A stretch of DNA of 64,000 nt from Maridesulfovibrio sp. (lineage in GTDB: Bacteria > Desulfobacterota > Desulfovibrionia > Desulfovibrionales > Desulfovibrionaceae): assembly GCF_963667685.1 (NCBI RefSeq), contig NZ_OY763930.1, forward strand, positions 1,843,501 through 1,907,500, given 5' to 3'. Positions 1-64,000 of the stretch are shown here, piece by piece. A model generated the notes under the pieces. The model was not told the DNA's origin and searched no databases. It saw only the letters and a list, made by a program, of their open reading frames with translations. The position numbers and the translations under genes were made by a program. Positions within the stretch are counted from its first letter, which is position 1. Each line of letters starts with the position of its first letter.

Positions 1-1188
1 TATCCTTCCGCCTCAATTGTCGTTATGGCGACAGAGGATCAGACCAAGGAAGCGGTAGATGCGGTGAAAGCCGGCGCCTTCGATTACCTAACCCATCCCA
101 TTGAAAAGGAAGAACTCGGACTGGTTATGGAGAAGGTTCGTGAATCGGATGTGCTTCAATCTGAGCTTGATTACCTTAGAGGGCAATTCTGGAATGAAGA
201 TTCACTGGAGTACGTGGATACGCGCAGTAAATCCATGCGCGATGTTTTTGCCAAAATAAGACAGGTGGCAGGAACCCGCACTACTGTATTGCTGACAGGT
301 GAAACCGGAACAGGTAAAAGCCTTATCGCCAAGTTGATTCATGCCCATAGTAACCGAAAAGATATGCCTTTCATCAGCGTCCATTGCGGTGCAATTCCTG
401 ACACGCTTGTAGAGAGCGAACTCTTCGGTCACGAGAAAGGGTCTTTTACCGGGGCCATTCGGCGCAAGCTGGGTAAATTTGAATTGGCCCATGAAGGCAC
501 CATTTTTCTGGATGAAATCGGTACTGTCAGCCAGTCTGTGCAGGTTAAGCTGCTCAACGTAATTCAGGAACGTATCATCCAGCGTGTCGGCGGGGAGAAT
601 GACATCTCTGTTGATGTACGTATTATTGCCGCGACTAATGAAGATATGGCACAACTTTGCGATGACGGTAAATTCCGCCGGGATCTTTTTTACAGGCTGA
701 ATGTTTTCCCCATCAGAATCCCCCCGTTAAGAGAGCGCCGTGAAGATATTCCCAGGCTTTCCGAAGGTTTCATAAGACAGTTTAACGGGCTGTTGAATAC
801 AGAAATCAAAGGTATCCATCCTCAAGTTTTGGACACTCTGCTGGAATATGACTGGCCTGGGAATGTGCGTGAGTTGGAGAACGTCATTGAGCGTGCCTGC
901 ATTCTGGAAACTGGCGATATTCTTCAGCCGGAAAGTTTTCCGCCTGACCTCATGGATGTTCAGGGTGAAGTTGTGACCTCTCCGGTCAAGACCAGCCTCC
1001 CGCTCAAGGAAGCCCGTCAGATAACTGTGGACAGGTTTGAGAAACAATATCTTTCCAGTCTGCTTGAGCAGTGTAATGGAGTTGTCAAAGTTACAGCGGA
1101 AAAAGCCGGAATAACGACCCGTCAGTTAAGCAAGCTGATGAATCGGCATGGTCTTAAAAGGTGCGATTTCAAAAACAAGAAACAATAA
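1..1188 (+). CDS. Sigma-54-dependent response regulator, NtrC type (5' truncated)
   Basis: The reading frame is open from base 1, so the gene starts before the window. What remains is the end of a CheY-like receiver (the conserved Lys region is visible near bases 85-110, but the phospho-acceptor Asp is outside). A complete AAA+ sigma-54 activation domain follows, with Walker A GETGTGKS, the sigma-54 contact loop as GSFTGA and Walker B FLDEIG. A C-terminal Fis-type helix-turn-helix ends near base 1160. Such proteins hydrolyse ATP to open sigma-54 promoters after phosphorylation by a partner kinase. The partner is presumably encoded upstream, out of view. A terminator-like hairpin follows about 85 bases after the stop. 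Target genes cannot be deduced here. Confidence 0.93.
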   Translation, partial: YPSASIVVMATEDQTKEAVDAVKAGAFDYLTHPIEKEELGLVMEKVRESDVLQSELDYLRGQFWNEDSLEYVDTRSKSMRDVFAKIRQVAGTRTTVLLTGETGTGKSLIAKLIHAHSNRKDMPFISVHCGAIPDTLVESELFGHEKGSFTGAIRRKLGKFELAHEGTIFLDEIGTVSQSVQVKLLNVIQERIIQRVGGENDISVDVRIIAATNEDMAQLCDDGKFRRDLFYRLNVFPIRIPPLRERREDIPRLSEGFIRQFNGLLNTEIKGIHPQVLDTLLEYDWPGNVRELENVIERACILETGDILQPESFPPDLMDVQGEVVTSPVKTSLPLKEARQITVDRFEKQYLSSLLEQCNGVVKVTAEKAGITTRQLSKLMNRHGLKRCDFKNKKQ

Positions 1189-1271
1189 TTCCGACATTAA
1201 GCATAATAGGAATTTAAAATTCTCATTATATCATAAACTACTGAAATGGCGTAAGTATATACCAAGGTGTT

Positions 1272-1313
1272 AAAGTCCAACCTGGCAATGTCCATGTTGG
1301 GCTTTGCATTTTT
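1272..1313 (+). terminator. Probable rho-independent terminator after the truncated regulator
   Basis: Arms AAAGTCCAAC and GTTGGGCTTT form a 10-bp stem with one G-U pair, followed by a short T-rich tail. It sits downstream of the regulator stop codon at 1188. Confidence 0.6.
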
Positions 1314-1454
1314 AGGCCCTTTTGAAGTTCAGTCGGAACTATTAGTTCTTATAGGTTGGTATGTCTGAGAGGTTTGTTCTTTTAAATTCAATTGGTTATG
1401 CATTTGGCACTACTTCTGCTTATGGCCTTGCATCAAAAAATGGCGCGAGGATTC

Positions 1455-1727
1455 ATGAAAAATTTATCTACATCAGAACAAGATACAAGGACCACCATCA
1501 GAGGAATGGTCCTGCCTGCACAATGGAATGACCGTTTTGAAGTGACCGGAATTCTGGTTGCTTGTCGCGATGAGCGGGAGTTGCGTGTGGAGAATTTGGA
1601 GTGTTTCCCTGCCCTAAGAACTCTTTCTCAGAAGGAAGCTGTTTTCACCGGCTTAATTCAGAAGAAAGATGGCGTGGAGTCCATTTTACTGGAAAGCTTT
1701 ACGCCTATTGAAAAGGTCGAGGAGTGA
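1455..1727 (+). CDS. Hypothetical 90-aa protein, homologous to the protein at 2386-2658
   Basis: I do not recognise a named family. The start at 1455 is chosen because GCGAGG lies just upstream; the frame also extends upstream to an ATG at 1392 with a poor ribosome site. The protein is 90 residues, with no signal peptide and no membrane segment. Its core (residues 15-85) has the pattern G-x3-P-x2-W-x-D near residues 17-26, an E-N pair at 46-47 and a Gly at 66. The same pattern, with nearly the same spacing, occurs in the 90-residue protein encoded at 2386-2658 on the other side of the acetyltransferase gene. Predicted alternating hydrophobic strands suggest a small beta-rich fold (possibly OB-like), but this is inference. 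Probably co-transcribed with the next two genes. Confidence 0.72.
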   Translation: MKNLSTSEQDTRTTIRGMVLPAQWNDRFEVTGILVACRDERELRVENLECFPALRTLSQKEAVFTGLIQKKDGVESILLESFTPIEKVEE

Positions 1728-1819
1728 CGGGAGAATCACGCCACCGGAAGCATGCAGCAACTGTCTGACGCGCTCGCCCCCCTCATGCAGTTTGAAACCA
1801 ACAACAAAGGAACAGAGAG

Positions 1820-2368
1820 ATGACTTCACAGGAAGATCCATCTGTCAAAACACAAGAGGTCGAGATCTCTTCGTGGATCACACCGGACGATGTTGAAAAA
1901 ATTTTGAACATGATTGCGGCTAGCGGTCTTTTTTCGGCTTCGGAAATAGATTCAGCAGAATCTTTGGCATGGGACTGTGCATACGGGAACGGGAGCGGAC
2001 CTGATATTTTCCTTAAAGCAACTGTAAATGAAGCAGGCAATGAAACCGTTATAGGTTTTCTCTGTTTCGGCCCGATTCCATATTGGCCGGGCAACTACGA
2101 ATTATACGCCCTTGCAGTGGAGCCCGAATACCAGCGGATGGGAATCGGTTCAGCTCTGTTGGCTGAAATGAATAAAGTGATCGCAGGTAAAGACGGTAAC
2201 AGCATTCTTCTGGAAACAAAGACTGACAGGGCTTATGAAACTGCTCGCCTTTTTTGCGAAGCAAATAATTTCAGTCCTGAACATCGTTTTATTAAACAAT
2301 TTATTCCCGAAAACGGGGGAATTGTTTATCGCTGTGACCTGAGTTCCGATGTCGATAATTTGCTTTAA
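1820..2368 (+). CDS. GNAT-family N-acetyltransferase
   Basis: A 182-residue protein of the Gcn5-related acetyltransferase superfamily, which transfers an acetyl group from acetyl-CoA to an amine. The family's motif A is clear at residues 95-115: the strand ALAVEPEYQRMGIGSALL contains the Q-x-x-G-I-G-x-A pyrophosphate-binding loop. The N-terminal 40 residues are acidic. RimI-like enzymes acetylate ribosomal proteins, and the neighbouring rimK modifies S6, but substrate cannot be read from sequence. AAAGGA precedes the ATG at 1820. It lies between two homologous 90-residue proteins and 18 bases before the second, so the three look like one transcription unit ending at the hairpin near 2700. Confidence 0.88.
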   Translation: MTSQEDPSVKTQEVEISSWITPDDVEKILNMIAASGLFSASEIDSAESLAWDCAYGNGSGPDIFLKATVNEAGNETVIGFLCFGPIPYWPGNYELYALAVEPEYQRMGIGSALLAEMNKVIAGKDGNSILLETKTDRAYETARLFCEANNFSPEHRFIKQFIPENGGIVYRCDLSSDVDNLL

Positions 2369-2385
2369 GAACTACTGAGGGAAAA

Positions 2386-2658
2386 ATGGGATCAGATATT
2401 TATCAGGATACATTGTACGGGCAGCTTGTGCCTTCAGGCTGGGACGATGATAGTGTATCCGAACTCGTGCTGCTGGTTGACGGAGAAGAAGAATTCAGTA
2501 TTGAAAATAATGAATTCAGCAAACTTCTTGCTAACTACATCGACAGATGGATAACTGTGCAGGGTGTGGTGACTGAGACTGATGATGATATCAGCGTCAA
2601 GGTTCTCAGTTATTCCCTTGAAGATGAAATGCAATTCGGAGGCGAAGATGCTTGGTAA
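2386..2658 (+). CDS. Hypothetical 90-aa acidic protein, homologous to the protein at 1455-1727
   Basis: Family not recognised. The gene begins 17 bases after the acetyltransferase stop, with GAGGGAAAA as ribosome site. The product is strongly acidic (runs of Asp/Glu at residues 19-22, 34-36 and 66-68), with no membrane segment. The pattern G12-x3-P16-x2-W19-x-D21, then E40-N41 and G60, matches the upstream 90-residue protein with a constant offset of 5-6 residues. The two are therefore probably an ancient duplication around the acetyltransferase gene. A strong hairpin begins 36 bases after the stop, closing the unit. Confidence 0.75.
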   Translation: MGSDIYQDTLYGQLVPSGWDDDSVSELVLLVDGEEEFSIENNEFSKLLANYIDRWITVQGVVTETDDDISVKVLSYSLEDEMQFGGEDAW

Positions 2659-2694
2659 GCTCCGTGTCTATCAGCACACGACATACGATTTTAT

Positions 2695-2731
2695 CCCTGA
2701 AAGAAGCCCTTCTTTCAGGGCTGCCTATTTT
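2695..2731 (+). terminator. Strong hairpin, probable terminator
   Basis: CCCTGAAAGAAG pairs perfectly with CTTCTTTCAGGG (12 bp, loop CC), followed by a short T-rich stretch. It separates the acetyltransferase unit from the rimB-like gene at 2757. Confidence 0.7.
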
Positions 2732-2756
2732 TCAAATACGACCTAAGGATTTGTAA

Positions 2757-3236
2757 ATGATAACTCACAAGCAACCTAAGATGATTATCGGGTGGCGGGA
2801 ATGGGTCTCGCTGCCCGATTTTTGCGTTCCGGGGATTAAGGCAAAAATTGACACAGGAGCTGCATCCTCGGCAATCCATGCCTTTGATATTGAGCCCTTC
2901 GATAATAATGGAATTCCATTTGTCAGGTTTAGTATTCACCCATTGCAGGGAAGGCATGATATAGTGATTCCGTGTGAGGCAAAGCTTGTTGATCGGCGCA
3001 AGGTAACAAACTCCGGCGGTAAATCACAAAACAGATATGTCGTAGAAACAACATTGAGTATAGCTGGACGTCAATGGCCCATAGAGCTTACCCTGACCAA
3101 CCGTGATCAGATGAAATTCCGTATGCTGCTGGGCAGATCAGCAATGAGTGGGAGGATTCTTGCCGACCCGCAACTTTCATATCAGGCAGGAAAATACAGT
3201 TCATCAACCTTTTATCAAACTCTTATGAAAAAATGA
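2757..3236 (+). CDS. RimB-like retropepsin-fold peptidase (ATP-dependent zinc protease family)
   Basis: A 159-residue protein of the RimB/RloA-type family, often annotated as ATP-dependent zinc protease and predicted to adopt a retropepsin fold. The signature is I-D-T-G-A at residues 31-35 in the context [15 protein letters not shown], with Asp32 the putative catalytic aspartate. Proteins of this family neighbour rimK in many bacteria. In Pseudomonas, RimB acts on the poly-glutamate tail that RimK adds to S6. Here the stop overlaps the rimK start (3233-3236, ATGA), implying translational coupling. No signal peptide, so cytoplasmic. The assignment rests on the DTGA motif, size and neighbour. 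Confidence 0.85.
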
Positions 3237-4138
3237 AAATAGCAATTCTTTCTCGAAAAGCGTCCCTATACTCTACCAATAGCTTAGTGGAGGCATGCAA
3301 GGCGGCAGGACATGACGTCTGTGTAATCAACCCCTTGCGCTGCTACATGAACATAGCTCCCCATAATCCGACTATTCACTATAAAGGTCAGGATTTGTCA
3401 GGAGTTGATGCCGTTATCCCGCGTATCGGAGCTTCCATTACCTTTTATGGTACAGCTGTTGTTCGCCAGTTTGAAATGATGGGGATATACTGCCTAAACG
3501 AATCAGTTGCTATTACACGCTCGCGTGACAAGCTGCGCTCCATGCAGCTCCTTTCCAGAAAGGGAATTGGACTTCCGGTAACCGGTTTTGCAAATTCCAC
3601 CAAATTTACTGATGACCTGATTGAGATGGTCGGAGGTGCTCCACTGGTGGTCAAGCTTTTGGAAGGAACGCAGGGTATCGGTGTTGTGCTGGCTGAAAAT
3701 AATCAGGCCGCCAAAAGTGTTATCGAAGCTTTTCAGGGTGTTAAGGCCGATATCCTGGTTCAGGAATACATTAAGGATGCCAAGGGCCGTGATATCCGTT
3801 GTCTGGTCATTGGCGGCAAGGTTGTGGCATCCATGCAGCGTCAGGCTCCAGCCGGAGAATTTCGTTCCAATCTGCACCGGGGTGGTTCAGCTTCCACTAT
3901 TAAGATTACGCCTGAAGAGCGTTCAACTGCGGTCAGGGCTGCCAAAATTATGGGCCTGAACGTCTGCGGCGTAGACCTGCTCAGGACCAATCACGGTCCG
4001 GTTGTTATGGAAGTCAACTCCTCGCCCGGACTTGAAGGTATTGAAACCGTTACCGGAAAAGATATTTCCGGTAAGATTATAGAATTTATAGAGAAAAACG
4101 CTAAATCGGGTAACAATAAGACCCGTGGGAAGGGATAG
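3233..4138 (+). CDS. rimK: Ribosomal protein S6--L-glutamate ligase RimK
   Basis: A 301-residue ATP-grasp ligase closely resembling E. coli RimK over its full length. Shared blocks include the N-terminal MKIAILSR, the block NESVAI near residue 89, a DKLRSMQLL helix, [27 protein letters not shown] and the C-terminal [13 protein letters not shown] metal/ATP site. RimK adds glutamates to the C-terminus of ribosomal protein S6, tuning translation. It overlaps rimB upstream and ends only 2 bases before potA, so it should be co-transcribed with polyamine uptake genes. E. coli also keeps rimK beside the potFGHI polyamine genes, so this pairing recurs in distant bacteria. Confidence 0.97.
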
Positions 4139-4140
4139 AA

Positions 4141-5259
4141 ATGGCAGATAAGGTCATCGAATTATCCGAAGTTTCAAAATCATATGATGGGGACATTGCC
4201 GTGGAACGGCTGTCCCTTTCTGTTGAGGATGGTGAATTCCTGACCCTGCTGGGACCTTCTGGTTGTGGCAAGACCACGATGCTGCGTCTTCTGGGCGGTT
4301 TTGAAGAGTGCGACAGCGGCGAGATTCTTCTCGACGGTAAGCCGATGACCGGAGTTGAACCGGAAAAGCGCCCGGTTAACACTGTATTCCAGAGCTATGC
4401 CCTGTTTCCGCATATGAGTGTTTACGATAATGTTTCTTTCGGCCTGAAGATAGCGGGATTGAAAGCAGCAGATATTGAGCATGAAGTGGCAAAAGCCCTA
4501 AAATTGGTTCGTCTGGAAAATATGGGCCGGCGGATGCCCGGAGAACTTTCCGGTGGCCAGCAACAGCGTATAGCCATTGCCAGAGCCATTGTAAATAAAC
4601 CCCGGGTGTTGCTTCTGGACGAACCCATGTCCGCCCTTGATTATCGCTTGCGCAAGGAAATGCAGAAGGAACTCAAGGAACTACAGAGAACCCTCGGCAT
4701 CACTTTCATACTTGTTACCCACGATCAGGAAGAAGCTTTCACTATGTCTGACCGGGTTGTGGTCATGAACAAGGGCTGTATTGAACAGATAGGTACTCCC
4801 CGTGAAATTTACGAAGACCCTGCCAATCTGTATGTAGCACGCTTTGTCGGTGAGATTAACGTGCTTGACGGAGTGATCACCGGGAAACGGGAAAACAGCT
4901 TCAACGCAGAAGTTGAGGGTGTAGCGGTCAGCGTCAAATCACAACGGGAATTTTCCGTGGGAGATAAGATTCATGTTCTGCTCAGGCCGGAAGATTTCCG
5001 GGTTGAAGTCATGCATGAAGTTAATGATGACCCTGAGCTGGCTGAAAAGTTTGCCAAAGCACTGCTCAAAGGCAGTGTGGAGCATACCTATTACAAAGGT
5101 GCCACCTATGATTTGGACATCACTCTTGATGATGGGAAAAAAATTCTTGTTTCAGAGTTTTTTGATGAAGACGCTGAGACCCTTTATTTCCACCCCGGAG
5201 ACCGTGTAGCCGTCGGTTGGTTTGAAGGTTGGGAGGTGGTTCTGCACCATGAAGGATAG
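4141..5259 (+). CDS. potA: Spermidine/putrescine ABC transporter ATP-binding protein PotA
   Basis: A 372-residue ABC ATPase with Walker A GPSGCGKT (38-45), Q-loop near 84, signature LSGGQQQR (136-143), Walker B LLLDEP (157-162) and a C-terminal TOBE-type regulatory region (about 240-372). These features fit the PotA/MalK subclass. It powers polyamine import across the inner membrane with PotB, PotC and PotD, encoded directly downstream. It starts 2 bases after rimK, and its last codons overlap the potB start at 5249. The gene set ABCD in this order is typical of polyamine importers. Confidence 0.95.
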   Translation: MADKVIELSEVSKSYDGDIAVERLSLSVEDGEFLTLLGPSGCGKTTMLRLLGGFEECDSGEILLDGKPMTGVEPEKRPVNTVFQSYALFPHMSVYDNVSFGLKIAGLKAADIEHEVAKALKLVRLENMGRRMPGELSGGQQQRIAIARAIVNKPRVLLLDEPMSALDYRLRKEMQKELKELQRTLGITFILVTHDQEEAFTMSDRVVVMNKGCIEQIGTPREIYEDPANLYVARFVGEINVLDGVITGKRENSFNAEVEGVAVSVKSQREFSVGDKIHVLLRPEDFRVEVMHEVNDDPELAEKFAKALLKGSVEHTYYKGATYDLDITLDDGKKILVSEFFDEDAETLYFHPGDRVAVGWFEGWEVVLHHEG

Positions 5260-6103
5260 ACGCTTGTTTAAACGTTTTATCATTGGGGGCGTTCTGGGAT
5301 GGATCACCCTGTTCGGGATTATTCCAACCATTATGCTGCTGGGCGTAAGCTTTATGCGCCGCCATGCCGACAACCTGATCGATCCGACGTTTTCACTGGA
5401 AAGCTATTTCAGGCTTTTTGAGCCGGCACTGGGAACCATGCTGATGCAGTCCCTGTTTATGGCAGGAACGGCAACATTTCTCTGCCTGCTTATCGGCTAT
5501 CCTTTTGCCTACATAGCGGCTCGTGCAAGCAAGGAAAATTCACGGCTGATGCTTATGATGGTCATGATCCCGTTCTGGACCAACACTCTGATCAGGACAT
5601 ACGCAATGGTTGCAGTTCTCAAGGCTGACGGAATTCTGAATAAGACTCTTATGTTCCTCGGCCTGATCGATGCGCCTGTAAAAATCATGTATACCCACTC
5701 TGCGGTATTCATCGGACTGGTATATACTCTGCTGCCGTTTATGATTCTGCCTCTTTACGCCGCTATAGAGAAACTAGATCATCGTCTGCTTGAATCAGCA
5801 AGAGATCTTGGAGCTGGTAAATGGCTGACATTCAGCAAAATCACCATTCCGTTGACCATGCCCGGTATTGTCTCCGGTTGCATGCTGGTGTTCCTTCCCG
5901 CGCTTGGCATGTTTTATATTCCCGATGTCCTCGGTGGAGCGCGGACAATGCTGCTGGGTAACTATATTCGTGACCAGTTTCTTACTGCACGTGACCTGCC
6001 CATGGGATCCGCGGCATCAATTGCCATGACCCTGATGATGGGGCTTATGTTGGGACTGTATTACCGCAGCATTCGTCGCTCCGGCAGGAGGTTGAAATTG
6101 TGA
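5249..6103 (+). CDS. potB: Spermidine/putrescine ABC transporter permease PotB
   Basis: The start at 5249 is preferred because GGGAGGTGG lies 8-16 bases upstream and the ATG overlaps the potA stop. This gives 284 residues with about six membrane helices, the first at residues 10-30. The permease EAA loop is visible at about residues 178-200 (ESARDLGAGKWLTFSKITIP), where the ATPase docks. The gene overlaps potC by four bases (GTGA at 6100-6103). It forms the heterodimeric channel with PotC. Confidence 0.94.
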   Translation: MKDRRLFKRFIIGGVLGWITLFGIIPTIMLLGVSFMRRHADNLIDPTFSLESYFRLFEPALGTMLMQSLFMAGTATFLCLLIGYPFAYIAARASKENSRLMLMMVMIPFWTNTLIRTYAMVAVLKADGILNKTLMFLGLIDAPVKIMYTHSAVFIGLVYTLLPFMILPLYAAIEKLDHRLLESARDLGAGKWLTFSKITIPLTMPGIVSGCMLVFLPALGMFYIPDVLGGARTMLLGNYIRDQFLTARDLPMGSAASIAMTLMMGLMLGLYYRSIRRSGRRLKL

Positions 6104-6870
6104 ATAAGATATTCAAATCTCTGTATGTCGGGCTGGTGTATGTTTTTTTGTATCTTCCTCTGGCGGTCATGGCGGTATATTCTTTCAATGCCTCTAAATA
6201 TTCACTTTCGTGGAAAGGGTTTACCTTTAAATGGTATGGAAAGCTGCTTGCCAATACTACTTTGATTGATGCCGCGCTCCGGTCTTTGACCATCGCGGTG
6301 ATTTCAGCTTCAATCGCCTGTCTGATTGGAACACTTGCGGCCTTTATGCTTCACCAATACCGCTTTAAAGGACGCAGGGCGGTTTTCGGCAGCATATTTG
6401 TAATGATGATGTCCCCGGATATTGTCATTGGTATTTCTCTGCTTGTATTGTTTATGGCAGCAGGTATCACGCTCGGGTTCTGGACTCTGCTTATGGGACA
6501 TGTGACACTTTGTGTTCCGTTTGTTACCGCCACAGTCTATTCGCGATTCAAGGGGTTTGACAGAACGGTAGTAGAGGCGGCCCGAGATCTGGGGGCCAGT
6601 GAATATCAGGTTTTCAAAAAGATTGTTGTCCCCATGGCTATGCCCGGGCTTATGGCCGGATGGCTGCTTAGCTTCACTCTTTCGCTGGACGACGTAATCA
6701 TCAGTTTTTTTACCACAGGGCCGACTTATGAAGTGCTGCCACTGAGGATATATTCCATGGTCCGTTTAGGAATAAAACCTGACGTCAATGCACTCAGTGT
6801 TGTGATGATCGGGATAACCGTGGTCGCTGTAGTTCTTTCTCGGCGGCTTCTTAAGGAGAGAAGATTATGA
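6100..6870 (+). CDS. potC: Spermidine/putrescine ABC transporter permease PotC
   Basis: A 256-residue inner-membrane permease that starts with GTG overlapping the potB stop (GTGA). Six hydrophobic segments are visible, and the EAA loop EAARDLGASEYQVFKKIVVP lies at about residues 156-175. The N-terminal segment KIFKSLYVGLVYVFLYLPLAVMAVYSFN is split here only for description and is typical of PotC. Its stop overlaps the potD start as ATGA at 6867. Paired with PotB as the transport channel. Confidence 0.94.
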   Translation: MNKIFKSLYVGLVYVFLYLPLAVMAVYSFNASKYSLSWKGFTFKWYGKLLANTTLIDAALRSLTIAVISASIACLIGTLAAFMLHQYRFKGRRAVFGSIFVMMMSPDIVIGISLLVLFMAAGITLGFWTLLMGHVTLCVPFVTATVYSRFKGFDRTVVEAARDLGASEYQVFKKIVVPMAMPGLMAGWLLSFTLSLDDVIISFFTTGPTYEVLPLRIYSMVRLGIKPDVNALSVVMIGITVVAVVLSRRLLKERRL

Positions 6871-7895
6871 AAAAAACTTTGCTGGCTTTCGCCATAGTCC
6901 TTTTTTGTTGCACACAGGCCATTGCCGCCAGTGGTGAGCTCTATCTCTATATCTGGTCTGAATATATTCCGGATGAAGTAGTGGAGAATTTCACCAAGGA
7001 AACCGGGATCAAAGTTCACATATCCAACTACGACAGTAACGAAGCCATGTATACCAAGGTCAAACTGGCTGGGCAGGGCTACGACCTCATAGTTCCTTCC
7101 TCTGATTACGTAAGCCTGATGCGTCGTCAGGGACTGCTGCTGCCGTTGGACAAAAGTAAGCTGAGTAATTTTGAGTACCTCGCGCCCAAGTTCACCAACC
7201 AGTCATTTGATCCGGACAATATTTACTCTATCCCGTACATGTGGGGGTCGACATCTATTGTTGTGAATACCGCCATGGTAGGGGAAGATACCGTTACATC
7301 AATTGCAGATCTCTGGAAGCCGGAACTCAAGGGTAAATTGCTGTTGCCCAACGAACCGCGTGAGGTATTTGCCCTTGCATTGAAGCTGCTGGGGTATCCT
7401 GTAAATGAAACCAACCCTGCGCACATTGAAGAGGCTTACCAGAAGTTGAAAACCCTGATGCCCAGTGTCCGCGTTTTTGATTCCGATTCTCCCAAACAGG
7501 CTTTGCTTGCAGGAGAAGTTGCGGTTGGAGTTGTCTTTAACGGTGAGGCCTTTATAGCCAATCAGGAAAATCCCGACATCAAATATGTGTATCCTCCGGA
7601 AGGGTTCAATCTCTGGGTGGATTCCCTGTGCATTCCAAAGGGTGCAAAAAACATCGAAGAAGCACATGCCTTCCTCGACTATCTGCTGCGTCCTGATGTA
7701 GCCACCATCATTTCTACGGAGATGGGTTACTCCACTCCCAATGAACCGGCTATGAAACTTCTCCCGAAACAAGTGCGAAATAACCCCATTGTCTATCCTT
7801 CCAAGGAAGTAATCGACCGGGGTGAATTTCAGGATTACCTTGGCGAGTCCATGAAGCTCTATGACGAATACTGGGTGAAGCTGAAAACCAACTAA
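6867..7895 (+). CDS. potD: Periplasmic spermidine/putrescine-binding protein PotD
   Basis: A 342-residue substrate-binding protein. Residues 1-21 form a signal peptide (Lys-rich start, hydrophobic core, AIAA cleavage region). The mature protein begins with strands typical of PotD/PotF (LYLYIWSEYIP). Polyamine-binding residues of the family include acidic and aromatic side chains; the aromatic and acidic residues around YDSNEAMYTKV and MWGSTS fit that pattern. It is the last gene of the rimB-rimK-potABCD unit and is followed by a strong terminator 23 bases downstream. It could bind putrescine, spermidine or both. Confidence 0.94.
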   Translation: MKKTLLAFAIVLFCCTQAIAASGELYLYIWSEYIPDEVVENFTKETGIKVHISNYDSNEAMYTKVKLAGQGYDLIVPSSDYVSLMRRQGLLLPLDKSKLSNFEYLAPKFTNQSFDPDNIYSIPYMWGSTSIVVNTAMVGEDTVTSIADLWKPELKGKLLLPNEPREVFALALKLLGYPVNETNPAHIEEAYQKLKTLMPSVRVFDSDSPKQALLAGEVAVGVVFNGEAFIANQENPDIKYVYPPEGFNLWVDSLCIPKGAKNIEEAHAFLDYLLRPDVATIISTEMGYSTPNEPAMKLLPKQVRNNPIVYPSKEVIDRGEFQDYLGESMKLYDEYWVKLKTN

Positions 7896-7917
7896 TTACT
7901 TTTCCCTTAACTTCCTG

Positions 7918-7957
7918 ACACCGCCGTCATTTTCCGGCAATGGCGGCGGTGTTTTAT
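7918..7957 (+). terminator. Rho-independent terminator after potD
   Basis: A 14-bp stem, ACACCGCCGTCATT with AATGGCGGCGGTGT (one G-U pair), loop of 7, followed by TTTTAT. It closes the pot operon. Confidence 0.88.
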
Positions 7958-8347
7958 GTAACATCCTGAACATTAATTTTCCTTCCCAGGCCTTTAATCC
8001 ACACCCCAGATATTTCCGCACGTACTTCCAATGTATTTCCTGTTTTATACGCAAACAGGCAGTGCATAATGCATTTCCATTCGTGTTCCTTGCGAAGAGG
8101 GAAACTCAGATCCATATTTTTAGCCGCTTTTGATAAAGCTGAATAAAATTTGATAATGTCCGCTGTGTTAGCGATTATCAGCTATCCTTGGTTTTAGACT
8201 GTACTTTGCATTTTGTTATATACTGCATGTTATTGATTGAGTAATATTGTCTCTGCCTTTTATTGTAGGCTGATGCGGACACGATAACTTTTTTAGCTTT
8301 GAGCTGATTCTTAGATTCCATAATATTACGAAAAAAGAAGGCTGATT
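7958..8347. other. Upstream region of the NRPS operon, no gene seen
   Basis: This 390-base stretch has no convincing coding frame. The last 200 bases are AT-rich and presumably hold the NRPS promoter, but no clear -35/-10 or sigma-54 element stands out. A 7-bp inverted repeat (TGTCCGC at 8157, GCGGACA at 8275) is far apart and may be chance. The NRPS ribosome site AGAAGG lies 8 bases before its ATG. Confidence 0.5.
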
Positions 8348-11300
8348 ATGTCTGAACCAGTCACCGTTCCTTTGACCCATGCGGAAAAGCGTATCTATTT
8401 TACCCAGAAGTTGTACCCGGAGTCATCCATGTGGAATGCCCCAGTCTCCTTGCGTCTGGCACAGGGTGATAAAAATATCCTTAAAAAAGCAGCTCTTCTT
8501 GCAATCGATAATATTCCCGGTCTGCATGTTGTGTTCAGTGAAAAAGACGGCCAACCTGTAAAGTTCATTGATAACAGCCTTGGACCTTCCATAGAGCTGC
8601 TTGATTTCAGGGAAGGCGGTGAGAAGTCTTATCTGGAGTGGGCAGAGCAGCAGGCTAAGGTTAAGACCACCATGCTGGATTGCCTTCCGTATAGTGTCTC
8701 GGTGGCCGACATCGGGTCCGGCATTGTCTATATTTATTTCAAAGGGCATCATATAGCCATTGACGGTGGTGGAATTGATTATTTTTTCCGGAGTATTCTG
8801 CTGGCCTACGAAGCTCTTAAAGATGGCGGAGAAGTCAGATTTGATCCTGTCCCTGGGCTTGATGCTGCGTACAAAGATGAGCAGGATTACCTTGAATCTC
8901 AACAGTGCGTGGAAGACAGCAGCTATTGGAATTCAAAGTTCACCACTTATCCGGACCCTATGGACATAACCGGAAAGGTGTCGTCCGCTTCTCGTGAACT
9001 TGAGTTTTACAACTATTTATTTTCCAGAAAGACCTCACGTGAACTTCTCGCCTTCTGTTCGGAAAACAGAGTTTCCCCTTTCCGGGTTGTGCTGGCGGCA
9101 ATATCTGCTGTCCTTTCCCGGACCATGCGCCGTGAGGATATTGTTTTCGGGACCGGGATTGCCAACCGCTGTCCTGAGGGACTTGCTGATTCAGTTGGAA
9201 TGTACGTCAACACTTGCGCCCTTAGAATGCAGGTTGAGCCGGGAATCTCTTTCGGCGAGCTGATTAAGTCTGCCAGCAGCACAGTAAGGGAATGTATCAG
9301 CCACGGCCGCTATCCTTATGATAAATTAGCAGCTGATATCCGCGAAAGGAGCGGGGATGTACCGGACTTGATGGCTTGCACGCTGGTAGAGTTTGTGGGC
9401 AAAAAAATGCCGGATTATGCTGAGTCGATTTTGCACAATTACGGAGAATCTCTTGTTGCTCTGACGGCTTTCATAACCTTCCCCCGCCTTGACGACCTGA
9501 AGAAAAATAAAATCAGCATGAGGCTGGCTTACCAGAAAGCCGTGTTTGAGCAGTGGCAGGTCAAATCTCTGGCCGCATATGTTGAGAAAGCGGTTTTGAA
9601 CGGTATCCGCAACCCTGAAACTCCCGTTTCTCGCCTGGATTTTATGCCCGCCACGGAGATTGATAAGGTACTAAATGATTTTAATGACATAAGAGGAGAC
9701 TGGGAGGTCGAAACCACTCTGAATGAATGCGTTGACAAGACCGTCAGGCGTTTTCCGGGGCGTAGAGCGGTTGTACACCGCGGACGGTCTCTGACTTATG
9801 CTGAACTAGATGCCCATGCAAATTCTCTTGCCCGAAACCTTCAGGAACAGGGGGCCGGACCGGGTACGGTCGTAGGGCTTCTCGCCGATCGTTCCATCGA
9901 ATTGATTGTTGCACAATTGGCTATTCTAAAGACCGGGGCGGCTTTCATGCCTATTGATACCAGTTACCCGGAAGAGCGGATAAGATTCATGCTCGATGAT
10001 ATTTCTGCTCCCCTTGTTGTTACCCAGTCACGTTTTGTGGATCAGATTAATATTGAAAAGGTGAATGTTGTGGATATGGACCACCCGGAAGCCTATTCAC
10101 CAGATTGTTCCGCATTGGAAACATTCTGTTCTCCCGGAGATTTATGCTGCGTTGTCTATACTTCCGGTTCTACGGGTACACCGAAAGGTGTTCTGTTGGA
10201 ACACAGGGGAATCTGTAATATTGTAAACGGGGTAATGCATACGCAGGGCGTCAATGAAGATGACCGCATTGCAAAGCATGCCAGTTTCTCTTTTGATGCC
10301 AGCCTGTTGGAAATTTTTCTCGGTTTTTTCTGCGGCGGTGAAGTGCATATCATTCCCGATGAAATCCGCCTCTCCTTAAGTTCACTTAACGAGTATTACA
10401 GGGCCAATGGCATAACATGGACCTTCCTGACCACCCAGTTGGGTGAGCAGTTCATGAATTTTGTGGAAGATTCATCGCTTAGGGTTCTGAACGTCGGCGG
10501 GGAAAAACTGCGCACTTTCAATCCCGGTAATTCTTCGGTCAGAAACGGTTATGGTCCCACGGAATGCTCTATTTATACCACCCATCACGAAGTTTCAGAG
10601 TGGGCGGAGAACATTCCCATAGGCAGGCCATTCCCGAATTATTCGGTGTACATTCTTGATAAATATGACAATCCGCAGCCTCCGGGATATGGCGGGGAAT
10701 TGTGCATCTACGGTCCCGGTGTTGCGCGGGGCTATCACAAAAGGCCGGAAAAGACTTCGGAATGTTTTGTGCCATGTCCCTTTAAGCCGGGGGAGACTAT
10801 GTACCGTTCCGGCGACCTTGCCTCCTGGACCCCGGAAGGGGAGATCCTGCATCTTGGGCGTATCGACAGACAGGTGAAGCTGCGCGGGTTCCGCATTGAA
10901 TTGGGAGAGATAGAAAACGCGATCCTCGCGGTTGACGGCATATGTGACGCCGCGGTGGTCGATTACAAAGACAGCCGCGGTCACGTTTATCTTTGCGGAT
11001 ATTTTTGCGGATCGGTTGAGGTGGATAGCGTACTTGAAAAACTGGAAGATAAACTTCCTGAATTCATGGTTCCTTCCTATATGATCAAGTTGGACTGTCT
11101 GCCGCTTAACCCTAACGACAAGGTCGATCGCAAGCAGTTGCCGGAACCGGATATCACTGAAAAGTCTGCTGAAGAATATGTAGCTCCGGGAACTGAATTG
11201 GAGCAGGCATTGGCTGATATCTGGGGTGAAGCCCTAGACCGGGCAAAGGTCAGCGCAAAGGCTGATTTTTTCAAGTCCGGTGGAGATTCTCTGAAGGCGG

Positions 11301-14300
11301 TTGCCTTACAGGTGATTATTTCTAAAAAGCTGAAGCGCGACGTTGAACTATCGGCAATATTTGAGCACCCCTCTCCGCGCTTGATGGCAGCCATGCTTGA
11401 AAATACTGAGGGCGGAGTAAATGAAAAAATTCAGCCCGCGCCGACAATGGAATATTATCCGGCAACGATATCGCAACAGCAGCTTTTTCTGCTTAACCGG
11501 ATGAAGGGAATCGGGACCGCTTATAACATGCCATTTTGTATCCGGCTGGAAGGTCCGCTGGATAGTAAAAAACTTTCGACGGCCTTACTTACTATGCTGG
11601 AACGGCATGAATCCCTGCGCAGTGCATTTGAAATTATAGGCGGACGTTGTGTGCAGCGGGTGTTTGATAAAGTGTACCTCAAGCTTGATTTTGTAAACAC
11701 CTCCTCTGATGATCCTGCACAATTCGGAGCCGGGTTTATCCGTCCGTTTGACCTTTCTGCTCCACCGCTCATGCGTGCCAAGCTGGTTTCCTATGATTCG
11801 GAACTGCACTGGTTGCTGCTGGATTTTCATCATATTGCTTTTGACGGAGTTTCCACCGGAGTTTTTCTGGAAGAGCTTTTCGCTCTTTATCAGGGTGCGA
11901 AGCTTGAGCCGTTGCCTTTTCAGCATAAAGATTTCGCTTTTTGGGAAGCGGAACGCCGGGAAGAAAACGAGGCACGGCACAAAAAGTTCTGGACCGAACT
12001 TTTTGAAACAGTTCCCGAAGCGGAGCTGCCCACAGACCTGCCGCGTCCCTCGCATCAGGATTTTGCGGGTGAATCGTACCGACATTTTCTAGAGTTTAGG
12101 CTGAGTGATAAGCTGAGGGCATTGGCTAAAGAACATGGGGCCACGCTGCACCATGTGTTCATGTCAGCTATCGGCATTCTGTTGGGCCGCTGGTCCGGTA
12201 GTGAGGATGTTTGTCTCGGAACCAGCATGAGTGGCCGGGACCGCGCCGGGACTAATGGATTAGTAGGTATGTTCGTACGCACACTGCCTGCCCGCATTCG
12301 GCCGCAGGGAGAGCTGCCTTTCAGCGGACTGCTGGCGGAAACACGCAAGCAGATACTTTCCATTCACGAGCACGCTGAATATCCTATCAGCAGTCTTTAT
12401 GAACATCTGGGCGTGAATCGTGGGCCGGGCCGTCACCCGCTTTTCGATGTGAACTTTGTTTCGCGAAATACCGGGGCCAGCAACCATTATAAGCTGAACG
12501 GAGTCAGTGCTGATGTGGGTATGCTGGAATTGAATACCGCGAAATTCGATATTTCCATTGCACTTGGGGATGACGGGGACAATCTGGTTCTGGATGTCGA
12601 TTACCGTAGTTCTCTTTACCGCAATGAAACCATCGCGCGAATGATCGGACATCTCTGCCGTATATTGGATGTTGTCGGTGATGAACCGGAAACCATGCTT
12701 AAGGATATCGATATCCTGCTGCCCGAGGAGCGGGACAGCCTGCTTAATGATTTCAACCCGGCGGCGACAGAACCGCCCCGGTGGCCGACTGTTTGCCATG
12801 CCATTGCACAACATGCCGCCGAAAAACCGGATCATATTGCGGTGCATGCCGAGGATGGAACTCTGACTTATGCCGAGCTGGATAGGCTGTCCAGCAGGGC
12901 CGCCCGAGCGATTGCGCAGAACGGCGGCGGGAAGGATAAAATAATTGCAGTGGTTGCGGCCCGATCCATCTGGTCGGTTGCGGGGATGCTTGCTGCTCTG
13001 AAGTCAGGTTCAGCTTATGTGGGACTGGATACCGCATATCCCCCGGACCGGGTGCAGTTTATCCTTGAGGACACTGCGGCCCCCTGTGTGCTGGGCACAA
13101 AAGAACAGCTTGCTGGTATCGAACATGGTTGCACGGCCATTGCCATGGACGGACCGCTCCCGGAAGACGACAGTGATCCCGGTCTTGCCGCCGGCGGTGA
13201 TGCGCTGGCCTACTGCATTTTCACCTCCGGCTCCACAGGCAAGCCCAAAGGAGTACTCATCGAGCATCATTCAATGGTCAACTTCATTGACTGGTATGCC
13301 ACACATCATTGCATGGACAGCAATTCAGGTTGCGCCGCCTTTGCCGCCTTCAGTTTTGACGTCTCGGTGGTGCAGGTTTTTGCCCCGCTGGTTTCAGGTT
13401 CCACCCTGCATGTCATTCCAGAAGATCTGCGCCGTTCCCCCACTGATCTTGATGCGTATTTCAATGAACACAAAATCAGCCATGCCCATTTTCCGACCCA
13501 GTTCGCGGAGCAGTACATGCGCATTTGCGACATGGACAGTCTGCGTTATCTGATTGTGGGCGGGGACCGTTTACGTTCTTACAGGCTGGGTAATTTCAGG
13601 CTGACCAACGAGTACGGTCCCAGTGAAACAACCATGGCCTGCCTGAGCTATGATGTACCGAAGATCATGTCCAAGCCGCCAATCGGCAACCCGGTTGCCA
13701 ATACCCGGATTTATATTCTGGATGAGCGGGACCGACTTTGCCCGATCGGTGTGCCCGGAGAAATATGTGTCTCCGGTTCCGGGGTAGGGCGTGGTTACCT
13801 GAACCGTAAGGAATTGACGGATAAACATTTTACTTCCGATCCTTTTGTTCCGGGCCGGCGGATGTTTCGCACCGGGGATAAAGGGTGCTGGCTCCCAGAC
13901 GGGACCGTGGATTTTATCGGTCGTATGGATTTTCAGGTCAAAATCCGTGGCTACCGTATTGAACCGGGAGAGATCGAATCCTGCTTGAGGAAATTTGATT
14001 CTGTTCAGGATTGCGTCGTGGTTCCACTGGATGAACCGGGCGGAAATAAAGTGCTGGCCGCGTATCTTTGCGCTGCACAGGAACTTGATTCTTCTGAAAT
14101 CCGTTCTATGCTTAAACGGGAATTACCAGAGTACATGGTCCCGGCCCATGTGGTTCAGCTGGAAAAATTCCCTTTGAACCGCAATGGTAAGGTTGACCGC
14201 ACAAAACTGCCCCGCCCGGAAGTTGCCGGACCCTCAACCGGACCGTTTGAACCACGCAATCACAAGGAAGAACGCATAGCCAAGGCTTGGGAAAAGGTTC

Positions 14301-16135
14301 TCGGACATCGCGGCTTCGGCCTTTACGATTCCTTTTTCGATATCGGCGGGGATTCCCTGAGCGCAATAGGTCTGCTGGCTGAGTTGAGTGATTCTTATGA
14401 CATCAGTGCTTCGGACCTCTTCGCTCATACCTCAATTGCCGATCAGGCCGCAAACTTCCGGGATGCGGAAGTCGGGCGTTCGGCAAGGTTGTTGCGGCTT
14501 AAAGAACTTGCCAAAGCTCCGGCTGAAGATGAGTTCATAAATGACCAGATTGCGGCTTATGCCGCTGCTTGCGAATTGGACCGCGAGCTGGATACTGAAA
14601 CAGTGCGTGAACCTGAGCACCTGCTTCTGACCGGGGCCACCGGAACACTGGGTATTTACCTGTTGCGGGAGCTGCTGCAAAGCACCAAAGCAAAAGTTAC
14701 TGCTATTGTCCGCGCAGTGGATGACCATGCCGCTCAAAAGCGTCTTGCTGATTTTTATCTGGAACGGTTCGGAAGTTCGCTTGAAGATGACGGCAGGGAA
14801 CGGGTTGAAATTCTGGCCGGAGACCTTGGCCGCGATGATTTCGGGCTATCTGCTCAGTCTTTTGAACGTCTTGCCGGAGATGTTGATGCTATCCTGCATT
14901 CCGCAGCCCTGACCAGCCATTATGGAGATTGGGAGGTTTTTGAGACAGCAAACGTGACCAGTGTGAAAAATCTGGTCGCCTTCGCCCGCCGGGGCCGGGA
15001 GAAAGCGGTCCACCATATCTCGACCACCTCAATCGGCAGCGGGGATGTGGAAGGGCGCAACCGTATCCTTTTCACGGAATTTGACGTTGATCTGGGACAG
15101 AAACCCGGCAACCTCTATGTGCGTTCCAAGCTTGAGGCTGAAATTCTGCTTGAAAAATACCGGGCTGAAGGTCTGGCAGTCAATGTCTACCGCGCCGGGA
15201 ATATCACCTGCGATTCACAGACCGGGGTTTTTCAGAGCAATGTTGAAGATAATGCCTTTTATCAGCAGTTGCGCTGCTATGTTAACCTCGGTGCAGCACC
15301 GGACCTTACTGATTCCCGCAATATGTCTTATGTGGACCAGTCGGCGCAGGCAATTGTCGCGGCCCTGATTCGTCCCGGCGTACTCGGACAGACATTCCAT
15401 ATCCACAATCCGCATTTGATGAGTCTTTCCAAAGCCCTTGCGGATGAAAGTCTGGGTCTGCGCATTGAGCGGATGGAGTTTGATGAGTTTATCGAATTTG
15501 TGGCCCGCCATGCCGGGTGCGTTGGATTCGATACCTATGTTGAGCGGCTGCTGGTTCATTTGGGCTGGCAGGACTGGCTGACAAATTCCGGGTCAACTTC
15601 CGCACAGGTTCGGGTGGACCGTTCCGCCGAATTGCTCGGACGTTGCGGATTTGTTTGGAAAGAGCCCCGTCCGCAGGATCTGGCCCAGTTTGTTAAAAAG
15701 GCCCTCGAAGACAGGATTGCCGATCTGCGCAAAACAACATTCAGCATTTTGAGCTTAGATGCTCTTGAAGCCGTAGCCTCACGTATTAAACCTGCCTATT
15801 ACCCGGAGGGAGGATTGATTCAGCAGGAAAATTCTGAACTCGATCAGGTCAGCCTGATAATGGACGGTATGGTAGAAGTTTACCGCCACAGCGCATTGGG
15901 CTGGGTCGGAACTCTTAGGGTTGACAGTTCCGGGGCCTGCTTCGGTGAAGGCGGCGTTCTGGATGGTGGAAAGTCAGGAAACTCGGTGGAAGCCATTGAC
16001 CCAAGCTTCGTCTTTCACTTCTCCATAGAAGATATTCGTAAGTTGGTTATGGATTACCCGCAGCTGGGCCTGGTTCTGCTCAAGCTTTCCAGCCTTAAAA
16101 GGGAACGGGCTGAGCGTCTGTTCATTTCCATGTAA
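8348..16135 (+). CDS. Two-module NRPS with terminal reductase and C-terminal cNMP-binding domain
   Basis: A 2595-residue non-ribosomal peptide synthetase. Domains in order: condensation C1 (about 8-440, HHIAIDG at 134-140); adenylation A1 (460-960, core A3 at 604-614, YGPTE, GRIDRQVKLRG, A10 Lys925); carrier PCP1 (GGDSL, phosphopantetheine Ser981); C2 (1060-1490, HHIAFDG at 1161-1167); A2 (1510-1985, A3 at 1626-1635, Lys1948); PCP2 (Ser2003); thioester reductase (2090-2450, NAD(P) loop GATGTLG at 2096-2102, catalytic Y2257-x3-K2261). A Crp-like cyclic-nucleotide-binding fold follows (about 2475-2595). All catalytic motifs look intact. The reductase should release the product as an aldehyde or alcohol. 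The leading C1 suggests the first residue is N-acylated. In the last domain FGE is kept at 2532-2534, but the Arg that holds the cyclic phosphate is Gly, so its ligand is uncertain. No thioesterase, epimerase or phosphopantetheinyl transferase is present nearby. Confidence 0.95.
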   Translation: MSEPVTVPLTHAEKRIYFTQKLYPESSMWNAPVSLRLAQGDKNILKKAALLAIDNIPGLHVVFSEKDGQPVKFIDNSLGPSIELLDFREGGEKSYLEWAEQQAKVKTTMLDCLPYSVSVADIGSGIVYIYFKGHHIAIDGGGIDYFFRSILLAYEALKDGGEVRFDPVPGLDAAYKDEQDYLESQQCVEDSSYWNSKFTTYPDPMDITGKVSSASRELEFYNYLFSRKTSRELLAFCSENRVSPFRVVLAAISAVLSRTMRREDIVFGTGIANRCPEGLADSVGMYVNTCALRMQVEPGISFGELIKSASSTVRECISHGRYPYDKLAADIRERSGDVPDLMACTLVEFVGKKMPDYAESILHNYGESLVALTAFITFPRLDDLKKNKISMRLAYQKAVFEQWQVKSLAAYVEKAVLNGIRNPETPVSRLDFMPATEIDKVLNDFNDIRGDWEVETTLNECVDKTVRRFPGRRAVVHRGRSLTYAELDAHANSLARNLQEQGAGPGTVVGLLADRSIELIVAQLAILKTGAAFMPIDTSYPEERIRFMLDDISAPLVVTQSRFVDQINIEKVNVVDMDHPEAYSPDCSALETFCSPGDLCCVVYTSGSTGTPKGVLLEHRGICNIVNGVMHTQGVNEDDRIAKHASFSFDASLLEIFLGFFCGGEVHIIPDEIRLSLSSLNEYYRANGITWTFLTTQLGEQFMNFVEDSSLRVLNVGGEKLRTFNPGNSSVRNGYGPTECSIYTTHHEVSEWAENIPIGRPFPNYSVYILDKYDNPQPPGYGGELCIYGPGVARGYHKRPEKTSECFVPCPFKPGETMYRSGDLASWTPEGEILHLGRIDRQVKLRGFRIELGEIENAILAVDGICDAAVVDYKDSRGHVYLCGYFCGSVEVDSVLEKLEDKLPEFMVPSYMIKLDCLPLNPNDKVDRKQLPEPDITEKSAEEYVAPGTELEQALADIWGEALDRAKVSAKADFFKSGGDSLKAVALQVIISKKLKRDVELSAIFEHPSPRLMAAMLENTEGGVNEKIQPAPTMEYYPATISQQQLFLLNRMKGIGTAYNMPFCIRLEGPLDSKKLSTALLTMLERHESLRSAFEIIGGRCVQRVFDKVYLKLDFVNTSSDDPAQFGAGFIRPFDLSAPPLMRAKLVSYDSELHWLLLDFHHIAFDGVSTGVFLEELFALYQGAKLEPLPFQHKDFAFWEAERREENEARHKKFWTELFETVPEAELPTDLPRPSHQDFAGESYRHFLEFRLSDKLRALAKEHGATLHHVFMSAIGILLGRWSGSEDVCLGTSMSGRDRAGTNGLVGMFVRTLPARIRPQGELPFSGLLAETRKQILSIHEHAEYPISSLYEHLGVNRGPGRHPLFDVNFVSRNTGASNHYKLNGVSADVGMLELNTAKFDISIALGDDGDNLVLDVDYRSSLYRNETIARMIGHLCRILDVVGDEPETMLKDIDILLPEERDSLLNDFNPAATEPPRWPTVCHAIAQHAAEKPDHIAVHAEDGTLTYAELDRLSSRAARAIAQNGGGKDKIIAVVAARSIWSVAGMLAALKSGSAYVGLDTAYPPDRVQFILEDTAAPCVLGTKEQLAGIEHGCTAIAMDGPLPEDDSDPGLAAGGDALAYCIFTSGSTGKPKGVLIEHHSMVNFIDWYATHHCMDSNSGCAAFAAFSFDVSVVQVFAPLVSGSTLHVIPEDLRRSPTDLDAYFNEHKISHAHFPTQFAEQYMRICDMDSLRYLIVGGDRLRSYRLGNFRLTNEYGPSETTMACLSYDVPKIMSKPPIGNPVANTRIYILDERDRLCPIGVPGEICVSGSGVGRGYLNRKELTDKHFTSDPFVPGRRMFRTGDKGCWLPDGTVDFIGRMDFQVKIRGYRIEPGEIESCLRKFDSVQDCVVVPLDEPGGNKVLAAYLCAAQELDSSEIRSMLKRELPEYMVPAHVVQLEKFPLNRNGKVDRTKLPRPEVAGPSTGPFEPRNHKEERIAKAWEKVLGHRGFGLYDSFFDIGGDSLSAIGLLAELSDSYDISASDLFAHTSIADQAANFRDAEVGRSARLLRLKELAKAPAEDEFINDQIAAYAAACELDRELDTETVREPEHLLLTGATGTLGIYLLRELLQSTKAKVTAIVRAVDDHAAQKRLADFYLERFGSSLEDDGRERVEILAGDLGRDDFGLSAQSFERLAGDVDAILHSAALTSHYGDWEVFETANVTSVKNLVAFARRGREKAVHHISTTSIGSGDVEGRNRILFTEFDVDLGQKPGNLYVRSKLEAEILLEKYRAEGLAVNVYRAGNITCDSQTGVFQSNVEDNAFYQQLRCYVNLGAAPDLTDSRNMSYVDQSAQAIVAALIRPGVLGQTFHIHNPHLMSLSKALADESLGLRIERMEFDEFIEFVARHAGCVGFDTYVERLLVHLGWQDWLTNSGSTSAQVRVDRSAELLGRCGFVWKEPRPQDLAQFVKKALEDRIADLRKTTFSILSLDALEAVASRIKPAYYPEGGLIQQENSELDQVSLIMDGMVEVYRHSALGWVGTLRVDSSGACFGEGGVLDGGKSGNSVEAIDPSFVFHFSIEDIRKLVMDYPQLGLVLLKLSSLKRERAERLFISM

Positions 16136-16156
16136 TTACTAGGAATTGAAATAAGA

Positions 16157-17944
16157 ATGAATACAATAGCAATGGGTGCCCGCCACAGTGGGCTTCTTGA
16201 CCGCAAGTACCGAGAGTTCTTTATCCCGACCATACTCATGTCTATGACGACAACCATGTCCATTGTGGTGGACAGCATTATCGTGGGCAATATGCTGGGT
16301 GCGGACGCTCTGGCAGCAGTCAATCTGGCTCTTCCGGTTATGATGGTCTACACCTCGGTAGCGGTAATGCTGGGTTTCGGTGCGGCAACCATAATATCTG
16401 TCTCATTCGGCAAGCGGCAGACCGGTTATGCCGGAGAAATATTCAGCAGTGCCATTGTGGGCATGCTGGCTATAAGTCTGCTTCTTGTTATAGGGCAGAG
16501 TCTCTATCTGGAGTCAATTACCAATATATTGACTAAAGAGCCATCGCTGCGACCGTTGGTCTATGATTTTCTGGAAGAGCTTGTTTACGGCGCGCCGTTG
16601 ATTATCCTGCCGCTGGGGTTGGTTTACAGTCTGCGGGCTGACGGATGGGTGAAGATGGCCTCGGCCATGCTTATCACTTCCAATCTGGTTAACCTTGCAT
16701 TGGACATGCTTTACATAGGGCCTTTGGGTATGGGCATTTCCGGTTCATCACTGGCGACTGTTTCCGGTTATGCTGTGGGCGGACTGTTTTTCTTTGCGTA
16801 TGCCAAGAGCAGTGAACGCAATCTCGGTTTTGATATGTCAATCTGTATGCATCCGGGGAGACTGCTGAAGAACCTCAAGGAAATAGCGGTGACAGGAGCA
16901 CCGGCGGCTTTGAGCAGTATCCTGATTACCATCAAGATTTTAGCCATCAATATAATGGTTCAGGATGTGGCTGGGAAAACCGGGGTGATTGCTTTTTCGG
17001 TATGCCTGTCCTGTCTTTCTTTTGCTTCCATGTTTATTTCCGGAGCGGCGCAGGCCATGACTCCTATAGTGGGAGTTCTTTACGGGGAAAAGGATTATCT
17101 GGGAGTGCGTTTTGTGGTCAAACGGGCCGCGCAGGTCCTGCTTATTTCAGGTGTGATAGTTGTTCTGCTGCTGGAGTTATTTCCCGGAACCGTGCTGCAT
17201 CTTTTCGGAGTCCGTGCTGCGGAAGTACTCGCCGAAGGAATTCCGGCAGTACGTATTTTTGCGGTCAGCCTCATCGGAACATGTTTCTCTTTTCTGGCCA
17301 TGTTTTATTACATGACCATCGGCAGGAAGCGTATTTCTACTGCCATATCCATCGTGCAGGGAGTGGCGATCCTCGTCCCTTCTGCTTATGTTCTTTCAAA
17401 GATCATGGGGGTCAGCGGCATCTGGGTTTCCTTTTCGCTTGCCGAAGCCGGGACCATGCTCATGGTTTACGGATGCTATCAGCGGATGAAACGCAACAAC
17501 CCCGGAAAATATGACAGCATTCTGTTGCTGGATAAGGGGATCGGCACCGGTGATAACGTCTTTGAAGCAACCGGGACGGATGATGAAGAGAGTGTGGAAG
17601 GGATAATGGAAAGACTGTCGTTGTTTCTGAAAGAAATCGAGTTGCAGGAAACAGTAGCCGCAGATATCCGGGACAGTGTCCGGGAAATGCTTTCCAATGT
17701 CGTCCGACATGCCTATCCCGGCAGTCGAAAAGGATTTGTGGATGTCCGCATTAATGATTGTGACGGAAGACTTATTGTCAACCTGCGGGATAGCGGATTG
17801 CAGTTCGATCCGCAGACAGTCATGCCGGAGAATACTGGCAATAAGTCCGGACTTGGGCTGGTGAAGGACAGAACAAATTCTGTTGAATATTCAAGAATTA
17901 TAGGATTCAACAACACAACCCTGACCTTCGTTTACGGGCAATAA
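16157..17944 (+). CDS. MATE-family exporter fused to an RsbW-type ATPase domain
   Basis: A 595-residue fusion. Residues 15-450 form a MATE multidrug/metabolite antiporter with about twelve membrane helices (MSMTTTMSIVVDSIIVGNML near 30-50 is a typical start). Residues about 480-595 form a soluble GHKL ATPase of the RsbW/SpoIIAB anti-sigma type: N-box with Asn514 (EMLSNVVRHAYP), G1 box RDSGLQFDP with Asp545, and G2 loop KSGLGL at 563-568. These kinases normally phosphorylate STAS-domain partner proteins. The gene lies 21 bases after the NRPS and 28 before the next gene, so the obvious role is export of the NRPS product. The fused domain could gate export or signal its state. Both functions are inferred. 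Confidence 0.92.
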   Translation: MNTIAMGARHSGLLDRKYREFFIPTILMSMTTTMSIVVDSIIVGNMLGADALAAVNLALPVMMVYTSVAVMLGFGAATIISVSFGKRQTGYAGEIFSSAIVGMLAISLLLVIGQSLYLESITNILTKEPSLRPLVYDFLEELVYGAPLIILPLGLVYSLRADGWVKMASAMLITSNLVNLALDMLYIGPLGMGISGSSLATVSGYAVGGLFFFAYAKSSERNLGFDMSICMHPGRLLKNLKEIAVTGAPAALSSILITIKILAINIMVQDVAGKTGVIAFSVCLSCLSFASMFISGAAQAMTPIVGVLYGEKDYLGVRFVVKRAAQVLLISGVIVVLLLELFPGTVLHLFGVRAAEVLAEGIPAVRIFAVSLIGTCFSFLAMFYYMTIGRKRISTAISIVQGVAILVPSAYVLSKIMGVSGIWVSFSLAEAGTMLMVYGCYQRMKRNNPGKYDSILLLDKGIGTGDNVFEATGTDDEESVEGIMERLSLFLKEIELQETVAADIRDSVREMLSNVVRHAYPGSRKGFVDVRINDCDGRLIVNLRDSGLQFDPQTVMPENTGNKSGLGLVKDRTNSVEYSRIIGFNNTTLTFVYGQ

Positions 17945-17972
17945 TTTAGGTTGCCCCCAAAAAGGAGAACTC

Positions 17973-19349
17973 ATGAAACCCATAACACGGGAAGAAGCTC
18001 TGAATCTGGTGCGGGAAGCAAACACCCTTACACGGGATGATATTTCAGTTTTGCAGAAAGTACGCTTGCGCGAGCTGGTCGCCCATGCCCGCGAAAATTC
18101 TGCTCTATATCGTGAAAAATATAAGCATCTGCCCGATAATCCGGCTCTGGAAGACCTTCCTGTTATAACAAAACAGGAATTGACTTCCAATATGCAGAAG
18201 CTGGTTTGCGACCCGGAATTCTCGGAGGAAGAGCTCCAGGCCTACATTGCCGATCTGGATAATTTAGGCATTCCGTTCATGGGTAAGTACAGTGTCTCGA
18301 CGACTTCCGGCACAACAGGGGAACCTTTGCGCATGTTGCGGGATTCACGGCATGTAGCGATTAACGGTTCCATTTTGCAGGTTCGTTTGTTCGAAAGTCC
18401 GCAATTCAAAGATTTTCCGGGTATGATGGATAAGTATGTGCGTTTTGCCAGTGTACTGGCGGGAGGCGGATTCCATGCCGCCTTTATGGCTTTTGAGGGA
18501 CGGCGCAAAATGCTCGAAGCCGAGGGGATAACAGGCAACATGCTGCTGCTTGAGATTGATGATCCGGTGGCGGAAATGGTTCGTAAGCTGAATGAATTTC
18601 AACCGGAAGTTATAACAGGGTATCCTTCGGTCATGTATATTCTCGCAGGGGAGCAGAAAGAAGGGCGTCTCAAAATTTCACCCAAAGCCATTCTTTGTTC
18701 CGCAGAGCAGCTTACCGATGAGATGCGTATTGTTATAGAGCATGAGCTTGGCTGTCCGGTTGGTAATGTTTTTTGCAGTACCGAGGGTGGTGAGGTTGCA
18801 ATCCTTTGCTCACATGGTCATATGCATCTTAATACCGACTGGATTATTGTAGAGCCGATAGATAAGGAAGGAAATCCTGTCCCGGCCGGTGAAATGTCTG
18901 CCGCCATGCTGGTCACCAACCTGACCAACGGAGTCCAGCCGATTATCCGCTACAGAGTGGATGACAGTGTTATCGTGTATGAAGATCAGTGTTCATGCGG
19001 CCTGCCATTTCCTTATGTTGAAATCCTGGGCCGCACAGACGACCTTCCTGAGTTTAGCTGTGCAAACGGTTTTGTACGGTTTTCGCCGATTGTTTTTTCC
19101 AGTGCCGTTATGGATATCCCGGGCATCTCAGTTTACCAGTTTGTCCAGACCGGGCAGGAGTCCCTAACCGTCCGTATTGGTTATCTTGATGGTGCGATAC
19201 CAGAGAAGGTTGACCGTGAAATACATGATGCAGTTTCCAATGTGTTGAGTCAGAACAAATTGGATCATATTTCTTTTAGTATTGTTCGCGGGGCGCCGGT
19301 CAGGGCAAAGAAAGGTAAAAAGATGCGCAGTTATCTGAAGACCTTTTAA
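17973..19349 (+). CDS. CapK/PaaK-type adenylate-forming enzyme
   Basis: A 458-residue member of the phenylacetate-CoA ligase / CapK (coenzyme F390 synthetase-like) family. The AMP-binding loop TTSGTTGEP lies at residues 110-118, the second motif STEGGE near 270, and a Cys-containing loop CSCGLPFPYVEILGRTDDL near 345. Such enzymes adenylate an aromatic or other carboxylic acid and pass it to CoA or another acceptor. It is preceded by AAAGGAG and follows the MATE gene by 28 bases, so it is the third gene of the NRPS operon. It may supply the acyl group used by condensation domain C1, or modify the released product; neither is proven. A terminator follows 80 bases downstream. Confidence 0.85.
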   Translation: MKPITREEALNLVREANTLTRDDISVLQKVRLRELVAHARENSALYREKYKHLPDNPALEDLPVITKQELTSNMQKLVCDPEFSEEELQAYIADLDNLGIPFMGKYSVSTTSGTTGEPLRMLRDSRHVAINGSILQVRLFESPQFKDFPGMMDKYVRFASVLAGGGFHAAFMAFEGRRKMLEAEGITGNMLLLEIDDPVAEMVRKLNEFQPEVITGYPSVMYILAGEQKEGRLKISPKAILCSAEQLTDEMRIVIEHELGCPVGNVFCSTEGGEVAILCSHGHMHLNTDWIIVEPIDKEGNPVPAGEMSAAMLVTNLTNGVQPIIRYRVDDSVIVYEDQCSCGLPFPYVEILGRTDDLPEFSCANGFVRFSPIVFSSAVMDIPGISVYQFVQTGQESLTVRIGYLDGAIPEKVDREIHDAVSNVLSQNKLDHISFSIVRGAPVRAKKGKKMRSYLKTF

Positions 19350-19429
19350 TCTGCGTTGCGAGTCGATTGTGTGCCGGTAAGTATCAGCTTTTCGTTATTT
19401 TAGAATCTTAAGAGCAATGCATGTTTCAA

Positions 19430-19458
19430 GGGCTGGGTCTATGGCTCAGTCCTTTTTT
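19430..19458 (+). terminator. Rho-independent terminator after the NRPS operon
   Basis: GGGCTGGGTC pairs with GGCTCAGTCC (10 bp including G-U pairs, 3-base loop), followed by six Ts. Confidence 0.8.
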
Positions 19459-19474
19459 CCGAGGTACAGCATCC

Positions 19475-19512
19475 CCCCCTGCCCGGGAGTGGAGAGTCTT
19501 CCGGGCAAGGGG
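19475..19512 (-). terminator. GC-rich hairpin at the end of nhaB
   Basis: CCCCTGCCCGG pairs with CCGGGCAAGGGG (one bulge). It lies 28 bases beyond the nhaB stop on the minus strand. There is no T-run, so it may protect the 3' end rather than terminate on its own. Confidence 0.45.
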
Positions 19513-19539
19513 AGTGCCGCGCCAATGCGACCTGACAGT

Positions 19540-21165
19540 CTATAAGAAGTAATTGACTGCCAGAAGTCCCGTTAGGGACATGGTGATGGTGTATGGCAGC
19601 GCCAGCATTACCATACGGCCATAAGACAGTCTTATGACCGGGGCAAGAGCTGAAGTCAGGAGGAAGAGGAAAGCAGCCTGACCGTTCGGGGTAGCCACAC
19701 TGGGGATGTTGGTTCCAGTGTTAATGGCAACAGCCAGTTTGTCGAAGTGATGCATGATCTCAAGGACTTTCGTAGCAGTAGCTTGAGGCATACCAGCGAC
19801 AACATCGACCCTCGCCAAGTGTGGGTCGGTGAGCTTATCCATCAGCGCCTGAGCGCTCATGCCGATGTCTGGGAGAGTTCCCAGCAAATGGATGAAATGA
19901 AGTTTGGTTTCAGAGATATAAACTGTGGCCACAAATACGTTGTCGGAAATTGCGGAGAGCAGTCCGTTGGCAATGTAATATGCGGCGAGTTGAGTATGTC
20001 CCTGAAGACTAAGTACGAATTCAATGATCGGGTGAAAGATTTCCTGATCGTGAATGACACCGACAATCGAGAAGAAAACTACCAGCAGTGCAGTAAAGGG
20101 CAGTGCTTCTTCAAAAGCCTTACCAAGCTGGTGTTCTTCGATATATCCGTTCATTGAGGTCAGGAAGATAATTACCGAGAGGCCGATAATACCGACTGCG
20201 GCAAGGTGAAAGGCAAGAGCTACAACCAGCCATACGCCGGTAATGCATTGAATGATCAGTCTTGTTTTTCCATCCTGGCCCTGTTTTTCTTCCATTTTTA
20301 CTGCAGTTTCAAGCAGGTGTGAGCGGATATTGCCGGGAAGTTTTGCGCCGTATCCGAAAAGATGGAATTTTTCCACGGTCATGCAGGTAAGCAGTCCAAT
20401 GCAGAGTACCGGAATGGAAACTGGCATGACTTCCAGAAAGAAGTCGACAAAATGCCAGCCCATTTCCCCGCCGATTAGCAGGTTCTGGGGTTCACCGACA
20501 AGTGTGCAGACTCCGCCCAGTGCTGTTCCGACTGCACCGTGCATCATAAGGTTGCGCAGGAAGGCCCTGAATTCTTTCAGATCTGCACGGTTCTTATCGA
20601 CAACTGCCTGATCGTTACAGAGGTCATGCTCGCATTGCAAAGTCTTGCCTGAAGCGAATCTGTGGTAAATATTGTAGAAACTGTATGCTACAGCGATAAT
20701 GACCGCGGTTACGGTCAGCGCATCCAGAAAAGCGGAAAGAAATGCTCCGGCGAAACAGAACATCAGGGAAATGGCGATTTTTGAGCGTACCCGAACCAGA
20801 ATACGGGTAAAGGTGAATTGCAGGAATTCTTTCATGAAGTAGATACCTGCAACCATAAAGATCAGCAGCAGGATAACTTCAAAGTTGTTCATCGCTTCAT
20901 GGTAAACCGTCTCAGCAGAAGTCATTCCAAGCATTACAGCTTCAATTGCCAGCAGCCCGCCTGCCGGGAGAGGGTAACACTTGAGAGCCATCGCCAGGGT
21001 AAAAATAAATTCAGCGATCAGCGCCCAGCCCGCTATCTGCGACCCTGCGGTGAACATAAGAATTGGGTTGATGATCAGAAACGCCAAAATAACTTTTTTG
21101 TACCACTTTGGAGCGTGGCCTAAAAAGTTATTACCGAGTGATTGCAGAAAAGTAGGCTGCATCAT
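19540..21165 (-). CDS. nhaB: Na+/H+ antiporter NhaB
   Basis: A 541-residue inner-membrane protein matching E. coli NhaB in many blocks, including [12 protein letters not shown] near the start, [16 protein letters not shown] (50-65), [18 protein letters not shown] (105-122) and [17 protein letters not shown]. It exchanges cytoplasmic Na+ for protons. In a cell with Na+-pumping NQR it would help tie sodium and proton gradients together. A strong ribosome site (AAAGGAG) precedes the ATG. It is the third gene of a minus-strand group with the SLC13-type permease and the Usp-like gene, separated from the permease by a 138-base gap that includes a hairpin. Confidence 0.95.
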
Positions 21166-21257
21166 TATCTCCTTTTATGATTCATGGCCGGATATTGCGC
21201 GGCAGTAATTGTTTATTGTCGTATTCTCCGGCTTGTTTTGCGGTATTCTTGGAAATT

Positions 21258-21295
21258 GGAGGAAGGCCCGTGTAGTGGTGGACGAACCTTCCTCC
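21258..21295 (-). terminator. Intercistronic hairpin between the SLC13 permease and nhaB
   Basis: GGAGGAAGG and CCTTCCTCC form a perfect 9-bp stem 9 bases after the permease stop. There is no strong T-run, so partial termination or mRNA protection is likely. Confidence 0.5.
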
Positions 21296-21303
21296 TGGGA
21301 GTG

Positions 21304-23103
21304 TTAATAAAGTATCATCAGAGCGGAAATCATGACGGCCATGTAAAGGATGGTCATACCTGTCCCGGCCCGGACATAATCAACTGTTTTGTATCCGCCG
21401 GGTCTCATTATCAGGGCGTTAACCTGATGGGTGGGCAGTACAAATGTATTTGAAGCTGCCACGGCGACAGTCAATGCAGCTATTCGTGGATCTACCCCTG
21501 CTCCCAATGCCATGTTCATGGACAATGGAACCAGCAGGACAGTTGCTCCTACGTTTGAGGCCACCAGTGTGAAGAACGAAGTCAAGGCACCGATAACTGT
21601 CAGCAGGACCAAAGCTGAGGGATGGCCTAAGGCGGCCATGATCGTATCGGCTATGAATTTCGCGGCACCGGTGTTTTCAAAAGCCATGCCCAGAGGAATA
21701 AGACCACCGAGCAGGAAAACTGTCATCCAGTCAACAGACTGATAGGCTTCGTCAATTGAAAGTACTTTTGTCAGGACCATTCCCAGAGCTCCGGTGAGCA
21801 GGGCAATGGAAAGCTGAATGTGCAGACCGAGTATCATGCACAGGGAGACTGCCAGCCACATGAGAGCCAGCTTGGCTTTATCCGTGCGCAGGATTTCGCC
21901 CTTTACTTCTTCAGTGAAGACAAAGTCGGGGCGGTCTTTGAGCATATGAAACATTTCCCAGCGGCCATGAAGCAGCAATGCATCACCGGATTCAAGACGT
22001 AAATCGGTCAATCCGCTGATAAAAAGCTTCTCACCCCTGAAAATTGCGATTGGAGAAACCTGAAAACGGTTGCGGATGCCCAGTGTACGCAGGGTCTCGC
22101 CGACAAGCTCGGAACGGGGGGTAATAATACCTTCCATCAGTCCGGCATTGTTGGGGGAGAGTTCTTCAGCAAAGGTTTCAATGTCTTTCTTAAGTGTCCA
22201 ACCGTAATCAACTGCCATGCGCTGCACGAAATCAATGGGACCAACTACAGCGAGATGATCACCGGGTTGAATCACTTCATGGGCAGCGGGCGCGATCTTG
22301 TGGTTCTTTCCACGTTCGCGGGCGATGGCGACGATGGTTGAAAAATAAAGAGGACGCAGTTCAAGGTTCATGAGATCGCGGTCGCAATTCCAAGTTTCCG
22401 GGACATGAACTTCATATAAAGAGCCGATGCCCCCATATGTGTTGGACAGCAGTTCAGACATAGGGCCAGATGCCTCGGCTACATTCTTGTTGGGCAGAAT
22501 GAAGCGGCCCATAATCATGAAATAGACGAGTGCGGCAACGAGCAGACAGATACCGATGGGGGTGACCCCAAACATTCCGAAGGGCTCATAATGCTTACCA
22601 CCGACAACCATAAGGTCGTTGAGCAGAATCAATGGGCTGGAGCCGACAAGTGTCAGACAGCCACCGATAATCGCACAAAAGCCCATAGGCATGAGCAGTC
22701 GGCCTACCGGTACGCCGGTTTGGTTGCCGATTCGTTTTGCTGCGGGCAGAAACAGGGCGGCGGCCCCGATGTTCTGCATGAATCCGGAAATGATGGCTAC
22801 CGTACCGGCAATAAGTGACATGATTCTGGTTTCACTTTTGCCTGCGAATTTAAGGATAACCCGTGCCAGTGAATTCATTACGCCGGTCTTGTCTAATCCG
22901 GCTCCGATAATGATAACTGCGATGATGGAGACGACAGCATTACTGCTTAAGCCGCTAATGGCCTGTTTAGGAGTAACAAGCCCGAGAAGTGGCAGTAATA
23001 CCATCATGATGATGCCGACGACGTCGACCCTTACCCACTCGAATATGAAAAGCAGCACCGCAAAAGCCAGTACTGCCATTACTAGAAGAATTTCTGGAGT
23101 CAT
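21304..23103 (-). CDS. SLC13/DASS-type permease with two internal TrkA-C domains
   Basis: A 599-residue inner-membrane protein of the divalent-anion:Na+ symporter / ion-transporter superfamily. Membrane helices occupy about residues 1-200 and 410-599. Between them is a soluble region (about 215-400) with two RCK-C (TrkA-C) repeats, the usual architecture of bacterial SLC13 permeases annotated as sulfate or dicarboxylate transporters. The segment SNVGATVLLVPLSMNMALGA and the motif PTHQVN near the C-terminus fit the family's two ion-binding halves. Substrate is unknown; sulfate is plausible in a sulfate reducer. It is encoded 41 bases downstream of the Usp-like gene and likely shares its promoter. 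Confidence 0.88.
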   Translation of the reverse strand: MTPEILLVMAVLAFAVLLFIFEWVRVDVVGIIMMVLLPLLGLVTPKQAISGLSSNAVVSIIAVIIIGAGLDKTGVMNSLARVILKFAGKSETRIMSLIAGTVAIISGFMQNIGAAALFLPAAKRIGNQTGVPVGRLLMPMGFCAIIGGCLTLVGSSPLILLNDLMVVGGKHYEPFGMFGVTPIGICLLVAALVYFMIMGRFILPNKNVAEASGPMSELLSNTYGGIGSLYEVHVPETWNCDRDLMNLELRPLYFSTIVAIARERGKNHKIAPAAHEVIQPGDHLAVVGPIDFVQRMAVDYGWTLKKDIETFAEELSPNNAGLMEGIITPRSELVGETLRTLGIRNRFQVSPIAIFRGEKLFISGLTDLRLESGDALLLHGRWEMFHMLKDRPDFVFTEEVKGEILRTDKAKLALMWLAVSLCMILGLHIQLSIALLTGALGMVLTKVLSIDEAYQSVDWMTVFLLGGLIPLGMAFENTGAAKFIADTIMAALGHPSALVLLTVIGALTSFFTLVASNVGATVLLVPLSMNMALGAGVDPRIAALTVAVAASNTFVLPTHQVNALIMRPGGYKTVDYVRAGTGMTILYMAVMISALMILY

Positions 23104-23144
23104 AAGTATCCCTATTAGTCTGCGAGACAGTATTAAATCCGGGG

Positions 23145-23756
23145 TTACCCGACTCTAAGTGTCGCTCGTGTGTAAACCGGAATGGTAGCTGCCGCATTTT
23201 TATTGCGGACATCGTCTTCCATCACATAGCGCAGCTCTTCGTCCTGAATGTGGAGTTCGGCTACAACAGCATCTTCGTCACCTTGCTTAACAACGTGAGC
23301 GAAGCAGAGACCGGCTTCCTCTGCCCTTGAAGAGAAAGATGAGATATTCTCTTCGGATTTGGAGCAGAAGTCGCCAAAATTTGAACCCCGTTCATCCAGA
23401 TTCAGGGCTATGAGACTGCTGTTTGTTCTTGCAGCCATTTCAACTGCATAGTTGACGACTCTACCGGAGAAAGCTGCACCCTTGCTGACTACAAGAATTT
23501 TGCTGCCTGCACAGGTGCAATCGGAAAGATTGTTTGCCAGAGTCTCATTTTCCTCTTTAGAAACTTCAGATTTTCCGCTGTTGGTTAAAATGCGGTTTAA
23601 TAAAGTTTTCAAGAAAACCTCCCTCTCTTTAGGGTCAGCCAAAGCTTGATCCCGGTTGATGGCCCATGCGCCAACATTACAGGTATTGCACTGATTTGCT
23701 GCTTTTGTTGCATAAAAGCGTTCCAAAAGACCGAAGAATCCTTGTTTCGTGGCCAT
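23145..23756 (-). CDS. Universal-stress-like protein with Cys-containing N-terminus
   Basis: A 203-residue soluble protein. Residues about 83-150 (KILVVSKGAAFSGRVVNYAVEMAART) resemble the first half of a UspA fold, although the G-x2-G-x9-G nucleotide motif of ATP-binding Usps is not evident. The N-terminal 75 residues form a separate segment with two Cys (CNTC), and another Cys pair sits near residue 80 (CTC). AGGAGG precedes the ATG. It is the first gene of the minus-strand unit Usp-like, SLC13 permease, nhaB, and lies behind a candidate sigma-54 promoter. Usp proteins often modulate membrane transporters encoded beside them, which would fit here, but the family call is tentative. Confidence 0.68.
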   Translation of the reverse strand: MATKQGFFGLLERFYATKAANQCNTCNVGAWAINRDQALADPKEREVFLKTLLNRILTNSGKSEVSKEENETLANNLSDCTCAGSKILVVSKGAAFSGRVVNYAVEMAARTNSSLIALNLDERGSNFGDFCSKSEENISSFSSRAEEAGLCFAHVVKQGDEDAVVAELHIQDEELRYVMEDDVRNKNAAATIPVYTRATLRVG

Positions 23757-23800
23757 GGTTCCTCCTGATAGTTGTTTCCTTCCTAAGATGCCCCTACTAG

Positions 23801-23817
23801 ATCAATATCCATGCCAA
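23801..23817 (-). promoter_or_regulatory. Candidate sigma-54 promoter for the Usp-SLC13-nhaB unit
   Basis: On the minus strand TTGGCATGGATATTGAT gives TGGCAT at -24 and TTGAT at -12, with the GG-N10-G spacing of sigma-54 promoters. The -12 element has A in place of the conserved C. It lies about 45-60 bases before the gene start at 23756. Confidence 0.55.
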
Positions 23818-23890
23818 GGTTTCTTTTATATCTAAGTTACTAAAAATAAAGGATTTGTATAATAGTAGACATTTAACGTGTTATACTGCC

Positions 23891-23905
23891 GTTGCTATTT
23901 GCAAC
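23891..23905. promoter_or_regulatory. Palindromic activator site 1 (GTTGCTATTTGCAAC)
   Basis: Perfect inverted repeat GTTGC-N5-GCAAC. It is identical to the site at 23968 and its TTGC/GCAA half-sites resemble those bound by Fis-type helix-turn-helix domains of NtrC-family regulators. The best candidate binder is the regulator encoded at 26300-27643. Confidence 0.65.
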
Positions 23906-23967
23906 AAAGTTTGTGTTTGAAATGGAAGTTTAAGCGAAAACGTCTTGAGCATGGGATTAAAGCCTAT

Positions 23968-23982
23968 GTTGCTATTTGCAAC
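23968..23982. promoter_or_regulatory. Palindromic activator site 2 (GTTGCTATTTGCAAC)
   Basis: Second exact copy of the palindrome, 77 bases (about seven helical turns) from site 1. The following three As are also shared, so 18 bases are identical. Confidence 0.65.
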
Positions 23983-24064
23983 AAATATTGGTGGCGATCT
24001 GTACTGTTTAGAGCATTAATTTGAGAACATTTCTGAGATATGAAAATATGAAATCAAGGAGAAC

Positions 24065-24080
24065 TGGCTTTTAATAGGCA
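24065..24080 (+). promoter_or_regulatory. Candidate sigma-54 promoter for the Lon-receiver gene
   Basis: TGGCTTTTAATAGGCA has GG and GC exactly 10 bases apart. The -24 element TGGCT is good and the -12 element AGGCA is poor. It would give a leader of about 165 bases before the ATG at 24255. Confidence 0.38.
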
Positions 24081-24254
24081 TTAGTTGCCGATACAAGATA
24101 GATTGTGCAAAAAAGTACATGTGTGGAGATGTTTGTTTCATAATGCAACATTAACAGCGGCCTTTATTAATGATATTAGTGAAGAATAGTAAAAAAATTC
24201 TATCCTATCTGAGTATATTTTAAATGTTTTTGCAGGGATCCTGCGGAGGTCTTT

Positions 24255-26303
24255 ATGAAGTGGTTTGGCAGGAAGAATGTCGAAAGGACGCGGCCTGAAG
24301 AGAATGAGGCTGATTCCGCTGAAGGGGTGGATAACATAACCGAGAGCGTTGCTGATGAAATTTATAACCGTGTTGAATCGGCAGACCTTCCTGCTCATAT
24401 TTTGGATGCGGCCCGTGACGAATGTGAACGCCTTCTCAAGAGCGATAGTGCCTCCCCCGATTTCGCCATTTCACATGCTTATCTGGAATTTATACTTTCC
24501 CTTCCCTGGAATGAGACAACTAAAGATGACCTTGATATTCAAAGGGCTGCAAATATTCTTGATGCCCGCCATTATGGACTGAACAATGTAAAAGAACGAA
24601 TTCTTGAATTCCTTGCAGTTAAGAATCTGCGAAGCCGGATCAGCCCGAACCTTATTATTGTTGATGATGAAATAATTGCCCGCGAGAATCTTTCCATAAT
24701 TTTCGAGCATGAAGGCTTCACCGTGCGCTCTGTTGGTAACGGCCTGGAAGCTGTGTCCGCTATGGAGAAAGAGGTCGCGGATATTGTGATAACTGATTTG
24801 AAAATGGACGGTATGGACGGTCTTGAACTATTGGAAGTGCTTCGTAACCGCTGGCCCGATACCGGGGTGATCATGCTAACCGGCTATGCAACGGTGAAGA
24901 CTGCCGTAGACGCTATGAAGAGAGGCGCCGACCAGTATCTTGGCAAACCGGTCAACCTGAACCGTTTGCGTGAATATGTTCAGGATTTATTAGCGCGTAA
25001 TCAGCGTATCCAGGGCTTACACGGTCCGGTTCTTTGTTTCAGCGGCCCTCCCGGAACAGGAAAAACATCTATCGGAAAGGCCATTGCAGAGTCGCTGGGC
25101 CGCAAGTTTATTACTATTTCTCTGGCCGGGCTGCGTGATGAGTCCGAGTTGCGGGGGCACCGTAGAACTTATGTTGGAGCCATGGCTGGAAGGATATTGC
25201 AGAGTATCCGTAAATCAGGTGTTCGCAACCCGGTTATCATGCTTGATGAGATAGATAAAATTGTACAAAGTTTTCAAGGTGATGCCACCTCTGTCCTTCT
25301 GGAGATGCTTGATCCTCAGCAAAATTCAGGTTTTGTCGATAATTACCTTGGGTTGCCATTCGATCTCTCAGGTGTGTTATTTATAGCCACAGCCAATGTT
25401 GTTGAGCGTATACCGGCCCCCCTGCGCGACAGGATGGAGATGATTGAATTTTCCAGCTACACTCCCGGTGAGAAATTGCAGATTGCGCAGAATTATATGC
25501 TTCCGGAACAATTGCTGAAGCACGGTTTTGCCGCGGATGAAGTATCGCCTTCAGCCGACGCTTTGAGAATGTTGATAGCAGATTACACTCATGAAGCCGG
25601 ATTACGTGGTTTAGATAAACAGATAGCTTCACTTTGCCGTAAAATGGCAAGGCGAAGGCTGGACGGCCGTGCAGAGGAGCGTCCTATAAAAATTTCAGCG
25701 CAGGAATTGCCCGGAATAATGGGGCCGCCTCCCCATTTTAGTACAACAGTTAGCAGTGTCCTTAAATCCGGGGTGGCCACCGGGCTTGTCTGGTCCGAAA
25801 ACGGTGGGGAAGTTATCTTTGTTGAAACTGTGCGCATGCATGGCAGCAAAAATCTTCTGCTGACAGGCTCATTGGGGGAAGTTCTGAGGGAGTCGGCCCA
25901 GACTGCTCTGAGTTTTCTGCGGGCGAATGCAGGCAAATTCGGTATTTCCGAAAATTTCTTTGAGACATCGGATATCCATGTCCATATCCCGTCGGGGGCC
26001 GTTACCAAGGAAGGTCCATCAGCCGGCGTGACTATTGCCGTGGCAATACTTTCTCAGCTGACAGGACGATGCGTCTATCAGGATATGGCTTTCAGCGGTG
26101 AAATATCTTTGCACGGAGATGTACTTCCTGTGGGCGGAGTACGTGAAAAGATTATGGCTGCGGTCCGCTCCGGTGTAAAAACTGTTGTCCTGCCGGAAAA
26201 ATGTGCATCCGCTCTCGATCAGCTCGATAGTGAAGTGCTGGAAGGGTTGGAGATCAGGCTTGTTTCCAGACTGGAAGATGCTCTGGAAGCAGCGTTGACC
26301 TAG
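24255..26303 (+). CDS. Lon-family AAA+ protease with an embedded response-regulator receiver domain
   Basis: A 682-residue protein with an unusual order. Residues about 40-130 match the helical segment that precedes the AAA+ module of Lon (ILDARHYGLNNVKERILEFL). Residues 131-250 are a CheY-like receiver: acidic pair D137-D138, phospho-acceptor Asp181 (ITDLKMDG), conserved Thr in MLTGYA and Lys in LGKPVN. The AAA+ ATPase follows (Walker A GPPGTGKT 264-271, Walker B MLDEID 329-334). The C-terminal S16 protease has catalytic Ser589 (GPSAG) and Lys632, 43 residues apart as in E. coli Lon. The large Lon substrate-binding N-domain is missing. Phosphorylation could therefore gate proteolysis. Its receiver closely resembles that of the adjacent regulator (26300-27643), so the kinase at 27640-29055 probably controls both. 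Confidence 0.93.
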   Translation: MKWFGRKNVERTRPEENEADSAEGVDNITESVADEIYNRVESADLPAHILDAARDECERLLKSDSASPDFAISHAYLEFILSLPWNETTKDDLDIQRAANILDARHYGLNNVKERILEFLAVKNLRSRISPNLIIVDDEIIARENLSIIFEHEGFTVRSVGNGLEAVSAMEKEVADIVITDLKMDGMDGLELLEVLRNRWPDTGVIMLTGYATVKTAVDAMKRGADQYLGKPVNLNRLREYVQDLLARNQRIQGLHGPVLCFSGPPGTGKTSIGKAIAESLGRKFITISLAGLRDESELRGHRRTYVGAMAGRILQSIRKSGVRNPVIMLDEIDKIVQSFQGDATSVLLEMLDPQQNSGFVDNYLGLPFDLSGVLFIATANVVERIPAPLRDRMEMIEFSSYTPGEKLQIAQNYMLPEQLLKHGFAADEVSPSADALRMLIADYTHEAGLRGLDKQIASLCRKMARRRLDGRAEERPIKISAQELPGIMGPPPHFSTTVSSVLKSGVATGLVWSENGGEVIFVETVRMHGSKNLLLTGSLGEVLRESAQTALSFLRANAGKFGISENFFETSDIHVHIPSGAVTKEGPSAGVTIAVAILSQLTGRCVYQDMAFSGEISLHGDVLPVGGVREKIMAAVRSGVKTVVLPEKCASALDQLDSEVLEGLEIRLVSRLEDALEAALT

Positions 26304-27643
26304 TCTCCCTTCTCAAGGCCAAGACGTTTCATCTTGCGCCATAGGGAAACCCGATCAATTCCGAGTATCTTGGCTGCCTGAGTTTTGTTTCCGTTTGTAG
26401 CCAGCATGACTTTTTCTATATGGTCGCGCTCAACTTCTTCCAGGGTCCGCAAGGGTTTATTGCGGGCGATATTGCGGATTTCTTCGGGCAGCAGGTCCGG
26501 TGAGAAAACTGTTCCCCGGGCCAGCGCGAGTGCCCGCTGGGAAATGTTTTCGAGTTCCCGGACGTTGCCGGGAAAGGAGTAGTTCATCAGGATATCCAAA
26601 GTTTCCTGAGAAATACTGTCTATCGACTGGGTTTCAGTGCGATGCTTTTCCAGAAAATGGCCAATAAGTACCGGAATATCTTCGCGGTGTTCACGAAGGG
26701 GGGGAGCGGATAGCGTTACTACGTTCAACCGGTAAAAAAGGTCCTGCCTGAAGGTTCCTTTTTCAACTTCTTCTTTCAGATCACAGTTGGTTGCGGATAC
26801 AACCCGTATGTCGACCGGGATTTCCTGAGTTCCGCCGACACGTAAAAAAGTCCTTTCCTGCAGGACACGCAGCAGCTTTACCTGCATGTTCAGCGGCAGT
26901 TCGCTCATTTCGTCGAAAAAGACCGTGCCGCCATTGGCGACTTCCAGTATTCCTTTTTGGCCGCGTTGCGCTCCGGTGAAGGCCTCCCGTTCGTGTCCGA
27001 AGAGTTCTTTATCCATAAGCTCGGCTGTAAATGTACCGCAGTTGATGGCCATAAATCTTTCTTGTGACCGGGGGCTTACCATGTGGATACCACGTGCGAT
27101 AAGTTCCTTACCGGTGCCTGTTTCACCCTGGATAAGTACGTTGCAGTCCATGTGTGCAAGCTGCTGGATTGTTTTTTTCAGCTTGAGAATACGCTCACTC
27201 TGACCCACAAGCGGGAAGTCCTGCTTCCCTTCTTCTATGACAGTTCTGAGACGTTGAACTTCCACTGAAAGGGCCTGCCGTTCAAGGGCATTATGAACCT
27301 GAGCGCGAAGTTCACCAAGGTTGAGGGGTTTGGCTATATATGAGTGGGCCCCTTTCTGCATGGCCACAACTGCAGTATCGACTGTTGCATGTCCGGTAAT
27401 GACAATTACCTGCGTTGAAGGGTGGATTTCTTTGATATGCTCCAGCAGTTCAATGCCGTTCATGCCCGGAAGCATGAGGTCGGTCAGCACCAGTTCGTAT
27501 TCCATTTTGCCGAGTTTTTGCAGGGCTTCAGTGCCGGAGCCGACTGCTGTTACAGTATGCCCTTCCGCATTCATGACGTGGGTCAGGTTTTCCCGCGCGA
27601 TGGGTTCATCTTCAACTATGAGAAGATTTGCATGGCTGATCAT
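26300..27643 (-). CDS. Sigma-54-dependent response regulator, NtrC type
   Basis: A 447-residue regulator: receiver (1-125, phospho-acceptor Asp55, Lys near 105), AAA+ activation domain (Walker A GETGTGKE 173-180, sigma-54 loop EAFTGA 220-225) and Fis-type helix-turn-helix (GNKTQAAKILGIDRVSLWRKM) at the end. The first Gly of the GAFTGA loop is Glu. The start codon overlaps the stop of the histidine kinase gene (ATGA), so both form an operon. Likely binding sites are the twin palindromes at 23891 and 23968, which would place the transporter unit and possibly the Lon-receiver gene under its control. It ends 4 bases inside the 3' end of the convergent Lon-receiver gene. Confidence 0.95.
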   Translation of the reverse strand: MISHANLLIVEDEPIARENLTHVMNAEGHTVTAVGSGTEALQKLGKMEYELVLTDLMLPGMNGIELLEHIKEIHPSTQVIVITGHATVDTAVVAMQKGAHSYIAKPLNLGELRAQVHNALERQALSVEVQRLRTVIEEGKQDFPLVGQSERILKLKKTIQQLAHMDCNVLIQGETGTGKELIARGIHMVSPRSQERFMAINCGTFTAELMDKELFGHEREAFTGAQRGQKGILEVANGGTVFFDEMSELPLNMQVKLLRVLQERTFLRVGGTQEIPVDIRVVSATNCDLKEEVEKGTFRQDLFYRLNVVTLSAPPLREHREDIPVLIGHFLEKHRTETQSIDSISQETLDILMNYSFPGNVRELENISQRALALARGTVFSPDLLPEEIRNIARNKPLRTLEEVERDHIEKVMLATNGNKTQAAKILGIDRVSLWRKMKRLGLEKGD

Positions 27644-29055
27644 AGTTTGTGTTCCTTGTCGAGCGGCAGGGTTATATAAAAACTGGTTCCTTCGTTCGGC
27701 TTGCTTTCGGTTCTGATGCTGCCCTGATGTTTTTCTATTATTCCGTAGACTATATACAGCCCAAGGCCGGTACCTTGCCCGATTTCCTTTGTGGAGAAAA
27801 AGGGATCGAAAATGCGTTCCATGATTTCAGGTGACATGCCCTGTCCTGTATCACATATCCTGATGATTGTGTTTTCAGAATCCATCCGGGCGGTCACGTT
27901 GATTGATCCTGGCTGCTCACCGATGGCTTGTACTGCATTGATCAGCAGGTTGATGAAAGCTTCCTGTAATTTCCGGCGGTCGGCGTGGACAAAGATATGT
28001 TCCGGAATCTCTGATGAAAGAGCGATGTTCGACGGGACCTGACTGGATACCAGATCCATGGCTGATTTCATGATCATACCTATTTCAACTGGTCCGGGTG
28101 AATATTCGCTCTCCCTTGAAAATTCCAGAAGTCCTTTGACAATATCCCTTGCGCGCAGGGTTTCCTGCATAATGTTGTGCATCATGCGATCGGCCAGTGC
28201 GTCTTTGCCTTTCTGATTTTCTTCAAGAATCTGGCAGGAGGTGGAAATGTTGTTCAGAGGGTTGTTCAACTGGTGCGCGATACCTGATGAAAGTGTTCCG
28301 ATGGATGAAAGTTTTTGCGCTTGTACCAGCTGGCGCCGCCGTTTTGCCAATTGTTCGACCATTGAGTTCAAAGCTGCAAAGACCTGCTGGATTTCATCAT
28401 GGGAATTTTTGATCGGAAGGGGGGTGAAAGTGCCTTTTGAAATACGGCGCGTGGCTTCCTGCACTTCACGCAGCGGTTTGAGGATATTGGTACTCAGAAA
28501 AGCCACGAGACATGCTATTACCCCGGCGAAACCAATCATGGATAGACCAAGGTTGGAGCGTAATGTGCGGTTGATGCTGAGGATGTAACTTCGTTGGTAA
28601 TTGGAGATGGACTTTGATAATTCCACCATGGCCTGTCCTGTTTCACGAAGATGTGTGTTCAGGTCGCTATCCATAAGCGTTGATTTTTCAGGAGAATTTT
28701 TAAGCTGTTCCAACAGGCCCCGGTAATGGGTCAGGCGTGCTTTCAGTTTTTTCCCGCTTTGTATTTTGTCGAGCTTGTTGAATTTCCCCATAAGCTCCTG
28801 CAGCAGCGAGTCCGCCTTGTTAATGTAATCTAGTCCAAGGGTGAACAGGGCCGGGTCATGGTAAAGCAGGTAGTTCTTTTCGATGCGTCGGACTTCAAGA
28901 ATCTGATTGCTTAAGTCGTCACTACGTTCAATAAGCTGAACTTCATCTTCCAGTTGAATGGTATTCATATATGAAATAAAACCTAAACAACCGAAGCAGA
29001 TTGAAATAATGACAATCCCGAGAATTATCTTTTGGCGGATATGCAGTTTGAGCAC
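27640..29055 (-). CDS. Membrane sensor histidine kinase, partner of the 26300-27643 regulator
   Basis: A 471-residue kinase starting at GTG, with GAGGG 6 bases upstream. Architecture: membrane helix 1 (about 10-30), a helical periplasmic sensor of about 130 residues, membrane helix 2 (about 168-190), HAMP linker, HisKA with His261 (GIAHQLNNPLNN), and HATPase with N-box, DTGQG G1 and GTGLGLYIVYG G2 motifs. The helical sensor resembles four-helix-bundle (CHASE3/MCP-like) sensors; the ligand is unknown. It overlaps the sigma-54 regulator gene by four bases. It may also phosphorylate the receiver inside the neighbouring Lon-type protease. Confidence 0.94.
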   Translation of the reverse strand: MLKLHIRQKIILGIVIISICFGCLGFISYMNTIQLEDEVQLIERSDDLSNQILEVRRIEKNYLLYHDPALFTLGLDYINKADSLLQELMGKFNKLDKIQSGKKLKARLTHYRGLLEQLKNSPEKSTLMDSDLNTHLRETGQAMVELSKSISNYQRSYILSINRTLRSNLGLSMIGFAGVIACLVAFLSTNILKPLREVQEATRRISKGTFTPLPIKNSHDEIQQVFAALNSMVEQLAKRRRQLVQAQKLSSIGTLSSGIAHQLNNPLNNISTSCQILEENQKGKDALADRMMHNIMQETLRARDIVKGLLEFSRESEYSPGPVEIGMIMKSAMDLVSSQVPSNIALSSEIPEHIFVHADRRKLQEAFINLLINAVQAIGEQPGSINVTARMDSENTIIRICDTGQGMSPEIMERIFDPFFSTKEIGQGTGLGLYIVYGIIEKHQGSIRTESKPNEGTSFYITLPLDKEHKL

Positions 29056-29114
29056 AGTAGTCCCTCGCTATTGGTTCATATACGGGCCTAAACCTACGAC
29101 TACTGACTTAAAAT

Positions 29115-29131
29115 GGCAATTATGAAGCCTC
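29115..29131 (-). promoter_or_regulatory. Possible sigma-54 promoter for the kinase-regulator operon
   Basis: The minus strand reads GAGGCTTCATAATTGCC, with GG and GC 10 bases apart and a good -12 TTGCC but a weak -24. It lies about 60 bases before the GTG start at 29055. Autoregulation would follow if real. Confidence 0.35.
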
Positions 29132-29240
29132 GTTTAAATAAATAATGATATTAAAAGTCCTTGTTATGGAAAATAGTTTTGTCAGGAATTTCTCTACGGA
29201 CCGTTTGTTATGCTGCATTTAACGCAGTCCCGATCAGAAA

Positions 29241-30749
29241 TTAAAAGGTATTGGAATACCGGGTCTTATACTCGTTAAGTATTTTGAGCTGATCTTCATT
29301 CATTTGTTTTTTTAATGCTACCAGTCTGTCCAGCAGCTCTGCTGCAAATTTATCTTTAAGTGCGATGCTCACAGAGCAGGCCATAAAAAGACTGGCGATA
29401 TCCGAATCACGGTTGATGCAATCCTTGAATACCCTTAAGGCTTCCACCGGATGTGCGAGGCGCAATAAGCAGACAGCATACATAATCTGAGCAGTGTAGA
29501 GGGGCGTGTAATATTTATGTGCATGTTTGAGACTTTGCGAAGCCATGTTCCGGTCATTCGCATCCAGCGCACTTGCACAATTGAAAACTGCGTAATCAAA
29601 CTGCGCGCGGCGTTTGACTTCTTCAAGTTCTTTTTTCAGAGCTTGATCCTCAAGGTGAAGATTCTTGCTCAGTACTCGAATGCGCTGTCTTCTATACGCA
29701 AGAGGATCGTGCTTCATTAAATCTGTAATGTGGCGGCCTTGCTCCTGATGCAGATAATATTCGGCTGTTGTGTAATTTACATGCTGCGGAGCCGCATGGC
29801 AGGCAAGCCTGCGCCACATGTCAAAGTCGATGAGAACTGTTAATTCGGGGTCAAATCCACCGGCTTTCTTAAATAAAGAGCGTTCATGAAGAACGTTGAT
29901 CCCGGTTATGTAGTTGAATTCGAGCAGCTCTTTGAGTCCCACCTGCTGGGCATAGCGCAGTGTGCGTGAAATTTCTTTTTTTTCTGTTTTGGAATTCAAC
30001 AGGACTTCCATGCCGTTGGAGTAAACGAAATTCCTGTCCAGAATTCTGGCTGCAGCCATGAGTTTTTCAAGGTGATCTGCGTACCAGATGTCGTCATCAT
30101 CCAAATAGGCGATGTAGCTGCCGCTACTGGCCTCAAAGGCCTGATTGAGTGCTGTGGCTTTTCCTTGATTCTGTTCGTATGAAATCAGTTTTATTCTGTC
30201 ATCACCAAGATTTTCTACAACTTGGTCTATAGACTCCCCCCCGTCATTTACGAGGCAGACCTCAATGTTGCTATAGGACTGGTGAAGTATGCTTTTTAAG
30301 GCGTTTTCGAGGGGGGCTTTGCGGTTATAGGTCGCAATCAGCACAGAGACCAATGGCCCGTTGAGCCTGAATTCAGCGTCGGCAAGTTTTGTCCGCGCGG
30401 TTATGATGCGTTCTGATATTTCCGGGCTGATTTCACGGCTGTTTTTGATTATCTTCGCAGCAGTCGGAGCGCTTTCTTTAAAATCCGTTTTCAGCACAGC
30501 ATCATATTGCCGGACTGCCCGCCCCTCGTCGCCTAAAAGGATATTGAAGTGCCAGGGCTTGGTATTCAGTTTGTCCGAGTGGACCGGATAGATGGCAACA
30601 TTGATTTCTGAATCTTCCTTATTCCATTCCGCTTCGTTGTGGACAATACAGCTGTGTCCCGTCTGTTCGATATTGATTGCAAGGCTCTGAGCAAAAGACG
30701 CGCAAGGACAGTCTTGAGGATATTTGATGGAGAAATTTATTTTTTTCAT
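29241..30749 (-). CDS. Family 2 glycosyltransferase with N-terminal extension and helical C-terminus
   Basis: A 502-residue protein with three parts. Residues 1-130 are an uncharacterised N-terminal domain. Residues 132-350 form a GT-A glycosyltransferase (VSVLIATYNRKAPLENAL, nucleotide-binding VNDGG, metal-binding LDDDD, acceptor region GGFDPEL). Residues 370-502 are helical with TPR-like repeats. GT2 enzymes transfer sugars from nucleotide-sugars to lipid, glycan or protein acceptors. No membrane segment is evident, so it is cytoplasmic or peripheral. It stands alone; the next minus-strand gene upstream is 328 bases away. Protein glycosylation (for example of flagellin) and polysaccharide synthesis are both possible. 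Confidence 0.88.
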   Translation of the reverse strand: MKKINFSIKYPQDCPCASFAQSLAINIEQTGHSCIVHNEAEWNKEDSEINVAIYPVHSDKLNTKPWHFNILLGDEGRAVRQYDAVLKTDFKESAPTAAKIIKNSREISPEISERIITARTKLADAEFRLNGPLVSVLIATYNRKAPLENALKSILHQSYSNIEVCLVNDGGESIDQVVENLGDDRIKLISYEQNQGKATALNQAFEASSGSYIAYLDDDDIWYADHLEKLMAAARILDRNFVYSNGMEVLLNSKTEKKEISRTLRYAQQVGLKELLEFNYITGINVLHERSLFKKAGGFDPELTVLIDFDMWRRLACHAAPQHVNYTTAEYYLHQEQGRHITDLMKHDPLAYRRQRIRVLSKNLHLEDQALKKELEEVKRRAQFDYAVFNCASALDANDRNMASQSLKHAHKYYTPLYTAQIMYAVCLLRLAHPVEALRVFKDCINRDSDIASLFMACSVSIALKDKFAAELLDRLVALKKQMNEDQLKILNEYKTRYSNTF

Positions 30750-31076
30750 TTAGTGCCTTATGATAATTTGGCAGACCAAATGTTGATAAGCGCGTTATGT
30801 TTGATCCTGCCTTATTCTTACTTTTTACAGTAGGACTTCTGCATACGCAAGGATCAGAGTCTTTTGGGAGAGCGTTGGCGGTAAGATAGATTATCCGGAC
30901 GAACCTGTTTAATCATACTTTTCTATGGGGAGCTGTGCCCAGCAGTAGGATTCAAATGCGATAGATGCTCAGCATGATGGTCGCTGTCGTAACAACACCC
31001 ATCATGCTGAGTTCGTAAATAAAACTGTAGCTCAGCGCACGGATAATGAAATTTAGGGGATTTAATCAGTACATTA
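30750..31076. other. Gene-free spacer with one strong stem-loop (30968-31011)
   Basis: CTCAGCATGATGG at 30968 pairs perfectly with CCATCATGCTGAG ending at 31011 (13 bp, 18-base loop). It lies downstream of the minus-strand gene at 31077 and lacks a T-run on either strand. It may be a 3'-end stabilising hairpin or part of a small RNA. Nothing else was recognised. Confidence 0.5.
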
Positions 31077-31637
31077 TTATTTTTTGCTGCCGGCAAGGGA
31101 TTCCTCGCAATGAGCAAGGGAATCGTAACCCAGCTTACGCATGAGGATCTCGTATCTATCACGCACAAGATTGCCGCCTTTATACTGAGTTTTGCGGGCG
31201 TAGTTAAGGTAAATGATCAGGGTCTTGGGGGAGTATGTCTGCAATTCGCCGTTAAGGTAAGAGCAGAAGGATTCGTGCCCATCAGGATGTACTGACAGCG
31301 GGAACTGTGCTGAAACTTCTTTGCGCCAATCGCTTTCAATCTGTACCAGTTCAGTGATTGCCTGTGAGTCATTTTGAACCGGGATGAGTCCTTCCATGAG
31401 CGCATATTTTTCGGTCATGAGATTGCGGTTGTCGAGCACAGCCTGTTTTAAGTCTCCAAGGTAGGATTCAAGATATTCGATCGGCATCACAGCATGTGTC
31501 ATATGGCGCATGATACGGAAAGAATCAGGTTGTTCCTGACATGATGCCGTGCCGCCGCGATTTTTGACTGCGAGGAACATTTCCAGTTCCTGGCCGATGA
31601 TTTCTTCAATTAATTGCTGGCGAGTGTCTGCGGACAT
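31077..31637 (-). CDS. DUF4125-like protein (tentative)
   Basis: The start at 31637 is chosen because AAGGAGAA lies 7 bases upstream; a longer frame to 31736 has no ribosome site. The 186-residue product is soluble and helical, with one Cys near residue 25 and the block LEMFLAVKNRGG close to the N-terminus. It contains MRHMTHAVMPIEYLESYLGD, with two conserved-looking His. I associate this pattern with DUF4125, a small family of unknown function seen in anaerobes, but only tentatively. The last residues (CEESLAGSKK) are basic. It appears monocistronic. Confidence 0.7.
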   Translation of the reverse strand: MSADTRQQLIEEIIGQELEMFLAVKNRGGTASCQEQPDSFRIMRHMTHAVMPIEYLESYLGDLKQAVLDNRNLMTEKYALMEGLIPVQNDSQAITELVQIESDWRKEVSAQFPLSVHPDGHESFCSYLNGELQTYSPKTLIIYLNYARKTQYKGGNLVRDRYEILMRKLGYDSLAHCEESLAGSKK

Positions 31638-31791
31638 GGTGTTCTCCTTGATGAAAAAGTAACTTGAATTGAGATTGCAACCCCGGCGCCTCAATAGTGT
31701 GTCAGGGAATGCGGGCCGCGTGTCTTTGGCTATCATCCTGATAGATTGTTCAAGTCAAGGATAAATAGTTCACCTGTTTCATATAAAATGC

Positions 31792-31824
31792 AAATCCCCC
31801 TTCAAAGTATTTGAAGGGGGATTT
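31792..31824. terminator. Orphan bidirectional terminator
   Basis: AAATCCCCCTTCAAA pairs perfectly with TTTGAAGGGGGATTT (15 bp, 3-base loop) and is followed by Ts on the plus strand. No annotated gene ends here: the gene at 31077-31637 reads away from it and the next gene starts at 32550. It may end an unannotated small RNA on either strand. Confidence 0.82.
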
Positions 31825-32549
31825 TTTGCATAAAAATAGATATTATCGGCAATAGGCACAAACATATGTGATATATTGTCGGTATTTCTTAGGCTTATTT
31901 AAACATAGTTCAATGTTTATAATAAAAATGGAAATGGGGTATATTTATCAAATATTATCTTGTTATATTATAAAATAATTATATTCACTCTCCAGTTATT
32001 TTCTTGGTTTGTGTAAAGTCATCCCCACGATGCCTTTACAGAAGTAACCCACCCAACGCAGGATTGTAACATACAAGCAAAAACTGAACCAAACATCTTT
32101 GCCAAATAGTATCAAATGTTTACGGTTGCAAAGCCCTGCCTGTAATGGTCCTTTTTTGTAGCACTGAACAGAATTAATGTGAAATTCTGTTACACATTTG
32201 TGTTACAGGGACTGCTCCAGCCCCTTTGTTTCAGGTAGCCGAAGAGTATTGAAGAATTATTAACACACTTTTTTTAGCTTTGTGAGTCAAATTGACACTC
32301 TAAAGATACAGCTGGTTCAGGGAGGCCATTCACAGTTTTTCTTTACATTTTTAATATTGATCTTTTGGATTATCTGCCAATATTACACTGTGTTATCCTT
32401 ATGTCTGACCCCAGTACGTCCGAATCCAAAGTTAGTTATTAATCCCATAACATAAAAAGTTCTGGTTTAAAATGGAAAATGCTGGCTCACTTAAATAATG
32501 CATAATCTGGAATCAGTAATAGAGATGTTTTGCACGAAGGGGATAGACA
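31825..32549. other. AT-rich 725-base gap before the MFS gene
   Basis: No coding frame of useful length was seen. Notable symmetric elements are CAGAATT...AATTCTG around 32169-32189, the imperfect palindrome TGTTACACATTTGTGTTACA at 32188-32207, and GTCAAATTGAC at 32286-32296. These could be operator sites for the MFS gene. Base composition is more AT-rich than the flanking genes. Confidence 0.5.
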
Positions 32550-33749
32550 ATGAATAATATCAGATCGTTATTCTCTATGGCTGTTCTCAGGAAATGTTAT
32601 GCCCATAAGCGCAGGGATGCTGAGGCGGCTATTGCAGCTGCTTTTTTTTCAACTTTCGGGGTAGGTGCTTTTACATTTGCTCTTTCTTTGGGAGCCCATT
32701 CTTCCGGCGTATCCGCAGCATGGTTGGGACTTGCTTTTTCTGCTTATTTTTTCGCACGTCTGGTTTTGGCCCCGATAGCCGGGTATGCAGCGGATTTTAT
32801 AGGTGCACGTCCATTGTTGCTTGGCGCTTCGGGGGTGGGGGCGGCTGTGCCTTTTCTGTATCTACTTTATCCGTCAGTGGAGACCCTTGGCGTCATTCAG
32901 ATCTGTCTTGGATTTTGTTCCGGCATAATTAAGCCTGTGAGCATGGGGCTGCTCGGGGATTGTGTTCCCGAAAGCAGCCGGGGACGCCTCTTCGGGGCTT
33001 ATAATACATTTATGTACAGTGCTCTGGTGCTCAGTCCTTTGGCTGGCGGTGCTGCGGTAGAAATGCAGGGAAGAATAGGGGAGCTGAGCCTTATCTGCCC
33101 TATTCTGGGTATGTTTTTTTCATTCATTTCTTTTGCGCGGGGGAGGATGGGCGGTGGTGTCGTTCGTGGTGAAAAAGACACAGCTCTGGGACTGCCGTGG
33201 CGGGAGCCTCTTTTTGCCGCATTGCTACTGGCTGTGCTTGGAAGGACTGCCGGTGCCTCGGTTGTAATTACTTTTATGCCTCGATTGATAAGTGAGTCTT
33301 TTGGATTGGAAGGCATGCAGGCCGGGTTGCTTTTTGCTCTGCCCAGCCTGGTTCTTATAGCCATAACCCCTGTTACAGGTAAGTGGGCCGACCAGCTAGA
33401 CCGGTCCGGTTTAACCTTTCTGGGCATGGGGATCTGCGCCGCCTGCCTGTTCGGGTACGGGCAGGTCTCTTCTATTTGGACCCTCGGGCTTCTGGCAGCG
33501 TGTATGGGGCTTGGCTCAGCCTTATCACTTCCAGCTTCCATGTCGCTGGCTGCAGATATGGGACGTGGCCGGGTTATGGGAATTTTTCTTGGTGTTTCGA
33601 ATCTGGGCTTCGTTTTAGGTCCTGTTCTGGCCGGATTCGCGGCTGAAGCAGGAGGCATGCCTGATGTATTTGAGTTGACCGCGTTATTCAGCGGGCTGTG
33701 CCTGTTGCCTGTTTTTCTGGTTATGAGCCGTAAGCTTCATGTATCCTGA
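32550..33749 (+). CDS. Major facilitator superfamily permease
   Basis: A 399-residue inner-membrane protein with about twelve hydrophobic segments. The family's loop 2-3 motif appears as AGYAADFIGARPLLLG (residues 74-89), and the second half has the related GKWADQLDRSG. An AAGGGG ribosome site precedes the ATG. The Gly/Ala-rich helices and size fit drug- or metabolite-efflux MFS proteins, but no substrate can be assigned. It is isolated, with a 0.9-kb gap upstream and nqr leader downstream. Confidence 0.88.
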   Translation: MNNIRSLFSMAVLRKCYAHKRRDAEAAIAAAFFSTFGVGAFTFALSLGAHSSGVSAAWLGLAFSAYFFARLVLAPIAGYAADFIGARPLLLGASGVGAAVPFLYLLYPSVETLGVIQICLGFCSGIIKPVSMGLLGDCVPESSRGRLFGAYNTFMYSALVLSPLAGGAAVEMQGRIGELSLICPILGMFFSFISFARGRMGGGVVRGEKDTALGLPWREPLFAALLLAVLGRTAGASVVITFMPRLISESFGLEGMQAGLLFALPSLVLIAITPVTGKWADQLDRSGLTFLGMGICAACLFGYGQVSSIWTLGLLAACMGLGSALSLPASMSLAADMGRGRVMGIFLGVSNLGFVLGPVLAGFAAEAGGMPDVFELTALFSGLCLLPVFLVMSRKLHVS

Positions 33750-33852
33750 TTCTTTATGATTTGTCCTGTTCAGGGCTATGGATAAAGAATTTTTTCACAA
33801 CCGGTTGACCTTTTGTCTTGTTCTAGTTAGGAAGTAAGTCCAACGCAAAAAA

Positions 33853-33962
33853 AACTTCGCTCGTTTTTCCCCACATAATCCGGATTTCCTGTCCGGAGCG
33901 TTGCGAAGCTTTAGATTTATTCACAATCCACCCAATCAAGGAGACGTCTCGGCGCTTGCGCC
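33853..33962 (+). promoter_or_regulatory. Structured leader upstream of nqrA
   Basis: AACTTCGCTC (33853) can pair with the region GAGCG-TT-GCGAAGCTT (33896-33911), enclosing TCCGGA-N7-TCCGGA. Next come the palindrome GAGACGTCTC (33941-33950) and the hairpin GGCGC-TT-GCGCC (33951-33962). The stacked stems, 70-180 bases before nqrA, look like a structured 5' leader. I do not recognise a known riboswitch class. Confidence 0.45.
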
Positions 33963-34030
33963 GTGGCGAGTTGTACTGTTGCACCCATTGTTAGGTCCGT
34001 TAACCTTTATAAGGACAAGGTGTATTCTCC

Positions 34031-35374
34031 ATGATTAAGCTCAAAAAAGGACTAGATGTTCCTATCTCGGGCGAACCTGCACTGGATATTATTGAAGAAA
34101 AATATCCGGGCTGTGTGGCCGTTCTCGGAGGCGACTATGTCGGTATGAAACCGACTATGGCCGTTTCGGAGGGTGATACGGTCAAGCTTGGTCAGCCCCT
34201 CTTCTCAGATAAAAAGATCGACGGAGTCGTCTTTACCGCTCCGGGAGCCGGCAAGGTCATTGCTGTTAACCGCGGTGAGCGAAGGGCTTTGCAGTCTGTG
34301 GTCATCGAACTTGATGAAGCGGCCGGTGAAGTGGAGTTCCCGGCATATGATTCTGATAAACTGATTTCCCTTAACCGGGATAAAGTTGTCGAGAATCTCG
34401 TGAATTCAGGGATGTGGACAGCGTTCCGTACGCGTCCCTTCAGCAAGACCCCGGCCCCGGCCTCAACCCCCGGTTCTATCTTCGTCACTGCAATGGATAC
34501 CAATCCTCTTGCTTTTGATCCTGCCCCTATCATTTGGAAGGATTCAGAAGCTTGGTTGGACGGTTTGCGTATCCTGACCAGACTTACTGACGGAGATGTC
34601 AATGTTTGCGCAGCCGAAGGCTTTGCGCTCCCTCTCATTCAGGAAGTGCAGATTCATACCTTTGGCGGACCGCATCCAGCCGGTCTTCCCGGAACCCATA
34701 TCCACTTCATTGATCCGGTCGGTCCGGCAAAGACGAATTGGCACATTGGATTTCAGGACGTCATCGCCATAGGTAAACTGTTTACCTCGGGGCGGCTTGC
34801 AACTGACCGCTATGTGGCTTTAGGCGGTCCTATGGCCAAACGTCCGCGGATTATCAAAACCCGTCAGGGCGCCAGTATTGATGAACTTCTGGCCGGAGAA
34901 CTCAAGGACGGAGCTGTTCGTCTCATTTCTGGATCAGTCCTTTCCGGCACAAAGGCCGAAGGCCCGCTGGCGTTCCTCGGCCGCTTTCATAACCAGGTTT
35001 CTGTGGTTGAAGAAGGCGGCAAGCAGGAATTCATGGGCTGGATGGCTCCGGGGCGCGATAAGTTCTCGGTGAAGTCCGTATTCGCTTCAGCTTTTTGCAA
35101 AAAGAAAAAGCTTTTTGATTTGAATACCCTGCTTGGCGGTAGCCACCGTGCCATTTTCCCCACCGGGGCATTTGATCAGGTTATGCCGCTGGATATCCTG
35201 CCGACCTATCTGGTGCGGGCTATGGCGGTGATGGATACAGACGAAGCTCAGGCTCTGGGCTGTCTTGAGTTGGATGAGGAAGATCTCGCCCTGTTATCCT
35301 TTGTGGATTGCGGCAAAAACGATTTCGGGTTCATGCTGCGCGAAGTCCTCACTCAGATCGAGAAGGAAGGGTAG
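34031..35374 (+). CDS. nqrA: Na+-translocating NADH:quinone oxidoreductase subunit A
   Basis: A 447-residue cytoplasmic subunit of NQR. The start MIKLKKGLDVPISGEP and the blocks GGDYVGMKPTMAVSEGD, GGPHPAGLPGTHIHFIDPV and FLGRFHNQVSVVEEG match NqrA across its length, and the size is as expected (V. cholerae NqrA is about 446 residues). NqrA sits on the cytoplasmic face near the quinone site. RnfC, its distant relative, carries 4Fe-4S Cys motifs that are absent here. First gene of nqrABCDEF; nqrB follows after 4 bases. Confidence 0.97.
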   Translation: MIKLKKGLDVPISGEPALDIIEEKYPGCVAVLGGDYVGMKPTMAVSEGDTVKLGQPLFSDKKIDGVVFTAPGAGKVIAVNRGERRALQSVVIELDEAAGEVEFPAYDSDKLISLNRDKVVENLVNSGMWTAFRTRPFSKTPAPASTPGSIFVTAMDTNPLAFDPAPIIWKDSEAWLDGLRILTRLTDGDVNVCAAEGFALPLIQEVQIHTFGGPHPAGLPGTHIHFIDPVGPAKTNWHIGFQDVIAIGKLFTSGRLATDRYVALGGPMAKRPRIIKTRQGASIDELLAGELKDGAVRLISGSVLSGTKAEGPLAFLGRFHNQVSVVEEGGKQEFMGWMAPGRDKFSVKSVFASAFCKKKKLFDLNTLLGGSHRAIFPTGAFDQVMPLDILPTYLVRAMAVMDTDEAQALGCLELDEEDLALLSFVDCGKNDFGFMLREVLTQIEKEG

Positions 35375-35378
35375 GGAT

Positions 35379-36578
35379 ATGAGAAAATTGCTTGATAAAA
35401 TGCACGGTGCGGTCTCAGGAGACGGTAAATACAAAAAGTATTATCCCGTTTACGAGATGCTCGACACCTTTTTGTTCTCCCCTACGGAGACGAGTTCCGG
35501 ATCTCCCCATGTGCGTGATGCCATAGATCTGAAAAGGGTCATGATAACGGTAGTCTTTGCGCTGATTCCCTGTTTCTATATGGCTATGTGGAATACCGGG
35601 TTTCAGGCCAACTCCGCTCTGGCTTCCATGGGTCTTGAAGCGGGAACCGGCTGGCGTTGGTCGATTATGACCGGTATGGGCCTTTCGGCAAACCCCCAAA
35701 GCTTTGGGGCAAACATATTGCTGGGTGCGCTCTACTTCTTTCCCATCTACATCGTCTGCAACATCGCCGGTGGGTTCTGGGAAACTTTGTTCGCGGTAAT
35801 ACGCAAACATGAAATTAACGAAGGCTTCCTTGTCACCGGATCATTAATTCCGCTTATCGTTCCCCCGCATATCCCCCTTTGGCAGGTGGCTTTGGCTACC
35901 AGTTTCGGTGTGGTTATCGGCAAGGAAATCTTCGGCGGAACCGGTAAAAACATTCTCAACCCGGCCCTTCTTGCCCGTGCTTTTCTGTTTTTTGCCTATC
36001 CGGGCCAGATTTCAGGAAACAGCGTGTGGATTCCGGTTGATGGTTTTTCCGGTGCAACACCGCTGGCCCTTGCTTCCGAGGGCGGCATCAACGCTGTCAC
36101 CGCCAAGTATTCCTGGTGGGACTGCTTTATTGGAACTATTCCGGGGTCACTTGGTGAAACGTCAACTCTGGCTTGTCTGATTGGCGGGGCGGTACTGATC
36201 ATTACCGGAATAGCTTCATGGCGGATTATGGTTTCACTTCTGGCAGGTGTCTTTGCTACTGCAATTATCTTCAACGGAGTGGGCAGCGCAACCAACCCCA
36301 TGATGACTGTCAGCCCGCTCTGGCATTTAGTAATGGGCGGTCTTGCTTTCGGTATGGTCTATATGGCTACCGATCCGGTCTCTTCTTCCATGACGCCTAA
36401 AGGACAGTTTTATTACGGTGCACTAATCGGTGTCATGATTATTCTAATCCGTACGGTCAACCCGGCCTACCCTGAAGGTGTTATGCTGGCGATTCTTTTC
36501 GGTAACGTGTTTGCCCCGATCATTGACAGTTTTGTAATGCGGGCCAACATCAAGCGAAGGATGGTGCGCAGTGTCTAA
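35379..36578 (+). CDS. nqrB: Na+-translocating NADH:quinone oxidoreductase subunit B
   Basis: Start at 35379 (GGGAT upstream), 4 bases after nqrA, giving 399 residues with about ten membrane helices. The covalent-FMN site SGAT is at 224-227 (Thr227), within DGFSGATPLALA. NqrB carries this FMN and riboflavin and forms the main Na+ channel and quinone site. Flavin attachment needs ApbE, encoded downstream at 40065. The gene overlaps nqrC by 8 bases. Confidence 0.97.
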   Translation: MRKLLDKMHGAVSGDGKYKKYYPVYEMLDTFLFSPTETSSGSPHVRDAIDLKRVMITVVFALIPCFYMAMWNTGFQANSALASMGLEAGTGWRWSIMTGMGLSANPQSFGANILLGALYFFPIYIVCNIAGGFWETLFAVIRKHEINEGFLVTGSLIPLIVPPHIPLWQVALATSFGVVIGKEIFGGTGKNILNPALLARAFLFFAYPGQISGNSVWIPVDGFSGATPLALASEGGINAVTAKYSWWDCFIGTIPGSLGETSTLACLIGGAVLIITGIASWRIMVSLLAGVFATAIIFNGVGSATNPMMTVSPLWHLVMGGLAFGMVYMATDPVSSSMTPKGQFYYGALIGVMIILIRTVNPAYPEGVMLAILFGNVFAPIIDSFVMRANIKRRMVRSV

Positions 36579-37350
36579 CGATTCCACCAAAAAAATATTC
36601 ACTGTGGCATTTTCCCTGTGCCTTGTCTGCTCACTGCTGGTTTCGGCTGCTGCAGTGGGTCTGAAATCAATTCAGGAAGACAACAAGGTCAAGGAACGTA
36701 AAGAAAATATTCTTAAAGCTGCGGGTATCTACAACGAAGATGAATCCGTGGATGAACTTTATAAACAGATTGTCCCCAAGGTTGTTGATCTTGCAACCGG
36801 CGAATATGTCGATATTGACGCCGCAACCTATGATCAGCGTAAGGCAGCCAAAGATCCGTCCAGCAGCATGACCATTCCATCTGAGGACGATCTGGCCGGG
36901 ATCGGCCATCGGGCTAAATATGCCAGCGTCTATCTGCTCAAGGACGGAGATAAACTTAAACGCGTGGTCCTGCCTTTGCACGGCAAGGGACTCTGGTCCA
37001 CCATGTACGGTTTTATCGCCCTTGCGCCGGACTTCAACACAGTCAAGAACTTCGGTTTCTATGAACATGCTGAAACTCCCGGTCTGGGCGGTGAAGTAGA
37101 CAACCCCAACTGGAAAATCCTCTGGATTGACAAGAAAGTCTACAATGACAAGCACGAACCGATTCTCGATGTGATAAAAGGTAACGTCAGCAAGACTGAT
37201 CCGGCAGCACAGTTCAAAGTGGACGGTCTCGCCGGGGCCACGCTGACTTCCAACGGTGTAGAAAATCTGGTTCGTTACTGGCTTGGCGAGGGTGGCTTCG
37301 GTCCCTATCTCAAGCGCCTGACAGCAGAGGGAGGTGAGCAAAATGGCTAA
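36571..37350 (+). CDS. nqrC: Na+-translocating NADH:quinone oxidoreductase subunit C
   Basis: A 259-residue subunit with a GTG start overlapping nqrB. One N-terminal membrane helix (about 10-32) anchors a periplasmic FMN domain. The flavinylation motif is D218-G-L-A-G-A-T224 followed by LTS, the ApbE target consensus with Ala replacing the usual Ser. NqrC passes electrons from the 2Fe-2S centre of NqrD/E to NqrB. The stop overlaps the nqrD start region. Confidence 0.96.
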
Positions 37351-37960
37351 TTTTAGAGAAGTTCTCTTAAGGCCGCTTGTGGAAGAGAACCCTATTGCGG
37401 TCCAGATCTTAGGTATCTGCTCCGCTCTTGCGGTTACCACAAAGCTTGAGACCGCTTTTGTCATGAGTCTTGCGGTTACTTTTGTCACCGCAGCCTCCAA
37501 CGCCTCGGTCAGTTCCATCAGGAAGCACATTCCGTCCAGTATCCGTATCATTGTCATGATGACCATCATCGCTACGCTGGTTATCATCGTGGATCAGTTT
37601 CTGAAGGCTTTTGCCTACGGTGTCAGCAAGCAGCTCTCGGTGTTTGTCGGATTGATCATCACCAACTGCATTGTCATGGGGCGTGCTGAGGCTTTTGCCA
37701 TGCAGAACAGCCCGAAACTGAGTCTTGCCGATGGTATCGGTAACGGTCTGGGCTACGGTCTGGTGCTGCTGACGGTAGCCTTCCTGCGTGAGCTTTTCGG
37801 TTCAGGCAAAATCTTCGGGCTGACCATCTTCAAGCTGGAATCAGCCGGTGGCTGGTACGAGCCTAACGGGCTCATGCTCCTGCCGCCCAGTGCCTTCTTT
37901 ATCATCGGCCTGCTCATCTGGGGCGTGAATGTCTACGAAAAGCGCAAGGCCAAACGTTAG
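37343..37960 (+). CDS. nqrD: Na+-translocating NADH:quinone oxidoreductase subunit D
   Basis: The ATG at 37343, with GAGG about 8 bases upstream, is preferred over an in-frame GTG at 37334. This gives 205 residues and six membrane helices. The segment [24 protein letters not shown] near the start and [18 protein letters not shown] later are typical of NqrD. With NqrE it forms an inverted-repeat pair holding an intramembrane Fe centre. Confidence 0.96.
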
Positions 37961-37972
37961 GAGGAGTATGCT

Positions 37973-38581
37973 GTGGAAAACTTAATCAATATATTCGTCA
38001 GATCTATATTCATAGAAAACCTCGCTCTGTCTTTCTTCTTAGGCATGTGCACCTATCTTGCGGTGTCCAAGAAAGTCCAGACCGCCATGGGACTTGGCGT
38101 GGCTGTTGTCGTGGTTATGACCATCACCGTCCCGATAAACAACCTGCTTTACAACTACTTCCTGCGTGAAGGAGCTCTGGCCTGGGCTGGATTTGAGAAT
38201 ACCGACCTGACTTTTGTCGGTCTGATTTCCTACATCGGTGTTATCGCTGCTATCGTTCAGATTCTGGAAATGGGTCTCGATAAGTACGTACCATCGCTTT
38301 ATAACGCGCTGGGAATTTTCCTGCCGTTGATCACCGTTAACTGCGCCATTCTCGGTGCTTCCCTGTTTATGGTCGAGCGTAATTACAACTTTGCGGAATC
38401 GTTGACTTTCGGTTTCGGTTCCGGAGTGGGTTGGGCGCTTGCCATAGTTGTGCTGGCCGGTATCCGCGAGAAGATGAAGTACTCTGATGTGCCTAAGGAA
38501 CTGGAAGGACTGGGGATCACTTTTATCGTGGTCGGACTTATGTCCTTCGGGTTTCTCTCATTTTCAGGAATTCAGATGTAG
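37973..38581 (+). CDS. nqrE: Na+-translocating NADH:quinone oxidoreductase subunit E
   Basis: A 202-residue membrane subunit starting at GTG, with AGGAGGAG 5-12 bases upstream. Six helices are visible. [24 protein letters not shown] is split here as the first hydrophobic block plus its cytoplasmic loop, and [19 protein letters not shown] is the mirrored Cys-containing block. The Cys in each half match those that bind the Fe centre between NqrD and NqrE. 12 bases downstream of nqrD. Confidence 0.96.
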
Positions 38582-38639
38582 GCGGTCCGGGCGTGCAATT
38601 CGCCCGGTTTTATGAACTATTAAACTGTGGGGAAGAACC

Positions 38640-39866
38640 ATGGTTGAAATAATACTCGGTGTGGTGATGTTTACCGGCGTAGTCCTTGCGCTGTGCGTGT
38701 TCATCCTTCTAGCCCGGGCCAAGCTGGTCCCCAGCGGAGAGGTGAGCATTGAAATCAACGGTGATCCGGAAAAGACCGTCGTGGTTCGTCCCGGCACCAA
38801 ACTTCTCGGCGCTTTAGCGGAGAAAGAAATATATGTTCCCTCTGCCTGCGGTGGCGGTGGTTCCTGCGGCCAGTGCAAGTGCCATGTCCATGAGGGCGGC
38901 GGCGATATTCTGCCCACGGAAACCTCCTTCATCACCAAGCGTGAAGCCCGCGAGGGAATGCGTCTGGCCTGTCAGGTAAACGTTAAACAGGATCTGAAGA
39001 TTGAGGTTCCGGCTGAAATCTTTGATATCAAGAAATGGGAATGCACAGTTAAATCCAATATTCCCCGTGCGACTTTTATCAAGGAACTTACCCTTGAACT
39101 TCCTGCGGGCGAAAATGTGGATTTCCGTGCCGGTGGTTACATCCAGATCGAAGCTCCGGCCCATACTGTCCACTACAAGGATTTTGAAGTCGGTGATAAA
39201 TTCCGTGAGGATTGGGACAAATTCGATCTCTGGCGTTATACCTCCGTTGTCAAGGAGCCCATTGTCAGGGCATATTCCATGGCTAACTATCCAGAGGAAG
39301 AGGGCATCATCATGCTTAACGTCCGTGTCTGCCCTCCGCCGCCATTTGCTCCTGATGCCCCTCCCGGACAGATGTCATCGTTTATCTATAGCCTGAAACC
39401 CGGCGATAAAGTGACCATCTCCGGTCCCTACGGCGAGTTCTTCGCCCGGGAGACCGATGCCGAGATGATTTTTATCGGTGGTGGTGCGGGGATGGCTCCC
39501 ATGCGTTCCCATATCTTTGATCAGCTTCGCCGTCTCTCGTCGACCCGTAAGATCAGTTACTGGTACGGTGCTCGCAGTCTGCGTGAAATGTTTTACGTGG
39601 AAGAGTTTGACAAGCTGGCCGAAGATTGTCCGAACTTCACATGGCATGTGGCCCTTTCAGATCCGCTGCCTGAGGACAATTGGACCGGATATACCGGATT
39701 CATCCATCAGGTGCTCTATGAAAACTACATCAAGGATCATCCTGCTCCGGAAGATTGTGAATTCTACATGTGTGGACCGCCAATGATGGCTTCTGCTGTG
39801 GAAAAAATGCTTATGGATCAGGGCGTTGAAAAAGAAAATATAATGTACGACGATTTCGGCGGCTAA
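38640..39866 (+). CDS. nqrF: Na+-translocating NADH:quinone oxidoreductase subunit F
   Basis: A 408-residue NADH-oxidising subunit. One N-terminal membrane helix (4-26) is followed by a 2Fe-2S ferredoxin domain with Cys70, Cys76, Cys79 and Cys111, the same numbering as in V. cholerae NqrF. A FAD domain (RAYSMANYP) and an NADH-binding domain ([15 protein letters not shown]-terminal MYDDFGG) complete the protein. It is the electron entry point of NQR. A GC-rich hairpin 8 bases after the stop ends the core nqr unit. Confidence 0.97.
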
Positions 39867-39874
39867 GTGTTTAC

Positions 39875-39902
39875 GGCCTCCGGCGGCTTTGCCGGAGGCC
39901 TT
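39875..39902 (+). terminator. Hairpin after nqrF
   Basis: GGCCTCCGGC pairs perfectly with GCCGGAGGCC (10 bp, 6-base loop), with only TT after it. The sequence GCCTCCGGCGGC is shared with the composite repeat at 51349. It may allow partial readthrough into apbE. Confidence 0.6.
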
Positions 39903-39904
39903 AA

Positions 39905-40050
39905 ACCATTTCCTAATATCCAAAAGAGTTTAATAGTCCGGAAAATCTGCCTGAAAGCGGATTTGAACATCGCCTGAAGGGTAATACCCGAAGGGAGAGC
40001 CTCAGGATGAGGCTGACTAAAACGTTTTGATAGGCTTCGCTACCGGGAAC
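39905..40050 (+). promoter_or_regulatory. Structured leader upstream of apbE
   Basis: Several stems can form: GGGT-AAT-ACCC near 39979, AGCCTC-AGGAT-GAGGCT near 39998-40014, and TAGGCTTCGCTA after 40030. Purine-rich GAAGGG repeats separate them. I do not recognise a known riboswitch; the TAGGCTTCGC block also occurs in the composite repeat near 51420. Confidence 0.35.
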
Positions 40051-40064
40051 TAAAGAGATTGTGT

Positions 40065-41099
40065 GTGAATAAGGTTTTTAATTTGTTTAGATTTGCCCTC
40101 GTGAGCATGGCTTTATTGTTAATGCTTGTCGGGTGTGGCAATGATTCAGCTCCTGTGAAATTGCAGGGCAGAGCTATCGGCACGACTTATTCTATTGTGA
40201 CTTATAATCTGCCGGAAAATCTTGATGCACATAAGATGCAGCAGGGTGTGGAGCAGGTTGTGTCCGGTGTGAACTCGGTCATGTCACTGTTTAATCCCGG
40301 TTCCGATCTTTCCCGTTTTAACGCGTACAAAGGTAAAGACTGGTTTGAGGTTTCAAGGGAACTTGCTTTGGTTGTCAGGACTGCCAAGACCATAAGTCTG
40401 CTCACTGGCGGTGCCTTTGACATTACTGTGGCTCCGTTGGTCAATCTCTGGGGATTCGGTTCGGATGGTCGTCCAGATAAGGTTCCTTCAGACGAGCAGG
40501 TTGCTGCTGCAAAGGCTGATATCGGAGCGGATTTCGTACAGGTGCGTATTGATCCTCCGGCATTGAAGAAAACAAAGCCGGGGATATCGATTGACCTCGC
40601 CGCTATAGCAAAAGGCTATTGCGTTGATGCCGTTGCTGATTGGCTCAAGCAGAACGGAGTTTCTGATTTCATGGTTGAGATCGGCGGAGAAATCAGAACC
40701 GGCGGAACAAAACCGGGCAAGGCGCCGTGGGTGATAGGTGTTGAAAAACCGACTCCCGGCGGCCGGTCCGTGCAGGCCGTGATAGAATTAAGCGGCCGGG
40801 CAATGGCTACCTCCGGTGATTACCGCAATTATTTTGAAGCAGGCGGGAAACGTTATTCCCACATAATCGATCCGGTCAGTGGCAAACCAGTTTCACATAA
40901 TCTCGTGTCGGTCAGCGTTGTGGAAGAAACATGTTCCATGGCCGATGCCCTTGCCACTGGTCTTATGGTTATGGGACCGGAACAGGGTATAAGATTGGCG
41001 AAAAAAAATAAGCTTTCCGCTTTTTTTATTGTGAAAACGGTTGATGGCTTTGCTGAAACCGCCACCGGTAATTTCCCTGAACACAAAACATTGAAGTGA
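40065..41099 (+). CDS. apbE: FAD:protein FMN transferase, lipoprotein ApbE
   Basis: The GTG at 40065 is preferred (AAAGAG 8 bases upstream), giving 344 residues. Residues 1-24 form a lipoprotein signal with lipobox LVGC, lipidated at Cys24, placing the enzyme on the periplasmic side. The ApbE fold shows IGTTYSIV near the N-terminus, the block IDLAAIAKGYCVDAVADWL, the GGEIRTGG loop and the late Asp/Ala motif SMADALATGLMV. It attaches FMN from FAD to Thr in NqrB and NqrC, whose SGAT/AGAT targets are encoded just upstream. nqrM follows after 11 bases. Confidence 0.95.
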   Translation: MNKVFNLFRFALVSMALLLMLVGCGNDSAPVKLQGRAIGTTYSIVTYNLPENLDAHKMQQGVEQVVSGVNSVMSLFNPGSDLSRFNAYKGKDWFEVSRELALVVRTAKTISLLTGGAFDITVAPLVNLWGFGSDGRPDKVPSDEQVAAAKADIGADFVQVRIDPPALKKTKPGISIDLAAIAKGYCVDAVADWLKQNGVSDFMVEIGGEIRTGGTKPGKAPWVIGVEKPTPGGRSVQAVIELSGRAMATSGDYRNYFEAGGKRYSHIIDPVSGKPVSHNLVSVSVVEETCSMADALATGLMVMGPEQGIRLAKKNKLSAFFIVKTVDGFAETATGNFPEHKTLK

Positions 41100-41110
41100 G
41101 GATAGATTCC

Positions 41111-41314
41111 ATGGAAAATATTATCTTGGCTGCCGTTGTTTTCGGGCTGGTTTTTCTGGCTCTGGCTATCGGGGTCATTTTTAAACGTAATTGTATCCGG
41201 GGTTCCTGCCAGGGTTCTGTTCAGGCCGGGGACGGGTCGGGTTGCCGTTGCGGTAAATACGATTTCGAAAAGAAGCTTATTGATAAGAACCATTCGTCAC
41301 TGAAGCCGCTGTAA
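41111..41314 (+). CDS. nqrM: NQR maturation protein NqrM
   Basis: A 67-residue protein (start at 41111, TGAGGA 9-14 bases upstream) with one membrane helix at 3-24, then four Cys (28, 33, 45, 47) in a short soluble tail: RNCIRGSC and GCRC. This matches NqrM (DUF539), which delivers iron for the NqrD/NqrE centre and is usually encoded after nqrF or apbE. It lies 11 bases downstream of apbE. Confidence 0.9.
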   Translation: MENIILAAVVFGLVFLALAIGVIFKRNCIRGSCQGSVQAGDGSGCRCGKYDFEKKLIDKNHSSLKPL

Positions 41315-41337
41315 AAGCGACGGGAGATAGTGTTACA

Positions 41338-41796
41338 ATGACAACAGTTCAGACAGCAAAAGATGTAATTGAACAGACTCGCGCTTTTCACAACAGGTTG
41401 GTTTCATTTTATAAAGATCTTTCCTACCAGGTTGATGAGGAAAGGGTTAAGCTCCTACTGGAATACATGAGCCGCCACCACAAAAATCTGGTAAAGATCA
41501 TGGATGATTATGGTTCCGGTGTTTCGGAACATATTCTGGAGACATGGTTCATGTACGTGCGTAATGAATGTGACCTGTCACCGTTTTTCAGTGCCGATTT
41601 GGGGCCGGATATGACTGCCCAGCAGGTTATGCAGGTTGCCATTGAATTGGATAAGTGCCTGCTGGAAACATATGAAGCAATGCTTCAGAATGATATCCCT
41701 GATGATGTCAGTGATGTATTTCAGGGACTTCTTGATTTGGAAAAGCGGGAAAAGATTAAGATGGCTAAAAGTGCACTGAAGATAGAAACACTGTAG
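41338..41796 (+). CDS. Small helical protein of unknown function, downstream of nqrM
   Basis: Not recognised with certainty. The 152-residue soluble product is almost entirely alpha-helical by eye, with pairs such as RAFHNRLVSFYKDL and YMSRHHKNLVKIMDD that recall rubrerythrin-like or ferritin-like four-helix bundles. A full E-x2-H iron site is not obvious. GGGAGA precedes the ATG. It is 23 bases after nqrM and is followed by a terminator, so it is probably the last gene of the nqr-apbE-nqrM group. Confidence 0.75.
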   Translation: MTTVQTAKDVIEQTRAFHNRLVSFYKDLSYQVDEERVKLLLEYMSRHHKNLVKIMDDYGSGVSEHILETWFMYVRNECDLSPFFSADLGPDMTAQQVMQVAIELDKCLLETYEAMLQNDIPDDVSDVFQGLLDLEKREKIKMAKSALKIETL

Positions 41797-41830
41797 TGAA
41801 AATTTAATCCTTCTTTGAAATATGAAAGTA

Positions 41831-41870
41831 GAAAGCCTCACGTTGCGCTGGTGCAATGTGAGGCTTTTCT
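41831..41870. terminator. Bidirectional terminator between the nqr group and the dus gene
   Basis: AAAGCCTCACGTTGC pairs with GCAATGTGAGGCTTT (one G-U pair, 6-base loop), with T-rich tails suited to both converging transcripts. Confidence 0.85.
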
Positions 41871-41888
41871 TTGCTGGAGTTTGACGGA

Positions 41889-42977
41889 TCAGAGACTATA
41901 TAAGTTCATATTCGGGGTAATGCTTAACTCCATGTCCGGTCTGATGTGTTCTTTTGCCATTGAACGCACATCGTTCATATCTTTGGCAGTGGAAAAAGTA
42001 GCTTGCAGGCTGTGCCCGTATCTGAAATTGGCTGCAAAATAGATCATGAACAGCCTGAACCTCTTGAGCGCCCGGATGGGATCGAATTCTTCTTGGAGAG
42101 CATCGGCCAGACGGATGACATAGTCCTGAAAAATATTTTCTTCCGGCGTAAAACCTGTGGTCCACTCTGCAAAAAGCCACGGACGGGCCATGGCCATACG
42201 TCCGATGGAAATACCGTCGCATCCGGTTCTATCGAACATGTTTTGGCAATGTTGCTGGGTTGTTATATCTCCATTTCCGAAGACCGGTATTGAAACCGCT
42301 TCTTTTATGTAGCGGATATGATCAATTTTAGGCGGACGTGTGCGCTTGTCCGGGGCTACGCGTGGGTGGAAAACAAGACAGTCGGCTCCTGCCGATTCAA
42401 ATTTTTGAGCTAGATCAACAGCCGGGCCAATATCATCAGTCCATCCGGTGCGGTACTTAATAAAAACCGGAATAGACACGGCTTCCCTGACAGCTTCCAC
42501 AATAGCCAAAGCCATGTCCGGGGTCTTCAGCAGCGCGGCGCCAGCTTCGCGTTTGATCATGCCGCGTGCCGAGCAGCCCATGTTGATATCAACTCCGAAG
42601 AAACCTTCTTCTTCAACCCGCTTGGCTGCAATGACCAGTTCTTCCGGAGTGGCGCCAACCAACTGGCAGACCAGATTTGGGAGTTCGCATTCATGCCAAT
42701 TGAAAACAGGTGAAATTCCGGGCTTTTCGGTGGGAACAGCCTTGGCACTGCACATTTCAGTAAACATCAATCCGCAGGAACCGTAATGGGCAAGGACTTT
42801 ACGGAAAGCACTATGCGTCAGTCCAGCCATAGGAGCCAGCCATAATCTGTTGAAGATAGTCTTCCCACCTATGGTTATCGGGCTGGCGAGCCGGGATGCG
42901 AGCTTGTCTAAATCTTGAGCTTTGTAATTGTTCATATAAGCCGTAAAAAAGGGTTGCTGGTTAATTGATTGCAGCAT
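41889..42977 (-). CDS. tRNA-dihydrouridine synthase (DusB-like)
   Basis: A 362-residue FMN enzyme that reduces uridines in the D-loop of tRNA. Family signatures: LAPMAGLTHSAFR (residues 48-60), the catalytic-Cys motif NMGCSARGM with Cys135, the FMN-phosphate region VFGNGDI, and the DGISIGRMAMARPW block. The length and C-terminal helical domain fit DusB/DusA-type enzymes. The start is uncertain: neither the ATG at 42977 nor the one at 42935 has a strong ribosome site. It converges on the nqr group and is separate from the regulator gene at 43031-44446. Confidence 0.92.
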   Translation of the reverse strand: MLQSINQQPFFTAYMNNYKAQDLDKLASRLASPITIGGKTIFNRLWLAPMAGLTHSAFRKVLAHYGSCGLMFTEMCSAKAVPTEKPGISPVFNWHECELPNLVCQLVGATPEELVIAAKRVEEEGFFGVDINMGCSARGMIKREAGAALLKTPDMALAIVEAVREAVSIPVFIKYRTGWTDDIGPAVDLAQKFESAGADCLVFHPRVAPDKRTRPPKIDHIRYIKEAVSIPVFGNGDITTQQHCQNMFDRTGCDGISIGRMAMARPWLFAEWTTGFTPEENIFQDYVIRLADALQEEFDPIRALKRFRLFMIYFAANFRYGHSLQATFSTAKDMNDVRSMAKEHIRPDMELSITPNMNLYSL

Positions 42978-43030
42978 TGCCTATACTGTTGAGGCTCAAG
43001 GAGCAAGTCCGGATATTGTTATAATGGTTT

Positions 43031-44446
43031 TTAGGATTGCCCCTGATTTGCTTTGAAGGATGCAGGGTCAAGATTAAATCTGGTCAGCATCTTTTGTACA
43101 GCAACCCTCGAAAGTCCTGAGTTGCGAGCTGCCTCTGAAATATTTCCGTTGGTGCGTGCGAGAATATCGCTGATATAGCTCCTGCTGAAGCTGTCCACCA
43201 GTTGCTGTTTGGCTTCTTTATAGGGCAGAGTTGCTGCTGATTCATCTGTTGTTTCAGAAGACATTTTGCCCGCGGCCATGTCTACAGCCAGCATGGTGAT
43301 GGATTCTCCGGCGCTGAATACGGCCAGCTGGCGCATTGTGTTTTGCAGCTCTCTTACGTTCCCGGTCCATTTTCGGGCACTTAAATGTCCCACAACGGCA
43401 GGGTCCAGTTCTTTTTCCGGAAGACCAAGTTCAAAGCATGCCTTGCGCGCGAAATAACGGGCCAGAAGTGGAATATCTCCGGGACGCTCCTTCAGCGGAG
43501 GTAAAGTCAGCGGAAGCACATTCAAACGGTGATACAGGTCTTCACGAAATGTTTTATCAGCAACCCGCTGAAGGAGGTCCTGATTGGTTGAGGCCAGAAC
43601 ACGGACGTCGATATTTCTGGAGCTGTCCGAACCGACTGGCCTTATTTCTCCTTCCTGAAGTACCCGCAACAGCTTTACCTGAGTTTCCAGTGGAATATCA
43701 CCGATTTCATCAAGTAGTATAGTGCCGCCGTCAGCACGGGTAAATAAACCTTCACGGTCGCTGTCTGCCCCGCTGAAAGCTCCTTTGACGTGTCCGAAAA
43801 GTTCGCTCTCGAGTAAATTTTCCGGTATGGCTGTGCAGTTAACGGTTACGTATGGTTTTTCGGCACGGCCACTGAGGTCCCGCACCATTTTGGCCACCAG
43901 TTCCTTTCCGGTTCCGGATTCACCCATGATCAGCACGTTGTAATCAGTGCGGGATACGGCTCCGATTGATTGCTTAAGCTGCTGCATAACCGGACTATCT
44001 CCCAGCAGACGGTCTTTGTGCTGTTCAATCTGTTCGCGCAGCAGCCTGTTTTCCGCAAGCAACCTGCTTCGTTCCAGCCCTTTATTGATCACCCGGAAAA
44101 GGTTATCTTGTTCAATCGGCTTGGTGACAAAGTCATATGCCCCTGCTTTCAGTGCTTCTACTGCTGTTTCCACAGTACCGTGGGCAGTGAGCATGACCAC
44201 GGAAAGGAATTCATTTTTAGCGAGGGCGGTTTCCAGAAGTTCCAGTCCGTTCATACCCGGCATCTGGAGATCGCTGACCATAATGTTGATCGGCTGCCCC
44301 TTGAGGATTGACATGGCCTGCTGCCCGTCAAAGGCCACAAAAACTTCATGTTCGGGAAAGGCTCCTTCAATAAGTCTTTTGATTCCACGCGCAAAGTCTT
44401 CCTGATCATCAACAATAAGTATTTTTTGCTGTTGGATTTCAGTCAT
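43031..44446 (-). CDS. Sigma-54-dependent response regulator, partner of the heme-sensor kinase
   Basis: A 471-residue NtrC-type regulator: receiver (phospho-acceptor Asp59), AAA+ domain (Walker A GESGTGKE, contact loop GAFSGA) and Fis-type helix-turn-helix (GNISEAARNSGLSRVAVQKML). In the GAFTGA loop Thr is replaced by Ser. It starts 3 bases after the kinase gene at 44450. The nearest sigma-54 promoter found is at 49533 in front of the YeiH-family exporter, making that gene a likely target. Confidence 0.95.
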   Translation of the reverse strand: MTEIQQQKILIVDDQEDFARGIKRLIEGAFPEHEVFVAFDGQQAMSILKGQPINIMVSDLQMPGMNGLELLETALAKNEFLSVVMLTAHGTVETAVEALKAGAYDFVTKPIEQDNLFRVINKGLERSRLLAENRLLREQIEQHKDRLLGDSPVMQQLKQSIGAVSRTDYNVLIMGESGTGKELVAKMVRDLSGRAEKPYVTVNCTAIPENLLESELFGHVKGAFSGADSDREGLFTRADGGTILLDEIGDIPLETQVKLLRVLQEGEIRPVGSDSSRNIDVRVLASTNQDLLQRVADKTFREDLYHRLNVLPLTLPPLKERPGDIPLLARYFARKACFELGLPEKELDPAVVGHLSARKWTGNVRELQNTMRQLAVFSAGESITMLAVDMAAGKMSSETTDESAATLPYKEAKQQLVDSFSRSYISDILARTNGNISEAARNSGLSRVAVQKMLTRFNLDPASFKANQGQS

Positions 44447-44449
44447 TGA

Positions 44450-46894
44450 TCATCCTTTTTTCTTCAGGGGAAACTTCAGGGTGAAAACGGCTCCGCTCAA
44501 CTCGCCGTTTATAGTACTTCCGTTTTCCACTGCAATGGACCCGCCGATATCGCTCATGAATCCGAAAACTACGGCCAGTCCCAACCCTGATCCCTTATTT
44601 ACTTCTTTGGTTGTGTAAAAGGGGTCGAAAATATACTGCAGATCTTCTTCAGCAATGCCGGGACCATTATCCATAACTTTGAGAACTGCATTTCCTGATG
44701 AATCGCATTCAAGGGACATCCTCAATTTGCCGACATTATCCGGCACAGCGTCAAGGCCGTTTAAAAGCAGGTTGGCCACTATGTGCTCAAGTGCTTGGGG
44801 GGCAACGTTGAGGCCAGGAGTGGAATCGTCCAGTTCCAGAGTAATTTCCGCTCCCTGTTTATCGGCCTGAATGCGGAAAACATCGGCTACCTCTTTGATA
44901 ATTTGCGCAAAATCTGTTCCTGATGCCGCTAAAACTTTAGGGCGGGCGAAATTGAGCAGATCTTTCAGAACAGATTGAGCCCGTCGGGTATGCTTTAGTA
45001 TTACATCGATATCTTCACTGCTCTGTCCGCTGGCCTCCTTCTTAAGCAGTTCAGCATAGCAGAGGATCACGCCCAGGGGATTGTTTATCTCATGGGCCAG
45101 TCCTGCCGAGAGTTTGCCCACGGTTGCCATTTTTTCGGCCTGAGTCATCTGGGCCAGCATCTGCTTCTTCCCGGTTGTTTCGTGGACGTAAACAACAACC
45201 CTGCGCTCTACAGGACTCTCCGCATCATGGATGGGGTAAATGTTGATAGCAAAGGAGCGCCCTTCGGGCAGTGAAACTTCCCGAGAAATAGCTTCGTTCA
45301 GAGACAGGGACGTTGAGATTCCGCAGTTACCTGAATCCCCGGGGCCGTGGCAGAGCAGGGTCACTACGCTGCCATCTGTGATAGCCCCGCCGGAAAGCTC
45401 GGCGCCTAGTTTTCGGGCAGATTCATTGGCGACCACAGGTGTTCCGGTGCCGTCAGCCAGCAGCAGCGGGTCGCTGATGCCCTCAAAAATAGATTGCAGG
45501 TTCGTGTTGTGGCGCACGATACTGTCCAGTGCGGAAAGGTTATCCGCTGCAATACCAAGCTGACGTCCGATAGCGTGTAAAACCGTCTGGTCTTTTTTGT
45601 TGAAAGGCTCGTCTTCGTTGCAGAACAGGCATAGCAGTCCTTCGGCACTTCCAGAAGAGGATTCCACCGGGAGGTAAGCCCGGTATTCTTCAACAAGAGG
45701 TTTGGATTCGATGAGCAGTTCCAACCAGTTCTCGGGTAGTTGCGGGCGTTGTCTGTTTTCCGGGTAGGAGTAGAAATTTTTGCTCGAAAAAGTGCAGACG
45801 TAGGCGGCTCGTTCGAGATTGAATCTGTTGTAGATCAGGGGCAATGTTGCTTTCCACAACTCTTCGCGGGACTGGCTGCGGCTGGACCCGGCCAGGAGTT
45901 GAACAAAAAGTTCAACGTCGGACTGACGGGCGTAGGCTTCTTTTTCAAGATCTACGGTGCGTTCTTCCACCATTTTTTCCAGATTGGCGGCGTAGTCCTG
46001 CAGCTGCTGCCGGGCATCAAACATATAATTGCTAAGTTTCTCAATGCCGCCGATCATTTCCCCGATCTCGTCTTCCTGTTCTACTTCCCGGAACAGGGCC
46101 ACACTCTTCTCATCGCTGAAATTGCGCCTGAAATTAGTGGTCAGGATACGGATATTGTCGGCGACAATGCGTTTGAAAAGAATGTTGGTTGCACCCAGAT
46201 AAAGTAGGACAGCCAAGGCGAAGACCGCTATATAGGTCATTATGGTGTTCTCAATCCGGGCCACGGATGCACTTACCGGAAGCCCGACAAAATCGACCCC
46301 GCCTATGCTGTCCACCGAATGACCGAAGCCCCGGTCGCCATAGAGTTCGACCAGCTCAACCGGAGCTACTTCGATTTTGCCGTGACAGCGCAGGCAGCTT
46401 TTTTTGAAAACAGCCGGGCGGGCCATGATGAAATGTCTTTCCCCGTTTATGTTTTTATAACCTTCCCAAAAGTTCTGGCCGGGTTTTTTTTGGAAATGGT
46501 TGATCAGCTCCAGTTCGATGCCCTTGGCTTCATAATCGGGATTGCGCGCACTCTCAGCCACCCGGCGGTAAGTAAATCCTGATTTTCCGTCTTTATCGCG
46601 GGCCATGATGTTGCGGGTGACGAATGAGGAAGACATAGCTTGGATAACGAATTTATCCGGTAGCTCTTCATACATCTGGGGCCTGAGCACGCCGCGCACA
46701 TAGTTCTGCACTGAATCAACCTGTCCGAAAACCATGCGTGCTTTTTCTCGTACTACATTTTCGAGCACATTGCTCATATGGATGGAAAAGCCGGTGAACA
46801 AAACTACACCGATGATCAGCGAGGTCAGGATCAGGCTTAAAAGAAATTTATTTTGAATAGAGTATGGTCTGGGGAGTTTCATGCTATGCCGCAT
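44450..46894 (-). CDS. Sensor histidine kinase with periplasmic heme-c (DUF3365-type) domain
   Basis: An 814-residue membrane kinase. Helix 1 lies at about 16-36. A periplasmic DUF3365/Tll0287-like domain (about 50-215) contains a c-type heme motif C167-L-R-C170-H171. Helix 2 (218-238), a HAMP-like linker, a coiled coil (about 290-325), a GAF-like region (325-455), a PAS-like region (465-575), HisKA with His601 (GLAHEINNPLG) and a HATPase (DNGPG, GSGLGL) follow. Heme-bound DUF3365 domains sense redox state or small gases. The ATG at 46882 is an alternative start, since AAAGGA lies about 11 bases before it. Operon with the regulator at 43031. Confidence 0.93.
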   Translation of the reverse strand: MRHSMKLPRPYSIQNKFLLSLILTSLIIGVVLFTGFSIHMSNVLENVVREKARMVFGQVDSVQNYVRGVLRPQMYEELPDKFVIQAMSSSFVTRNIMARDKDGKSGFTYRRVAESARNPDYEAKGIELELINHFQKKPGQNFWEGYKNINGERHFIMARPAVFKKSCLRCHGKIEVAPVELVELYGDRGFGHSVDSIGGVDFVGLPVSASVARIENTIMTYIAVFALAVLLYLGATNILFKRIVADNIRILTTNFRRNFSDEKSVALFREVEQEDEIGEMIGGIEKLSNYMFDARQQLQDYAANLEKMVEERTVDLEKEAYARQSDVELFVQLLAGSSRSQSREELWKATLPLIYNRFNLERAAYVCTFSSKNFYSYPENRQRPQLPENWLELLIESKPLVEEYRAYLPVESSSGSAEGLLCLFCNEDEPFNKKDQTVLHAIGRQLGIAADNLSALDSIVRHNTNLQSIFEGISDPLLLADGTGTPVVANESARKLGAELSGGAITDGSVVTLLCHGPGDSGNCGISTSLSLNEAISREVSLPEGRSFAINIYPIHDAESPVERRVVVYVHETTGKKQMLAQMTQAEKMATVGKLSAGLAHEINNPLGVILCYAELLKKEASGQSSEDIDVILKHTRRAQSVLKDLLNFARPKVLAASGTDFAQIIKEVADVFRIQADKQGAEITLELDDSTPGLNVAPQALEHIVANLLLNGLDAVPDNVGKLRMSLECDSSGNAVLKVMDNGPGIAEEDLQYIFDPFYTTKEVNKGSGLGLAVVFGFMSDIGGSIAVENGSTINGELSGAVFTLKFPLKKKG

Positions 46895-47021
46895 CCTTTC
46901 AGTTTATAACCGGTCTTTGTGATGTCAAGTTGTTAGTCTTGACCGTTAAGGCGGGTGCAGAGTACCCTTTTTTATAAAATGGGCAATCTATCTTTTGAAC
47001 GGTTTATGAGCAGGGGAAGCC

Positions 47022-47177
47022 ATGAAGAGTTTATTACTTTTTTTTGCGGCGGTTCTGGCAGGCCTTATAAGTGCAGATATGTTTGTCCGTTCCTGGCACG
47101 GTTTTCTTGAATGCGCTGCCAGCTTCGTTTTACTTGTTCAGAAAAAAATATCGTCCCAAGTTTTTTTTACCGTCTGA
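47022..47177 (+). CDS. Small membrane protein (51 aa), coupled to the next gene
   Basis: Short frame from ATG at 47022 with AGGGGAAG upstream. The product has a Lys-Ser start followed by about 18 hydrophobic residues (signal anchor), then F-V-R-S-W-H and a hydrophobic C-terminal half. The stop overlaps the start of the next small gene (TGATG at 47175-47179), which supports translation of both. No family recognised. Transcribed divergently from the heme-sensor kinase. Confidence 0.55.
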   Translation: MKSLLLFFAAVLAGLISADMFVRSWHGFLECAASFVLLVQKKISSQVFFTV

Positions 47178-47365
47178 TGAAAGCTGTGCCGTTTACGATT
47201 TTATTCTTACTGCTGCTTATCCTTTGCTTCAAGGTCTATTATTCAGTGCTCGGATACGGACGCGAAGAGCTTGAACAGCTAGGCTATTTCATCGGAGCCG
47301 TGCCTCGTACAGGATATTATCTTGTCTCAGCAGGCAGGATGATTGATGCCATGTTCAAGCCCTGA
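47177..47365 (+). CDS. Small membrane protein (62 aa)
   Basis: Start at 47177 overlaps the upstream stop. Residues 5-22 form one strong membrane helix (PFTILFLLLLILCFKVYY), followed by a soluble tail of about 40 residues with GREELEQLGYFIG and a Pro-Arg-Thr-Gly turn. Function unknown. Lies between the heme-sensor kinase operon and a minus-strand small gene. Confidence 0.6.
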   Translation: MKAVPFTILFLLLLILCFKVYYSVLGYGREELEQLGYFIGAVPRTGYYLVSAGRMIDAMFKP

Positions 47366-47377
47366 CGCCCTCGGAGT

Positions 47378-47632
47378 CTACTCCGGTCCGGGGCCATGGG
47401 GCAGATACTCCATGGAACTGCGTGCGTTATGGTCAGCGTGTCCTACAATTTCCACGTCTGTGTAGTAAAACTCACCAGTTTCAATATCGGATTCGATAAC
47501 GAAGTCTGCCAGTGTGCGGAAGGCCGGAGTCGTGTTTATCAGTATGGGACCGGCTACGAAAACCATGGCCCAGAGTACGGCACAAGTGGCGAAGAAAGAT
47601 GTGATTCTGTATAAGATACTTTTATTTTCCAT
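47378..47632 (-). CDS. Small membrane protein (84 aa), downstream of the YeiH-family exporter
   Basis: AGAGGA lies about 9 bases before the ATG. One membrane helix at about 8-32 is followed by an acidic soluble part ending HGPGPE. It is the gene after the exporter on the same strand, separated by a hairpin-containing gap of 81 bases. Family not recognised. The pairing may reflect an accessory subunit, which is inference. Confidence 0.68.
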   Translation of the reverse strand: MENKSILYRITSFFATCAVLWAMVFVAGPILINTTPAFRTLADFVIESDIETGEFYYTDVEIVGHADHNARSSMEYLPHGPGPE

Positions 47633-47658
47633 TTTTATATTCCTCTTTGCTCTTTTTT

Positions 47659-47686
47659 AGGAGGAAGGCGGTTCAGCCTTCCTCCT
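47659..47686 (-). promoter_or_regulatory. Intercistronic hairpin after the exporter gene
   Basis: AGGAGGAAGGC pairs perfectly with GCCTTCCTCCT (11 bp, 6-base loop). On the minus strand it is followed by As, not Ts, so it is more likely an mRNA-stabilising or translation-affecting stem than a terminator. Confidence 0.55.
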
Positions 47687-47713
47687 TAACAAGGGGTGAA
47701 TCAAAATCCGTGG

Positions 47714-49465
47714 TTAGATTTTGGAAGTGATGTCAGGGAAGACTACGTAGAACATAAGATAAGCCATGAGCAGTGTCAGGCACAGGTTGAGGGACTGACC
47801 GCATACATAGAGAATAAGCGGTTTGCCGCCTTTGAAGTAGTGCTTGAGTTCGCGGAAGTTGGTGGCCAGTCCGATCGCTGCAAAGGAAAGGCAGAAGAAC
47901 CATCCGCGGAAGATGCGGGAGAAACCGCGCAGCACACCCTGGTCGATCATGGTGAATCCGGCATCGGAACCAAGGGAGGAATACACGATGGAAAAGATCA
48001 CGGACGCAGTCAGGAATCCGAGTACGAATTTGGGAAAGCGGTGCCAGATTTCCATGGCATGTACTTTCTGACCTTCTACAGCTTCAACTTTGGTGGCCCA
48101 GAAGATAGCGATACCGAAAGCGGTTACACCGATGAGTACGTTCTGGATCATCTTAATAGTCGCAGCTACATAAAGTGCTTTTTCAGAGAGGAATGCCCCG
48201 GCTGCTGCAACAGCACCGGTTGCGTCAATTGTTCCGCCCATCCATGCTCCGCCAAGGATGAAAGGCATTCCGGTCCCTTTAATGATTGCGGGCATGACAA
48301 TCATCATAATGGAAGTGAAGACGAGGGAAAGGCCGATTGCGAGGGTCAGCTCTTCCTTTTTAGCTTTACAAGCTGCCGCTGCTGCAATCGCTGCGGAAGT
48401 ACCGCAGACGGACATGTCAGCGGAAATTACCATGTTCAAAGTCTTGGAAGGCATCTTGATTACTTTCTGACCGAAAATGAAGGTAGTGATCAGAACAACC
48501 GGGGTAACAACCCACGCTACAAAGATACCGGGAATACCGATGGCGACAACCTTGTTGAACAGAACCTCAGCACCGAGCAGAACCAGACCGGTTTTGATGA
48601 AGAATTCCACCTGAAGAGCTTTCTTGGCCCAGTCCGGTGTTCCGATGGTGTTTGAGATGACCAGACCTATGGCGATAGCCCATGCAGCGTATCCTATACC
48701 GTACTGCTTCATGGTTGCCTGGTTGGCCATGAGGTAGGATGCGATGGCAACGGCGAATACCAGACCGAAACCTTTCAGGAATGTCTTGGCGTCTCCGTCG
48801 ATGAAACGCATACCGATTGCGAAAAACAATCCGAATCCGATCATCAAGGCAATCAGGGAGGGGATCAGATTAAAAGGTTTGTTTTTGATTTTCTTTTTAG
48901 CAGATGATTCTTTGGCTCGCAGTTTCAACCATGATTCAATGGATGAGGATGCAGAAGCATTGAGTTCAGCATCTTTGAAACCAGCTTTTTCCGCTTTTAA
49001 CTGTGCATCAAGAGCGACTGTTTTGGCCGCAGTTGCAGCTGCTTTTGCTTTTTCATACTTAGGCATGGCGGCAGCATTCTTTGCATCAGCCTGTTCCTGA
49101 GTCTGGATAAAAGCGTTCAGGGGGTTGGTTGTCCATTTTTGAGGCTTGGACATGAAGTCGTTGATGGCCTTGCCTATGGGAGCATTTTTGGCCTTGATTT
49201 TTTCTTTTGCGGTCTGGGCTTCGTACCACGCTACGGTTTTGAACGGCGCGCGGGCGGCCTCCTCGGTCATGATCGCGTTCTGTTTGGCGAACTTGGCATC
49301 CATGTCCGCAGGTTTGTTATTGAAAAAGATTATCGCGCCAACTGTCAGGATCAGGAATCCCAGCCATATGGCCCAGTAATCTTCTTTTTTCCAGAGGTCG
49401 GACCATGAGCTGGTTGCCTTGTCGACCACTACTTCGTTGTTTTGCTTAACTGCATTCTCTGCCAT
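47714..49465 (-). CDS. YeiH-family putative sulfate/sulfite exporter with long N-terminal extension
   Basis: The ATG at 49465 is chosen because GGAGGA lies 9 bases upstream; it directly abuts an earlier ATG at 49474. The product has 583 residues. One membrane helix (about 33-52) and a charged Ala/Lys-rich segment (55-195, likely coiled) precede a core of about 10 helices, which resembles the YeiH/UPF0324 putative sulfate exporter family (blocks [14 protein letters not shown] and [22 protein letters not shown]). Normal family members are about 340 residues, so the first 200 residues are extra. In a sulfate reducer, export of sulfite or related anions is plausible. A sigma-54 promoter lies 70 bases upstream. 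Confidence 0.86.
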
Positions 49466-49532
49466 TTCTTTCATTCCTCCAGATTTATTTTCAAAACAGG
49501 GGGGAACCTGTCTGTCTCAGCAGAAATGTATA

Positions 49533-49549
49533 GGCAAAACGCGGGCCAG
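49533..49549 (-). promoter_or_regulatory. Sigma-54 promoter for the YeiH-family exporter
   Basis: The minus strand reads CTGGCCCGCGTTTTGCC, with TGGCC at -24 and TTGCC at -12, and GG and GC exactly 10 bases apart. This is the best sigma-54 match in the window. The predicted start lies about 50-60 bases before the gene. Confidence 0.72.
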
Positions 49550-49635
49550 ATATTTGAGTTTATTAATACCCTGTAATTTAAGTATAAAATTGTCGTGGGG
49601 TGCTTACTGTTGATTACATATCGGGGTTACATGGT

Positions 49636-49658
49636 GCAAAGTCGGGTTTGCACTTTGC
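49636..49658. promoter_or_regulatory. Inverted repeat, candidate enhancer site for the sigma-54 promoter
   Basis: GCAAAGT and ACTTTGC form a perfect 7-base inverted repeat with a 9-base spacer, centred about 100 bases upstream of the -24 element. Position and symmetry fit an NtrC-type activator site; the regulator at 43031-44446 is the nearest candidate. Confidence 0.5.
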
Positions 49659-49788
49659 GGGGAGTACAGGCTATAGTTTCAGGAATCTAATCATCGAAAT
49701 AATCACGGTTTTGGTTTATCAAGCATGCATATGCTGTGAGCAAGAAAGAAGCCGCGAGAATAAATTAAAAAGTATTATGGAGATAATT

Positions 49789-50178
49789 ATGGATATCAAT
49801 ACACATGAGCAGATTGACCGTTCCCTGTGTGGTGAACCAGTATCACTGGCAGACGGGAGCAGTGAAGTTCGTCTTATTTGTACTCAAAAAATGGCCGCGG
49901 ATAAGACCGGACTTATTCACGGCGGTTTTATCTTCGGTATGGCCGATTACGCGGCGATGCTTTCAGTGAATCATCCTAATGTGGTTCTGGCCGGTGCGGA
50001 GAGCCGTTTTTTGAAACCATCCAAAGTTGGTGATGTCCTGGTTGCCAAGGCTCAGGAACAGGAGAAAGACGGACGCAAACATATCATCAAAGTGGATGTT
50101 ACATGCGGTTTCGAAGTGGTGTTCTCTGCAACTTTTACCTGTTTCGTTACTAAAGAACACGTTCTCGCCGGAGCTTAA
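49789..50178 (+). CDS. Hotdog-fold thioesterase-like protein
   Basis: Start at 49789, with GGAG 6 bases upstream, giving 129 residues; longer upstream extension has no ribosome site. The central helix with GLIHGGFIFGMADYAAMLSVN is the PaaI/4HBT hotdog signature (HGG...D), followed by beta strands ending in a Phe-rich strand. Such enzymes hydrolyse acyl-CoA thioesters; substrate unknown. It is monocistronic and ends before a strong terminator. Confidence 0.85.
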   Translation: MDINTHEQIDRSLCGEPVSLADGSSEVRLICTQKMAADKTGLIHGGFIFGMADYAAMLSVNHPNVVLAGAESRFLKPSKVGDVLVAKAQEQEKDGRKHIIKVDVTCGFEVVFSATFTCFVTKEHVLAGA

Positions 50179-50226
50179 ATATTGACGACAGACGGCTGAG
50201 ACAGAGCCGGATGCAATGCTCAATAT

Positions 50227-50277
50227 AAAGGCTGAAACTCTCGTATTAAGATACACGTGAGTTCCAGCCTTTTTTTT
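50227..50277. terminator. Bidirectional terminator between the thioesterase and the activase gene
   Basis: AAAGGCTGAAACTC pairs with GAGTTCCAGCCTTT (one mismatch, 18-base loop region), followed by a run of Ts on the plus strand and As/Ts on the other. Confidence 0.8.
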
Positions 50278-50365
50278 AAAAGCAACAAGTCGAGAAGCAT
50301 CTTCTTAAGCAGCTGTCTTACGGAGGTCTAACTCTAGAGCTCCGTAACTTTAATGCCTCTCTATA

Positions 50366-51328
50366 TTAGCCGCCTATTGAAACATTGTCACAGTAAGTGG
50401 ATACAAGCTCTTTCAAAGCTAGTACATGTTCTCGCTCTGGCGGACGTATTCCGCTTAATAAATATTTACGGTCCAGCTGCTCCCATTTAGGTTCGCCGAG
50501 GCGGTGATAGGGAAGTATATCCAGACCTTCGACACTTTCGCCCAGCGATTGAACAAACATGGCTGTTGCTTCTATGTTCTCCGCGGAATCATTGCAGCCG
50601 GGAATGAGCGGAATTCTGATACGCATTTTTTTACGCATACGGGCTGCCAGGCTGATGTTTTCGAGAATCTGATTATTGGGCATCCCGGTCAATTCTTTAT
50701 GCTTTTCGGAATCCATGTGTTTAATGTCAGTCAGCACAAGGTCAGTGTGCTTGAGCACTTCGTGAAAAATACCCGGGGTACACATGCAACAGGATTCAAT
50801 GGCAGTATGCAAGCCGCGTTTTTTAGCTTCCTGCAAAGCCTGTATCAGAAATGCGGACTGCATGGTCGGTTCTCCGCCTGAGAAAGTCACCCCGCCCTGT
50901 GAAGTGTTATAGAAAGGACGGTCTCGCTCAACCTCTTCCATTACTTCATCAACTGTCAGGTAACGGCCTACGATGGTCATGGACCCGGCGTAGCATTTTT
51001 CCACGCATTCTCCGCATAGGTTACATTTTTCGCGATCAATGAAAACGACGTCTTCCCGGTATTCAATTGCCTGTTCCGGGCAGAGGGAAGCACATTTCAC
51101 GCAGCTTATGCAGTGATGCGGGATGCGCATTATTTCCGGCCTGATGCCCATCGACTCTGGGTTCTGGCACCATTTGCACCGCAAAGGGCAGCCCTTCAGG
51201 AAAACCAGAGTGCGGATGCCGCCGCCGTCATGTACCGCAAAACGCTGAATATCAAAGACCAACCCTGTAAGATCAGCCTTGTTTTTGTCGTCCAAACTAA
51301 ATTTATGCTGCCGCTCTTTCCATCTCAT
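50366..51328 (-). CDS. Glycyl-radical enzyme activase (radical SAM)
   Basis: The ATG at 51328 is preferred (320 residues); an in-frame GTG at 51340 is the alternative. The radical-SAM motif C-x3-C-x2-C is at 47-54 (KGCPLRCKWCQN). Two ferredoxin-type 4Fe-4S clusters follow (CISCVKCASLCPE, then CNLCGECVEKC), the hallmark of activases for dehydratase-type glycyl-radical enzymes. It cleaves SAM to abstract the Gly hydrogen of its partner, encoded upstream on the same strand at 51623-54013. The two genes are separated by a 295-base hairpin-rich repeat. Confidence 0.95.
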   Translation of the reverse strand: MRWKERQHKFSLDDKNKADLTGLVFDIQRFAVHDGGGIRTLVFLKGCPLRCKWCQNPESMGIRPEIMRIPHHCISCVKCASLCPEQAIEYREDVVFIDREKCNLCGECVEKCYAGSMTIVGRYLTVDEVMEEVERDRPFYNTSQGGVTFSGGEPTMQSAFLIQALQEAKKRGLHTAIESCCMCTPGIFHEVLKHTDLVLTDIKHMDSEKHKELTGMPNNQILENISLAARMRKKMRIRIPLIPGCNDSAENIEATAMFVQSLGESVEGLDILPYHRLGEPKWEQLDRKYLLSGIRPPEREHVLALKELVSTYCDNVSIGG

Positions 51329-51348
51329 AGATATACTCACTTTTGAAT

Positions 51349-51615
51349 GCCTCCGGCGGCCCTTCGGGGACCAGAGACCCCTTTTGTAAAAGGGGTCTCT
51401 GGACTCTCTTAAAACTTTTATTAGGCTTCGCGTCCGTTGCTCGTTAAGTTGTGACGATTTTCAACTCAAAATTTATATTGGGGAGAATTTTTCTCAACCC
51501 CTGCACAAAACCTCCGTCCCCAGCGGCGAAGCCCTATTAAAAGGTTCTGAAGGGGATGGGGTCTGGGGAAGGGGAAACTCTTGTAAGAGTATCCCTTTCC
51601 CCAGCCGCCGGAGGC
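51349..51615. repeat. Composite inverted-repeat element between the dehydratase and activase genes
   Basis: Outer arms GCCTCCGGCGGC (51349-51360) and GCCGCCGGAGGC (51604-51615) are exact inverted copies. Inside are a perfect 13-bp hairpin (AGAGACCCCTTTT with AAAAGGGGTCTCT, 51373-51400), another hairpin at 51565-51602, and near-inverted TTTTATTAGGCTTCGC-like arms near 51417 and 51526. This resembles a BIME-type mosaic of palindromic units. Related pieces occur at 39875 and 40031. Confidence 0.7.
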
Positions 51616-51622
51616 ATTTTCT

Positions 51623-54013
51623 TTAGAAGTTCTGTTCAGTTCTGGCGAGGATATCATCCTGCAGGGATTTATCGAGCGCGGTAAAGAATGCGCTGTAACC
51701 TGCTACGCGGACAACGAGTCCTTTGTATTTTTCCGGGTTGGCCTGTGCATCAAGCAGGGTATCCCGGCTGATGACGTTGTACTGAACGTGGAACCCGCCG
51801 TTCTGGAAGTATGCTTCAGTTACAGCTTTGAGGTTCTCCAGTCCTTTTTCTCCTTCGATTGCGGAGGGATGGAATTTCTGGTTCAACAGAGTTCCGTTGG
51901 AAGCGATTTCGTGGTCCAGCTTGGCAACCGAGAGAACGGAAGCGGTGGGACCGCAGGAATCGTAACCGGAGATAGGGGATACACCGTCTGCAAGCGGTGA
52001 CCATGCTTTACGTCCGTCAGGGGTAGCCATAACCACTGAACCCAGAGGTACGTTTGCGGAAGCGGGGTACAGGCCGGGCTGAAATTTACCGCCACGGGGG
52101 TTGGTGTATTTATTTACTTCTTCGCAGTAGATAAGTGCGGCTTCTTTGGCAATGTCATCTGCGTAGTCGTCATCGTTGCCGTACTTGGGAGCGCGGTTGA
52201 CCAGCATCATGCGCAGGTCTTCCTGACCTTCGAAGTTGTTGGCCAGTGCTGAGTGCAGTTCTTTGAGAGTAATTACTTCTTCATCGAAAACCAGCTTTTT
52301 GATTGCAGTCAAGGAGTCTCCGGCATTGGCAACACCTACGCCCTGCGGACCGGTGAAGTTGTAATGAGCTCCGCCTTCCTGCAATGATTTGGCTTCAGCG
52401 ATGCAGTCATCAACAAGGGATGACAGGAAAGGCAGCGGGCAATGTTTTCCGTGGGTCATATCCACGGCATTGTCGGCAGCGGCCATTAGTCTGACGAAGT
52501 AGGATGTCTGCTGGGTGTATGCTTCCATAACGTCATCAAAGGATTTGAATTCTTCTATTTTGCCGGTTTTGGGTCCGATCTGCTTTCCGGTGCGCTGGTC
52601 TACACCGTCGTTGAGAGACAGTTCTATTATTTTGGACATGTTGTAGAATGCTGCGTCGTGCCATCCTTCAGTCTTACCGCCCACCTGAGGCTCAACACAA
52701 CCGATGATACCATAATCACGGGCATCTTCACGCTCAAGGCCGCGGGCCAGCAATGCGGGAACGATTACGCGGTCATTGTAGTATGCGGGATAGCCCATAC
52801 CCATGCGGCTGAGTTCTGCCGCTTTTTTGTACAGCGGATCGGGAGTACCTTCGTGAATACGGATGGACAGGGACGGAGCGTAAAGTTTGGTGTTCGCTCC
52901 GGCTTGGAGAACAAGGTAGGACATGGCGTTTGTGGCGTCGGAACCGTCACGCTTCTGCCCGCCCACGATAAGGTTCATGAACATGGGATAACCGGCGAAA
53001 GCCATGGTAGAGTTTTCGTCGCGGACCTTGTTCAGTTCGGAAAATTTGATCCAGAGCATGTCCAGCATTTCCTGAGCCTGTTCAATAGAGATCTTATCAT
53101 TTTGCAGGAAGGGATTCATATACTGGTCAAAACGCATGGGGGAGATGGAGTGTCCGTTGGATTCAATCTGAATAACCAGATGTACGAACCAGAATGACTG
53201 CAATGCTTCCTGAAAGTTTTCAGCAGGCTGGGCAGGAACCTTGCGGCATATGCGGGCAATTTCCTTAAGTTCGATCCTGCGGGTGGGTTCTTCGCATGCG
53301 GAAGCCATTTTCTCAGCCAGATCGGCAAATCGCTCGGCAAAGGCAATAACAGCCTTGTTAGCGGTTATGACAGATTTGAGGAAATGCATCTGGTTCAGCT
53401 GCTCTCCGTCCGCGAAATCAAGGGTGGCAAGCTTGTCTTCAGCCTGTTTGATAATGGCGTTGATACCGACGTTGAGGACTTTATCATAGTTGGCAGAGAT
53501 ATGGCCGACACCGTTGTAGAAGTAGTTACCCACGGTGTAGACAACGTCGTTGTGTGCTTCGAGGGATTCGGCCGGCATGAGTTTGGAAGCAATCTCGTTA
53601 ACGGTCTTGCCATCCCAATAGGTAAAAGCTTCGCGCAGCTTGGATTTTACATCTTCTGAGATAAGGAAAACGTCAGCGGTTCTTTTTTCAAGGCGGTCAA
53701 GTTCCTCTTCAACCCATTTGCAGGAAAATTCAGGGAAGATGGGCGCGGAACGGGGCATGGAGCACTGGTTACCGACTATAAGTTCATCATCCTGAATAAA
53801 GATGGACATGTTGGAGAGAATTTTTTCAAGGGCTTTTGCGCGACGAATGGGCATGGGCTGGCCTTCTGTTTCCTTGTAGGATTCGGTGATCAGCACTGCA
53901 CGTTCAGCGCAGACCGCAGGGGCCGTATTCAGGAAACGATCGAGGGTTTTTACAACCCTGCCGGATGCGCCTACTGTCTTGGGGATTTCAACGCTGGGTT
54001 TGTTCTTGGTCAT
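51623..54013 (-). CDS. Glycyl-radical glycerol/1,2-propanediol dehydratase (B12-independent)
   Basis: A 796-residue glycyl-radical enzyme. The glycyl loop RVAGYSAFF has Gly772 and the thiyl site GCVEP has Cys439 and Glu441. Residues used by C. butyricum glycerol dehydratase are present at constant offset: His171 (GVGH), His288-Ser289 (NGHS) and Asp453 (GWHD). The N-terminal blocks (ERAVLITESYKETEGQP, VGNYFYNGVGH) also follow that enzyme. It removes water from glycerol or 1,2-propanediol to give 3-hydroxypropanal or propanal. Neighbours support this: an activase, a PduO-C-like protein and a PocR-domain sensor. No microcompartment or aldehyde/alcohol dehydrogenase genes are nearby. AAGGAG precedes the ATG. 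Confidence 0.92.
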   Translation of the reverse strand: MTKNKPSVEIPKTVGASGRVVKTLDRFLNTAPAVCAERAVLITESYKETEGQPMPIRRAKALEKILSNMSIFIQDDELIVGNQCSMPRSAPIFPEFSCKWVEEELDRLEKRTADVFLISEDVKSKLREAFTYWDGKTVNEIASKLMPAESLEAHNDVVYTVGNYFYNGVGHISANYDKVLNVGINAIIKQAEDKLATLDFADGEQLNQMHFLKSVITANKAVIAFAERFADLAEKMASACEEPTRRIELKEIARICRKVPAQPAENFQEALQSFWFVHLVIQIESNGHSISPMRFDQYMNPFLQNDKISIEQAQEMLDMLWIKFSELNKVRDENSTMAFAGYPMFMNLIVGGQKRDGSDATNAMSYLVLQAGANTKLYAPSLSIRIHEGTPDPLYKKAAELSRMGMGYPAYYNDRVIVPALLARGLEREDARDYGIIGCVEPQVGGKTEGWHDAAFYNMSKIIELSLNDGVDQRTGKQIGPKTGKIEEFKSFDDVMEAYTQQTSYFVRLMAAADNAVDMTHGKHCPLPFLSSLVDDCIAEAKSLQEGGAHYNFTGPQGVGVANAGDSLTAIKKLVFDEEVITLKELHSALANNFEGQEDLRMMLVNRAPKYGNDDDYADDIAKEAALIYCEEVNKYTNPRGGKFQPGLYPASANVPLGSVVMATPDGRKAWSPLADGVSPISGYDSCGPTASVLSVAKLDHEIASNGTLLNQKFHPSAIEGEKGLENLKAVTEAYFQNGGFHVQYNVISRDTLLDAQANPEKYKGLVVRVAGYSAFFTALDKSLQDDILARTEQNF

Positions 54014-54039
54014 TTTCCACTCCTTAAAATTGATAAAAT

Positions 54040-54441
54040 TTATTTAAAAGCCGCAAGACCTGCTTCAGCACAGGCTGTGTCTTGGGGCACGCTTCCGCCG
54101 CTTACACCGATTCCACCGATGATTTTTCCATCTTTTTCAATGGGCAATCCGCCGCCGAAAATAACAATGCGTCCATTGTCTGCGGTATGAATGCCGTACA
54201 GCTCCCCGCCGGGTTGACTTACCGAGCATAGGGTTTCGGTACTCATCTTGGCGGCTACGGCGGTGTAAGCCTTGTTTATGGACAGGTCGATGCTAACCAG
54301 AAGGGCATCATCCATGCGCACATGGGCTAAAAGATTTCCACCCTGATCAACTACGGCAATGACCATGGGCACGCCGATTTCTTCCGCTTTTTCTTGTGCT
54401 GCCGAGATCATCCGCAGCGCAATTTCTGTTGTTACCGGCAT
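54040..54441 (-). CDS. GlcG/HbpS-family protein (PduO C-terminal-like)
   Basis: A 133-residue protein of the GlcG/HbpS (DUF336) family, also found as the C-terminal domain of PduO. The family block VVDQGGNLLAHVRMDDA and the glycine-rich end GGIGVSGGSVPQDTACAEAG are present. Members bind heme or cobalamin-related ligands or act as accessory proteins in diol and glycolate metabolism. AAGGA precedes the ATG, and the gene sits 26 bases upstream of the dehydratase on the same strand, so it is the first gene of that operon. Confidence 0.88.
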   Translation of the reverse strand: MPVTTEIALRMISAAQEKAEEIGVPMVIAVVDQGGNLLAHVRMDDALLVSIDLSINKAYTAVAAKMSTETLCSVSQPGGELYGIHTADNGRIVIFGGGLPIEKDGKIIGGIGVSGGSVPQDTACAEAGLAAFK

Positions 54442-54849
54442 CGGTTTTCCTTAGCTAAAATTTGATATGAATCCGCATTTCTTCCATCACATTATGCAGT
54501 CCCTAAAGAGAAAATCATGCCATGCTGTGTTCTGTTTTGTATTGCGGATAGTTAGCGGCAATCTTTGGGTGACGGATCACAATAAGCTGTAATGTGGCTT
54601 GTCATCCGTGGTTGACAGTGAGCACAGGAAAGCAAAACATTTTTGTGGTTATGTAGTTAATATTTTGGCGGTTTGTGGGTGATTGTTTGTTTGGTTGACA
54701 TAAGGTTTACTGTGGTTGTCATCCGGGTGCTGTTTAAGGGGATAAAAGCATGGATTGCGCAGTGCGGCAGGATATGTTTACCTTGTTTCAAGGTTTGCAC
54801 CGGACTGGCATTGAAAGTGCTGTGCTTTGCGGAACAAGGTGGAATTGCA
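54442..54849. other. Divergent control region between the diol operon and its PocR sensor kinase
   Basis: No gene is seen in these 408 bases. The direct repeat TTGTCATCCG occurs at 54599-54608 and 54716-54725, and GGTGACGGATCAC near 54569 is an inverted relative. A plus-strand sigma-54-like promoter is present at 54806. No convincing -12 element was found for the minus-strand operon. Confidence 0.5.
54806..54821 (+). promoter_or_regulatory. Candidate sigma-54 promoter for the PocR kinase
   Basis: TGGCATTGAAAGTGCT has GG and GC 10 bases apart, with a good -24 and acceptable -12. The ATG at 54850 would follow a leader of about 18 bases. It supports the downstream start rather than an earlier in-frame ATG at 54673. 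Confidence 0.45.
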
Positions 54850-56733
54850 ATGGCAGAAGATAAAGTTATGGATAGTGGTGTACATGATGATTTCATTGAA
54901 GAACTGAACACCCTTCGTGGAAGGGTGGCGGAGCTTGAGGAATCTCATTTCAGGTATGAAAATTTCGGGACCAACCAGAGGTTGAAAACTATCGTGCCTG
55001 ATTCGCAGGACAATAGCAGACAGCATCGATTTGAAGATTATTTTGACGTGGAGGCCATCCAGCGTATTCAGGATGCTTTTTCCGAGGCTACTCGTGTTGC
55101 TTCTGTTATCACGGATCTGGATGGGCGGCCTATTACCCGGCCCAGTCGTTTCTGCCGCTTTTGCGGTCTGATCAGGGCTACGGACATGGGCCTTAAGAAT
55201 TGTATGCGGTCCGATGCTTCTTTTGGAACCAAGAGTCCGCTGGAACCGATCATGAGGCCCTGCCTGAGCGGTGGATTATGGGACGGCGGGACCAGCTTTT
55301 ATGTTGGTGATCGGCATATTGCCAACTGGATCATCGGGCAGGTGCGCTGCCCGCCCACCAGTGATGAACGCATCAGGCGTTATGCCCGCGAAATCGGGGC
55401 GGATGAGGACCAGCTTATGGAAGCCCTTTCTGAAGTCCCATCCATGACCCGTGACCAGTTTTTGAGCGTCTGTAACGCGCTTTGCCTTATAGCAAACCAG
55501 ATGTCCATTCTGGCCCGCAAGAATTTCCTGCAAGCGCAGGCCATTGCCCGGCGCAGGGCGGTGGAGGTTGCACTGCGGGAAAGTGAAGAACGTTTTCGAC
55601 AGCTTTCGCAATCAACCTTCGAAGCTATATTCATCCATCATCAGGGCGAAATTATGACCGCCAACCGGGCCGGACTGAACATGTTCGGCTATTCGCATGA
55701 AGAGTTGGCCGGACTCAATATTGATGATCTGGCTGATCCGGATTTTAGGGAAATAGTCCAGCGGCATACTTCCCGGACACGCAAGGGCCGTTTTGACGCC
55801 AATTTTCGTTGCCGCGACGGGCGTATGCTGATCTGTGAAATCCAGCAGCGCGAGATTATCTTTCAGGGAGAGAAGGTCGGTGTTTGCGCTATCCGCGATA
55901 TTACCGAGAGGGTCGAATCCGAGCGTCAGGCCAAGGAAAAAGAGCAGCAGTTGATTCAGGCCGATAAGATGGTTTCGCTGGGTGTACTGGTCTCCGGTAT
56001 GGCCCACGAGATAAACAATCCAAATAGTTTCATGACCCTGAATCTACCATTGCTTGAGGAGATCTGGCGCGATATTACTCCCATCCTTGAAGATTATTAC
56101 CATGAGAACGGTGATTTTCTGGCCGGAGGTCTGGAATATAATGAACTGCGCGGATTTATGCCTGACCTGCTGGCGCGAATGCAGGAAGGTTCAAGCCGGA
56201 TAAGCGGAATCGTGAACAGCCTTAAGGACTATTCTCGTTTGCAGCCCGGCGAGCTTATGTGGGAGGTCGATTTAGTAGATGTTATCCGTAATTCCCTGCG
56301 CCTGCTTGAGAATCTGATCAGCCAGAAGACCATGCGTTTTGAACTGGATCTGGCACCTGAGTTGCCGCAGGTTCGCGGTAATTCACAGCGTCTTTCGCAG
56401 GTGTTGATCAACCTGCTGGTGAACTCCTGTGAAGCTCTGACAGATCGTAAACAAGGAATTTTTCTGTCTTCAAAATTTGTGGCAGAGAGAAAAATGGTTG
56501 AGATTCTTGTTCGTGACGAAGGGGTGGGCATAGCCGAAGAACATTTGAAAAAGATAACCGATCCGTTCTTTACTACCAAGCGGACCAGTGGCGGAACAGG
56601 TTTAGGTCTGTCGGTGTCTTCCACAATCGTGCAGGAGCATGGCGGTAGACTGGAATTCTCAGCCAACCCCGGAGGCGGGACCGTTGTCCGCTTCTTTATT
56701 CCGGTAATTAAAGATGGTGGAGACGATGAATAA
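54850..56733 (+). CDS. Histidine kinase with PocR ligand-binding and PAS domains
   Basis: The ATG at 54850 (AAGGTGG upstream) gives 627 residues without membrane helices, so it is a soluble sensor. Residues about 60-235 match the PocR domain, with Cys102, Cys105, Cys118, Cys138 and Cys167 likely holding a metal. Then come a PAS domain (about 245-360), HisKA with His386 (GMAHEINNPNSF) and a HATPase (DEGVG, GGTGLGL). PocR in Salmonella activates propanediol genes in response to diol, so this kinase probably senses glycerol or propanediol for the adjacent dehydratase operon. It overlaps the regulator gene by 8 bases. Confidence 0.94.
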   Translation: MAEDKVMDSGVHDDFIEELNTLRGRVAELEESHFRYENFGTNQRLKTIVPDSQDNSRQHRFEDYFDVEAIQRIQDAFSEATRVASVITDLDGRPITRPSRFCRFCGLIRATDMGLKNCMRSDASFGTKSPLEPIMRPCLSGGLWDGGTSFYVGDRHIANWIIGQVRCPPTSDERIRRYAREIGADEDQLMEALSEVPSMTRDQFLSVCNALCLIANQMSILARKNFLQAQAIARRRAVEVALRESEERFRQLSQSTFEAIFIHHQGEIMTANRAGLNMFGYSHEELAGLNIDDLADPDFREIVQRHTSRTRKGRFDANFRCRDGRMLICEIQQREIIFQGEKVGVCAIRDITERVESERQAKEKEQQLIQADKMVSLGVLVSGMAHEINNPNSFMTLNLPLLEEIWRDITPILEDYYHENGDFLAGGLEYNELRGFMPDLLARMQEGSSRISGIVNSLKDYSRLQPGELMWEVDLVDVIRNSLRLLENLISQKTMRFELDLAPELPQVRGNSQRLSQVLINLLVNSCEALTDRKQGIFLSSKFVAERKMVEILVRDEGVGIAEEHLKKITDPFFTTKRTSGGTGLGLSVSSTIVQEHGGRLEFSANPGGGTVVRFFIPVIKDGGDDE

Positions 56734-58141
56734 AAATACTGGTTTGACTCCAAGATATCCCTTGTTGCTGGTTGATGATGAAGATTCATGGCTGCAAAGT
56801 TTCAGGGCCACCCTGCGATCACAGGGTATTGATAATGTGGTCCTGCTAAATGACGGAACCAAGGTCATGGAAACTCTGGCCGAGCGCAAGTTCTGCGCAG
56901 TGGCTGTGGATTTGATGATGCCTAATATCTCGGGTGAGGATTTAATACCGCAGATGGTGGAAGAGTACCCGGAACTCCCGGTGCTGGTTATATCCGGCCT
57001 GAACGAAATAAAGGCTGTTGTCAATTGCATCCGCAAAGGGGCGTTCGATTTTATCGTCAAAACCGAGGACCGCAATACGCTCATCGCCGGGGTGCGTCAT
57101 GCCATTGAGATTTTTGAACTCCGGCAGGAAAATAAGTCCTTGCAAAAGCGCTTCTTTAAGGATTCCCCGGATCGTCCGGAGTTATTCACGGAGATTGTGA
57201 CCGCCCATAAGGATATGATCTCCATCTTCAAATATATTGAGGCAATTGCCGAAACTTCGCGTCCGGTGCTTATTACCGGGGAATCCGGGGTGGGCAAGGA
57301 ACTCATTGCCAGAGCGGTGCACAACGCCAGCGGGCGTAAGGGTAATTTCGTAGCTGTGAATGTCGCCGGTCTGGATGATAATGTTTTTTCAGATACCTTG
57401 TTCGGACATAAGAAGGGAGCTTTCACCGGGGCTACGGAAGCACGGATCGGCTTGGTGGAAAAGGCTAAAAACGGGACTCTTTTTCTTGATGAGATCGGCG
57501 ACCTCAGTCCGGCTTCGCAAACCAAGCTGCTACGGCTGTTGCAGGAACATGAGTTCATGCCGCTCGGGTCAGATATGGCTAAGCGTTCCAGCGCGCGGAT
57601 TATTACTGCCACCCATCAGTCTATTAGCAGTATGCAGGAGCACGGCAAATTCCGTAAAGACCTATTTTTCAGGCTGCGCGGTCATATGCTGAAGATCCCG
57701 CCTCTCAGGGAGCGCAGGGGCGACCTGCCGCTCTTAATTTCCCACTTTATTGATGAAGTGCACATTGATTCCGGCAATGATGTTGAAGCGGATGTGCATG
57801 AAATATCATCTTTTTTGGGAGAATATCCCTTTCCGGGAAACGTTCGCGAGTTACAGCATCTGGTTCATGATGCGGCGAGTCTCTGCGGGTACAAAGAATT
57901 GAGACCAGAGCATTTTAAACAACTGCTGGTGGTGCCTGCTGATCTTGCTGAATCTTTAGACCATAGTCTCGACCTTGGTGAGAGTGTCTCATTCGGGACC
58001 CGGTTGCCAACATTGCAGGAAGTGCGTGCCCGGCTCATTGATGAAGCTTTGCGGCGTACCAAGGGGAATCAGTCATCCGCAGCCCAGCTTATCGGGGTTA
58101 CGCGGCAGGCGGTGAGTAAGTATTTGAAAAAGAACGGGTAG
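56726..58141 (+). CDS. Sigma-54-dependent response regulator, partner of the PocR kinase
   Basis: The ATG at 56726 (GGAG upstream) is preferred over one 12 bases earlier; 471 residues. Receiver with Asp62 and Lys near 105; the usual Thr of the phosphorylation switch is Ser (VISG). AAA+ domain with Walker A GESGVGKE, contact loop GAFTGA and Walker B FLDEIG; Fis-type helix-turn-helix at the end (GNQSSAAQLIGVTRQAVSKYL). Overlap with the kinase gene makes them one operon. Probable target: the dehydratase operon. Its stop codon lies inside a bidirectional terminator. Confidence 0.95.
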   Translation: MNKNTGLTPRYPLLLVDDEDSWLQSFRATLRSQGIDNVVLLNDGTKVMETLAERKFCAVAVDLMMPNISGEDLIPQMVEEYPELPVLVISGLNEIKAVVNCIRKGAFDFIVKTEDRNTLIAGVRHAIEIFELRQENKSLQKRFFKDSPDRPELFTEIVTAHKDMISIFKYIEAIAETSRPVLITGESGVGKELIARAVHNASGRKGNFVAVNVAGLDDNVFSDTLFGHKKGAFTGATEARIGLVEKAKNGTLFLDEIGDLSPASQTKLLRLLQEHEFMPLGSDMAKRSSARIITATHQSISSMQEHGKFRKDLFFRLRGHMLKIPPLRERRGDLPLLISHFIDEVHIDSGNDVEADVHEISSFLGEYPFPGNVRELQHLVHDAASLCGYKELRPEHFKQLLVVPADLAESLDHSLDLGESVSFGTRLPTLQEVRARLIDEALRRTKGNQSSAAQLIGVTRQAVSKYLKKNG

Positions 58142-58159
58142 AGAGTCTACCCGTTCTTT
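58129..58159. terminator. Bidirectional terminator overlapping the regulator stop codon
   Basis: AAAGAACGGGTAGA pairs perfectly with TCTACCCGTTCTTT (14 bp, loop GAG). It serves both the plus-strand regulator and the minus-strand phosphodiesterase gene. Confidence 0.9.
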
Positions 58160-58170
58160 GAATAGTTGCT

Positions 58171-59100
58171 TTACGAGAGTGCACGAACCGCATCGGCATA
58201 ATAATCCGTGAAGATACCGTCCACGCCCATCTCATTAAGTTTTTTCCACTCTTCTGGGGTGTTGGCGGTGTAAACAAACACAGCCAGATTCCGCGCGTGG
58301 GCTTTTTCAATGAATTCTCTGGAGATAGTCCGGTACCAGAGGTTCACAGATGTGGCATTCATGTCCGTTGCCGATTCCAGCAGTTCGTCAGTATAATATT
58401 TCCCGTTCAGACAGTCGGCCAGTTCGCCAGCCAGTTGGGAATGTATTTTTGCGTCCATGCATATTTTATCCAGCAGCGCCATGTTTTCCTGCAGGGTGGG
58501 GAATTTCGGAAGCATGTAATCTTCATTGCCGTAAGCAAAAAGCTCCGCAAAATATTTTTCCGCTTCCGCGCCGGTTTTCTTCAGCAGTGACTTGCGGCGG
58601 ATGGCTCCGTCCAGCAGTGCTATTTTTGCTTCCGGGCAGACTTCCCTTAGGGCTTCAAGTTCCGCCCAGTTGAATGAACTGGCTAATATATCCGCATTTA
58701 CAAGTTTCCCGGCAGTGACGTATTCATTAAAAAGCATCCCCGCTTTTGTTCCCGTATTGTTTCCCTTCAGTTCCATATGTATTGACGGACGCTTGTCCGC
58801 AGTGCAGGAAGCAAAGAAATCAAATACTTCACCGAGAAAAGGAATGCGGTCTTTCCCTCGTTTGGGGTCTCCGGCAAAGAGTTCTTTAAGCGCATTTGAA
58901 TCAGTGCTTGAGACCTCACCCTTGCCGGTGGAAACCTCTTCCAGATCAAGGTTGTGTACGACCACCAATTCGCCGTCTGCGCTGAGCTGAACGTCAAATT
59001 CAATGGCCGGTACTCCCTCAGATGTTACCTTCTCAAAAGAACGGATAGTGTTCTGGTTGAAACCGGGATATTTACAACCCCTATGACCAATGAGAATCAT
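58171..59100 (-). CDS. Glycerophosphodiester phosphodiesterase
   Basis: A 309-residue GDPD-family TIM-barrel enzyme that splits glycerophosphodiesters into sn-glycerol-3-phosphate and an alcohol. The active-site set is visible: His6-Arg7 (GHRG), Glu34 and Asp36 (AIEFDVQ), and His49 (VVHN). No signal peptide, so cytoplasmic. It lies 12 bases after dctM on the same strand and is probably the last gene of the TRAP transporter operon, hinting that the transporter imports a compound feeding this enzyme. Confidence 0.92.
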   Translation of the reverse strand: MILIGHRGCKYPGFNQNTIRSFEKVTSEGVPAIEFDVQLSADGELVVVHNLDLEEVSTGKGEVSSTDSNALKELFAGDPKRGKDRIPFLGEVFDFFASCTADKRPSIHMELKGNNTGTKAGMLFNEYVTAGKLVNADILASSFNWAELEALREVCPEAKIALLDGAIRRKSLLKKTGAEAEKYFAELFAYGNEDYMLPKFPTLQENMALLDKICMDAKIHSQLAGELADCLNGKYYTDELLESATDMNATSVNLWYRTISREFIEKAHARNLAVFVYTANTPEEWKKLNEMGVDGIFTDYYADAVRALS

Positions 59101-59112
59101 TTAAATCTCCAA

Positions 59113-60393
59113 TTATAATAAATTAGGCAGGAACATTACTATGGACGGCATATAGGTCACCATCACGAGTACTGCGAGCAGTGCGAGGATAAAGGGCCAG
59201 ATTTCTTTGCAGAACTGTCCTACCGTGGACCCGGTAATGGCGCAGGTTGTGAACATCATTGACCCGAACGGCGGGGTAATGCCGCCGATCATGATGTTTA
59301 CGATCATGATAAGTCCGAAGTGGATGAGGTCGATTCCCATATTTTTGACCAGCGGAACGAGCAACGGTGCTACGATGATCAGCAGCGCTCCACCTTCAAG
59401 GAACATACCCAGAAAAAGCAGCAGGAAGTTGATGACCACCAGAATGAGCCACGGGGAATCTGAGATTGCCAGAATGGCTCTGGTCAGCTGGTGCGGGATG
59501 CGTTCCCAGCTCATGTATTGCCCGAAAACAGATGCCGCGATGATGATCAGCATGACTGAGCTTGTGCCCAGAATGGTGTTCTTCATGATGATGGGAAAAT
59601 GTTCCCAGCGCAGCTGTTTATAGAAGAATGCACCGATGATGATGCAGAATAGAACTGCCATGGCCCCTGCTTCGGTGGGGGTGAAAACTCCGAAGCGTAT
59701 TCCGGCTATTATACCCAGCGGAAGGAGCAGGCCCCAGATTGATTCACGGGCCTGTTTGATGATTTCCCTGCCGGAGGCCATTTTTTCGCGTGATGGTTTG
59801 TAGTCCCTCTTTTTGGCGATGAAATGTACGGTCAGCATCAGGGCCAGACACATGAGAACGCCCGGGGTGTACCCACCGATAAACATCTTGGCTACGGAGA
59901 CCTGTGCTATTAGGGCGTAGATGATCAGGTTGATTCCCGGCGGAATAACCGGGGCGATGGCTGAAGATGCGGCTGTGATCGCTGTGGCGAAGGGGGTGCT
60001 GTAACCGCGTTTTGTCATCTGGGGCACGAGGATTTTTGACTGCATGGCCGCGTCTGCATTAGCGGAACCGGAGATACCGCCCATGAGGGTGGATAGCAGC
60101 ACATTTACCTGAGCCAGACCGCCGCGCAGGTGGCCGGTCAGCACGTCAGCCATTTTCATAAGGCTTGAGCTGATTCCCGAGAAGTTCATGATCTCCCCGG
60201 CCATGATGAAAAATGGAATAGCCAGAAGCGGAAAGGAAGCGGTTGAAGTGATAAACTTCTGTAGGATCAGGTCCGGCGGAGTGCCAACATCGCCGAAAGT
60301 GAAGTATGACAGCCCGGCTGCCAGCAGGGCGAAGGCAATGGGGATGCTGGTAAAATAAAGCGCCATTACTATGGTAACAGGAAAGGTAAGCAT
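59113..60393 (-). CDS. dctM: TRAP transporter large membrane subunit DctM
   Basis: A 426-residue membrane protein with about 12 helices, typical of the DctM subunit that moves substrate with Na+ using solute delivered by DctP. The blocks GGISGSANADAAMQSKILVPQM and ITAASSAIAPVIPPGINLIIY (each given in part), with a conserved Pro-Pro-Gly turn, are characteristic. It follows dctQ after 3 bases. Confidence 0.94.
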   Translation of the reverse strand: MLTFPVTIVMALYFTSIPIAFALLAAGLSYFTFGDVGTPPDLILQKFITSTASFPLLAIPFFIMAGEIMNFSGISSSLMKMADVLTGHLRGGLAQVNVLLSTLMGGISGSANADAAMQSKILVPQMTKRGYSTPFATAITAASSAIAPVIPPGINLIIYALIAQVSVAKMFIGGYTPGVLMCLALMLTVHFIAKKRDYKPSREKMASGREIIKQARESIWGLLLPLGIIAGIRFGVFTPTEAGAMAVLFCIIIGAFFYKQLRWEHFPIIMKNTILGTSSVMLIIIAASVFGQYMSWERIPHQLTRAILAISDSPWLILVVINFLLLFLGMFLEGGALLIIVAPLLVPLVKNMGIDLIHFGLIMIVNIMIGGITPPFGSMMFTTCAITGSTVGQFCKEIWPFILALLAVLVMVTYMPSIVMFLPNLL

Positions 60394-60396
60394 CTT

Positions 60397-60888
60397 CTAT
60401 TCTCCTTCTGCCTTAGAACCGAAAAGTTTACGCAGGTCGCCATAAAGGAATCCCAGAGCGTAGATAGCCATGAGTGAGAAACCCACAGTGAGGGCGAGAT
60501 TTACGTAGATGGCCGGAATATCGAGAACCGGAGTCCTTTTCATCTTGTTGGCCTGAATATAGAATACACTGAGATAGACAATGTAACCGTTAATGATGAA
60601 CATCAGCAGATCAATGACTACCGCAATGAAATTACGCCACAGCTGGGGACCTATCTGGCTGATCATGTCGATGCCGATGTGCATTTTGTAGCGGTAGGCT
60701 GCTGCTGATCCGACGAATACAGACCAGATAAAAGCCGTGGTAGCGACTTCCTCAGCCCAGAAAAGACCGCCCTGAAAAAGATAGCGCAGCGCAACGTTGA
60801 CAATAACCACCGCAACTGTGATGCAGAGGAAAAAACCGCTGACGTAAAGGTCGAAATTTTTGAACAGAAATTTTGATGCTTCAGACAT
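60397..60888 (-). CDS. dctQ: TRAP transporter small membrane subunit DctQ
   Basis: Start at 60888 (GGTGG 5 bases upstream) rather than the upstream GTG at 60897; 163 residues with four helices. The block LFWAEEVATTAFIWSVFVGSA is recognised (first 20 residues shown as LFWAEEVATTAFIWSVFVGS). It forms the membrane complex with DctM, and is separated from dctP by a strong hairpin. Confidence 0.92.
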   Translation of the reverse strand: MSEASKFLFKNFDLYVSGFFLCITVAVVIVNVALRYLFQGGLFWAEEVATTAFIWSVFVGSAAAYRYKMHIGIDMISQIGPQLWRNFIAVVIDLLMFIINGYIVYLSVFYIQANKMKRTPVLDIPAIYVNLALTVGFSLMAIYALGFLYGDLRKLFGSKAEGE

Positions 60889-60902
60889 TGTTACCACCCA
60901 AA

Positions 60903-60935
60903 ACGGGACATGGAAGTTGGACTTCCATGTCCCGT
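60903..60935 (-). promoter_or_regulatory. Intercistronic stem-loop between dctP and dctQ
   Basis: ACGGGACATGGAAGT pairs perfectly with ACTTCCATGTCCCGT (15 bp, 3-base loop), followed on the minus strand by TTTT. It should allow more DctP than DctQ/DctM to be made. Confidence 0.75.
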
Positions 60936-60942
60936 AAGGTTT

Positions 60943-61950
60943 TTATTTTCTCATTGCGTCGAGTTCTTTGAATATGGACTGGAAGATACCGGGAGTCATG
61001 CCTTTCTGCTCCTTGTAGAGGGGCTGAAGGGCAGCGCGGAAAGCGTCACCGTCAACTTCGTTGAATTTTACTCCGTAGGATTCGAGTTCTTTAACCACTC
61101 CGCCGTGCTGGGACTTGAGCAGGTTGACCATGTGGTCTGCACCCTTGGTGAATTCATCCTGAATGATTTTCTGGTATCTGGCAGGAATATCGTTCCAGAC
61201 TTTGGTGGAAATATATACACCGCAGGTTCCGAGGATATGGCGGGTGTTCGCTACGTTCTTTGTCGGGCCTTCGTAAACTTTGGTACCGATGTTGGTGAAT
61301 TCGGAACCTTCGAGGCCGTCGACTACGCCCTGCTGAACCGCGGAAAGTGTTTCACCCCAGGGCAGGGGAGTTGCTACTGCACCCATGGCGTTGAGGGTGT
61401 CGATGTAGGACTTGGAACCGGGGGTACGGATTTTCATACCACTTAGATCCGCGGGAGTTTTGATTACTTTCTGGGTGATCAGGTTACGGAAACCGTAGAT
61501 GAAGTCGAGAGCAAGAATTTTAATACCCTGTTTTTCAGCTTCAGCCTTCATTTTGTTTACGAGGTCGGACTGGGTCAGCTTAACGTATTCGTCAAAGCTG
61601 CGGTAAAGCATTGGAGCGTAGAGCGCTTTGAAATCGGGAACGTAGTCACCGATGAATGAGGGGTCTTCAACAGAGATGAAACGTGCGCCGCGAACTACCT
61701 GTTCCACACCTTCCTTATATGCGGGCAGCTGTGCCTGCGGGAAAGTCTGAATATTGATTGCGCCATCAGTTTTCTCATAGATGGATTCGGCAACAGCATC
61801 CATGGATTTCGAAAGCTGCTCAGCCGGACTGAAAACGTGGCTCAGTTTCAGGGTCAGTTTGTAGTCGTCGCCGGCCATACAAACGGCGGACATGGACAGA
61901 AGCAGGACAGCTCCTGCGCAAAGCACGGAAATGGTTTTCTTGAAGCTCAT
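60943..61950 (-). CDS. dctP: TRAP transporter solute-binding protein DctP
   Basis: A 335-residue periplasmic binding protein. Residues 1-26 form a signal peptide ending at AVCMA. The conserved segment MKIRTPGSKSY includes the Arg that in this family clamps a carboxylate or similar anion, and the QQGVVDGLEG block follows. AGGAGG precedes the ATG. The gene lies 153 bases downstream of the lacI-type regulator gene on the same strand. The substrate is unknown; the adjacent phosphodiesterase hints at a phosphodiester. Confidence 0.94.
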   Translation of the reverse strand: MSFKKTISVLCAGAVLLLSMSAVCMAGDDYKLTLKLSHVFSPAEQLSKSMDAVAESIYEKTDGAINIQTFPQAQLPAYKEGVEQVVRGARFISVEDPSFIGDYVPDFKALYAPMLYRSFDEYVKLTQSDLVNKMKAEAEKQGIKILALDFIYGFRNLITQKVIKTPADLSGMKIRTPGSKSYIDTLNAMGAVATPLPWGETLSAVQQGVVDGLEGSEFTNIGTKVYEGPTKNVANTRHILGTCGVYISTKVWNDIPARYQKIIQDEFTKGADHMVNLLKSQHGGVVKELESYGVKFNEVDGDAFRAALQPLYKEQKGMTPGIFQSIFKELDAMRK

Positions 61951-61987
61951 TTCAATCTTCCTCCTAAGGTTTCCTCACTTATTAAGA

Positions 61988-62010
61988 ATTGCGGCAACTG
62001 TTGCTGCAAT
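61988..62010 (-). promoter_or_regulatory. Inverted repeat in the dctP leader
   Basis: ATTGCGGCAAC and GTTGCTGCAAT form an 11-bp stem (one mismatch, 1-base centre) between the lacI-type gene and dctP. It could be an operator or a weak attenuator. Confidence 0.45.
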
Positions 62011-62103
62011 CCTTTTGCTACTTGTTGTCTGCATTCTTCCATGCAGCCGCACCTTGCATTACGTCTATAAAATAAATGATATCTATTTTAATAAAAACAA
62101 CAT

Positions 62104-63125
62104 CTAAGGTTGTTTAACGTTCTCTTGCGCGAAGGCTGCTGTGGAGTCGCGGACAACAAGTTTGGTCTCCATCATGTGCTGCATAACCAGAGTCTGATCC
62201 TCCATGATCTGCAGCAAAATTTCACAGGCTGTTCTGCCCATTTGATAGGCAGGCTGGTTGATAGTGGTCAGTGCCGGGATCATATAAGAAGCCGTGGGCA
62301 TGTCATCAAAACCTACTATGGAAAGGTCTTCGGGCAGGGTCAGTCCCGCCTGCATCGCCCCTTTGATGGCACCAAGGGCAAGATAGTCATTGGAGCAGAA
62401 GACTGCGCTGGGAGGCTCGTCCAGCCGCAGCAGCTTCCCAATTGAATCTCGCCTCCCTCAAGAGAGTACACGGTCTGGACCAGTAATTGACTGTCGTAGA
62501 TAATATTGTGATCTTTAAGGCACTGCCTGTATCCGTGCCAACGGTGGTGGGCTCTGTCGCTGATAGCGAAGTTGCCGGAAACCATACCGATTCTTCGATG
62601 GCCAAGGGATATGAGATGTTCTGTGGCCTCATAGCCGCCCCGAAAGTTATCAACCCCTACGGCGGATATGGGGCCGGGCTTGACTGTGCTGAAGAGAAGC
62701 ACAATGGGAACGTTTTCTTCGGTGAGCGATTTGATCAGTTTCCCTTTGGGATCGGTGGAGGTGATTATCAATCCGTCGACCTGGCTTTCACGCAGGGCTT
62801 TGATTACACTCTTCTCCTGTTCTGCATCATATGAGGTGTTGCCGAGTATGACCTTGATGTTTTTGCTGTTGGCGTACTCCTGTACTCCAAGTGTGGACTC
62901 GGCAAAGACCGGATTATTGATGTTGGGAATGATCAGGCCGATGGTGTTCGATTTTTTGGTGACAAATCCACGGGCCAAGGCGTTATACTTATAGTTGCAC
63001 ATCTTCATTGCCCGGAGAACTTTCTTCCGGGTCGGTTCCCGCACTGTCTCGGGTGAATTGATTACCCTGGACACTGTGGCGGTGGATACTTGTGCCAATC
63101 TGGCGACGTCAAGAATTGTGCTCAC
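62104..63125 (-). pseudogene. LacI-family transcriptional regulator, disrupted by a one-base frameshift
   Basis: The N-terminus is an intact LacI-type helix-turn-helix (ILDVARLAQVSTATVSRVINS), followed by a periplasmic-binding-like sensor domain. Translation leaves frame at about 62441-62448, after residue 225 (SLEGGEIQ). The family pattern continues in another frame (GKLLRLDEPPSAVFCSNDYL, then FDDMPTASYM). The 1022-base span becomes 341 whole codons if one base is restored, for example G in ATTCAATT. The break removes the C-terminal third of the ligand domain. This may be a sequencing error or real inactivation. It would otherwise regulate the TRAP operon downstream and the divergent gene at 63328, both near the operators at 63137 and 63296. 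Confidence 0.85.
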
Positions 63126-63136
63126 TTCAACCTCTG

Positions 63137-63152
63137 ATGTAAACGTTTACAT
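63137..63152. promoter_or_regulatory. LacI-type operator 1
   Basis: ATGTAAACGTTTACAT is a perfect 16-base palindrome of the LacI/CcpA type, 12 bases upstream of the regulator start at 63125, consistent with autoregulation. Confidence 0.75.
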
Positions 63153-63295
63153 TCTGGTATCAGCTGGCCTTTTCTGGTGTCAATAACTTTATCTATAAAT
63201 ATATTAACATACTGTATTTTAAATGTTTGTATATGCTTTATGGTTGATTTTTTCATTGCTTAATGTGACGCTCCGTTTTCGATAGGGTTACAGCA

Positions 63296-63311
63296 ATGTA
63301 AACATATACAT
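63296..63311. promoter_or_regulatory. LacI-type operator 2
   Basis: ATGTAAACATATACAT matches operator 1 at 14 of 16 positions. It lies 17 bases before the plus-strand gene at 63328, so that gene may be under the same regulator. Confidence 0.65.
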
Positions 63312-63327
63312 TCAAATGGGATTATTG

Positions 63328-64000
63328 ATGATTAGAAGTCTGTTGAGAGAGTTGACCGGGAAAGTCAGGCGTATTGAATATTGTGCCATGAGTGTTGACC
63401 TTGTGAGTACCTGCAAAGGAATTGTGCGCGTAGGCAGCATGCCGGATGTGGTCAAGTTTATGCGTGAACATGGTTTCCGGGAGGAAATAGTGGTGGTCCC
63501 GGCATGGGAAGTTTCCTTGGCCGGTGATAATCGTACTGGTGAAGAGTTTATTCTTTGGCAGGATCAGATGCGTGGGGGCAGGCTAAAGGAGTATGTCGGC
63601 TTGAAGCACGATGTCAGGCAGCTGGAGCATAATCTTGATCGTATTTTCCCTTATTTTTTTGATGACCGTAATTTATCCTTGGTTCGTAAAGACTGGCTCG
63701 GGAATTGGTTCCATTCCAATATTGCCGACCCCTGTTGCGAATTAGGCGGGGTGGAGATCTGCTGTGCTGATAACGATGTGGTTATTAGCGAAGACGGAGA
63801 GCTGATCTATCGCCGTAGTGATTTTGCACCGGCTTACAATTCCGATAAAGAAGTTGAGGCTGTGCTGGAGTCTGTTGTCAGAGACGGCAAGGCACGTGAA
63901 TTTCTTGAAGTTGTTCCCATTGGGTGTGGCAACGGGGTGGTCGGAACTGTTGCGAATTCAATTGTCCGTTTCGGTGAATATGTGATCTGGATAGATCCCT
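63328..64000 (+). CDS. Unrecognised protein, runs off the window (3' truncated)
   Basis: The frame from ATG at 63328 stays open to the end (224 codons visible). The protein starts MIRSLLRELTGKVRR and is mixed alpha/beta with several Cys, including a Cys-Cys pair (residues 135-136) and CCADNDV. Near the window edge, VVGTVANSIVRFGEYVIWID resembles the first strand and turn of metallo-beta-lactamase-fold proteins, but the metal motif would lie beyond the window. Function is not assigned. The operator-like sequence at 63296 suggests LacI-type control. Confidence 0.7.
   Translation, partial: MIRSLLRELTGKVRRIEYCAMSVDLVSTCKGIVRVGSMPDVVKFMREHGFREEIVVVPAWEVSLAGDNRTGEEFILWQDQMRGGRLKEYVGLKHDVRQLEHNLDRIFPYFFDDRNLSLVRKDWLGNWFHSNIADPCCELGGVEICCADNDVVISEDGELIYRRSDFAPAYNSDKEVEAVLESVVRDGKAREFLEVVPIGCGNGVVGTVANSIVRFGEYVIWIDP

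Follow-up and report, generated by a model that had tools for sequence, protein, structure and literature searches.

A predicted Crp-type domain behind the reductase of a two-module peptide synthetase in Maridesulfovibrio and its relatives

What might a Crp-type domain do behind the release domain of a peptide synthetase? The question is raised by a gene in a stretch of 64,000 nucleotides from a Maridesulfovibrio sp. genome (the window), which a reading made from the sequence alone had described as a nonribosomal peptide synthetase (NRPS) ending in a cyclic-nucleotide-binding (cNMP) fold. To our knowledge, control of assembly-line synthetases operates through expression and substrate supply, and we know of none in which the release domain is followed by a sensor or a Crp fold. 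The sequence-only reading likewise knew of no described system of this build, and no NRPS-Crp fusion was found in the literature searched, where subscription papers lay mostly outside coverage.

Domain organization of the synthetase

The gene is a single reading frame on the forward strand (8348-16135; 2,595 amino acids) with no internal stop, and a separate cNMP gene joined by stop readthrough was therefore ruled out. Pfam identified two condensation (C), two adenylation (A) and two carrier (T) domains, a thioester reductase (R) and, last, PF00027 (cNMP_binding), so that domains and motifs give the order C-A-T-C-A-T-R-cNMP, in which the modules are regular, R lies at the release end and the first C domain is placed by its motif. 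All on the forward strand, the first module comprises a condensation domain with an intact HHIAIDG motif (8348-9697, about residues 1-450, boundaries approximate), an adenylation domain (9734-11152, end approximate) and a carrier domain (11204-11398, residues 953-1017). The second has a condensation domain with an intact HHIAFDG motif (11453-12745, residues 1036-1466), an adenylation domain assigned by both Pfam and NCBIfam (12794-14191, boundaries approximate) and a carrier domain with DSFFDIGGDS at residue 1994 (14240-14467, boundaries approximate). The reductase, supported by Pfam, NCBIfam and its NAD(P)-binding TGATGTLG and YVRSK motifs, follows at 14621-15712, with an approximate C-terminal edge. 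A motif scan recovered HHxxxDG in both C domains, YGPxE in both A domains, the serine of the second carrier, and the NAD(P) and YxxxK motifs of R; the serine of the first carrier is present as read by eye. The carrier pattern of the scan is too strict, as it finds no carrier in the related locus L022, where Pfam finds two. An upstream promoter scan (three sites versus 1.4 expected, standard deviation 1.3) was uninformative.

The gene is a two-module NRPS with a reductase release end, and on this point Pfam domains and catalytic motifs agree with the earlier description. Such a synthetase would make a short, probably N-acylated dipeptide, let go as an aldehyde or alcohol by the reductase domain; reductive release of an N-acyl dipeptide is what the domain order implies. 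That reductase domains set free peptide aldehydes is stated in the consulted part of a published source (PMC7586950).

Evidence for the Crp-type fold

The C-terminal tail with its flanking helices, as delimited by Pfam and a structure model, spans residues 2462-2595 (15731-16132, forward strand; N-terminal edge approximate), and the PF00027 match within it covers residues 2484-2569 (15797-16054). Its score is 35.0 bits on the full protein and 40.3 bits on the last 151 residues alone, against a gathering cut-off of 27.5, and the two relatives' tails that were scanned also pass (L022, 40.6 bits; L023, 30.9 bits). A model of the isolated tail, of low confidence (pLDDT 60), matches structures of the Crp family, and an AlphaFold model of R plus tail (pLDDT 40, pTM 0.25) was unusable for the arrangement of the two. 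Pfam found no helix-turn-helix (HTH) after the tail, and the protein stops past the last helix of the fold. Profile match and weak model thus both side with the sequence-only reading that the terminal cNMP fold is real, and predict that the NRPS C-terminus carries a Crp-type beta-roll domain.

Distribution, origin and selection

Searching for other NRPSs with this tail brought five further synthetases. The tail is thus present in six synthetases, the window's included, from six genomes, two operon types and three families, and none of the six genes has a stop; a chance match or a frameshift fusion was ruled out by these six stop-free genes in six genomes. A whole-protein search of 58 kin genomes gave near full-length matches in four: the genome of the window itself and three congeneric ones (G004, G005 and G006; 33-34% identity, aligned from query residue 6 or 7 as far as 2591 or 2592). 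When genome contigs were scanned with the last 251 residues, 98 stretches fitted the pattern, and two of these proved to be true relatives: one comes from Desulforhopalus vacuolatus (L022, 56% identity), the other from a Desulfobacteraceae metagenome-assembled genome (MAG; L023, 26%), both Thermodesulfobacteriota; this kind of scan is insensitive and further relatives may exist. The tail is rare, since it was matched over its whole length in just 4 of the 348 class genomes and 1 of the 395 genomes sampled from the phylum, the two samples overlapping. Among the 44 matching genomes of the class, 40 match over the cNMP part only; by eye, three loci of this sort from the class and phylum searches (L028, L029, L041) encode cNMP proteins of other kinds. 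Phage or plasmid origin was rejected, as no relative was found among the 15 pattern-fitting stretches of viral contigs or in the phages searched, and the 10 records from the plasmid search were without exception Crp/Fnr regulators of Enterococcus, with a query coverage of 51%.

The six synthetases were divided into clade 1 (window and L022) and clade 2 (G004, G005, G006 and L023). Between clades, the window protein and that of G005 are 23-43% identical in condensation and adenylation domains, 40% in R and 24% in the tail, and within clade 1 the tail is 49% identical versus 67% for R. L023 and G006 are 78-91% identical per domain though they belong to different families, a likeness that suggests transfer between lineages. 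The adenylation-pocket residues differ between clades (by eye; first three positions also in the motif scan), which makes one shared product ligand less likely. The second-module pocket of clade 2 (L016, L018, L020, L023; residues by eye) resembles what we take to be the Asn code, and for the adenylation modules of the window (pocket residues by eye) we know of no matching specificity code.

In a tree of R domains, the six tail bearers lie on one side of a branch with support of 99/96, the other side being formed by just four R domains without detectable tail (L054, L055, L056, L057), two of them on long branches. Probably, therefore, the tail joined the reductase once, before the split into two operon types, and was then kept; with such outsiders, a single origin is likely, not proven. 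The tail is maintained by selection: its omega is 0.11 in the pair G005/G006 (other domains 0.06-0.18) and 0.10 in L023/G006 (other domains 0.05-0.14; dS near 1), values taken from these two pairs because in G004 pairs, window/L022 and window/G005 dS is saturated or nearly so in most domains. With an omega of about 0.1, like that of the catalytic domains, the tail is not vestigial.

Fate of the cyclic-nucleotide pocket

The six tails were aligned with E. coli CRP and with 11 further cNMP domains that the window's genome encodes. The degenerate phosphate-binding cassette of the window tail, FGEGGVLDGGKSGNSVEA (15941-15994, forward strand), retains FGE, and serine 2543 stands at the position of the arginine that binds the cyclic phosphate (R82 of CRP). 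The loss of this arginine, which the sequence-only reading had reported, extends to all relatives: the six tails read S, A, S, A, A and A here. Among the 11 other domains, five keep it, and a sixth (L063) has an Arg one column off, in the column where the window tail has a Lys. The Gly-Glu pair (CRP G71 and E72) is kept in the two tails of clade 1, and both residues are gone in the other four. The term "second-messenger sensor" used in that reading therefore overstates the sequence, and classical cAMP/cGMP sensing by the tail appears unlikely.

The pocket as a whole is kept no better than the rest of the tail, since 1 of 11 cAMP-contact positions, as we take them from the CAP literature, is invariant (S128, as Glu), versus 20 of 134 columns overall. 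Even within the four related proteins of clade 2, the cassette loop is variable. By comparison, a hairpin reading GWVGT in the window (15899-15913, forward strand) is invariant as G-W-x-G-T in all six tails, and its Trp occurs in none of the 11 other cNMP domains. That invariant residues cluster in the hairpin was not accepted as proving an interface: with P = 0.14 by shuffle, the clustering is not significant alone and a hint at most. CprK and PrfA, which are not cAMP binders, are among the structure matches as Crp-fold proteins solved with ligands other than cAMP; since they hold other ligands, a tail that has lost the Arg may still bind one.

Operon context

Downstream of the NRPS in the window, on the forward strand, lie a MATE-type exporter with a C-terminal RsbW-like HATPase_c_2 domain (16157-17944; 595 amino acids; assigned by Pfam, with NCBIfam MATE models below their cut-offs) and a PaaK/CapK-like adenylate-forming ligase (17973-19349; 458 amino acids; Pfam and NCBIfam scores all below cut-offs), a neighbourhood that the sequence-only reading had overlooked. 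The same order on one strand, with intergenic gaps of 16 to 36 bases, characterizes clade 1, where the exporter of L022 ends in a HATPase-like region that is degenerate and gave no Pfam match to HATPase_c_2. The kinase part of the window exporter scores 46.3 bits (cut-off 27.4), and its N-box and glycine motifs are seen by eye. A MATE-kinase gene is missing from the operons of clade 2; there, an MFS-like exporter gene precedes the NRPS (by eye), and in G004, G005 and G006 a phosphopantetheinyl-transferase-like gene (by eye) lies behind it on the opposite strand, directly in two loci and one gene later in G006. As side observations, the window encodes a Lon-type protease whose AAA domain is preceded by a response-regulator receiver domain (24255-26303), and the region downstream of the Desulforhopalus operon (L022, 14319-18110) encodes an NMT1-like binding protein and a PP2C phosphatase, both named by eye, as well as a stand-alone RsbW-like HATPase.

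All three MATE-HATPase exporters found (window, 16157-17944; L022, 10776-12530; L057, 11936-13696) sit in reductase-NRPS operons. With a three-row alignment as query, two of the 347 class genomes contained a full-length match, namely that of the window and G026 (HATPase_c_2, 39.9 bits), as did one of the 395 phylum genomes, again that of the window. A set of 120 class genomes gave seven other matches, all of them shorter frames of 452-486 amino acids that aligned over the MATE part alone. The G026 operon encodes, in order, a STAS protein, a SpoIIE-type PP2C whose end is HATPase-like by eye, a reductase-NRPS, a phosphopantetheinyl transferase (by eye), a PaaK-like ligase and the MATE-HATPase exporter. 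STAS and PP2C genes ahead of an NRPS operon, a partner-switching set beside a peptide synthetase, are seen in L060 (8558-11000) together with L057 (1-13696). Since G026 has the exporter but its synthetase has no tail, the kinase-bearing exporter tracks the reductase-NRPS operon type, and the tail is a trait of its own that overlaps with it in part. The exporter-kinase fusion hints at export-signalling wiring in some of these clusters.

Possible roles of the tail

We tentatively favour the tail being a ligand-independent protein-contact domain at the release end, because the nucleotide motif is lost and the cassette varies among related proteins while the fold stays constant. Acting through its C-terminal helix or through the conserved Trp hairpin, the tail would either pair two synthetases or hold the reductase beside a partner, e.g., the exporter; as clade 2 is without the MATE-kinase gene, an exporter serving as partner would have to differ between the clades. 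A contact role is consistent with the tail being common to six synthetases despite the low identity of their C and A domains between clades, whereas the Gly-Glu kept in clade 1, the Lys that the window tail has beside the Arg position, and the faster divergence of tail than of R within clade 1 speak against it. These same window residues and the FGE, along with the Pfam family name, are what an ordinary NRPS under cAMP/cGMP regulation could appeal to, an explanation we consider highly improbable given that the Arg82 equivalent is gone from all six tails and the Glu72 equivalent from four. Equally hard to credit is that the tail is a functionless remnant left by the accidental fusion of a Crp-family gene: the degenerate cassette and the tail's faster change would suit it, but omega near 0.1 in two pairs, six genes free of stops and retention across families do not.

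The main rival, possible though doubtful, is a built-in allosteric sensor, in which the Crp pocket would take a ligand other than a cyclic nucleotide (product, precursor, aromatic acid or peptide) and switch the reductase on or off. Crp-fold domains readily accept other ligands; against this, the single invariant contact position between clades and the variable clade 2 loop give little sign of a kept pocket. A more specific form, with a Crp-type metabolite sensor by which product or precursor gates the reductive release of a reactive peptide aldehyde, coupled in the window operon to the kinase-bearing exporter, seems unlikely to us. It is more improbable still that tail and exporter HATPase domain form, with STAS and PP2C proteins, a partner-switching circuit that senses assembly-line or export state. 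The confinement of all MATE-HATPase exporters found to reductase-NRPS operons, the STAS and PP2C genes opening the G026 operon and the PP2C and RsbW-like genes downstream in L022 point that way, but the G026 synthetase has no tail, clade 2 carries MFS instead, the L022 kinase part is degenerate, and a Pfam scan of 18 other genes of the window showed no STAS or PP2C domain. The sequence-only reading had left two choices, another ligand or a docking or scaffold domain, and both would fit tails that have lost the R82 Arg in six of six cases and retained fold and selection; of the two, the contact domain is our preferred one. A conserved Crp-fold tail past the release domain, shared across differing adenylation domains, is a concrete experimental handle. 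If it is a contact domain, it offers a new part for engineering; if a sensor, a new control route for NRPS output.

Comparison with known systems

The aureusimine synthetase AusA is ordered A-T-C-A-T-R, so that the N-terminal C domain of the window NRPS would be extra. AusA is among its best NCBIfam matches (1248.4 bits), spanning the R domain; however, the score is far below the equivalog cut-off of 2500, and the match ends at residue 2381, with the tail beyond. Likewise, the match to MxcG of myxochelin biosynthesis (896 bits, cut-off 2300) includes R and ends at residue 2386, before the tail. The tail itself resembles the sensor domains of CRP, CprK, PrfA and GlxR in fold, strand order and helices, but differs in having no HTH after it, in the missing cyclic-phosphate Arg and in its fusion to an enzyme. 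An enzyme with a cNMP-fold domain also exists in the cNMP-aspartate ammonia-lyase, of which the window's genome and G035 have one copy each (enzyme by eye); its cNMP domain, however, is N-terminal and the enzyme is unrelated to NRPSs. Loci L071 (G000:C3:498501-501500) and L041 encode such ammonia-lyase-like proteins, of which L071 lacks the cassette Arg. Among NCBIfam models, the tail scores best with the family 2B encapsulin (E = 2.4e-7; 30 bits, cut-off 400), whose cNMP domain is described, in the part of the source consulted, as highly variable, with a regulatory role suggested (PMC8346489). It likewise carries a cNMP-fold domain on a non-regulator protein linked to biosynthesis, but there the bearer is a shell protein and in the window it is a synthetase.
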